Positions 1 through 35,181 of a DNA stretch of 35,181 nucleotides are shown piece by piece; position 1 is the first letter of the stretch; the number at the start of each line of letters is the position of its first letter. The position numbers were made by a program, and so were the translations under genes. Origin of the DNA: a virus. The notes under the pieces are model-generated. The model did no database searches, was not told where the DNA came from, and saw nothing but the letters and a program-made list of their open reading frames with translations. Where the stretch lies: positions 1 through 35,181 of IMG/VR virus record IMGVR_UViG_3300024302_000027; one strand, written 5' to 3'.

Positions 1-771
1 CTCGGGAACGCTGGCGAGGAACCGTGACGCTTCGGCTACTTCCCAGCGCAGGGGATGAAATATTTCACCTGCGTCAACCATTGCTTTCAGCCATGGAAAG
101 GTTTCGGCGGCACGCTGCACCGGTATCAGTAGAGACAGCAGTTTGTCGCGGTTGGCTGTACCGGAGTATTCGCTCAACGCTTGGCCAAGCGGCACATGTT
201 GGGCCGTGGCCTTTGCTGATAGTCCCGTGGTGTAGGTCGCGAGGAAAGCAAAGGGCAGGTCGGGATCGCGCCGGTTCTCAGCCAGATTGAAATGCACACG
301 CCCGATCATGTTCCAAGCGGGATTCAGACTCTTCAGAAACGTTTGAATATCCATTTTAGAGGCAGCAAGAGATAAGTCGAAAGCCGCACTCAATTCTTTC
401 CAGAGTGCCTTCAAAATATCTTGGTTCAGATACTCCGCACCCGGCATCATGGGGGCCGTCAGCACCATGGTGGCGAGTTCACTGTCGTTCGGCAGCGGTA
501 CCGTGAAAGCAGTATCCGAAGATCGAAGGCACAACCCCTCTACATAACGTACTGCGAAGTCGCGCCACCAGCCGAGGATGGGTGGTAAAGACTGCCCCAC
601 AGCTTCCGCTCCCAGCCACATTAAGCCGTGTCCTGAACCTTTGCCGAAGCTTTCGTTAAGTCGCTCTGAAACGGTGTCTTTCAGAACGGGAAAGTCCTCG
701 GCCTCTTCGGGGACAAGATGACCATGTGGGGTCAGGCGGAGGCCAAGGCGGCAGCCGGTTGCTGATGACAT
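1..771 (-). CDS. SNF2-family helicase, N-terminal part (runs off left edge)
   Basis: The reverse strand is open for 257 codons from an ATG at 771 down to base 1 with no stop, so this is the N-terminal part of a larger protein. The visible part resembles the region that precedes the helicase core in large bacterial SNF2-type helicases (DUF3670-like). Recognisable stretches are GKGSGHGLMWLGA near the start, then LPPILGWWRDF, NPAWNMIGRVHFNLAENR and a segment around FPWLKAMVDAGEIFHPL. No Walker motifs are visible; they would lie beyond the edge. GGAAAG lies 5 bases before the ATG, and the start is 9 bp after the stop of the ImmA-like gene on the same strand, so the two are probably cotranscribed. 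Family members are ATP-dependent DNA translocases, some of them in defence loci; a defence role here is inference. The family call rests on recalled sequence style without a search. Confidence 0.75.
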   Translation of the reverse strand, partial: MSSATGCRLGLRLTPHGHLVPEEAEDFPVLKDTVSERLNESFGKGSGHGLMWLGAEAVGQSLPPILGWWRDFAVRYVEGLCLRSSDTAFTVPLPNDSELATMVLTAPMMPGAEYLNQDILKALWKELSAAFDLSLAASKMDIQTFLKSLNPAWNMIGRVHFNLAENRRDPDLPFAFLATYTTGLSAKATAQHVPLGQALSEYSGTANRDKLLSLLIPVQRAAETFPWLKAMVDAGEIFHPLRWEVAEASRFLASVPE

Positions 772-780
772 GCCGCTTTC

Positions 781-1713
781 CTATCGTTTTAATTGGGCGG
801 ATTGTTTATCGGCCCCTGTAAATTGGTCGTAAGTATCTAGCTCTTCTGGTTCCTCAAGGTCCTTGTCCCATTTACCTGGTGCGTCATCAGGATAGAGAAG
901 AAGCGAGATCGACATTTGGCCCTGTTTCGAGAACGTAGTCATCTCGCGAACTTCTTCATTACCAACCCATATATCTTTTGGGTGTACGACGCCGGTTCGG
1001 TTGTCGATCAGCAGATCACCCCTAGCGGCAAGGGAAGCATCAGGGAGGGCTGTTAAATTCTGGCGCGCTTTGTAAAATATACCAGACTTTAGTAATGACT
1101 TGCTGCACCAAGCCCAGTCGATAAATCCATCCTTTCCGATAACAATCATCGCTCGCTTTGGGGTCATGTCGAGCCATTTCAGAATGGCCGCAGTCAACGA
1201 TACGTCGTATCTATCGGCAAGGTGACTCATGAGATCTAGGTCGACAGAATTGCCATTCACTTGCTCACGAACATCATCCAACGGCATCAGCAAAAATGAG
1301 GCAAAGGTGTTGGCTTGTGCTTCAATGCGCCCATGCTCGGAATTCCAGTTGAGCATATCGCGTCCGCTGCATTGCATACCTTTGGGAGATAGTTGCCGAT
1401 GCAGGAGATAGTGGCCAAGCTCATGGGCCAGAGTGAAATTGATCCGGCCTTTTGAGGAGATAGACTTGTTGTAAATGATACCCCATTCGCCGTGGCCATT
1501 AGGATGGGGAAGCAATGCGCCCTCAAACTTTTGAGACAAGTCCATTCCCTCAACCATGGTGATAGGTTCGTTCGGGAATATCTGTTTAGAATACTCGGCT
1601 GCAATGCTAGCCACGTTAATAGGGAAGCGCTGTAGCCCATGTGCCTCATGAAAGTGTTTGATTATCTTGCTGAGGTTGATTGCCCACTTTTCTGGCGTAT
1701 TCGGTAGGCTCAT
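781..1713 (-). CDS. ImmA/IrrE-family metallo-endopeptidase
   Basis: This is a zinc peptidase of the COG2856 type, whose best known members cleave a partner XRE repressor. The HELGH motif lies in the context LAHELGHYLLH at about residues 95-105. A downstream acidic segment (RIEAQANTFASFLLMP) carries the expected third zinc ligand, Glu. The ATG at 1713 overlaps the TGA of the XRE gene as ATGA, so it is preferred over a GTG 15 bases upstream. The resulting 310 residues are long for the family: about 150 residues follow the protease core, with no domain I recognise, and could sense a signal or a partner. It sits between the repressor gene and the SNF2 helicase gene on one strand. Proteolysis of the adjacent repressor is inferred from family precedent. 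Confidence 0.9.
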   Translation of the reverse strand: MSLPNTPEKWAINLSKIIKHFHEAHGLQRFPINVASIAAEYSKQIFPNEPITMVEGMDLSQKFEGALLPHPNGHGEWGIIYNKSISSKGRINFTLAHELGHYLLHRQLSPKGMQCSGRDMLNWNSEHGRIEAQANTFASFLLMPLDDVREQVNGNSVDLDLMSHLADRYDVSLTAAILKWLDMTPKRAMIVIGKDGFIDWAWCSKSLLKSGIFYKARQNLTALPDASLAARGDLLIDNRTGVVHPKDIWVGNEEVREMTTFSKQGQMSISLLLYPDDAPGKWDKDLEEPEELDTYDQFTGADKQSAQLKR

Positions 1714-2030
1714 TCCTCCCCGCCCCACATGTCGACCATTTGCTCGATCTTTTTCTTGTCCTCATCCTCAAGCTTGCTGAATTTTCTGAAGAATGCTTCT
1801 TGGAGAACTTTCTCGTCAGGGCTCGCCGATTCATCTAGGAGGTAGTCAGTCGTCACCGATAAAGCTTGGGCGATTAGGGTAAGTTTCTCACCGGAAGGTT
1901 TCCTGGTGCCTCGGTTTTCTATTTCCCAAATATATCCTTTGCTGGATTCGCATTTCTTTGCCAGCTGCTCAAGAGTTAGCTTCTTGGCCGTCCTTAGGGC
2001 TTTAATCTTCTCACCTAAATTCATTGACAT
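1710..2030 (-). CDS. XRE-family transcriptional repressor
   Basis: A 106-residue protein with an N-terminal lambda-Cro/CI type helix-turn-helix at about residues 4-65: GEKIKALRTAKKLTLEQLA, then a recognition helix around SSKGYIWEIENR and a closing PSGEKL segment. The charged C-terminal tail (LEDEDKKKIEQMVDMWGG) is probably a dimerisation helix. The ATG at 2030 is chosen because GGGAGAG lies about 7 bases upstream; a longer frame beginning at 2057 has no such site, and an ATG two codons further in is also possible. The gene overlaps the ImmA-like gene by ATGA. It is transcribed leftward from a region with two 19-bp direct repeats, its likely operators. It may be the prophage repressor or a dedicated regulator of the divergent cassette; the sequence does not decide. 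Confidence 0.9.
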   Translation of the reverse strand: MSMNLGEKIKALRTAKKLTLEQLAKKCESSKGYIWEIENRGTRKPSGEKLTLIAQALSVTTDYLLDESASPDEKVLQEAFFRKFSKLEDEDKKKIEQMVDMWGGEE

Positions 2031-2061
2031 GTATGGTCTCTCCCAAAAAATCACCAAGTTC

Positions 2062-2090
2062 TAGATAGCGTTACAAAAAGATATTGACAA
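2062..2090 (-). promoter_or_regulatory. Leftward promoter for the XRE-ImmA-helicase operon
   Basis: On the reverse strand TTGTCA (2090-2085) is followed after 17 bases by TATCTA (2067-2062). The -35 almost coincides with that of the rightward promoter, so the two promoters are face-to-face. The -10 is a weak match and lies inside operator-like repeat 1, which suggests autorepression. Confidence 0.45.
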
Positions 2091-2112
2091 GAGTAATCTA
2101 TCGAAATAATGT
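2084..2112 (+). promoter_or_regulatory. Rightward sigma-70 type promoter
   Basis: A consensus TTGACA (2084-2089) is followed, after exactly 17 bases, by TAATGT (2107-2112). It reads toward the DUF2188 gene at 2178. An operator-like repeat starts at 2114, so a bound repressor would cover the transcription start. Confidence 0.7.
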
Positions 2113-2177
2113 GAAGTTCTAAATAGCGTTACTTATTATAGCGCATTAGTTGGTAAATTTGAAGATAGGAGTAGAAA

Positions 2178-2414
2178 ATGGGTAAGGGTCCTGAAACGCA
2201 CCATGTGGTGCCTAATAAAGATAAAGGTGGCTGGGACGTACGACGCGGCGGTGCTGACCGTGCGAGCGGCCATTTTGATACCAGGCAACAGGCCGTGGAT
2301 GCCGGGCGTGACATTAGTCGCAATCAACAAACTGAATTTTGTATCCACAATAAGGACGGGAAAATTTCGCAGACAGATAGTCACGGAAATGACCCACGTC
2401 GAATCAAAGGTTAG
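2178..2414 (+). CDS. DUF2188 domain protein
   Basis: This 78-residue protein matches the DUF2188 pattern along its whole length: THHVVPNKDKGGWDVRRGGA, then a TRQQAVDAGRDISRNQQTEF helix and an IHNKDGKI strand. It has the family's usual size and no signal peptide or membrane segment. The biochemical function of the family is unknown. It is the first gene downstream of the rightward promoter, with an AGGAG-type site (ATAGGAGTAG, 2165-2174) just before the start. A 12-bp gap separates it from the 398-residue gene, so the three genes up to 4518 look like one transcript. Confidence 0.85.
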   Translation: MGKGPETHHVVPNKDKGGWDVRRGGADRASGHFDTRQQAVDAGRDISRNQQTEFCIHNKDGKISQTDSHGNDPRRIKG

Positions 2415-2426
2415 AAGGGAATACAA

Positions 2427-3623
2427 ATGACCGCCAATATTGCGAAATTTTTCCGTCACACACCGGCTATTTCTCTGGAAAAGTATTTCCTGGAATTCCC
2501 ATCACCGGTTTCTGAAGCCGTTGATTGGTCTGACCTTCCATCAAACGTGAGCATGCCTTTGATTATGGCTGTTGACGATTTGACTGAAGATGATTTGGCA
2601 ATGCTTAACACAAACTCTGAGCGCATCAATGAAATGACGGATGAAATTGGTCAGGATGCTCTCATGGCTGTTGTTTCGGCGGAAGACTTATCCGAATATG
2701 AAAACCTGCAAAGCGGTCATGACCGCGCTCTCTATGTATATCTGAGGAATCCTGAAGCTTTCAAAAGAGCTGAAGATATCCGGTTTTCCGATGCGTATAG
2801 AAAATCTCGGATGTGGGCAGGTTTCCTGGGCCCCAAGGAATCGGATGTTAGCAAGGACCCTTTAGACCGTGAATTATTCAAGGACAAGGTCTCCGCGTTG
2901 AGCCAGGCCAGCGGAAAAGTTAAGATCGAAGTATTCACACGCACTAAACCCTACGCGGACGGACAGGAACTAAAACTTGTTCAAGTTATGATTTACCGTG
3001 AGGGGCTGCCTGAAAGCTTCAATGTCTTTGATCAAGATGATCTTGTTTCTCAAATTGTGCGCCCTGTTCGTGAAGTCGTTCTGTCCTATGAACCACAGTC
3101 AGGACAAATTGAGATCATCGCCGATGATAGTGCTATTCGAGAGGAAGTCGTAAAAGCCTTTGCTGAAACGCTTCTGGGGACGGAGATCGATGGTGAAAGG
3201 GTTCCGCTTAAGCAGTACGATTTGAGCAAGCTGTTAAATCAATATGACTTTCCGACAGACCCTGATGATGGCATTGAAAATGTCAAAATCAGCATGCTGA
3301 AGCTGCGTCCCTACGATTCTACAAACAAGGTCACTCTGGAAGTGGGTGCAAAAGAACAAAAAACGATCCATCAGATGTCGCGCGAATGGTTCGCAATGCA
3401 TGACCCACTTGGTGGTGGTTTTTTAGTTGCGCAAGTAAAGCTCACGATTAAGTTTGCGGCTGACAGCGAAAGCCCAAGAGGCAAAACTATCCCTGTGAAA
3501 ATCAGCTATCCCAACAACTGTGACCTGAAAAGCCGGACCGAAAAAGAACGGTTGATTGGCGATAAATACCTCAAGAAGTGGGGTCTGCTGAAAGAGATCG
3601 AATATGGCCAGCCTACCGACTGA
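2427..3623 (+). CDS. Unrecognised 398-residue protein of the divergent cassette
   Basis: I do not recognise this family. The protein is acidic and soluble, with no signal peptide or membrane helix. The N-terminal 90 residues are rich in Asp and Glu and look helical. The middle (about 170-300) alternates strand-like segments such as VQVMIYREGLPESF and EIIADDSAIREEVVKAF, ending near a conserved-looking KPYADGQELK/LRPYDSTNKVTLEV pattern. The C-terminus (about 330-398) has a beta-rich stretch followed by a basic segment, SRTEKERLIGDKYLKKWGL. AAGGGAATAC precedes the ATG at about the right distance. Its end overlaps the next gene by 20 bp, which indicates coupled expression. Base composition is more AT-rich than the phage genes downstream. 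An effector or sensor role is possible but unsupported. Confidence 0.8.
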   Translation: MTANIAKFFRHTPAISLEKYFLEFPSPVSEAVDWSDLPSNVSMPLIMAVDDLTEDDLAMLNTNSERINEMTDEIGQDALMAVVSAEDLSEYENLQSGHDRALYVYLRNPEAFKRAEDIRFSDAYRKSRMWAGFLGPKESDVSKDPLDRELFKDKVSALSQASGKVKIEVFTRTKPYADGQELKLVQVMIYREGLPESFNVFDQDDLVSQIVRPVREVVLSYEPQSGQIEIIADDSAIREEVVKAFAETLLGTEIDGERVPLKQYDLSKLLNQYDFPTDPDDGIENVKISMLKLRPYDSTNKVTLEVGAKEQKTIHQMSREWFAMHDPLGGGFLVAQVKLTIKFAADSESPRGKTIPVKISYPNNCDLKSRTEKERLIGDKYLKKWGLLKEIEYGQPTD

Positions 3624-4518
3624 TGTATATGTCGCTACCTGCCAGTTGATTGAGACGCCTTCTGCAATGGTGACCATTCAAAACTTGAATGGCTTATTTA
3701 ACTCGGAGGTTTGTGCTGCACTTACGAAAACCGGCTTACTGGTCGATGCTCCATATCTTCAAGATATTGAAGTCGAGTATGAAGGTGAACTACGCAGCTA
3801 CCCCGTGGAACGGCACGATGGAAACTGGCGCTATTTCCTGCAGGGGAGCGGTTGGGTTCAGGTGCCCCCTGAGTCTTTGAAGGTTTCCCGAGTCGATATT
3901 TCGGCATATCTCAAGGCTATGATGTCGGCGCTTGGTTTTGAGGAGCGAGCAGTTCCTGAGGAAATTAGAGAAAACGGGGTCTGGTATTTGGGCCAGGCCT
4001 GGTTGCAGAGCCGAAAGACACACATTGTTTATGTGAGAAGGTTGGGAGATGAAAGAACGATATCGGCTTTGACTGGTTTCTTGGAAGACCGGCACAAGAG
4101 TGACCCCGCCTTAATATTGACGACGGGCAAGAATTTACCTGCCTATCTTCAGTTGCCGGGACAAAACCGTATTGTCACTTTGGCTGACGCCATCAATTTT
4201 CAATCTGAAAAGCTTACATTCAAGACGGATTACTTGGCCAGAAAAATGGGTGGAAGTGTGAATAATACTGGCTTCAGTGATGGGTTTAGGACGGCCTATA
4301 TAAACGGTAAAAATTATGAATTCTCGAATTTGCAGGCTCAAATAATCGAGGTGCTGAGCAATGCAGGAAGAGCCATGCACAAGTCTGAGATTATGTCTCA
4401 AGTGGAATCTTCACAAGAAGAAGTAATCGGTGTCTTTCGCTCCGGGGGAAAAAAGCATTCAGCATGGGGCGTCGTGATCAAGAACGATAGAAAAGGAAAC
4501 TACTGGCTCGAACTCTAG
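3604..4518 (+). CDS. Unrecognised 304-residue protein with winged-helix-like C-terminus
   Basis: I do not recognise the family. The last 70 residues read like a winged helix: SNLQAQIIEVLSNAGRAM, then HKSEIMSQV, then a wing around FRSGGKKHSAWGVVI and a final NYWLEL strand. The N-terminal two thirds look mixed alpha/beta and aromatic-rich (WRYFLQGSGWVQVP). The start at 3604 overlaps the 398-residue gene by 20 bp; an internal ATG at 3667 is an alternative. The gene is followed by a strong terminator, so it closes the cassette begun by DUF2188. The pairing suggests that the two unknown proteins work together, with this one possibly contacting DNA. Function is unknown. Confidence 0.8.
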   Translation: MASLPTDVYVATCQLIETPSAMVTIQNLNGLFNSEVCAALTKTGLLVDAPYLQDIEVEYEGELRSYPVERHDGNWRYFLQGSGWVQVPPESLKVSRVDISAYLKAMMSALGFEERAVPEEIRENGVWYLGQAWLQSRKTHIVYVRRLGDERTISALTGFLEDRHKSDPALILTTGKNLPAYLQLPGQNRIVTLADAINFQSEKLTFKTDYLARKMGGSVNNTGFSDGFRTAYINGKNYEFSNLQAQIIEVLSNAGRAMHKSEIMSQVESSQEEVIGVFRSGGKKHSAWGVVIKNDRKGNYWLEL

Positions 4519-4546
4519 ACCACCAAAAAAAACAAGACATACGATG

Positions 4547-4577
4547 ATGCCTCGGCTTTTGCCGGGGCATTTTTTTT
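4547..4577 (+). terminator. Rho-independent terminator
   Basis: ATGCCTCGGC (4547-4556), a TTTT loop and GCCGGGGCAT (4561-4570) form a 10-bp stem with one G-T pair, followed by a run of T. Flanking AAGACA (4534-4539) and TGTCTT (4577-4582) can lengthen the stem. It separates the accessory cassette from the phage early genes. Confidence 0.9.
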
Positions 4578-4590
4578 GTCTTGAGGGCAT

Positions 4591-4634
4591 TTCACACAGA
4601 TTTTCACACACCTGACACACAGAATCTCACCCCC
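4591..4634. repeat. CACACA repeats spaced by one helical turn
   Basis: CACACA occurs at 4593, 4605 and 4616, and a related CTCACC follows, so the copies recur every 11-12 bp on one face of the helix. They lie in the leader between the terminator and the first phage early gene. They may be a binding array for an activator or repressor. No convincing promoter is visible nearby. Confidence 0.35.
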
Positions 4635-4690
4635 CTAATTTGCGATATTTCCCGTGTGATTTGGATTGAAACCGAAAGGAGTGCCATCAC

Positions 4691-4909
4691 ATGGATAAAC
4701 CATTCTTAAACCAGATAGACCTCTCCCGGCGTTGGGGGATTTCGCCCCGAACATTGGAGCGTTGGCGTTGGCTTGGCGAAGGCCCCGTCTTCGTCAAACT
4801 CGGAGGCCGCGTGGCCTACCGCTTTGAAGATATTGAAGCCTACGAACAAGCTCATATGCGCAACAGCACATCTGACGATGGCCAAGCCGCCATGGGAGGT
4901 TTGTCATGA
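4691..4909 (+). CDS. Small helix-turn-helix DNA-binding protein (HTH_17/AlpA-like)
   Basis: This 72-residue protein carries a MerR-like winged HTH of the kind found in excisionases and AlpA-type regulators. LSRRWGISPRTLERWR (about residues 11-26) forms the helix-turn-helix, and FVKLGGRVAYRFEDIEAYE (about 37-55) forms the wing and closing helix. AAAGGAG at 4675-4681 sits 9 bases before the ATG. It is the first gene of the phage early operon and overlaps the next gene by ATGA. It could control the early operon, initiate replication or act as an excisionase; with no integrase nearby, a regulatory role is the safer reading. Confidence 0.8.
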   Translation: MDKPFLNQIDLSRRWGISPRTLERWRWLGEGPVFVKLGGRVAYRFEDIEAYEQAHMRNSTSDDGQAAMGGLS

Positions 4910-5205
4910 GTAAACTCAGCAAAATTGAGCAGCTTCGCAAAGATGATTACTACTTCAAAAACATACCTGACACCATCCGCATTCCTGCGATTGGCGCAAA
5001 CCTGGAAGAGGTCGTAAAGCCAACAGAGGGTGCGACGCTCGATGATCTAGCATTTGCCGTTTTGGCATTGCAGGAAAAATCATCTGCACTTTATTCGCTG
5101 ACTGAATCTGTTCGCAATCTTTATGACCAAGCGCGCAAAAACGGTGCCTTGGGTGCGCAGGTGGCAATTGATTGCCTTCCAGATGCGAAGGGTGGCTCAA
5201 AATGA
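4906..5205 (+). CDS. Hypothetical phage early protein, 99 residues
   Basis: I do not recognise this protein. It is a small soluble protein with a basic N-terminus (MSKLSKIEQLRKDDYYF) and a helical C-terminal half containing an ALQEKSSALYSLTESVRNL segment that could form a short coiled coil. It overlaps both its neighbours by ATGA and so is translated with them. Its place before the RecA-like ATPase suggests a role in the replication or recombination module. Confidence 0.7.
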   Translation: MSKLSKIEQLRKDDYYFKNIPDTIRIPAIGANLEEVVKPTEGATLDDLAFAVLALQEKSSALYSLTESVRNLYDQARKNGALGAQVAIDCLPDAKGGSK

Positions 5206-6092
5206 ACCTCCCAATTATTTCAGCGGATGAACGCCTTAAAGAAACCCGAGGTATCAAGGGTGTCATTTTCGGAAAATCCGGCATTGGCAAAACTTCGCTG
5301 CTCTGGACGCTAAATTCGTCAACCGCGCTGTTCTTTGACTTGGAAGCTGGTGACTTGGCCATCGAAGGCTGGCCCGGTGACACAATTCGCCCACGCACTT
5401 GGCAAGAATGCCGTGACTTCGCCGTTTTCATCGGCGGGTCAAATCCGGCCCTGCGTGAAGACCAAGTCTACAGTCAGGCACATTTCGATGCTGTCTGTGA
5501 GCAGTTTGGTGATCCGTCAGCCCTCGGCAAGTATGAGACTGTCTTCATTGATAGCATCACGGTCGCCGGTCGTCTTTGCTTCCAGTGGGCAAAAGGCCAG
5601 CCACAGGCCTTTTCCGACCGTACCGGCAAACCTGACATGCGCGGTGCTTATGGCCTGCATGGTCAGGAAATGATCGCCTGGCTAACCCACCTTCAACATA
5701 CCCGGGGCAAGAACATCTGGTTTGTTGGAATCCTCGACGAGAAGCTTGATGACTTCAACCGCAAGGTATTCACCCCGCAGATTGATGGTTCAAAGACCGG
5801 CAATGAGCTGCCTGGCATCGTTGATGAAGTCATCTCCATGGCTGAAATCACTGAAGGTGATGGTGAGGCCTATCGGGCGTTTGTCTGTCAAACCCTGAAC
5901 CCCTACGGCTTTCCGGCAAAAGATCGAAGCGGACGTCTTGATGTGATCGAGGAGCCGCACCTTGGCCGTCTGATGGAAAAAATCAGCGGCCCCGCAAAAC
6001 CGGCAAACGAAAGGTTGGAGTTCTCAAGGCCACAACCTTCCGCCGCCGATACCCCCACCACCAATGACGATGAAGGAGCACAACAATCATGA
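5202..6092 (+). CDS. Phage RecA-like ATP-binding protein (AAA_24 type)
   Basis: A 296-residue ATPase. The Walker A motif FGKSGIGKTS is at about residues 23-32, and a Walker B-like strand (TVFIDSITVAG) at about 117-127. This pattern and length match phage nucleotide-binding proteins of the AAA_24 group, which are thought to act in DNA replication or annealing-type recombination. The C-terminal 30 residues are low-complexity and acidic, probably a flexible tail. The ATG at 5202 overlaps the previous stop as ATGA and is preferred over a start 30 bases upstream. It overlaps the next gene in the same way. In related phages the following gene often encodes a DNA-binding partner, which fits here. 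Confidence 0.85.
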   Translation: MNLPIISADERLKETRGIKGVIFGKSGIGKTSLLWTLNSSTALFFDLEAGDLAIEGWPGDTIRPRTWQECRDFAVFIGGSNPALREDQVYSQAHFDAVCEQFGDPSALGKYETVFIDSITVAGRLCFQWAKGQPQAFSDRTGKPDMRGAYGLHGQEMIAWLTHLQHTRGKNIWFVGILDEKLDDFNRKVFTPQIDGSKTGNELPGIVDEVISMAEITEGDGEAYRAFVCQTLNPYGFPAKDRSGRLDVIEEPHLGRLMEKISGPAKPANERLEFSRPQPSAADTPTTNDDEGAQQS

Positions 6093-6718
6093 CCGGTGCA
6101 TGGAACGATTACAACGATGCAGGCTCTCAAGCCTCTTATGATCTGATCCCCAAGGGCACCATTGTGCCAGTGCGGATGACCATTAAACCGGGTGGCTTTG
6201 ACGATCCGGCGCAAGGTTGGACCGGCGGTTACGCCACCCACAATGACACCACCGGATCGGTTTATCTGAGTGCCGAGTTTGTCATTACCGAAGGACCGTT
6301 TGCCAAACGCAAGGTCTGGAGCCTGATTGGCTTGCTCAGCCTTAAAGGTCCCGAGTGGGGCAGCATGGGTCGGTCATTCGTGCGTGGCATCCTCAATTCA
6401 TCACGGGGGCTGTCGGACAAGGACAATTCTCCGCAGGCTCAAAATTCACGTCGTATCAACGGATTTGCCGATCTCGATGGCATTGAGTTTCTGGCAAAGA
6501 TTGATGTGGGCAAGGATGCCAATGGCGATCCCAGGAACGAGATCCACTTTGCGGTTATGCCCAATCACAAAGATTGGGAGACCTATCAGAAAAGTGGTGG
6601 TCTGTGGAAACCGGGTGTTGTCACCGCTGGAGTAATTACACCGGCACCGGCAACAACGTCCGGCACTGCGGACACGCAACCGGCCAGCAACCCTAATCGC
6701 CCGAATTGGGCGCAATAG
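6089..6718 (+). CDS. Phage protein, possible ssDNA-binding partner of the ATPase
   Basis: This 209-residue protein has a beta-rich N-terminal half (IPKGTIVPVRMTIKPGGF, then VYLSAEFVITEGPFAKRKVW) and a Pro/Thr/Ala-rich tail ending RPNWAQ. The strand pattern with GPFAKRKVWS and the disordered tail resemble phage proteins encoded next to AAA_24 ATPases, which may bind single-stranded DNA. I cannot name a family with certainty. It begins within the stop of the ATPase gene (ATGA), and AAGGAG lies upstream of the start. The next gene, an SF2 helicase, starts 11 bp downstream with its own AGGAGG site. Confidence 0.65.
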   Translation: MTGAWNDYNDAGSQASYDLIPKGTIVPVRMTIKPGGFDDPAQGWTGGYATHNDTTGSVYLSAEFVITEGPFAKRKVWSLIGLLSLKGPEWGSMGRSFVRGILNSSRGLSDKDNSPQAQNSRRINGFADLDGIEFLAKIDVGKDANGDPRNEIHFAVMPNHKDWETYQKSGGLWKPGVVTAGVITPAPATTSGTADTQPASNPNRPNWAQ

Positions 6719-6728
6719 GAGGGCGGTA

Positions 6729-8405
6729 ATGTTACTTCGCCCACGCCAGAAAACCTTCGTCGAGCGTAGCGTAAGCGCGCTCGGCGAACACGGCAACACT
6801 CTGGCTGTTGCTTCGACCGGATTTGGAAAAACCATCGCGCTTGCGGGAGTTGCTGGCCAATTGCTGGCAGGCAACGATGCCAAAGCCTGTGTGTTGGCCC
6901 ACCGTGATGAGCTAACGGCTCAGAATGAGTTGAAGTTTTCCAAGGTTAACCCAAACATCAGCACTTCCAAGTTTGATGCCGTGACCAAATCATGGCGCGG
7001 GCAGACGACCTTCGCCATGGTGCCAACATTGGCCCGTAAGGCAAACCTGGACGCCATGCCTGTGCTTGATTTGCTGGTGATTGATGAAGCCCATCATGTG
7101 GCTGCTGACAGTTACCGGCGTATCATCGATCAAGCCAAGAACAAGAACCCGGACGTTAAGATATTCGGCGTCACGGCGACCCCAAATCGTGGAGATAAGA
7201 AAGGCCTGCGCCCGGTCTTTTCCAATGTTTCTGATCAGGTGTTTATCGGCGAGTTGATTGCCTCTGGCCACTTGGTTCCGCCGCGAACCTTTGTGATCGA
7301 TGTCGGAGCCCAGGAAGCCCTCAAATCCGTGCGCAAGACGGTGGACGACTTCGATATGAAGGCGGTTGACGCCATCATGAACAAGTCTCCCATTACCGAT
7401 GCTGTTATCCGCCATTGGCGCGAGAAGGCTGGTAATCGTCAAACCGTGGTGTTTTGCTCGACGGTTGATCATGCCCGCAATGTCCGCGATGCCTTTGTTG
7501 CTGAAGGTATCAGTGCTGGGATGGTTTATGGTGACATGGGCACGAAGGCACGACGGATTGTGCTTCAGTCCTATGATGAAGGCGACATTCAAGTCCTTGT
7601 TAACGTCGCCGTACTCACGGAAGGTTGGGACCACCAGCCAACAAGTTGCATTATTCTGCTTAGGCCATCGTCTTATAAGTCCACCATGATCCAGATGGTC
7701 GGGCGTGGTTTGCGCACGGTTGATCCTAGCGAATATCCCGGTGTCGTAAAAACCGACTGCATCGTTTTAGACTTTGGCACGTCAAGCCTGCTGCATGGGT
7801 GTCTTGAGCAAGACGTCAATCTGGATGGTAGGACGGGATCAGGTCCTGCTTTGACCAAGGAATGCCCTGAGTGTGAAGCTCATGTGCCTTTGGCGGTGAT
7901 GGAATGCCCCCTGTGCGGTTACCATTTCTATTCTGATAAAACCGATGACCTGCAGCCAATTTCTGATTTTGTCATGTCAGAGGTCGATCTGCTCAAACGT
8001 TCCAGTTTCCAATGGTGCGATCTGTTTGGTGACGACGCAGCCCTTATTGCCAGCGGCTTCAATGCCTGGGGCGGTATCTTCTTTCTGCAGGGGCGTTGGC
8101 ATAGTCTTGGTGGCGGCAAGAATTTACGTCCCCGCCTTCTTGCAATGGGTGAGCGCACGGTATGTTTGGCAGCAGCCGATGACTGGCTCAATGAGAATGA
8201 GACAGATGAAAGCGCTCACAAAACCCGTTCATGGCTAAGCCAATCAGCAACAGACAGGCAGCTTCAATTCTTGCCCGCCGAATACCGCCAGGACTTCGGT
8301 CTGACCCGGTATCAAGCCTCTGCGCTATTGGCCTTTACCTTCAATAAATCTGCGATCACACAACTGGTGACATCGGCCTCTGATGGTGACCGGAGGGCGG
8401 CATGA
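6729..8405 (+). CDS. SF2 DEAD/DEAH-box helicase with zinc ribbon (RadD-like)
   Basis: A 558-residue superfamily 2 helicase that would unwind or remodel branched DNA using ATP. Motif I is STGFGKTI (about 29-36), motif II is DEAH (119-122), motif III is TATPNR (149-154) and motif VI is QMVGRGLRT (322-330). A four-cysteine zinc ribbon, CPEC...CPLC, follows at about 379-396. The arrangement is like RadD/YejH-type helicases. The last 150 residues are not recognised and may contact a partner. AGGAGGGCGG precedes the ATG at a good distance. The gene lies in the recombination-type replication module between the ATPase pair and the DUF6511 and nuclease genes. Confidence 0.9.
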   Translation: MLLRPRQKTFVERSVSALGEHGNTLAVASTGFGKTIALAGVAGQLLAGNDAKACVLAHRDELTAQNELKFSKVNPNISTSKFDAVTKSWRGQTTFAMVPTLARKANLDAMPVLDLLVIDEAHHVAADSYRRIIDQAKNKNPDVKIFGVTATPNRGDKKGLRPVFSNVSDQVFIGELIASGHLVPPRTFVIDVGAQEALKSVRKTVDDFDMKAVDAIMNKSPITDAVIRHWREKAGNRQTVVFCSTVDHARNVRDAFVAEGISAGMVYGDMGTKARRIVLQSYDEGDIQVLVNVAVLTEGWDHQPTSCIILLRPSSYKSTMIQMVGRGLRTVDPSEYPGVVKTDCIVLDFGTSSLLHGCLEQDVNLDGRTGSGPALTKECPECEAHVPLAVMECPLCGYHFYSDKTDDLQPISDFVMSEVDLLKRSSFQWCDLFGDDAALIASGFNAWGGIFFLQGRWHSLGGGKNLRPRLLAMGERTVCLAAADDWLNENETDESAHKTRSWLSQSATDRQLQFLPAEYRQDFGLTRYQASALLAFTFNKSAITQLVTSASDGDRRAA

Positions 8406-8408
8406 TCC

Positions 8409-8816
8409 ATGGCACACATATCCAAAAAAGCAGCCCTGCGGCAGCGGTTATGGCATCCGCGAGGAACGCTTTGTTCCGTCTGTCGGCGACCAACTCGTGG
8501 TTTTGGTTGGTTCGACCGCCGGTCTTCGAAGCGTCTTCGACGCATGCTTTGGTTCTGTTCCATGGCTTGTCAGGGTTACTGGTCTCGATTGGCGAAGGAG
8601 GGATTGGGCATGGTTGACCTGACCGAGCAAGAACAAGCCGCCATTCGCTACGCCATGAAAATGGCATCGGAGATCATGGAAGAGATCGGCTGGCAGACCC
8701 GCTTGATTGACCTGTCTGAAGCGCAGGTCCTCACCCTCATTGAAGTTGCTGTTGGTGGCTTCCAGGACGCCATGCTGGCAACGGCCAAGGCCGATGACAC
8801 GGAGATCCCATTCTGA
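8409..8816 (+). CDS. DUF6511 domain phage protein
   Basis: This 135-residue protein has two parts. The basic N-terminus contains a probable zinc site, LCSVCRRPTRGFGWFD plus FCSMACQ. The C-terminal helical part reads VDLTEQEQAAIRYAMK, EEIGW and LTLIEVAVGGFQDAM, the pattern I associate with DUF6511 in alphaproteobacterial prophages. The start at 8409 has GGAGGGCGG about 9 bases upstream. The frame starting at 8402 is in a different register and is rejected. The last base is shared with the next ATG (TGATG). Function is unknown; the location suggests a DNA-metabolism accessory. Confidence 0.8.
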   Translation: MAHISKKAALRQRLWHPRGTLCSVCRRPTRGFGWFDRRSSKRLRRMLWFCSMACQGYWSRLAKEGLGMVDLTEQEQAAIRYAMKMASEIMEEIGWQTRLIDLSEAQVLTLIEVAVGGFQDAMLATAKADDTEIPF

Positions 8817-9577
8817 TGCTTGATTACAATTCTTCGGCCAACTTTGCCGACCAAATAAACAGCTTCATCGACGAAGCCCTGGTGGTGGAAAATCAGGCTC
8901 AGCCGTCCCGCAAATATCTGGGTGGATCGCGGCTTGGTGTCGGCTGCGACCGTGCCCTGCAATTTGAATACGCTCAGGCCCCCAAAGACGATGGGCGGGA
9001 TTTTAAAGGACAGACCCTGCGCATCTTTGCCGCTGGTCACCTGTTTGAGGACATGGCCATCCGCTGGCTGCATATGGCCGGGTTCGATCTTTACACCACC
9101 AAAGGCAATAAGCCGGGTGGTGAGCAATTTGGCTTCTCGGTGGCGGATGGTCGTATTCGCGGACATGTGGACGGCATCATCAATGCAGGTCCTGTGCTGA
9201 CGGGTTTCCCAGCACTTTGGGAATGCAAATCCATGAACGCCAAGTCCTGGAAGGATACGGTGAAGAAAGGGTTAGCTGTCTCCAAGCCGGTCTATGCGGC
9301 TCAGGTTTCCGTCTACCAGGCTTATATGGAAGCGACGGTACCCGGCATCTCCCAGAACCCGGCCCTATTCACTGCCATCAATAAAGACACATCGGAAGTC
9401 TATCACGAGCAGGTCCCGTTCGATGGCGGGTTAGCCCAGAAGATGAGCGACAAGGGCGTTCGCGTCATTCAGGCGACCGAGGCCGGTGAACTGCTTCCTC
9501 GTATTGCCCAGTCAGCTGATTTTTTCGAGTGCAAATTCTGTGATTGGTCAGATCGGTGCTGGAGATCGGACGTATGA
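8816..9577 (+). CDS. PD-(D/E)XK nuclease with probable Fe-S cluster (Cas4/RecB-like)
   Basis: A 253-residue nuclease, probably an exonuclease for recombination-dependent replication. The catalytic set is visible: GHLFE (74-78), the acidic HVDG (Asp119), ECK (136-138) and a Gln in YAAQVSVYQAY (about 160-170). A single Cys near the N-terminus (GCDRALQFEY, Cys44) and three near the C-terminus (Cys239, Cys242, Cys248) match the four-Cys Fe-S arrangement of Cas4 and AddB-type nucleases. No cas genes are nearby, so a CRISPR role is unlikely. It overlaps DUF6511 at its start and the primase/helicase gene at its end (ATGA). Confidence 0.88.
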   Translation: MLDYNSSANFADQINSFIDEALVVENQAQPSRKYLGGSRLGVGCDRALQFEYAQAPKDDGRDFKGQTLRIFAAGHLFEDMAIRWLHMAGFDLYTTKGNKPGGEQFGFSVADGRIRGHVDGIINAGPVLTGFPALWECKSMNAKSWKDTVKKGLAVSKPVYAAQVSVYQAYMEATVPGISQNPALFTAINKDTSEVYHEQVPFDGGLAQKMSDKGVRVIQATEAGELLPRIAQSADFFECKFCDWSDRCWRSDV

Positions 9578-11775
9578 GTGGTGACGTGGTGAAACTCAGC
9601 GATTGGTGCGATTTTAATTCAGCAGCCCCGCAAAGACAGGATGATGATCGGCAATCAGAGACGAGTGTCGATGACCTCAAATCTTGCCTTCTCGGCAATT
9701 TGCGAGGGGTACTGTCCTACCTGTTTCCCGCCGGGGTGTTCCGTCATGGCAAGTTTCTGGTTGGTGATGTTCAGGGCAACAAGGGCGAAAGCCTGACTGT
9801 TGAGCTGACCGGCAACAAAGCCGGAATGTGGCATGATTTTGCCACCAAGGACGGCGGCGACATTGTCAGCCTGTGGGCGGTGGCAACGGGCCGCAACACT
9901 CAGTCGGATTTTCCATCGTTGCTTGATGACATCAGGCATTGGTTTGGTGAACCTGGAAAAGAAAGCACTCATGTTCAATCTGAGATAACAGCACCCGTAG
10001 ATGAACTGGGCCCGGTAACGGCTAAGTGGGATTACCACGGTGGTGATGGCACGTTGCTGGCCTGCGTCTATCGATACGATCCGCCCGACGGCAAACAGTT
10101 TAGGCCGTGGGATGTGCTTGCCCGGAAGATGAAGGCTCCTAACCCGCGCCCGCTCTACAACCAACCTGCCATAAGATCGGCGGAAGAAGTAATCCTGGTA
10201 GAAGGTGAGAAGGCTGCTGAGGCTCTCATCAAGCAAGGCATATGTACCACCACAGCCATGAACGGTGCCAGTGCGCCGGTTGAAAAAACCAATTGGTCAC
10301 CGCTTGCTGCTAAGCGCGTATTGATCTGGCCCGACAAGGACGCAGCCGGATGGCAGTACGCCGAAGGTGCTGCAAAGGCAGTGCTAAATGCCGGAGCCGT
10401 CTCAGTTTCCATTCTTATGCCGCCGGATGATAAGCCGGACAAATGGGATGCAGCCGATGCTGTTGTTGACGACATGGATGTTGCTACATTCATTGCGAAC
10501 GCGCCCCGTCAGTCCATTGCTGCCCCACAGTCAAATGCCCGTGCTTTCAGTCTAGGCCATATGCTCAGCGACACCTCTCCCATGCCAGAAGACATTATCG
10601 CTCCGCGTGTCCTGACGCCGTCAGGGATGCTGGTGTTTGGCGGCGCACCCAAGGTTGGCAAGAGCGACTTCTTGCTCAGCTGGTTGGTCCACATGGCAGC
10701 TGGTGTTGAGTTTCTATCTTTCAAGCCTTCAAGCCCATTGCGGGTGTTCTATCTGCAAGCAGAAATCCAATACCATTACCTGCGTGAACGCATTCGCCAG
10801 ATAAATTTGCCGCCCGAGGTTATCACTGACGCACACGAAAATCTGGTGATCACGCCACAGCTTAAACTGATCTTGAACGAAGCAGGCCTTGCTACGGTCA
10901 CGGCTCTTATCGCCAAGCACTTTCCAGACGGCCTCGACATCATCGTCATTGATCCCATCCGCAACGTCTTTGACGGCGGCGAGGCCGGGGCCAGTGAGAA
11001 TGATAACAACGCCATGCTGTTCTTCCTGCGTGACCGGGTCGAAGAGCTGCGAGATTCTGTTGATCCCAACGCAGGCATCATCCTGGTTCACCACACCAAG
11101 AAGCTATCCAAGAAGCAGGTGGATGAAGATCCGTTCCAGGCATTATCCGGGGCCGGTTCACTGCGGGGGTATTACAGCTCAGGCATGATCCTGTTTCGCC
11201 CGGACGAGGCTCAACCAGAACGCCGTCTGATCACCGAGCTTCGCAATGGCCCAGCCTTGGCAGCAAAAATTGTCGACAAACATGAAGGCCAATGGATTGA
11301 GATTGATCCATCATCGGAGCGTTTGGTTCGTCAGGAATATGGTGAAAAGCTGGATGCTGAACGCCTGCGCAAGCGCGATGTGATCCTAAACACCCTGTTC
11401 GAGGAAGCCAGGTTAGGTAACGTTTATACCTCTATTCAGTTTGCAGAGGCTTTTGAAGGGAAGGTTGGCTTGGGTGGGAGAAGCACCATAGCTGAGCGCA
11501 TCAGCGTGCTTGCCACCAAGGGGCACATCAAGTTTTTCAAGAATCCAGAACAGCATGATTTGCCGCCATTACGGCGATCAAAGTTTGGTTATCTGTGCGT
11601 TGAAACCATGCACCTTGGTCTTCCTGAAGATGTCGTTGATGCCGAGACCGGAGAGGTTGCAGAGGTCGTTCATCCCCTCCTGCCAACACACTTTAAATGC
11701 CGCCATACCGGTGTCGCCCTCGAGGTCGAAAACCCGAATATCTGGGTCTACCCGGATGTGGAGGAGGATCAATGA
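9574..11775 (+). CDS. Phage primase/helicase: Toprim plus RecA-like ATPase
   Basis: A 733-residue replication protein. An N-terminal part (about 40-130) includes GMWHDFATKDGGDIVSLW, as in DNA primases that prepare the template. A Toprim domain follows, with VEGEKAAE (about 209-216) and IWPDKDAAG (about 251-259). A RepA/DnaB-like ATPase comes next, with Walker A GAPKVGKSD (about 357-365), Walker B DIIVIDP (about 455-461) and a VHHTKK motif near 515. The C-terminal part may hold a winged helix. It would prime and unwind DNA at the phage fork. The ATG at 9574 overlaps the nuclease stop and is preferred to one 30 bases upstream. A repeat-rich gene-free region follows immediately, as often seen beside phage origins. 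Confidence 0.88.
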   Translation: MSGDVVKLSDWCDFNSAAPQRQDDDRQSETSVDDLKSCLLGNLRGVLSYLFPAGVFRHGKFLVGDVQGNKGESLTVELTGNKAGMWHDFATKDGGDIVSLWAVATGRNTQSDFPSLLDDIRHWFGEPGKESTHVQSEITAPVDELGPVTAKWDYHGGDGTLLACVYRYDPPDGKQFRPWDVLARKMKAPNPRPLYNQPAIRSAEEVILVEGEKAAEALIKQGICTTTAMNGASAPVEKTNWSPLAAKRVLIWPDKDAAGWQYAEGAAKAVLNAGAVSVSILMPPDDKPDKWDAADAVVDDMDVATFIANAPRQSIAAPQSNARAFSLGHMLSDTSPMPEDIIAPRVLTPSGMLVFGGAPKVGKSDFLLSWLVHMAAGVEFLSFKPSSPLRVFYLQAEIQYHYLRERIRQINLPPEVITDAHENLVITPQLKLILNEAGLATVTALIAKHFPDGLDIIVIDPIRNVFDGGEAGASENDNNAMLFFLRDRVEELRDSVDPNAGIILVHHTKKLSKKQVDEDPFQALSGAGSLRGYYSSGMILFRPDEAQPERRLITELRNGPALAAKIVDKHEGQWIEIDPSSERLVRQEYGEKLDAERLRKRDVILNTLFEEARLGNVYTSIQFAEAFEGKVGLGGRSTIAERISVLATKGHIKFFKNPEQHDLPPLRRSKFGYLCVETMHLGLPEDVVDAETGEVAEVVHPLLPTHFKCRHTGVALEVENPNIWVYPDVEEDQ

Positions 11776-11798
11776 TGGGCTCAATCATCCTCAATTGT

Positions 11799-11964
11799 AG
11801 AATCCAGAGCGGCTGGATTCTGGATTCTAGCTGGACGCTAATTTTAAGCAAATTCAGTGGGTTATGCATGGTTTCAGAATCCAGCTGGATTCTAGATTTG
11901 GATTCTTGGATTCTGGCCATACCCCCATATTTTCTGAGGTGTTCAGCCTCCATTCTAGAATCCA
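11799..11964. repeat. Eight copies of TGGATTCT in both orientations
   Basis: The octamer reads forward at 11814, 11821, 11886, 11899 and 11907, and reversed (AGAATCCA) at 11799, 11876 and 11957. The first two forward copies share one base. One inverted pair meets as CAGAATCCAGCTGGATTCTA around 11875-11894. The density is far above chance for a 166-bp stretch. Confidence 0.85.
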
Positions 11965-12073
11965 GTCTTTCTCCTACCCTTACAGGGGTATCGGGTAGTG
12001 GCCACCGCTTTCGCTTGGCCACACCCTCTTGGCCGATGTCGTCGGCACCATCAATCAACCAATCCAAAAAACC

Positions 12074-12112
12074 GGGTGGCGATGCATCCGACCAAGAACG
12101 TCATCGCCACCC
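12074..12112. repeat. 11-bp perfect inverted repeat upstream of the RuvC-like gene
   Basis: GGGTGGCGATG (12074-12084) and CATCGCCACCC (12102-12112) pair perfectly around a 17-base loop, ending 17 bases before the AAGGAG of the next gene. There is no following T-run, so it is not an intrinsic terminator. It may be an origin element, an operator or an mRNA hairpin affecting translation. Confidence 0.6.
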
Positions 12113-12142
12113 TCACCACACCGCAACCCAAGGAGAAGCGAT

Positions 12143-12655
12143 ATGGATAAATCCAGTTTGACCAAACCAGAACCGGACGCAATGGCCATGACGGTCCTAG
12201 CCCTTGATCTTGGCACCAAGACCGGATGGGCTCTGCATGGCCAGGACCAGTCTATCACCAGTGGCACGGTCGAATTTAAAAACGACCGGTGGCAGGGTGG
12301 CGGCATGCGCTTCCTGCGGTTCAAGCAATGGCTGACCGAGGTCAAGCAAATGGCCGATGGTTTGGATGCAGTGTTCGTTGAGGAAGTTCGCCGTCACATC
12401 GGTGTTGATGCCGCCCACGCCTACGGTGGCTTTCTCGCCCACGTCACAGCTTGGTGTGAACATCACCAAATCCCTTACGAGGCTGTCCCCGTCGGCACCA
12501 TCAAACGCCACGCCACCGGCAAGGGCAACGCCAACAAGGACGCCATGGTCGCTGCCATGTGTGCCCGTGGGTTCAATCCCGCCGATGACAACGAGGCCGA
12601 TGCCTTGGCTCTGCTGGGTTGGGCACAGGATCACCGCATGGGAGGTGCGCCATGA
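12143..12655 (+). CDS. RuvC-like (RNase H fold) crossover junction endonuclease
   Basis: A 170-residue nuclease. The first strand carries the catalytic Asp in TVLALDLGTKTGWAL (Asp22), a central strand carries Glu in VFVEEV, and the C-terminal helix carries the acidic NEADALALLGWA. These are the features of RuvC-fold phage resolvases. It would resolve branched intermediates of recombination-dependent replication. The ATG at 12143 has AAGGAG 7 bases upstream; an in-frame upstream extension (from 12029) would run through the hairpins and is rejected. The stop overlaps the next ATG (ATGA). Confidence 0.9.
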   Translation: MDKSSLTKPEPDAMAMTVLALDLGTKTGWALHGQDQSITSGTVEFKNDRWQGGGMRFLRFKQWLTEVKQMADGLDAVFVEEVRRHIGVDAAHAYGGFLAHVTAWCEHHQIPYEAVPVGTIKRHATGKGNANKDAMVAAMCARGFNPADDNEADALALLGWAQDHRMGGAP

Positions 12656-12846
12656 AGTGGCATCCACGAGAGTTTGGCGGTACACGTCGCAATCCCGATC
12701 AGGTCAAAAAGGATGGCTGGCAAGACCAGGGCATGTTGGCCGTGTCGGTTGAAGATGACCGGCTGACCTGGCCGGAGAAAGAACTAATCCGCCAACTGGG
12801 TGAGAAGCTCTATGGCAAGCGAAAGGAAGAAGCACATGGGCAATAA
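12652..12846 (+). CDS. Small hypothetical phage protein, 64 residues
   Basis: I do not recognise the family. The protein is charged and soluble, with an N-terminus MKWHPREFGGTRR and a predicted C-terminal helix (WPEKELIRQLGEKLYGKRKEE). The ATG at 12652 overlaps the RuvC-like stop as ATGA, and its end overlaps the DUF6362 gene by 11 bp. It is therefore a coupled member of this operon. Function is unknown. Confidence 0.7.
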   Translation: MKWHPREFGGTRRNPDQVKKDGWQDQGMLAVSVEDDRLTWPEKELIRQLGEKLYGKRKEEAHGQ

Positions 12847-13279
12847 TCACTGGACGGCACCGCTGGTGGAAGAACGCTTGGTTGAGGCCGCTGGTGTCTT
12901 GAAGCGGCTGCCTGAAGAAAGGGTGCAGGGGTATTTCTCAGCATGGCCAGATGTGGTCCATGATCTCAATGAGTCCTTTGGTTGGCATGATCCGGTGTTG
13001 CGCAGGCCTTGGCCCTCGCCGGGCTCCATTGACCGCATGGATGAGACAATGCAGTGGTTGCAGTGGTTAGATCCTGATGTGGCGAAGATCTGTTGGTTCA
13101 GAGCGGCAGGAAAACGGTGGAAAACCATCTGTTGGAAAGTCGGATTGCAACGAACAGCGGTCAACCAACGCTATCTTTTTGGTCATTGTGTCATAGCCTG
13201 GAGGCTTAACGGTCATAGGCTGCCAAGTAATCGTTCGCGCCGTGACGTGATTGCGATGGTCCAATCGGCGAAGCCGTAA
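12836..13279 (+). CDS. DUF6362 family phage protein
   Basis: A 147-residue protein matching the DUF6362 pattern: VEERLVEAAGVLKRLP near the start, VQGYFSAWPDVV, then SPGSIDRMDETMQWLQWL and a C-terminal KTICWKVGLQRTAVNQRY segment that resembles an HTH, followed by IAWRLNG. The HTH-like part suggests DNA binding, perhaps late gene control or packaging; this is inference. The ATG at 12836 is chosen because AAGGAAGA lies just upstream; a start 36 bases earlier in the same frame lacks this. It overlaps the preceding small gene by 11 bp. Confidence 0.82.
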   Translation: MGNNHWTAPLVEERLVEAAGVLKRLPEERVQGYFSAWPDVVHDLNESFGWHDPVLRRPWPSPGSIDRMDETMQWLQWLDPDVAKICWFRAAGKRWKTICWKVGLQRTAVNQRYLFGHCVIAWRLNGHRLPSNRSRRDVIAMVQSAKP

Positions 13280-13288
13280 GTAGTGGAT

Positions 13289-13313
13289 AAAAAGGTGTTC
13301 GGCGAACACTTTT
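13289..13313. terminator. Palindrome after DUF6362, possible bidirectional terminator or operator
   Basis: A near-perfect palindrome, AAAAGGTGTTC joined to GGCGAACACTTTT, starts about 10 bases after the DUF6362 stop. The A-rich left and T-rich right sides would give a short hairpin with a T tail. The GC part is small, so it may equally be a protein-binding site. Confidence 0.35.
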
Positions 13314-13440
13314 CGCGCGGACAAAACCGGCTAAAAGGGGTATGTTTTTAGCTAACCTCAGGAGAGTTGGGCACGGGCGTTATTGCAGCACTGGACCGCT
13401 TTTCCTTGGAGGCATTTAATTTGTTATTTGAAGGTTTGTT

Positions 13441-14136
13441 TTGATCATGCCAATTGGGTTGTCCCGTTCAATTTTGACGTTTGCACTGGCTGTCACTGTG
13501 GTGGCTGTTGCGTCGATCAGTGCCAAGGCTGACGTTGTTGGTCCGGCCAGGGTCGTTGACGGGGACACGCTAGAAATCACCGGCACAAAGATCCGGATGC
13601 ATGGCATCGATGCGCCTGAGAGCAAGCAAAGCTGTCTGGCAAATGGCAAAACCTATCGATGTGGTATGAAGGCTACGGAAGCTCTGAGCCAATTGATCGG
13701 TTCTTCCTCGGTTCGCTGTGAGGAGAAGGATCAGGATCGCTACGGTCGTGTGGTCGCAGAGTGTTTTGTTGGTCAGGTTAATCTCAATGCATCTCTTGTC
13801 AGCCAAGGCTGGGCGTTGGCCTACCGTCGTTATTCGATGGATTACGTTGGCGAGGAGACAGATGCTAACACCAAAAAACATGGGCTTTGGGCGGGAACGT
13901 TCACAGCTCCTTGGGATTGGCGTAGAGGCAAGAGGCTTGCCGCCTTTCAACAACCGTCCACGTCTGTGAATGGCTGTGCGATCAAAGGCAACGTCAGCAG
14001 CAAAGGCTCAAAGATATTCCATGTGCCTGGCGGACGTTATTACGAACAAACACGCATTGACGAGGCCAAGGGCGAACGCTGGTTCTGCTCTGAAGCTGAG
14101 GCGAAAGTTGCTGGTTGGCGGCGATCAAAGCAATAA
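13441..14136 (+). CDS. Secreted thermonuclease (SNase) with C-terminal sunset-like domain
   Basis: A Ca-dependent staphylococcal-type nuclease that would degrade DNA or RNA outside the cytoplasm. The N-terminus is a signal peptide: hydrophobic SILTFALAVTVVAVASISAK followed by a likely AKA-D cleavage site. The SNase core has VVDGDTLEI, IRMHGIDAPES and DRYGRVVAEC, holding the expected Asp, Arg and Glu residues. The last 55 residues (CAIKGNVSSKGSKIFHVPG through WFCSEAEA) match a short C-terminal module often fused to SNases (sunset domain). The start may be TTG 13441 (GAAGG 6 bases upstream) or ATG 13447. About 160 bases separate it from DUF6362, so it probably has its own promoter. It is unusual as a member of a replication region. 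Confidence 0.9.
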   Translation: MIMPIGLSRSILTFALAVTVVAVASISAKADVVGPARVVDGDTLEITGTKIRMHGIDAPESKQSCLANGKTYRCGMKATEALSQLIGSSSVRCEEKDQDRYGRVVAECFVGQVNLNASLVSQGWALAYRRYSMDYVGEETDANTKKHGLWAGTFTAPWDWRRGKRLAAFQQPSTSVNGCAIKGNVSSKGSKIFHVPGGRYYEQTRIDEAKGERWFCSEAEAKVAGWRRSKQ

Positions 14137-14210
14137 ATGGGTCCTTCCTGGCCGATTTCCTATGCTGGGGGGCTCAGTCCGACAGTTTCCCAGTGACGTC
14201 CTGAAAAACA

Positions 14211-14340
14211 CCATTTCGTTTCGTTTCAAATATCGCCCGAACCTGCTGAATCGCGGGCAGGAAGTGGCTTGAGCTGATTTTAGAAAAGTTGGTGGAAACG
14301 AAATGGAACGCTGGGTCGTTTCGTTCCAAAGCGAAATGCG
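14211..14340. repeat. Inverted repeats around TTTCGTT in the leader of the ParB-MTase gene
   Basis: CCATTTCGTTTC (14211-14222) and GAAACGAAATGG (14295-14306) form a perfect 12-bp inverted repeat. TGGAACG (14304-14310) and CGTTCCA (14322-14328) form another. The core TTTCGTT occurs at 14214, 14219 and 14319 and reversed at 14297. The array occupies the 236-bp gene-free space before 14373 and looks like a binding site for a regulator or for the ParB-domain protein itself. Confidence 0.6.
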
Positions 14341-14372
14341 CTCCAAATTGATTAACTTTTGAAGAGAACACA

Positions 14373-15626
14373 TTGAACGCTCAAATCATCAACATCGGTG
14401 ACAAGGTCGAGATGATCGCCACTGGCGAACTCTCCTGCCACCCGGATAATCCGCGCCGGGGAAACGTCGATGAAATCAGGTCCAGCATTCGGAGCAATGG
14501 ATTTTACGGAGCGCTGGTCGTTCACAGATCAACGGGTCACATCCTTGCGGGCAACCACCGTTTCATGGCGGCCCAAGCGGAAGGGTTGGACAAGGTCCCG
14601 GTCATCTACGTGGATGCCAGCGATGATGATGCCAAAGCCATTCTGGTCGGAGACAACCGCCTTTCGGATTTAGCGGAAAATGATCCGGAACTTCTCGTCG
14701 CCTTGTTGCAAGCCATTCAATCTCGCGAACAAGGCCTGACCGGAACCGGTTATTCTGATGACGACCTTGCTGCACTATTGGCAGCCGGTATGGATGATGG
14801 AGAGGCGCTGGAGGGGGAAGACGATGTTCCCGATACGCCGGAAGATCCAATTTCCCGCCCCGGTGATTTGTGGGTTCTTGGTAACCACCGTTTAATTTGC
14901 GGTGATGCGACAATTGCCACCGACGTGGAGCGATTACTGGAAACGGTCAAACCGCTCCTCATGGTCACAGACCCGCCTTACGGTGTCGAATATGACCCGT
15001 CATGGCGCAACAAGGCTGGTGCTGCGGGAACCAAGAGAACTGGTAAAGTTTTAAACGATGATCGTGCCGATTGGCGTGAAGCCTGGGCTTTGTTCCCGGG
15101 TGACGTTGCGTATGTCTGGCACGGTGCATTGCATGCGGCGACTGTCGCTGAGAGCCTTGAGGAATCGGGCTTTAAAGTCCGCTCGCAGATCATCTGGGCC
15201 AAGGAAAGATTGGTTTTGAGTCGTGGTGATTACCACTGGCAACATGAACCCTGCTGGTATGCGGTCAAAAAAACAGGCAAGGGTCACTGGGCTGGTGATC
15301 GTAAGCAGACAACGCTCTGGCAGATATCCAGCCGGGATCAGGACGCAAAAACTGTTCATGGAACCCAAAAACCTGTCGAATGTATGCGCCGCCCCATTTT
15401 AAACAATTCAAGTCCCGGTCAAGCTGTCTACGAACCCTTCATGGGATCTGGCACCACGTTGATCGCCGCTGAAAGTACGGGTCGCGTTTGCTATGGCTCT
15501 GAACTGAGCCCGGCCTATGTGGACGTGGCAGTTTTACGTTGGCAAAAAATTACAGGAGGAAAAGCAATGCTGAATGGCGATGGCCGTTCGTTTGATGAGA
15601 TCAAGGAAGGGAAGGCCGCAGCATGA
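14373..15626 (+). CDS. DNA methyltransferase with N-terminal ParB-like domain
   Basis: A 417-residue fusion. Residues about 10-100 form a ParB/sulfiredoxin-like domain, with HPDNPRRGNVDEIRSSI, then GHILAGNHRFMAA and LVGDNRLSDLA. The C-terminal half is an amino-methyltransferase that would make N6-methyladenine or N4-methylcytosine from SAM. Motif IV DPPYGVEY is at 200-207, and motif I FMGSGTT at 356-362. Catalytic motif before SAM motif is the beta-class order. The start is TTG with GAAGAGA upstream; an ATG at 14412 is the alternative. No restriction endonuclease is adjacent, so it is probably a solitary phage enzyme that protects phage DNA or tunes packaging or expression. Confidence 0.92.
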   Translation: MNAQIINIGDKVEMIATGELSCHPDNPRRGNVDEIRSSIRSNGFYGALVVHRSTGHILAGNHRFMAAQAEGLDKVPVIYVDASDDDAKAILVGDNRLSDLAENDPELLVALLQAIQSREQGLTGTGYSDDDLAALLAAGMDDGEALEGEDDVPDTPEDPISRPGDLWVLGNHRLICGDATIATDVERLLETVKPLLMVTDPPYGVEYDPSWRNKAGAAGTKRTGKVLNDDRADWREAWALFPGDVAYVWHGALHAATVAESLEESGFKVRSQIIWAKERLVLSRGDYHWQHEPCWYAVKKTGKGHWAGDRKQTTLWQISSRDQDAKTVHGTQKPVECMRRPILNNSSPGQAVYEPFMGSGTTLIAAESTGRVCYGSELSPAYVDVAVLRWQKITGGKAMLNGDGRSFDEIKEGKAAA

Positions 15627-15850
15627 GACAGTCAAGACGGATGTCATTATTGGAATCATTGATCAATGTGGCCGTTGGATACGGCGTCGCCGTATTAGCC
15701 CAGGTTATGATTTTTCCCCTGTTCGGCCTTGAGGTTGCGCTGTCTGACAATCTTGCTATCGGCGCGATCTTCACAGCCATATCGATTGTGCGCAGCTATA
15801 CCCTGCGCCGGGTGTTTGAAGAAATTCGGGTTCGCAGGGTCTGGGCCTGA
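15623..15850 (+). CDS. Small membrane protein (DUF7220-like)
   Basis: This 75-residue protein has two predicted membrane helices: INVAVGYGVAVLAQVMIFPL (about 14-33) and a second around LAIGAIFTAISIVRSY (about 42-58). Basic ends (MRQSRRMSL and RRVFEEIRVRRV) suggest both termini are cytoplasmic. The arrangement matches a small phage membrane family I recall as DUF7220. It overlaps the methyltransferase stop as ATGA and lies just before the terminase genes. It could be an exclusion or lysis-related protein, but no test is possible from sequence. Confidence 0.75.
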   Translation: MRQSRRMSLLESLINVAVGYGVAVLAQVMIFPLFGLEVALSDNLAIGAIFTAISIVRSYTLRRVFEEIRVRRVWA

Positions 15851-15874
15851 CATTAAGCCCGGTCACATCATTAT

Positions 15875-16453
15875 ATGTCTGACAATACCCAGCCCATCTC
15901 GGTGATTACGAGCTTGCTCGACCTATCCGAAAGACGGGTGCAACAGCTATCGCGGGCAGGGGTTATTCCGAAAGCAGCGCGAGGCCGGTACGAGCTGATT
16001 GGATCGGTCCGTGGCTACATTCGACATTTGCGCGACATCAATATTAAAAGCGAGACGGGGACCGTTGATTACGGCACCGAGCGCGCAAGGTTGGTTAAAG
16101 CCAAGGCTGATTTAGCCGAAATGGAAGCCTCACAAATGCGGGGAGACCTGCTTCTCGCACCTGACGTAACGGCGGCCTGGACGGAGATCGTGGCGCTGAT
16201 GCGAGCGCGGCTGCTGGTGCTGCCTGATAAAATCGCGCCGGTGGTTCATGAAACGACAAGCCTCAACGAAACAAGGGACGTCCTCAAAAAGGCGGTCTAC
16301 GAAATCCTCACGGAAATCGCCGCCACAGACGTTGAAATCTTGCCTCACACTGATGGGAACACCAGCGTTGAGGAAGGCGGTGAAAAACGCCTGCAAAGTG
16401 GCGGCACCACCGCCGGACCTGACGATCAGCCAGTGGGCGGATCAAAATCGTAG
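15875..16453 (+). CDS. terS: Terminase small subunit (Nu1-like)
   Basis: A 192-residue DNA-recognition subunit of the packaging motor. The N-terminal 50 residues form a winged HTH like lambda Nu1, with LLDLSERRVQQLSRAG and YELIGSVRGYIRHL. A long helix (ERARLVKAKADLAEMEA, about 70-90) is a dimerisation element. The C-terminal third is disordered and Gly-rich, suitable for contacting the large subunit. Its end overlaps the large subunit gene by about 100 bp. It would bind the cos or pac site, which I could not locate. Confidence 0.88.
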   Translation: MSDNTQPISVITSLLDLSERRVQQLSRAGVIPKAARGRYELIGSVRGYIRHLRDINIKSETGTVDYGTERARLVKAKADLAEMEASQMRGDLLLAPDVTAAWTEIVALMRARLLVLPDKIAPVVHETTSLNETRDVLKKAVYEILTEIAATDVEILPHTDGNTSVEEGGEKRLQSGGTTAGPDDQPVGGSKS

Positions 16454-18287
16454 ACTGAGCTCTGAAGCGAGTGCCGAGCCCGGTCAATGGATGACGGATC
16501 GCGCTGAATATCAGCGCGGCATCATGGAAGCTATTTCTGATCCCTCGGTGGAAACCGTGGTGGTCAAGACATCTGCACAGGTCGGTAAAACCGAGTGCAT
16601 CCTAAATGCGGTTGGCTATTACGTTGATCAGGATCCATCGCCGATCATGGTGGTGATGCCGACGGAACGAGACGCAGAGACATGGTCAAAGGACCGTTTT
16701 GCCCCAATGGCGCGCGATACGCCGTGCCTGCGCGGCAAACTGTCTGATCCTAAATCGCGGGATGGATCGAACAAGATCCTGCATAAGAAATTTGGTGGCG
16801 GTCACCTGACTATCGTCGGTGCCAATGCACCATCGGGTTTGGCCATGCGCCCGATCCGCATTTTGCTTTGTGATGAGGTGGATCGGTATCCGGCCAGCGC
16901 TGGTGCCGAAGGTGACCCGGTCAATTTGGCCAAAAAAAGAACCGTCACCTTCTGGAACAGAAAGATGGTTATGGTCTCGACCCCGACCATCAAAGGAGTG
17001 AGCCGAATTGATGCGGCCTGGGAAGAAAGTGACAAACGCCGGTATTGGGTGCCGTGCCCCGATTGTGGGGAACATCAGATCCTGCGCTGGGAGCAAGTCC
17101 GCTGGGATAAAGACGCGACAGGAAAACATCTGCCCGAGAGCGCCCATTATGTTTGCGAACAATGCGGCACACTTTGGAAAGACGCCAAACGCGGTGGGGC
17201 CATCCGTCTCGGCGAATGGAGAGCGGAAAAACCTTTTGCCAAGATTGCCGGGTTTCATCTGAACGAGATTTACTCACCATGGGTCAAGCTGGAAGAGATG
17301 GTTCGCACCTTTCTTTCCGCCAAGGAACACGGTGAGGAAGCCATGAAGACATTTATCAACACGTCGTTGGGGGAAGTCTTCGAAATCCGGGGCGAGGCTC
17401 CGGAATGGGAGCGCATTTACAATCGCCGTGAGGAATATCCTATCGGCGTGGTGCCGGAAGGTGGGCTGTTTTTGACAGCTGGTGCCGATGTGCAGCGTGA
17501 TCGCATTGAGGTCGAGGTGATTGCCTGGGGCCGTAAACGGGAAAGCTGGTCGTTAGATTACCGGGTTCTCCATGGTGATACGGCCAAGACGGGTGTTTGG
17601 AACAAATTGAGCGCCATGCTGGAAGAACGGTTTCCCCATACGGAAACCGGCGCTGGCATGATGATTGATCGTATGGCCGTTGATTCTGGCTATGCCACCC
17701 AGCAAGTTTATGCCTGGTCGCGGACGGCTCCATTGGGGCGCGTCATGCCCATCAAGGGCGTTGATAAAAGCCGTTTCCCCATACAGGGGCCCAGTGATGT
17801 CGAAGTAAAGATCGGCAAGCGAAAACGCAAACGTGGAGCCAAGCTGTGGACGGTCTGTGGACCGGTGTTTAAAGCAGAGCTCTATGGTGATCTGCGTAAG
17901 GACCCGCCTGAAGAGGAAGAAGAGTTTCCGCCGGGATACTGCCATTTTCCACAGTATGACCCGGAATATTTTAAGCAATTGACCGCCGAGCAGGCTGTCA
18001 CCCGGGTCAAGAAAAACGGGTTTGCTGTTATCGAATGGCAAAAAACCCGTGAGCGTAACGAGGCGCTGGATTGTCGGGTCTATGCCCGAGCTGCTGCTGA
18101 ATATGATCTGGTGCGTCTAACCGAGCGTGTTGCCCGTAACAAGGAACGAAAGCTCGAGGAAAACGCCAAGGAAAATAACAAGGACGGCTTGGCCAAAACG
18201 AAACGATCTCTGTCCTTGCCGGAGACGGAAGCCGACACATCATCGCGTTGGGCAGATCCTATTTTGTCCGATGATCCCTGGCTCTAA
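16353..18287 (+). CDS. terL: Terminase large subunit (GpA family)
   Basis: The packaging ATPase and nuclease, about 644 residues from ATG 16353. The upstream frame reaches 16248, but the extra residues are low-complexity shadow of the small-subunit gene. Visible features are PPPDLTISQWADQNRRLSSE near the N-terminus, the Walker A-like TSAQVGKTE, Walker B ILLCDEVDRYP, a zinc-type pair CPDCGEHQ...CEQCGTLW and the nuclease-associated AGADVQRDRIEVEV. This is the GpA (lambda/P1-like) class, which usually goes with cos packaging. The exact start is uncertain because none of the candidate starts has a good ribosome site; coupling to the small subunit is likely. Confidence 0.95.
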   Translation: MGTPALRKAVKNACKVAAPPPDLTISQWADQNRRLSSEASAEPGQWMTDRAEYQRGIMEAISDPSVETVVVKTSAQVGKTECILNAVGYYVDQDPSPIMVVMPTERDAETWSKDRFAPMARDTPCLRGKLSDPKSRDGSNKILHKKFGGGHLTIVGANAPSGLAMRPIRILLCDEVDRYPASAGAEGDPVNLAKKRTVTFWNRKMVMVSTPTIKGVSRIDAAWEESDKRRYWVPCPDCGEHQILRWEQVRWDKDATGKHLPESAHYVCEQCGTLWKDAKRGGAIRLGEWRAEKPFAKIAGFHLNEIYSPWVKLEEMVRTFLSAKEHGEEAMKTFINTSLGEVFEIRGEAPEWERIYNRREEYPIGVVPEGGLFLTAGADVQRDRIEVEVIAWGRKRESWSLDYRVLHGDTAKTGVWNKLSAMLEERFPHTETGAGMMIDRMAVDSGYATQQVYAWSRTAPLGRVMPIKGVDKSRFPIQGPSDVEVKIGKRKRKRGAKLWTVCGPVFKAELYGDLRKDPPEEEEEFPPGYCHFPQYDPEYFKQLTAEQAVTRVKKNGFAVIEWQKTRERNEALDCRVYARAAAEYDLVRLTERVARNKERKLEENAKENNKDGLAKTKRSLSLPETEADTSSRWADPILSDDPWL

Positions 18288-18301
18288 ACAGGCTTTAGAT
18301 A

Positions 18302-18529
18302 ATGACTGAATTAACAACATTGGAAACCCGGCTTACGGAAGCCGAGGCTGCTCTGCATGTGCTTGCCACGGGCGGTCAACGCCAAGTCGTCGATATCGGC
18401 ACCGGAGGCCGCGTTGCCTATACGGCGGCCAATGTTGCTGAGATGCGACTTTATATCGCCGGTCTCAAAAACCAGATCGCCAAACTTAAGGGTCTGTCCA
18501 AGCGGGCTCCTATCTACGTGGAATTTTAA
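18302..18529 (+). CDS. Head-tail joining protein, gpW-like
   Basis: A 75-residue protein of the lambda gpW family. It shows the usual helix-hairpin-helix plan: TLETRLTEAEAALHVLATGG, then the strands QVVDIGTGGRVAYT and a final helix VAEMRLYIAGLKNQIAKL. It joins the portal ring after DNA packaging to let tails attach. The size and the position between TerL and portal are exactly as in lambda. It ends one base before the portal ATG. Confidence 0.9.
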   Translation: MTELTTLETRLTEAEAALHVLATGGQRQVVDIGTGGRVAYTAANVAEMRLYIAGLKNQIAKLKGLSKRAPIYVEF

Positions 18530-20080
18530 ATGCTCCAACGATTGCGTTCCTTCATCTCGCGGCCAAAGGCTCATGCGGGAGCCCATCATGGTGCCTCGAC
18601 CACGGACCGGGAGACTGCCTCCTGGCTGCCATCATTTGGATCGGCGGATGCGGACCTGCTGGATGATTTGCCCATGCTGCGGGCGCGCAATCGTGATTTG
18701 GCAATTAATAATGGCATTGCTTCGGGTGCAATCCAAACCATCACCGACAATGTGGTCGGCACGGGATTTAGATTATCGGCCAAGCCGGATTATCGGGCGC
18801 TGGGTCGTGACAAAGTTTGGGCTGACGAATGGAGCAACCAGATTGAAGCCCTGTGGCGAACCTGGGCGGATGGAACCGATTGTGATGCCGGGCGAACGTT
18901 GAATTTTGCCGGTCTCACCCAGTTGGTGTTCCGTTCTGGATTGTTGAACGGTGAAGCCATGGCTCTTCCCTTGTGGTTGCCTGGTGACGGACCGTTCGCT
19001 ACCCGCATTCAGATAATTGAGGCCGACCGACTGTCAACGCCACCGCATAAAAGTGATGGCAAAGGAATGCGCGCCGGTATCGAAGTTAATGCCTACGGTG
19101 CGCCGCAGGCTTATTGGATCAAGAAAACCCATCCTGGTGATCATTTTGCCTGGGCGGCCACTGCCGAAGATTGGCAGCGCGTGCCTGCCTTTACGCGGTG
19201 GGGTCGCCATCGGGTTATTCATGTCCATGATAAGGAACGTACCGGACAGACCCGGGGAAAGCCTCTGTTCTCTGCAGTGATGAAGCAGTTTCGCATGCTG
19301 GATAAATACCAAAGCAGCGAACTGCAGGCTGCTGTTATTAACGCCATGATTGCGGCCTTCATTGAAACGCCCATGGATCAGGACAGCATTGTCGAGATGT
19401 TCGGTGGTGACGCCGATCAATATATGCAGGACCGCAACGCCTATATCAAAAACCGTGTCCGTCTCAAAGGTGGAGCGGTTATGCCGTTGTTTCCGGGAGA
19501 CAAACTGTCGTCATTTGCGCCGTCGCGTCCGGCAGATGGTTTCGCGCCTTTTGTTGAGGCCATGTCCCGTCATGTGGCGGCGGCGTTGCATATGCCCTAC
19601 GAGCTTTTGCTCAAAGATTTTAGCAAGACCAATTACTCCAGTGCCAGGGCGGCATTATTGGAAGCCTGGCGGTTTTTCAATGGCCGTCGGCAATGGCTGT
19701 CAGCCCATTGGACACAACCTGTTTATGAACTCTGGCTCGAAGAAGTCATCGAGGCCGGGTTGATCGAAGCCCCTGATTTTTACGAACATCGCCGAGCTTA
19801 TGCCCGATCCCGTTGGATTGGGCCAGGTCGGGGGTGGGTGGATCCGGTCAAAGAAGCAAAGGCTGCTCAGACCCGCATGGATATCGGAGTTTCGACCCTC
19901 GAAAACGAATGCGCCGAGCAAGGTCTCGACTGGGAAGAAGTTCTGGAACAGCGGGCGCGGGAGCGTGAACGCATGACCGAGCTTGGCTTATTGGGTGCGG
20001 CAGATGTTGTATCCGGGCAACCGTTTGTGGAGGAAGCACCCGATCAAGAATTAGGTCACGTTAAGGAAGCAAAATCATGA
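18530..20080 (+). CDS. Portal protein (lambda gpB family)
   Basis: A 516-residue portal subunit that forms the DNA entry ring at one capsid vertex. Diagnostic parts are LRARNRDLAINNGIASGAIQ near the N-terminus, WADGTDCDAGRTLNF, the RVIHVHDKERTGQTRGKPLF region and YELLLKDFSKTNYSSARAAL near residue 360. The end of the gene (EEAPDQELGHVKEAKS) overlaps the protease start by ATGA. Family, length and order all agree with lambda-type siphoviruses. Confidence 0.95.
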   Translation: MLQRLRSFISRPKAHAGAHHGASTTDRETASWLPSFGSADADLLDDLPMLRARNRDLAINNGIASGAIQTITDNVVGTGFRLSAKPDYRALGRDKVWADEWSNQIEALWRTWADGTDCDAGRTLNFAGLTQLVFRSGLLNGEAMALPLWLPGDGPFATRIQIIEADRLSTPPHKSDGKGMRAGIEVNAYGAPQAYWIKKTHPGDHFAWAATAEDWQRVPAFTRWGRHRVIHVHDKERTGQTRGKPLFSAVMKQFRMLDKYQSSELQAAVINAMIAAFIETPMDQDSIVEMFGGDADQYMQDRNAYIKNRVRLKGGAVMPLFPGDKLSSFAPSRPADGFAPFVEAMSRHVAAALHMPYELLLKDFSKTNYSSARAALLEAWRFFNGRRQWLSAHWTQPVYELWLEEVIEAGLIEAPDFYEHRRAYARSRWIGPGRGWVDPVKEAKAAQTRMDIGVSTLENECAEQGLDWEEVLEQRARERERMTELGLLGAADVVSGQPFVEEAPDQELGHVKEAKS

Positions 20081-21399
20081 AGTATCCCCGTCTGTGGTCA
20101 CGCCTCTATAACACGCCGCTGGCCATCGGGTTCGATAAGCTGAGGGTGATCGAAGGTGTTTTTCGCAAGCATCTTGATGAGCCGCTGGCAGCATTAAACC
20201 GACCAGATAGCAACGGGCGTTCGTCCTATTCCGTCTCAGGTGGTGGTGTTGCCGTTATTCCTGTGCAGGGCACTTTGGTACAGCGTTCCAGTGGTTTGGA
20301 TGCGGAAAGTGGGTTGACCAGTTACGCCTCTATCGGCGCACAAATTCGTGAGGCCATGGCTGACACTCAAGTCCGTGCCGTACTCATGGAAATAGATAGT
20401 CCCGGCGGTGAAGTCGCGGGGTTGTTTGATTTGGTGGATACCATTTATCAGGCCCGGAGCATTAGACCGGTCTGGGCCATCGCCAACGAAAACGCCTATT
20501 CGGCGGCTTATGCCATTGCCAGTGCTGCGGAACGGCTCACGCTGCCACGCTCCGCCGGTGTTGGTTCTATTGGCGTGGTTGCCATGCACATGGATCAGAG
20601 CGCCAAGGATGCCAAGCAGGGGTATGTCTACACACCGGTGTTTGCCGGGGATCGCAAAATTGATGGCAGCGAGCATTTTCCGCTGACAGCTGAAGCCAAG
20701 TTCTCCCTCCAAGCGGAAGTGGACCGGCTTTATGACCTGTTTGTCTCCACGGTGGCCCGCAATCGAAACATTGATGCAAGTGTCGTCCGCGCCACTGAAG
20801 CTGGGTGGCTTAACCCGCAAGAGGCCGTGGCTTCTGGCTTTGTCGACGGCATTGCGACCTTCGCTGAAACCTTATCAGAACTGGAACGACGGGCGGCCCC
20901 GTCGGTAACAACAACGGGTGTGCGGGCCGCTGCGCATCGTGCATCACAGACAAGGAATCCAAAAATGGATAACGCACAAGAGGCGGATATGAATGCCGTC
21001 CAGGAAATTACCGGCGCTACCGAGCCGGAAAATACATCTATCAATACTGCGGTCAATACGGAAGCGTTGAAGGTGGAAGGCCACAGTGATGGTCGGACGG
21101 CGGAGCGCAAACGCATTGCCGCCATTCTGGGAGCTTCCGAGGCAGAAGGCCGTGCCGATTTGGCCCGGTCTCTCGCCACAGAAACCGACCTGGACGCGAC
21201 AAGTGCCATCAAGGTTCTGTCCTCAGCACCTGAACAGCCGAAAACTGGTGGCCTGCTGAATGCTGCCATGGCCAATGTCGACAATCCGGTTGTTGGTGCC
21301 GATGCCCCGGAAGATGAAGAAGACACTGCCGTCGCGGCCATGACGGCCCGGGCACTTTCGACCCTCGGTCACAAACCCACACCTAATCAAGGAGCCTGA
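20077..21399 (+). CDS. S49 (SppA/gpC-like) capsid maturation protease with C-terminal scaffold
   Basis: A 440-residue two-part protein. Residues about 55-270 form a serine protease of the S49/ClpP fold: MEIDSPGGEV, the catalytic Ser142 in NENAYSAAYAIAS and the likely Lys194 in AGDRKIDGS. Residues from about 297 on are acidic and helical, with TAERKRIAAILGASEAEG, typical of a head scaffold. The protease clips the scaffold and itself during prohead maturation. ATG 20077 overlaps the portal stop by ATGA. An in-frame internal start for the scaffold alone is described separately. Confidence 0.93.
   Translation: MKYPRLWSRLYNTPLAIGFDKLRVIEGVFRKHLDEPLAALNRPDSNGRSSYSVSGGGVAVIPVQGTLVQRSSGLDAESGLTSYASIGAQIREAMADTQVRAVLMEIDSPGGEVAGLFDLVDTIYQARSIRPVWAIANENAYSAAYAIASAAERLTLPRSAGVGSIGVVAMHMDQSAKDAKQGYVYTPVFAGDRKIDGSEHFPLTAEAKFSLQAEVDRLYDLFVSTVARNRNIDASVVRATEAGWLNPQEAVASGFVDGIATFAETLSELERRAAPSVTTTGVRAAAHRASQTRNPKMDNAQEADMNAVQEITGATEPENTSINTAVNTEALKVEGHSDGRTAERKRIAAILGASEAEGRADLARSLATETDLDATSAIKVLSSAPEQPKTGGLLNAAMANVDNPVVGADAPEDEEDTAVAAMTARALSTLGHKPTPNQGA
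20965..21399 (+). CDS. Internal scaffold protein start (Nu3-like), in frame within the protease gene
   Basis: An in-frame ATG at 20965 (Met297 of the protease) is preceded by AAGGAA at 20952-20957 with a 7-base gap. Translation from it would give a 144-residue acidic scaffold alone, as Nu3 is made within lambda gene C. The first residues are MDNAQEADMNAVQE. The boundary between protease and scaffold falls here by sequence style. Expression as a separate protein is inference from the ribosome site and the lambda precedent. Confidence 0.6.
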   Translation: MDNAQEADMNAVQEITGATEPENTSINTAVNTEALKVEGHSDGRTAERKRIAAILGASEAEGRADLARSLATETDLDATSAIKVLSSAPEQPKTGGLLNAAMANVDNPVVGADAPEDEEDTAVAAMTARALSTLGHKPTPNQGA

Positions 21400-21401
21400 T
21401 C

Positions 21402-21782
21402 ATGGCGCTACGCGATCCCAATTTTGGCAATGTGGATGCCTTTACTCAAGAGGACCTCATTGCCGGTGACTTTCCCCGTCACACCGATACCGTGATCATC
21501 GCCGCCGGTGAAAATTTGACCATGGGGTCTGTGTTGGGTGAGGTCACCGCCGATAATACCTTCAAGCTTTCGCTCGCCGCAGCTGTTGATGGGTCGGAAG
21601 GCCCTGTCGCCATTTTGCAAAACGATGTGGACGCCAGTGGCGGAGCCCTCAAGGCCGCTGTCTGGTTTGCCGGTTGCTTTAACGAGGACGCTCTCGTCTT
21701 CGGCACCGGTCATGACAAATCCACCACCAAGCCGGGGTTTCGCTCCCGGAGTATTTTTCTCAAACCTGTTGTGGGAGCTTAA
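21402..21782 (+). CDS. Head decoration protein (lambda gpD-like)
   Basis: A 126-residue capsid-stabilising protein that binds three-fold sites after expansion. The beta-rich body carries DTVIIAAGENLTMGSVLGEV, then GPVAILQNDVDASGGALKAA and a final AVWFAGCFNEDAL. These match the gpD family. AAGGAGCC lies just before the ATG, and the gene is between protease/scaffold and major capsid genes, the lambda order. Confidence 0.92.
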   Translation: MALRDPNFGNVDAFTQEDLIAGDFPRHTDTVIIAAGENLTMGSVLGEVTADNTFKLSLAAAVDGSEGPVAILQNDVDASGGALKAAVWFAGCFNEDALVFGTGHDKSTTKPGFRSRSIFLKPVVGA

Positions 21783-21785
21783 ATT

Positions 21786-22826
21786 ATGCCAATCAACGCT
21801 TATGATACCGGTCGTCTGGAGCGCGTCATCGAAGGCATTGTCGCCTCCAACGCCGAGCCGGTCCAGTTCCTGGCCCGAACCTTCTTCTCGACAGTTTCGC
21901 GATCTGACACGGAGGAGATTTTCTTCGACGTGGTCGATGGCAAGCCGCGCATTACACCCTTTGTCTCTCCTTTGGTTGAAGGCAAGGTGGTGGCGAACCG
22001 TGGTTACGAGACCAAGAGTTTTAAACCCGCCTATCTCAAGGAAAAACGGGTGGTCCGGCCACAGCAAGGTCTTAAACGCCGTCCGGGTGAGGCATTCTTA
22101 GGCGGCATGTCTCCTGAAAGCCGCATTCAGGCCGCCGTCGCCGATAACCTGGCCGATATGCTCAAGATGCTGAACCGTCGCTTTGAAGTGATGGCGACCG
22201 AGGTGCTTTTGACAGGCAAACAAGTGGTTGCAGGTGAAGGCTACGCCACTCAGGTGGTGGATTTTCAGCGCGACGCGACCCATACGGTGGCGCTCACCGG
22301 CACGTCTCGCTGGGGTCAGGCCGGTATCAGCCCTCTGGCTGATTTGCGTTCCTGGGCGATTACGGTGCGGGGAAATTCCGGCCTCAGCCCGCGCACGGTG
22401 ATTATGGAAGACAGCGCCTTTGAGGAATTCCTCAAGGACCCGGAAGTGAAGGCCCTGTTCGATGTCAGGCGCGGCACCTCTATCAGTCTGTCGCTTGATC
22501 CTATCGTCGCGGATGAAAAATCTGTGTTTCGCGGTAACATCGGCAGCTTCGATATCTGGACCTACAACGATGTTTATGTGGATGACGACGGTGTGGACCA
22601 GACGCTGCTTCCCACCGGCACGGTGTTGCTGGTAGCACGAACGGGATTGGAAGGTGTTCGTCACCACGGGGCCATTCTTGATGAAGCCGCAGGCATTCGT
22701 CCGTTGGAATATTTTGTTAAATCCTGGTCGGAAAACGATCCGCCGGTGCGCTACATGCTCCTGCAGTCTTCGGCTTTGGTGGTGCCTTACCGGGCCAATG
22801 CCAGTTTTTGTGCAACCGTATTGTAA
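21786..22826 (+). CDS. Major capsid protein (lambda gpE family)
   Basis: A 346-residue HK97-fold capsid protein of the Phage_cap_E family. Recognisable parts are ITPFVSPLVEGKVVANRGYE, FKPAYLKEKRVVRPQQ, ISPLADLRSWAITVRGNSGL and the C-terminal EYFVKSWSENDPPVRYML followed by ALVVPYRANA. It starts 4 bases after the decoration gene. Length agrees with lambda gpE (about 340). It would build the icosahedral shell. Confidence 0.95.
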   Translation: MPINAYDTGRLERVIEGIVASNAEPVQFLARTFFSTVSRSDTEEIFFDVVDGKPRITPFVSPLVEGKVVANRGYETKSFKPAYLKEKRVVRPQQGLKRRPGEAFLGGMSPESRIQAAVADNLADMLKMLNRRFEVMATEVLLTGKQVVAGEGYATQVVDFQRDATHTVALTGTSRWGQAGISPLADLRSWAITVRGNSGLSPRTVIMEDSAFEEFLKDPEVKALFDVRRGTSISLSLDPIVADEKSVFRGNIGSFDIWTYNDVYVDDDGVDQTLLPTGTVLLVARTGLEGVRHHGAILDEAAGIRPLEYFVKSWSENDPPVRYMLLQSSALVVPYRANASFCATVL

Positions 22827-22837
22827 GGGGGATAGCC

Positions 22838-23029
22838 ATGAAGCTTAAAGCAAACGTTATGGTCGTCGCCGGTAAGAAAACCCATTCTCCTGGCGATACG
22901 TTCGATATCAACGAAGACGAGGGACGCAGGCTTGTTGAGCGAAAGCTGGCAAGTCTGGTCACAGAACAACCAGCAAAGAAGGGCGGTAAGGCCAAGTCTG
23001 AACCTGATACGCCCAGTGAAGATGAATGA
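22838..23029 (+). CDS. Small head-region protein (DUF7210-like)
   Basis: A 63-residue protein: VMVVAGKKTHSPGDTFDI, then EDEGRRLVERKLASLV, then a charged tail. This resembles small proteins encoded just after capsid genes in alphaproteobacterial prophages (I recall DUF7210). The ATG at 22838 has AAGGGGG upstream at a good distance and is preferred to one 30 bases earlier. It overlaps the next gene by ATGA. Its role in head completion is inferred from position only. Confidence 0.75.
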   Translation: MKLKANVMVVAGKKTHSPGDTFDINEDEGRRLVERKLASLVTEQPAKKGGKAKSEPDTPSEDE

Positions 23030-23343
23030 CCTTCGCTTCCCTGGCATCGGAGGTACTCGACGTCACATTTGATGAATTTGGTGTTGATGCACTGTATTCC
23101 CCGCAAGGGGGAGCTGCTGTGAACATTCGGGTGATCGCCATGCGTCCTGACGAGATTACCGGTTTTGGCGAAACCCGGGTCCACACGGAAACGGCCCTGT
23201 TTGAGGTTCGTGTGTCGGAATTAGCCGAACCACGTCCTGATGATCTGCTCACCATTGATGGTGCTGACTACGTTATTCAGGGAGAACCTGAACGGCGTGA
23301 TCCGCATCGTTTGTTCTGGACACTGGACACAAGACCCGCATGA
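23026..23343 (+). CDS. Head-tail joining protein (gpFII/Phage_attach-like)
   Basis: A 105-residue protein with the pattern of the lambda gpFII group: TFDEFGVDALYSPQGGAAV near the start, a TALFEVRVSELAEPRPDD segment and DGADYVIQGEPERRDPHRL near the end. It would cap the portal-gpW complex and provide the surface for tail attachment. It overlaps the genes on both sides by ATGA. Confidence 0.82.
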   Translation: MTFASLASEVLDVTFDEFGVDALYSPQGGAAVNIRVIAMRPDEITGFGETRVHTETALFEVRVSELAEPRPDDLLTIDGADYVIQGEPERRDPHRLFWTLDTRPA

Positions 23344-24002
23344 AGCTTGGTGCCGCCATCGTTGGTTCCCTCATGGCCGATATGCAGGCTGAGACAAAGC
23401 GCATTGAGCGCGGTGTTGCTGCTGGCATAAAGGAGGCCGGTGCAGGGCTTAAAGGCGGTCTGCGCAAACAGGTGGTTGCTGCCGGTTTAGGGCTCAGGTT
23501 GGCGAGAACATGGCGGAGCCGTGCTTATCACAACAAGGGACATGATGCTGCCACACTGGTTTCGTCCAAGGCTCCACAGATCATTCGCACCTTTGATGAA
23601 GGGGCTGTGATTCGGAGCAAGTCGGGCCTTTGGCTGGCCATTCCGACACCGGCAGCACCCAAACGAGGTGTTGGCGGAAAGCGGATCAATCCGGGTAATT
23701 TCCCGGAGCACCGATTTGGGCCATTGCGGTTTGTCTATCGTCGTGGTCGTCCGTCACTTCTGGTGGTGGATGGCGTTCGTATCAATAAATCCGGACGGGT
23801 TGGTCGTCGTGCCAAGGGTGGCGTGTTCACCAAAACCGGACGGATGAAACAGGGTATCACAACCGTGGTCATGTTCATCATGGTGCCGCAGGTGAAAATT
23901 AAGAAACGCCTGGATGTGGTGCGGGAAGCCAAACGTTGGGAGAGGAAATTGCCGGGATTAATTGGTCGCGGAATGAGACAATTAGACGGATTTCAACGGT
24001 AA
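23340..24002 (+). CDS. DUF6441 family phage protein
   Basis: A 220-residue basic protein matching DUF6441: RTWRSRAYHNKGHDAATLV, IIRTFDEGAVIRSKSGLWLA and IPTPAAPKRGVGGKRINPGN. It occupies the place of lambda tail gene Z and may play that minor tail or connector role; this is inference. Its 3' end overlaps the 3' end of the antisense GNAT gene by 21 bp. The next genes of the morphogenetic operon resume only at 24835. Confidence 0.82.
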   Translation: MKLGAAIVGSLMADMQAETKRIERGVAAGIKEAGAGLKGGLRKQVVAAGLGLRLARTWRSRAYHNKGHDAATLVSSKAPQIIRTFDEGAVIRSKSGLWLAIPTPAAPKRGVGGKRINPGNFPEHRFGPLRFVYRRGRPSLLVVDGVRINKSGRVGRRAKGGVFTKTGRMKQGITTVVMFIMVPQVKIKKRLDVVREAKRWERKLPGLIGRGMRQLDGFQR

Positions 24003-24482
24003 AAACAGCCGGTTTGTTGCTGTGTCCAATTTAGAAAATCCGAAACCTTGGTAAAACGCTTCAGCATCCGTATTCAATGCATCGACGACCATGGCGTAAA
24101 CAGCGATCTCATCACTGAGCGCTAAGGTGCGCTTGATAGCGTCAGCAAGAAGGACTTTCCCGAGCCCGACTCCTTGGGACTTTGTGCTGACTGCCAGCCG
24201 ACCAATTAATGCAGCTGGAAGAGGGTGCTTGGGGAGCTTTTTGACAAGGTCACTTGGTAAAGAAGAAAGATCAATCGAAAGGGCACTCAGGGTGTAATAG
24301 CCGAGAATGGTTTGATCGTCTGCTGCTGAGCGTATGACAAAAATTCTAGCGATTCGTCTCTTGGTATCTTGAGAGGCTTGTCGTTGGAGATAGGTGTCGA
24401 GCTCATCTGTGCCACAAGAAAAAGCCGCTCGGTTATGTTTTTTCCCAAGCGGCTCGATGACTAAGTCCGGCTTATCCGTCAT
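23982..24482 (-). CDS. tacT: GNAT acetyltransferase toxin (TacT-like)
   Basis: A 166-residue GNAT-fold protein. The N-terminal part FSCGTDELDTYLQRQASQD is the hallmark of the TacT/AtaT-type toxins. ALIGRLAVSTKSQGVGLGKV is the acetyl-CoA binding loop, and AFYQGFGF follows near the C-terminus. Family toxins acetylate aminoacyl-tRNA and stop translation. The ATG overlaps the antitoxin stop as ATGA. The gene is antisense to the tail operon and overlaps the DUF6441 gene tail to tail. The target tRNA cannot be read from sequence. Confidence 0.9.
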   Translation of the reverse strand: MTDKPDLVIEPLGKKHNRAAFSCGTDELDTYLQRQASQDTKRRIARIFVIRSAADDQTILGYYTLSALSIDLSSLPSDLVKKLPKHPLPAALIGRLAVSTKSQGVGLGKVLLADAIKRTLALSDEIAVYAMVVDALNTDAEAFYQGFGFSKLDTATNRLFLPLKSV

Positions 24483-24766
24483 TTAGAAACAACACGCTGA
24501 TCATGGCCATCTAGAGCGGAGAGCAGTTTGGCGTTGAATTTAACTGGCTTGGATAAAGCATCAAAGAACGCCTCAGAATCACGTTTATTGAGGGTCATGG
24601 TTTCGTGTTCGTGGATTGTCTGTTCTGCAGACGCCAGTGCGCTGGCGAGAATAAATTTACTAACTGTTTTGCCCTCAAATGAGGCGGCGCGTTCAATGGT
24701 GTGTTTGGCATCGCCATTGAGCCGCAGGTTAACGCGTTGGGCTTTTGAAATCGCTGTTGCCGTCAT
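24479..24766 (-). CDS. tacA: DUF1778 antitoxin (TacA-like)
   Basis: A 95-residue protein. The N-terminal ribbon-helix-helix (AQRVNLRLNGDAKHTIERAA, then SFEGKTVSKFILASAL) would bind DNA as a dimer, and the C-terminal part (LNKRDSEAFFDALSKP) is the usual toxin-neutralising arm. AAGGA lies about 8 bases before the ATG. It is the first gene of the two-gene unit and overlaps the toxin gene by ATGA. Autorepression is expected from the family. The promoter region is only about 70 bp and is shared with the start of the tail terminator-like gene on the other strand. Confidence 0.9.
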   Translation of the reverse strand: MTATAISKAQRVNLRLNGDAKHTIERAASFEGKTVSKFILASALASAEQTIHEHETMTLNKRDSEAFFDALSKPVKFNAKLLSALDGHDQRVVSK

Positions 24767-24834
24767 GGTTTTGATCCTTTTCTTGCTAGCTGTATATGTA
24801 CGTCAAAACGGTGCCTTTTTCAAGGAATTTATAC

Positions 24835-25266
24835 ATGAGCAAAACAGAGCAGATCCTTGAGGCAATCAAAACCCTGCTCATAACAGTGCCGGGAGGCAAG
24901 GTCGAGCGCAACTCAGCGGTGCCTGAGAAAATACCAACCGGCGGCCTGATCGTGCTGCGTGACGGCGATCCGGGCGAACCGGAAACTGCCCTTGGTGGCT
25001 TTGACGGCGTTTACTACAGCCATCATGTCGAGATCGAACTTTACATCGAGGATGGCGACGCCACGATCCGTGATACGGCCTTCGATACCCTGGTGCAATC
25101 CGTCGGTACGGTCTTAAAAACCGATTCAACCCTCGGCGGCCTTGCTTTTGGCATGTCCTATGGCCGTCCGGAAATAGACACCGAAGCGGTGGCCGGAGCC
25201 CCAGCCATCAAGACCGGCACAATCATTGTGACCGTCGAATACGAAACCGCCAGCCCGCTTGGCTGA
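24835..25266 (+). CDS. Tail terminator/completion protein (gpU-like)
   Basis: A 143-residue protein. It begins MSKTEQILEAIKTLL, then has a strand-rich middle (HHVEIELYIEDGD) and a helix FDTLVQSVGTVLK. The closing GTIIVTVEYETASPLG is typical of gpU-like tail terminators. It would form a ring at the top of the tail tube. ATG 24835 has AAGGAA 7 bases upstream; the 39 bases before it in the same frame are not needed. It follows the antisense toxin-antitoxin unit and precedes the tail tube gene, so the phage operon continues past the insert. Confidence 0.75.
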   Translation: MSKTEQILEAIKTLLITVPGGKVERNSAVPEKIPTGGLIVLRDGDPGEPETALGGFDGVYYSHHVEIELYIEDGDATIRDTAFDTLVQSVGTVLKTDSTLGGLAFGMSYGRPEIDTEAVAGAPAIKTGTIIVTVEYETASPLG

Positions 25267-25293
25267 GTAAACCTCAACAACAGGAGACATTAA

Positions 25294-26244
25294 ATGTCGC
25301 GAGCCTATGGTTCGAGCGCAACACTGCTGCTCAAACGAGAAACCACCTACGGCACATCGCCGTCCGGGAACTTCATCCAGATGCCTTTTAACAGCGTCTC
25401 TCTGGGCTCCGAACAGGGCCTGATTGATGACCCGGTGTTGGGTCAGGGACGTGATCCGCTGGCTCCCTTGCAGGATGTGATCAGCGATGAGGGTGATATC
25501 ATGGTGCCCATGGATCCCCGATATCTGGGCCTCTGGCTCACCGGCTTGTTCGGTGATCCAACCAGCACCGATAATCTGGACGGAACCTTCGATCATGTGT
25601 TCGTGTCGGGCGTCGATGCACTGCCCAGTTATTCTCTTGAAGTCGGCATGGCCCAGGTGCCCGCCTTCTTCATGCATGCAGGCGTGGTTCTCAATTCCAT
25701 CGCGTTGGATTTCCAACGCTCCGGTGCGGCGGCGGTAACCATTAATGCAATCGCCCAGGGAGAGACCCGTAACGGCACATCCCAGGGCGGCACACCCAGC
25801 ACACTTGCTTTTAACCGGATCAGTCAATTTCAAGGCTCCATCAAGAAAGCAGGTGCTGCGGTGGCCAACCTCACATCGGGGTCACTGACCTATTCCAATA
25901 ACCTGGAGAAAATCGAGACCATCCGCTCCGACGGATTGATCGATGGTGCAGATCCAACAGTGGCGTCATTGTCGGGTCGCATCGATGTGCGGTTTTCGGA
26001 CACCACCCTGATTGATGCGGCAACAAGTGGCACGCCGGTAGACCTGGAGTTTGGTTACACCGTCGGTACATCCAGCGTCATGTTCACCGCCCATGAAGTT
26101 TACCTGCCCAAGCCCAAGCTGGCCGTGGAAGGCCCCGGTGGTATTCAGGCCAGCTTTGATTTTCAAGGAGCCAAGAATGAAGCGGCAGGTCGCATGCTGA
26201 CTGTGACGCTGGTCAACGATTTGGATGGGACGGTGTACGCATGA
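25294..26244 (+). CDS. Tail tube protein
   Basis: A 316-residue tube subunit of the type with two similar beta-rich halves: SSATLLLKRETTYGTSP near the start, DPLAPLQDVISDEGDIMVPM, then ALDFQRSGAAAVTINAIAQG and the C-terminal EGPGGIQASFDFQGAKNEA. Such proteins stack as rings around the tape measure. CAGGAGAC precedes the ATG. The end overlaps the chaperone gene by ATGA. Confidence 0.88.
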   Translation: MSRAYGSSATLLLKRETTYGTSPSGNFIQMPFNSVSLGSEQGLIDDPVLGQGRDPLAPLQDVISDEGDIMVPMDPRYLGLWLTGLFGDPTSTDNLDGTFDHVFVSGVDALPSYSLEVGMAQVPAFFMHAGVVLNSIALDFQRSGAAAVTINAIAQGETRNGTSQGGTPSTLAFNRISQFQGSIKKAGAAVANLTSGSLTYSNNLEKIETIRSDGLIDGADPTVASLSGRIDVRFSDTTLIDAATSGTPVDLEFGYTVGTSSVMFTAHEVYLPKPKLAVEGPGGIQASFDFQGAKNEAAGRMLTVTLVNDLDGTVYA

Positions 26245-26744
26245 TCTCCTTAAAACAACCGAGTGAGCCATTTGACATTGAGCTTCCCTACGGTATTACC
26301 GTCACCGTTACACCCTTAACGACGACCGCCATGGCAGCCGCTCAGGCAGGTGCCCGGCGGCGGGTTGAGGCTGTGGAAGCGCAAGTACGGGACCGTAAGG
26401 ACTCTGGCCTGTCACTGGACGGCCTCCCAGATCTCAGCATTGAAGAGGAACGGGACGGCTTCCTGCAATGCCAGGTCGTTTATGAATTGGCGACCCGCCA
26501 GATCACCGCCTGGGCGGGCATCGAAGATAATCCGCCGGTCACCCGGGACAATATCATCGCGGTTATGGATATCTATCCGGTCGGCGAGCAGTTCCTGCAA
26601 AAGCTAACCCTCCAGCAGATGTTGCTCAACGCCGCAAAAAACGCATCCGGGCTCTCTGCCTCTGGCACTTCAAGCCAGGTGGAGGGCCCGGATACTGCCA
26701 AGGCTGCCAAGATGAAGATGCCGCCTGTTCAACAAGAAAACTAA
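26241..26744 (+). CDS. Tail assembly chaperone (gpG-like), frame 0 product
   Basis: A 167-residue protein that would coat the tape measure protein during tail assembly. The body contains PFDIELPYGITVTVTPL, AAAQAGARRRVEAVEAQV and QKLTLQQMLLNAAKNASG. The position between tail tube and tape measure genes is that of lambda G. A slippery A AAA AAC (26636-26642) within codons 132-134 leads to a longer product, listed separately. The last 30 residues (SGLSASGTSSQVEG and on) are low-complexity, as expected for a tail that is read in two frames. Confidence 0.85.
   Translation: MISLKQPSEPFDIELPYGITVTVTPLTTTAMAAAQAGARRRVEAVEAQVRDRKDSGLSLDGLPDLSIEEERDGFLQCQVVYELATRQITAWAGIEDNPPVTRDNIIAVMDIYPVGEQFLQKLTLQQMLLNAAKNASGLSASGTSSQVEGPDTAKAAKMKMPPVQQEN
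26636..26693 (+). promoter_or_regulatory. -1 frameshift signal: slippery heptamer and hairpin
   Basis: A AAA AAC in the gene's reading frame is a canonical X XXY YYZ site. Downstream, ATCCGGGC (26645-26652) pairs perfectly with GCCCGGAT (26686-26693), and CTGGC/GCCAG (26662-26666 and 26674-26678) forms an inner stem. The 2-base spacer is shorter than usual, so the lowest pairs may be melted at the pause. Confidence 0.7.
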
Positions 26745-26998
26745 ATCCGGGCGAACGCCAGTGTCCCTACCAGGAACATGCCCTGCAATCGCCGGAAGAA
26801 CACCAGGCCTGGGACGTGCTCAATGCCTCTCTTGGGCAACTGCGCTTTGCGCCGTCCGGCCATGTGGCGGGTATTGATATGAATGCGGCCCTTAAAATTG
26901 TTGAGGTTCGAGGGTTCGAGCCGGGCGTCATGTCCGAGCTTCTGAGCGCGGCAGAAGGTGGCCTGATTGAAGCGATGAACCAGAAAGAATTGGACTAA
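26637..26998 (+). CDS. Tail chaperone -1 frameshift extension (gpGT-like)
   Basis: The -1 frame stays open from well upstream of the slippery site to a TAA at 26996-26998, which overlaps the tape measure ATG at 26998. Shifting at AAAAAAC would make a 252-residue fusion: 134 residues of frame 0 plus 118 new ones. The new part has protein-like composition, with GPGYCQGC and ERQCPYQ (possibly a Cys cluster), then SPEEHQAWDVL and a C-terminal MSELLSAAEGGLIEAMNQ. The stretch from 26816 might look like a stand-alone 60-residue gene, but it lacks a ribosome site and the extension explains the coding signal upstream of it. Confidence 0.75.
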
Positions 26999-29904
26999 TG
27001 GCAAAAGCCAAACATACCTATGCAATCCGTCTCAGCGTTGACGGTGGTGGCAAGGTCAAGGCTGAGCTCATGGATGTGGGCCGCGCTGGTGACAAGTCCC
27101 TGAAGAAGATTGAAAAGGCGGGTGGCAAAGCATCTCTAGGCCTTACCAAGTTGTCTGATCGCGCCCAGGCCTTGGGCCGTAATATGAAGTTTCTCTACGG
27201 CGCTATTGCCGCCGCCGGGGCCATTCGCGGTCTGCAGGAAATGGTCAAACTCTATGCCGACTTTGAAGCTGGCCTGATCGGCGTTGGCAAGACGGCAAAC
27301 CTGTCCAAGACGGAACTGGCCTCACTAGGCCAAGACATCGATGCGCTTTCCAAACGCATCCCCGTGGCCACCGACGAACTGTTGGCTATTGCCCAAAGTG
27401 CCGGTCAGCTAGGTGTGAAGGGTGCGGCCAATATTCTCAAGTTTACCGAGACCGTGGCCAAGCTTGGCACAGCGACGGATTTATCGGGCAATGACGCGGC
27501 CATGGCGTTGGCGCGTATTCTCAATGTCACTGGTGAGACCATGGACACCGTGGATGTGCTGGGATCGGTAATCGTGGCTCTGGGCAATAACTTTGCCGCC
27601 ACGGAAAGCCAGATTACAGAAATGACCACCGAGGTCGCGCGGGCGACGTCCGTCTTCGGTGTGAGCTCTGCCCAGGCATCGGCGCTGGCGGCAGCATTGG
27701 CTTCTGTTGGCGTTAAATCGGAAGTGGCAGGCACGTCCGTTGGCCGGGTCATGCATATGATGGACGCCGCTGTGCGCAGTGGCGGCAAGCATTTGGATAT
27801 TCTCTCGAAAATCACAGGCCAGACCGGCGCACAAATTAAAACCTTGTTTGCTCAAGATTCTACAGCAGCCTTCGTGCTGTTCATCGAAGGGCTAAAACGG
27901 ATCAGTGACGCTGGTGGATCGGCAGCGGAAGCCATGGCGGCATTGGGCCTGTCCGACCAGCGATTGTTAAAAACACTGCCGGTGTTGGCGAACCGGGCTG
28001 ATCTGCTGGCTACGGCTCTTGATCTTGCCAGCCGCGAAACTGAAAACGCCACGGCCCTGAACGAGGAAGCGGCGAAGGCGTTTGAGAGCCTGAACAGCCA
28101 GACGGAGCTGATGTGGAACAACATCAAATCTCTGGCCCGTTCTATTGGTGAAGATCTGGCTCCCGGGGTGACCACAGCGGTCAAGGAACTGGGCAGTTTG
28201 GCCAATCAAGCCAGCGTTGCCTATGAGCAATTAAAACTGTTGGCCCAAGGTGATTTTAATCTTGAGGGCCTGAGCCTCGGCAGCACCCGCTCGATTGTCG
28301 AGGAGCGCCGTGCCGAGCTTCAGGAAATTGCCCGTGAGCTGAAAGAACTGGGTGATGTTGAGTTTTTGGACGATCCCCTTGGTTGGGGTCGCAAGGTGGC
28401 ATTGGAGCGCCAGCTCAAGGAAAAGGCAGCCATCTATCGGCAATGGTCGACAAAGCTAGCCTGGATGCAGCGGGATATGGGTGGAAAACCCGATCCAAAA
28501 ACCAACACCCCCACGCCTGATGACACCGTAGAGATTGATCTCAAAGCTGCACAAGTTAGAGCTGACCGCATCACCAAACTTGAAAAAGACCTGCAGCGAC
28601 AACTGTTCACCCTGACCCATCAGGGGGCGGAGCGTATTCGGGCTGAATATGAACAACTGGCAAAAGACGTTGAGGCCTTGCTTGCCCCGGATGGCAGCAA
28701 CCAGTCTCAGGTTGATGCCCTGATGGACCAGGCCGCCTCTGTCCGCGATGCCAAGCTGGCACGGCTTGCCGCCAAAGCACAGGAAGCGGCGAACCGAATT
28801 ACTGAGGCCAATCGCAAGGTTATAGATGGATTACGCGCCGAGCACGATGCGTTGGCCATGACCGACAAGCAGCGCTTTGTCTCTCAGGCCCTGCGTCGAC
28901 TGTCGGCTGAGGCCACGGATGTTCAACAACGCCAGGTGCGCGAACTGGCCGGAGCCTTGTTTGAAGAACAACAGGCCATAGAAGCCCGCAACAAGGCGGA
29001 AGAGGATGCGATCAAGCTGCGAGAGAAGGGAAAGTCTCTCACGATCAGTCTGCGCACGGCGCAAGAATCCTACAAAGCCGAAATTGCCGATCTGAATAAA
29101 TTGTTGGCCGAAGGAGCCATTGCCCAGGAAACCTTCGCCCGAGCATCCGAACAAGCCTATGAGCGCATGCTGAACGCCAGTCAAGACTGGTCGGCAGGTG
29201 TTTCCCGGGCCTTGCGTGATTATGGTAAACAGGCCGGTGACGCGGCACAGATGTTTGAGGATGTCACCTCCAGCGCCCTGAAAGCATCAGAAGACGCCTG
29301 GGTCAACTGGGCCCGGACCGGCAAGCTTTCGGTGGGAGATTTCTTTACGTCATTGGAAGAGGCAGCACTCAGGGCGGCCTATCGGCTCTTGATCTTCAAA
29401 CCCATGGAAAGCTTTCTTGAAGGTCTGATTGGCAGCTTCAGTTTTGATTTTTCCAGCTCATCCGGCCTGACAGCGTTCAATAACGGTGTCGGGCTGGCCC
29501 CTCAGTTTCGCAGCACAGCCTTTGCCCATAGCGGCGGCATGATCGGTGTGACGCCGCTTGCCCATCGCCCGGTCGACCCGGCGGTGTTCAATAATGCGCC
29601 CCGATTCCATTCAGGCGGACTGGTCGGCGGCGAAGTACCGGTGATTGCCAAGAAAGGTGAAGTCATCGGCTGGCCCGGCCAGATGCGCGAGGCCTTTGGT
29701 TCTGAAGTCGTGGTTCAGGTGATCGATCAACGCGGGACGCAGTCGGCTTCAATCGAAACTTCGTCTACGCGCGGGCCGTCAGGCGAGGAGTTGATCCGGA
29801 TTTTGGTACGGGACGCTGTAGAACAGGAATTCGACAGCGGTGGGGCTGATCGAATGATGAAGCGCAACTATGCCGCCAGCCGGGCGGGGATTCGCAGGGA
29901 GTAG
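26998..29904 (+). CDS. Tail tape measure protein
   Basis: A 968-residue protein that sets tail length. The N-terminal quarter (about 60-300) is the TP901-like conserved core: LYADFEAGLIGVGKTANL, VARATSVFGVSSAQASALA and VGRVMHMMDAAVRSGGK. It is followed by long helical, Glu/Lys/Ala-rich regions (about 430-750), as expected for an extended rod. The C-terminus has the GGLVGGEVPVIAKKGEVI segment common in tape measures. Start overlaps the chaperone frameshift stop by one base. Length predicts a tail of roughly lambda class. Confidence 0.95.
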   Translation: MAKAKHTYAIRLSVDGGGKVKAELMDVGRAGDKSLKKIEKAGGKASLGLTKLSDRAQALGRNMKFLYGAIAAAGAIRGLQEMVKLYADFEAGLIGVGKTANLSKTELASLGQDIDALSKRIPVATDELLAIAQSAGQLGVKGAANILKFTETVAKLGTATDLSGNDAAMALARILNVTGETMDTVDVLGSVIVALGNNFAATESQITEMTTEVARATSVFGVSSAQASALAAALASVGVKSEVAGTSVGRVMHMMDAAVRSGGKHLDILSKITGQTGAQIKTLFAQDSTAAFVLFIEGLKRISDAGGSAAEAMAALGLSDQRLLKTLPVLANRADLLATALDLASRETENATALNEEAAKAFESLNSQTELMWNNIKSLARSIGEDLAPGVTTAVKELGSLANQASVAYEQLKLLAQGDFNLEGLSLGSTRSIVEERRAELQEIARELKELGDVEFLDDPLGWGRKVALERQLKEKAAIYRQWSTKLAWMQRDMGGKPDPKTNTPTPDDTVEIDLKAAQVRADRITKLEKDLQRQLFTLTHQGAERIRAEYEQLAKDVEALLAPDGSNQSQVDALMDQAASVRDAKLARLAAKAQEAANRITEANRKVIDGLRAEHDALAMTDKQRFVSQALRRLSAEATDVQQRQVRELAGALFEEQQAIEARNKAEEDAIKLREKGKSLTISLRTAQESYKAEIADLNKLLAEGAIAQETFARASEQAYERMLNASQDWSAGVSRALRDYGKQAGDAAQMFEDVTSSALKASEDAWVNWARTGKLSVGDFFTSLEEAALRAAYRLLIFKPMESFLEGLIGSFSFDFSSSSGLTAFNNGVGLAPQFRSTAFAHSGGMIGVTPLAHRPVDPAVFNNAPRFHSGGLVGGEVPVIAKKGEVIGWPGQMREAFGSEVVVQVIDQRGTQSASIETSSTRGPSGEELIRILVRDAVEQEFDSGGADRMMKRNYAASRAGIRRE

Positions 29905-29907
29905 AAA

Positions 29908-30261
29908 ATGGTCAATGCAACATGGCCGACAGACCTGCCCAGGTATCTTCTGGTTGCAGGGTTCGACCGGCGTTTCCGCAAGAACAAAATCCGGACCCAG
30001 ATGGAATACGGTCCCGTCAAGCAGCGGCGGCGCGGGACGTCGGCGCCAGCGCCGATCAAGGGAGCCATCCAGCTGACGGCCGCACAGGTGGCGACGCTGG
30101 AAGCCTTCCACGAAACAACCCTGGTCGACGGCACGTTGCCTTTCGACTGGGTTGAGCCGATCAGGCAAACGGCCGTTACCTATCGTTTTGTTGGTGAGCC
30201 GGCTGTGACGGGTGGGCCGGTGATTTTTCGAGCGACGCTGGACCTGGAGATCATGCCGTGA
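29908..30261 (+). CDS. Minor tail protein, 117 residues
   Basis: The first gene after the tape measure, the place of lambda gpM. It reads LPRYLLVAGFDRRFRKNKIR, then IKGAIQLTAAQVATLEAFHE and DWVEPIRQTAVTYRFVG, a small beta-sandwich style. GGGAG lies just before the ATG. From here on the sequence seems more GC-rich than the genes upstream. The family name is uncertain; the tail-tip role comes from the order of genes. Confidence 0.75.
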   Translation: MVNATWPTDLPRYLLVAGFDRRFRKNKIRTQMEYGPVKQRRRGTSAPAPIKGAIQLTAAQVATLEAFHETTLVDGTLPFDWVEPIRQTAVTYRFVGEPAVTGGPVIFRATLDLEIMP

Positions 30262-30734
30262 GGACGATTGGCGTCTCGTTGCGTGAGGCCCTGATGGCGC
30301 AGGAGACCGGTGAGGCTATCCTGTCATTGATGACAATCGATCATGAGGACATCAATCCGCCCATCCGGGTGGTGCAGAACGACACCGACATTGTGTCGCG
30401 CGGCAACACCTTTGTGGCTTATCCATTCGATATCGGCGTGCCGGGCGACGATCCGGACCGGTCGACTGAATTGTCCCTGACAATCGACAACGTTGATGTG
30501 ACAATCTTGCAGGGATTGCGGGCAATCGTTACGCCGCCGGTTATCACCCTGGAGCTGGTCGCCGCCAGTGCACCGGATACGGTCGAGCTGGGGCCGATGG
30601 AATTCAAGCTATATGGTGCCAAATACGATGCCATGACGATTACAGGTCAGCTTCGGACCCATGATATTTTAAACGAAGCCTTCCCAGGCAATACTTTCAC
30701 GCCTGGCAACCACCCTGGAAAGTTCAGCCGATGA
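30258..30734 (+). CDS. DUF1833 family minor tail protein (gpL-like)
   Basis: A 158-residue protein with the DUF1833 pattern: REALMAQETGEAILSLMTID, VVQNDTDIVSRGNTFVAYPF and ELSLTIDNVDVTILQGLRA, followed by GPMEFKLYGAKYDAMTI. It starts with GTG inside the preceding stop codon, so translation is coupled, and overlaps the NlpC/P60 gene by ATGA. Members are part of the siphovirus tail tip, like lambda gpL. Confidence 0.85.
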   Translation: MRTIGVSLREALMAQETGEAILSLMTIDHEDINPPIRVVQNDTDIVSRGNTFVAYPFDIGVPGDDPDRSTELSLTIDNVDVTILQGLRAIVTPPVITLELVAASAPDTVELGPMEFKLYGAKYDAMTITGQLRTHDILNEAFPGNTFTPGNHPGKFSR

Positions 30735-31156
30735 TCGCGACCTGGGCCAATTCCTATATCGGTATTCCCTATGTCGATCGCGGTCGCGATCGCATGGGCT
30801 GTGACTGCTGGGGCCTGGTCCGCCTTGTCTTTATTGAACAGTTCGATATTACGTTGGAAAGTCTGCATGAAGACTATCCATCATCGGCCGATACCAGGGC
30901 CACGGCAAGATTGATCGGAAGACATCTGTCGCCGTGGGTGTCGATAATGACGCCGGATCGGCAAATGGCTCCACCGCAGGCCGGTGACGGTATTCTGATG
31001 CGCCGGATGATGCGGAATTGCCACACAGGCATTTTTGTTGGTCCCTGTCATTTTATCCATGCAGAGGAAAAAATTGGCGTCGTTCTGGCGGAGTTGGGCT
31101 ATGGACGGGATGCCCGGCGCTGGACCGGTATTTTCCGGCACGAACAACTGGCATGA
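30731..31156 (+). CDS. NlpC/P60 tail-tip peptidase (gpK-like)
   Basis: A 141-residue cysteine peptidase. The catalytic Cys is in MGCDCWGLVRL (about residue 26) and the His in NCHTGIFVG (about residue 98), with a further His in CHFIHAEE. In lambda-like phages this protein cuts peptidoglycan locally or assists tail-tip assembly. It starts within the DUF1833 stop (ATGA) and ends within the TipJ start (ATGA). Confidence 0.9.
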   Translation: MIATWANSYIGIPYVDRGRDRMGCDCWGLVRLVFIEQFDITLESLHEDYPSSADTRATARLIGRHLSPWVSIMTPDRQMAPPQAGDGILMRRMMRNCHTGIFVGPCHFIHAEEKIGVVLAELGYGRDARRWTGIFRHEQLA

Positions 31157-34100
31157 CCTTACCCACAGTGAGGCAACATGGGCAACACCAGGGGCGACAG
31201 GAAATCCTGCCGCCGTTACCGTCTGAGGCGAACGATGTTCGCGTTGTGGGCCTGCCTAATCCGTTTTCCTTCGATGGTCGTGTTGATCTTGCCGTTAAGG
31301 CAGGCGGCTCGGTTGCAGATATGATTGCGCTGGTCTGTGGCGCTGAAGTTGACCGGGCGCAGGCTCATGTCAAGATCAACGGTGAGGCCGTGCCACGCCC
31401 TCTCTGGCGGCACGTGCGCCCGAAAAAGGGCGTGCTGGTGGAAGTGCGCGTCGTGCCGGCTGGCGGGGGTGGGGGCGGTCAACGAAAAAACCCGATCGCC
31501 ACAATATTGACGGTTGCGGTAATGGCGGCATCCGTTTTTATACCGGCGATCCCGGTTGTGGCGGCGGCTGCCGGCAATATCGGACTGTCTCTGGGCATGG
31601 CGCCGGCGACGGCGTTGTCGTTCGGGCGCTTTCTGGTTTCGACGGCGACGACCATGGGCGGCCGGTTGCTGGTAAACAGCCTGGCACCGCCGCCGCAACA
31701 AAGCCTGGGAGCCCTGGCAGCGACTCCAGGCACGGGATCAGGGATGGGCGGCAGTTTCGTCGGCGGTCCACGGTCCTCACCGACATTGTCCCTGACCGGA
31801 TCGCGTAACCGACTGGCGCCTTATGAGGTGATTCCAGTGGTTCTCGGGAGGCACAAAGTGTATCCGCCGTTGGGGGCTGAGCCTTATACCGAAATCGTTG
31901 GTGATGACCAGTATCTGCGGCTGTTGTTTACAGTCGGTTATGGTCCGCTGCAGCTAGACAATCTGAAAATCGGGGAGACGCCACTGTCCTCTTTTGACGA
32001 TGTGGAAACCGAAATCCGCCACGGTTACGACAGCGATGCCCCGATCGGCCTGTTTCCAAAGGACGTGCATGAGGAGCCGGTCGCCGCCTTCCTGGATGGG
32101 GTGATTTCGGGCAAACCAGGATTGGCGAGCTACGTTCAGCGGCGCAGCGAAGCGAACGCCGATGAATTGTCAGTGGATATCGGGTTCCCGACCGGCGTCG
32201 TCAGCATCGAGGATGACGGCACCTATGCCTCACATACAGTGACGGTGTCGGTGGAGTACCAGGATACTTTGGGTGGCGGTTGGATGTCTGCCGGCAATAT
32301 CCCGGTCACGGACAACCGCGCGGAAACCATCCGGCGTGGGCTACGCTGGTCGGTGTCGCGAGGGCAGTACGATGTGCGCCTGCGCCGTACGACGTCGCTG
32401 ACGGATAGCAATCGGGTCTATGAGGACTGCAGCTGGTCAGTGCTGCGCACGATTACCAATGAGGCGCCGGTGCAGATGTCGGGCCTGGCGCAAATTGCCA
32501 TGCGCATCAAGGCGTCGGACCAGCTGAACGGCGTCGTCGATCAGTTGAATTTGGTCGCAACGTCGATCTTGCCATGCTGGAACGGAACATCCTGGGTAGA
32601 ACAGGCCACCGCAAATGTGTCGGCGCTGGCGCGGTTTGTGCTCAGCGGCAAGGCCAACGCGCGACCCATCGAGACGGCGAAACTGATCGATAGCAGCTGG
32701 CAGAATCTGTACAACAAATGCCAGAACACCGGTCACCAGTTCAACGGTGTCATTGATTTTTCGACCACAGTGGGTGAAGTCGTCAACGACGTTCTGTCGG
32801 CTGCGCATGCGTCGTTGTCAAAGCGTGATGGCAAATACGGTGTCGTGATCGATGAGGCAAAATCAACGCCGGTGCAGATGTTCACGCCGCGCAATTCGTG
32901 GGGCTTTCGGGGCGACCGCGTTTTCCCCGAGACGGTGCATGGCGTGAAGGTCAGGTTTGTCGATGCGGCCTCGGGTTACCGGGAATCAGAACGCATCGTC
33001 TATGCCGATGGGTACGGCGCCAACAATGCCAAAAAGTTCGAAGTTCTGGAACTTTGGGGGCAAACCTCGGCAACAGAGATATACAAAAAGGCCCGACGTC
33101 ATTTGGCCGAGGCTGTTCATCGCGCGGAAACCTACGAGCTGAATACTGATATCGAACACATAATCTGTACGCGCGGTGATTTGGTGCGGGTCACACATGA
33201 CGTGCCGGGCTGGGGGCTGTACTCAGCCCGCATCAAAACAAACAGCCTCGATGGTAGTGGCGATTGCGACGGCGTGACACTGGATGACGCCGTGATTATG
33301 GAAGGCGGTAAAAGTTACAGCGTACGCATCCGGACCGAGGCGCATGGAAGCCTGGTGACAAACGTCGTCACGGCGGCCGGCGAGACCAGGACCTTGAGTT
33401 TTCTCCCGGTCATACCGGCGGCAACCATGCCGACAATCGGGGATTTACTTTCTTTTGGCGAAGTTGGCCAGGAAACGGTGGAGTTGCTGGTTAAAACCAT
33501 TGAGCCGGGTCCGGAGATGTCGGCCAGGCTGACGCTGATCGACTATTCGCCGCAGGTGTTTACCGCGCATGAGGTTCCGATTCCCCCCTGGGATCCGCAG
33601 GTCACCGGGCGACCTGCGAGCAATCCAGAGCCGCCAGCGAAACCGATCGTGGAGACCGTGCGATCGGATGAGACTGTCCTGGTCCGGGATGCGGATGGGA
33701 CCCTGAGATCGCGTATCGTCGTCGCGCTGGCTCTGGTGTCAGGGCAGGCGGCACCGGCGGCGTGGTTTGATGGTCAAATCCGGCCGCTGGGATCAGGTGG
33801 TGCATGGCGATCGGCGGCACGGACGGCGGCTGACACCCGCCAGCTGGTGTTTGATGGTGTCGAGGAGGGATTAGAATACGATCTCCGGGTGCGTAGCGAA
33901 TCCGGATTGCCGACACCGGGGCTGACATCAGACTGGGCATTGGTCCAGGCGCACAAGGTCGTCGGCAAATCGACACCGCCGGCGGACGTTACCGGCATGA
34001 CAATCGAGGGCGAGGTGCTGCGTTGGAGTTATGGCACCCCGCCAATTGATTTCGCTGGCTTCCTTGTGCGCTATCGTGTGGGCACATCAGTAAGCTGGCA

Positions 34101-35004
34101 CGATGCGGTAGCCCTGCATGACGGTATGGTGACGACAACAGAGTATGGTCTCACCGGCCGGGCTCAGGGCATTGTGACACTTATGGTCAAGGCGGTTGAT
34201 AGCAGCGGTAACGAAAGCTCAACTCCGGCATATGTGATCCGGAACCTCGGTGACATCATCGTCGACAATTTGATTTTCAGTGTCGACCAGAAAGCAGCAG
34301 ACTGGCCGGGAACTCTGGGTAATGGCGCAGCCTTCGGCGGTACCCTGAAGGCGGATGACGCCGGCAACAAGTTCTGGTCCAACAACAGTGGCCCGTTCTG
34401 GAAGGCGGTAACTACAGACCTCTTCTGGACCGATACCTGGCTGGAAATGGTTTACACCACCGACCTGATACCCACAGCAAATGAAGTGGGGGCACGGCTA
34501 TTGGTAGATACAGTCGTCAGTGCCGCTTCTTGGGAGATAACCTGGCGCAGTGGCGGCGATGACCTGGTGTGGGACACCGATGACAGCGCACCCTGTTGGA
34601 AGAATGATGCTGGAGCCTACTGGCTGGAGCCAGGGCCGTTTAAACCCTGGTCCGGGCAGGTCGATAACATCAGCCGGCAAAAGTACGAGTACCGTATCCG
34701 CACGGCCGCCGATCGACAGCGTGGTGAGATCGCCGGCTTTGTTTTCAAATGTGACGTGCCCGACCAGAACGAGAATTTCGAGGATGTAGTTATCGCGAGC
34801 GCTGGGACGCGCCTGCCGATCGCCAAGTCGTATCGCACGATCGCCAATGTGCAGCTGACGCTGCAGGACGACGGCGGCACGGCGCTGACGGTGCGGACAA
34901 TGGACAAGTCGGCGACCGAAGGGCCGTTGATCAAATGTTTCAATGCTGCCGGCGTCGCCGTTGCCGGTTTGGTTGACGCCAATATTCAAGGAGTACCTGA
35001 ATGA
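31153..35004 (+). CDS. Tail tip host-specificity protein (TipJ/gpJ-like)
   Basis: A 1283-residue receptor-binding tail-tip protein. The N-terminus resembles lambda gpI fused to J: VDLAVKAGGSVADMIALVCG, then a hydrophobic stretch (ATILTVAVMAASVFIPAIPV, about 118-137) and GSRNRLAPYEVIPVVLGRH. The middle is gpJ-like, with GDDQYLRLLFTVGYGPLQL and DLVRVTHDVPGWGLYSARI. The C-terminal third has fibronectin type III-like repeats (TVETVRSDETVLV-like to about 1080) followed by a distinct beta-rich domain around LIVDNLIFSVDQKAA that probably contacts the host. ATG 31153 overlaps the NlpC stop by ATGA; the longer frame from 31018 is a shadow of that gene. Confidence 0.93.
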   Translation: MTLPTVRQHGQHQGRQEILPPLPSEANDVRVVGLPNPFSFDGRVDLAVKAGGSVADMIALVCGAEVDRAQAHVKINGEAVPRPLWRHVRPKKGVLVEVRVVPAGGGGGGQRKNPIATILTVAVMAASVFIPAIPVVAAAAGNIGLSLGMAPATALSFGRFLVSTATTMGGRLLVNSLAPPPQQSLGALAATPGTGSGMGGSFVGGPRSSPTLSLTGSRNRLAPYEVIPVVLGRHKVYPPLGAEPYTEIVGDDQYLRLLFTVGYGPLQLDNLKIGETPLSSFDDVETEIRHGYDSDAPIGLFPKDVHEEPVAAFLDGVISGKPGLASYVQRRSEANADELSVDIGFPTGVVSIEDDGTYASHTVTVSVEYQDTLGGGWMSAGNIPVTDNRAETIRRGLRWSVSRGQYDVRLRRTTSLTDSNRVYEDCSWSVLRTITNEAPVQMSGLAQIAMRIKASDQLNGVVDQLNLVATSILPCWNGTSWVEQATANVSALARFVLSGKANARPIETAKLIDSSWQNLYNKCQNTGHQFNGVIDFSTTVGEVVNDVLSAAHASLSKRDGKYGVVIDEAKSTPVQMFTPRNSWGFRGDRVFPETVHGVKVRFVDAASGYRESERIVYADGYGANNAKKFEVLELWGQTSATEIYKKARRHLAEAVHRAETYELNTDIEHIICTRGDLVRVTHDVPGWGLYSARIKTNSLDGSGDCDGVTLDDAVIMEGGKSYSVRIRTEAHGSLVTNVVTAAGETRTLSFLPVIPAATMPTIGDLLSFGEVGQETVELLVKTIEPGPEMSARLTLIDYSPQVFTAHEVPIPPWDPQVTGRPASNPEPPAKPIVETVRSDETVLVRDADGTLRSRIVVALALVSGQAAPAAWFDGQIRPLGSGGAWRSAARTAADTRQLVFDGVEEGLEYDLRVRSESGLPTPGLTSDWALVQAHKVVGKSTPPADVTGMTIEGEVLRWSYGTPPIDFAGFLVRYRVGTSVSWHDAVALHDGMVTTTEYGLTGRAQGIVTLMVKAVDSSGNESSTPAYVIRNLGDIIVDNLIFSVDQKAADWPGTLGNGAAFGGTLKADDAGNKFWSNNSGPFWKAVTTDLFWTDTWLEMVYTTDLIPTANEVGARLLVDTVVSAASWEITWRSGGDDLVWDTDDSAPCWKNDAGAYWLEPGPFKPWSGQVDNISRQKYEYRIRTAADRQRGEIAGFVFKCDVPDQNENFEDVVIASAGTRLPIAKSYRTIANVQLTLQDDGGTALTVRTMDKSATEGPLIKCFNAAGVAVAGLVDANIQGVPE

Positions 35005-35078
35005 CCGATATGCCAGCCATTGGCTACCTCAGCGACGATGCCCGCACGGGTGGTGATCGTTCGAGCCGCAACTGGTGA
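35001..35078 (+). pseudogene. Truncated gene after TipJ
   Basis: An ATG overlapping the TipJ stop (ATGA) starts a frame that reads MTDMPAIGYLSDDARTGG and then stops after 25 codons. The IGYLSDDAR opening resembles the first residues of proteins commonly encoded just after TipJ in related prophages. The similarity is lost at about 35050, where IS256-like sequence begins. The gene therefore looks cut short by the junction. Confidence 0.6.
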
Positions 35079-35181
35079 AGAAGCACCAGACCCACATGAG
35101 CGACGAGATTGAGCGTAAAATCATCTCGATGTTTGGCTTGGGGATGAGCTATCTCGATATCGCCAGGCATATCGCTGAGAT
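35057..35181 (+). mobile_element. IS256-family transposase, internal fragment (runs off right edge)
   Basis: From 35060 a frame reads FEPQLVKKHQTHMSDEI and then SMFGLGMSYLDIARHI to the window edge. This is the region of IS256-family transposases just after the first 80 or so residues (PRDRDG-FEPQLVKKHQT in complete relatives). The upstream part of the transposase and any terminal inverted repeat are absent, and a TGA stop lies immediately before the fragment in its frame, so the 5' end is missing. The rest continues beyond the window. Confidence 0.8.

Follow-up and report, generated by a model that had tools for sequence, protein, structure and literature searches.

The closest known systems, lambda G/G-T and HK97 gp13/gp14, place a chaperone gene ahead of the tape measure gene, and a -1 frameshift near the end of the chaperone yields a short product and a long one (PMC5009743). 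In lambda, the tape measure protein is bound by many copies of G, and G-T, the rare fusion, connects it to the tail tube subunit (PMC5009743). The authors describing the genomes of Rhodobacter capsulatus phages likewise regard a frameshift as usual in the chaperone genes (PMC8601537). We examined a locus with the same organization in a 35,181-nucleotide stretch of DNA from a marine phage (IMG/VR record IMGVR_UViG_3300024302_000027, hereafter the window). An earlier note on this DNA, made from the letters alone, proposed a lambda G/GT-type frameshift here. Our analysis bears this out: the place of the slippery heptamer, an open -1 frame, a covarying stem, purifying selection, and the chaperone resemblance of both halves agree, and the locus very probably produces two chaperone versions by programmed -1 ribosomal frameshifting of this type. 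The mechanism is already known from lambda G/GT; what is new is a four-cysteine subclass of the extension and a reading of two Pfam domains (DUFs).

Gene order and reading frames at the chaperone locus

The features discussed below, all on the + strand, are as follows.

26241–26744, +: G-like tail assembly chaperone ORF in the 0 frame, 167 aa; residues 1–134 are common to the fusion and 135–167 form a tail found only in the 0-frame product
26636–26642, +: slippery heptamer A AAA AAC, in phase, its place kept in relatives
26642–26998, +: -1 frame extension, a T-like domain with DUF7697, 118 codons plus TAA, assigned from the Pfam match, dN/dS, and fold model
26645–26693, +: outer stem extension in the window, 26645–26648 pairing with 26690–26693, which yields an apparent 2-nt spacer
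26649–26689, +: conserved core hairpin, 26649–26660 pairing with 26678–26689, starting 6 nt after the heptamer
26696–26767, +: four-cysteine region of the extension (C19, C22, C29, C41; YCQGC...AAC...QCPY), supported by its conservation in relatives
26996–27000, +: TAATG, the -1 frame stop overlapping the tape measure start, read from the sequence
26998–29904, +: tail length tape measure protein ORF, matching several tape measure families, among them PHROG 13339 (E 6e-77)

The chaperone ORF is preceded by a minor tail protein (phrog_290) and a tail terminator and followed by the tape measure gene. Around the slip site, ORF 26241–26744 reads GCC GCA AAA AAC GCA, which places the heptamer in the phase GCA|AAA|AAC. 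The -1 frame opens at 26531 and closes at the TAA at 26996–26998, overlapping the tape measure ATG at 26998; the T frame of lambda also reaches the tape measure start. The phase of the heptamer, the 118-codon open frame (26642–26998), and this overlap had all been described in the earlier note, as had the predicted 252-residue product with junction NAAKNRIR, which the sequence reproduces as 134 plus 118 aa. In 33 of 63 relatives, the start of the next ORF is offset by +2 or -1 relative to the -1 stop. We saw no clear Shine-Dalgarno sequence or ribosome-binding site ahead of the tape measure ATG (26980–27000), and given this and the overlap of the two genes, translation of the tape measure may perhaps be coupled in part to the frameshifted ribosomes.

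The G half matches PHROG 313, "Tail assembly chaperone," only at E 1.4e-4. Its fold model (pLDDT 85.6, with low confidence in the 0-frame tail) resembles viral tail assembly chaperones, and the best match among solved structures is the HK97 gp13 chaperone 2ob9, at a weak Z of 4.8 over 94 residues (4.5 Å). Neither the G half nor the extension found a match in an NCBIfam search.

Conservation of the frameshift signal

Taken singly, neither the heptamer nor the open frame is convincing. A AAA AAC occurs 11 times in the window against 6.7 expected, so it is not rare by itself, and a 118-codon open frame arises by chance in about 2.7% of Markov sequences. We therefore turned to relatives; the evidence for a signal is that heptamer, frame, and stem are conserved together across them. 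Searching viral contigs, species genomes, and annotated phages with the extension gave 83 non-redundant loci, with extension identity down to about 35–45%. These take in alphaproteobacterial MAG contigs, Rhodobacter phage RcKemmy, and cyanophage Nsp-JY21, the extension locus of which is identical to that of Sc-Yong805-1. A heptamer stands at the aligned place in 81 of the 83 (A AAA AAC in 67, G GGA AAC in 13, and A AAA AAA in 1), the swaps among these preserving the form X XXY YYZ. The -1 frame is open for at least 107 codons in every one of the 83; stops in this frame among close relatives, which the earlier note had named as evidence against its proposal, occur in 0/83.

The two loci without a canonical heptamer carry GGGGAAG (L103) and GGGGGAA (L104). 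At these sites (L103:1192–1198 and L104:1174–1180), GAGGGGAAG or GAGGGGGAA replaces the canonical heptamer, and the Cys4 extension is kept in the -1 frame; in L103 the hairpin is missing too. Separately, in one clade (L087, L088, L091, and L111–L116) the 0-frame stop lies one codon past the heptamer, as in AAC GGT TAG, which leaves the short product with next to no tail of its own.

The stem downstream of the heptamer is a continuous 16 bp in the window (26645–26660 with 26678–26693), topped by a small inner stem; the perfect stem and inner stem reported in the earlier note are both there, but the 8 bp it gave falls short of the full length. The predicted hairpin has an MFE of -36.9 kcal/mol (z -4.6), with 0/200 shuffles as good. 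The 2-base spacer that the note considered unusually short is literally 2 nt in the window, but the conserved core begins 6 nt on. This apparent spacer reflects four additional outer pairs missing from most relatives; the innermost of them (alignment columns 13–55) forms a standard pair in only 21/72 sequences. We accordingly rejected the 2-nt spacer as a real peculiarity, since the outer four pairs are poorly kept in the aligned relatives. As judged from the alignment, the spacer is short because the stem of an otherwise ordinary signal has been lengthened locally, 6 nt being an ordinary distance, and the outer pairs are presumably already melted by a ribosome sitting at the heptamer.

The 12-pair core is well supported by the aligned sequences. 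Across 72 of them, 87% of its cells are standard pairs, compared with 40–60% in slid controls (the stem of L025 is out of register by one base, and its pairing is undercounted when tallied by column). Double-change cells number 37 vs 12.9 in shuffles, covariation is 0.217 vs 0.129, and the clearest paired change couples codon 5 (CTC/CGC) with codon 14 (GGA/GGC), giving 24 double changes at one pair. Compared with synonymous-codon resampling of the -1 frame, the stem of the window sequence scores z -4.1 (taken from the identical L108 row), and the mean over the 83 loci is -2.6. Such a hairpin would putatively stimulate slippage, a role that is common, though not universal, in lambda G/GT-type systems.

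These data also bear on whether the message itself, rather than the ribosome, is shifted, by transcriptional slippage on the run of A. There are six A in the window and eight in the cyanophage locus L026, as slippage of this kind might use. However, G GGA AAC, which contains no long run, serves 13 relatives and 7/30 loci of a second Pfam family (DUF1799, below), and a covarying hairpin held at a fixed distance of 6–8 nt fits ribosome pausing. We consider a transcriptional origin very improbable and read the signal as ribosomal.

Selection on the two frames was measured as the median dN/dS between the window and 20 relatives; the selection set contains near-duplicate rows, such that some lineages are counted more than once in pooled figures. 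dN/dS is 0.06 in G before the slip and 0.14 in the part of the -1 extension past the overlap; for the overlap itself, the -1 frame gives 0.145 and the 0 frame 1.08. The -1 frame is under purifying selection, and this check, which the earlier note had proposed among relatives, thus returns about 0.14. Given the value of about 1.08, the 0-frame tail (residues 135–167) is unconstrained. The overlap shows fewer synonymous differences (pS 0.32 vs 0.58–0.60), as expected where an RNA stem is also selected.

Extensions of this kind have been annotated in more than one way. Public records of two cyanophages show two genes, VarioGold has DUF1799 annotated as a separate gene after the chaperone (PMC9658991), and the distant RcKemmy homologue is annotated as a joined CDS. 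The two-gene annotations would suit an extension encoded by its own gene, on which ribosomes initiate internally and no frameshift takes place. Against this, the first ATG, GTG, or TTG in the -1 frame of the window is at 26816 (residue 59), past all four cysteines, and ahead of the cysteines there is only an ATC at 26645. Because no ATG, GTG, or TTG occurs from the frame opening at 26531 to residue 59, ordinary internal initiation cannot make the cysteine region in the window. Among the relatives, 49/83 are without such a codon before the first CxxC, and internal initiation leaves the conserved heptamer and stem unexplained. We give it hardly any credence next to ribosomal frameshifting.

The extension, its cysteines, and two Pfam families

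The extension matches Pfam DUF7697 (PF24752; E 9.3e-9, 35.5 bits vs a curated cut-off of 27), as do 74 of 75 relatives, and scores 17 bits against DUF1799 (PF08809), below the cut-off of 26. Among named viral proteins, its fold model (pLDDT 86.9) best matches those labeled "Tape measure chaperone" in enterobacterial phages. Among solved structures there is no significant match by sequence or fold (best Z 4.3, to unrelated proteins), and comparison with lambda T detects no sequence similarity (hhalign probability 0.7%).

We sampled genomes with the Pfam models, obtaining 30 DUF1799 loci (L131–L160) and 11 DUF7697 loci. In 30/30 DUF1799 and 10/11 DUF7697 loci the domain is preceded by a long 0 frame and by a heptamer in the right phase, either A AAA AAC or G GGA AAC, and in most DUF1799 loci the 0-frame stop comes immediately after that heptamer. 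The sole exception, L127, has the parts of its DUF7697 domain in three frames and is a copy that is either broken or badly sequenced. Given how regularly a heptamer precedes them, DUF1799 and DUF7697, families without a named function, look like T domains reached by frameshifting, that is, frameshift-made chaperone ends. The Pfam DUF7697 model spans only the last ~45 residues and names no function, whereas in the window this domain forms the end of a predicted frameshifted chaperone, with the Cys4 region ahead of it. The window matches DUF1799 weakly; at every sampled DUF1799 locus the domain lies behind an in-phase heptamer in the same arrangement. A Cys4 region is absent in 28/30 DUF1799 loci, the other two being below-cut-off matches; on these sequences, it is a mark of DUF7697 and not of DUF1799.

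GYCQGC and QCPYQ, singled out in the earlier note as a possible small metal site, are both present in the extension. The note did not associate this feature with lambda GT, and no cysteine indeed occurs in lambda T or in the -1 extension of HK97, whereas four are conserved in the window extension. Across 75 sequences C19, C22, and C41 are invariant and C29 is kept in at least 90%, and the pattern YCxxC...C...CP, arranged as two pairs, is found in 83/83 loci. Spacing between the cysteines ranges from x3/x2 to x6/x17 among relatives, and the fold model has a pLDDT of about 70 in residues 11–40. Retention of the four cysteines in all 83 loci strengthens the metal-site guess, and they likely constitute a putative metal site. 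RcKemmy, RcBaka, and other Rhodobacter capsulatus phages carry a homologous extension (29–41% identity by tblastn) with the same WHF...YCxxC..C..CP motif. Their hairpin begins 6 nt past the heptamer, like the window core; unlike in the window, their heptamer is G GGA AAC and the cysteine loop is shorter.

The hairpin overlaps extension codons 2–18, with its 3' arm encoding GGGP, and one could ask whether the codon constraint imposed by the RNA is what gave rise to the cysteine motif. C19, C22, C29, and C41 all lie downstream of the last pair (26693), yet are still invariant or nearly so, and L103 keeps its cysteines without a hairpin. This origin is therefore most unlikely.

We infer metal binding from the conserved pattern, and structural zinc is the simplest and most likely reading of the putative Cys4 site. 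Lambda-like tail tip proteins can carry iron-sulfur clusters, and the shortest forms of the motif, CxxCxxxCxxCP in L025 and L026, resemble Fe-S-type spacing. This invites the alternative that, with frameshifting as described, the four residues ligate an iron-sulfur cluster or serve in redox switching. The wide variation in spacing, from one extreme of the range given above to the other, is more easily tolerated by structural zinc, and we regard a cluster or switch as unlikely, though less so than the other alternatives considered here. Among papers judged by title and abstract, none dealt with zinc or cysteines in tail chaperones made by frameshifting. Overall, we think it somewhat better than an even bet that DUF7697 ends represent a subclass of frameshift-made T domains not described before, with a Cys4 metal site (zinc, less likely Fe-S) required to link the tape measure complex with the tail tube, and, as part of the same proposal, that DUF1799 and DUF7697 are generally reached only by -1 frameshifting.

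Proposed mechanism, host, and other genes in the window

In the mechanism we propose, the majority of ribosomes would translate the G-like chaperone as far as its stop at 26744. Others, fewer in number, would be held up by the hairpin, move back by one base on A AAA AAC, and continue in the -1 frame. In dual-reporter assays, a tail chaperone cluster yielded 6–7% (PMC3711429). These shifted ribosomes would give the 252-aa G-T fusion, with a T part composed of the DUF7697 domain and its conserved putative Cys4 site. By analogy with lambda, G would coat the tape measure protein, the rare G-T would recruit the tail-tube subunit, and both would leave before the tail is completed. The occurrence of slippage, its rate, and the roles of G and G-T in the phage of the window are inferred.

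The locus offers a clean comparative case of recoding, in which heptamer, spacing, hairpin, and two frames can be traced over 83 relatives. It points as well to what two Pfam families of unknown function may do, families that annotations miss or split into separate genes. Should the metal site prove real, T domains would come in more than one type, and the metal would provide a handle on the handover of the tail tube by the chaperone.

One relative, L108 (JABIFY010000089.1, 37,822 bases), carries an extension 100% identical to that of the window and is binned in the alphaproteobacterial MAG SI053_bin31. The phage of the window, or one very near it, has thus been binned with an alphaproteobacterium, a hint at an alphaproteobacterial host.

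Elsewhere in the window, positions 5172–11775 hold a replication and recombination block comprising a Sak4-like annealing protein, a DNA helicase, a Cas4-domain exonuclease, and a primase/helicase. The ORF at 14373–15626 matches ParB-like partition proteins in its N-terminal part and DNA methyltransferases in its C-terminal part.
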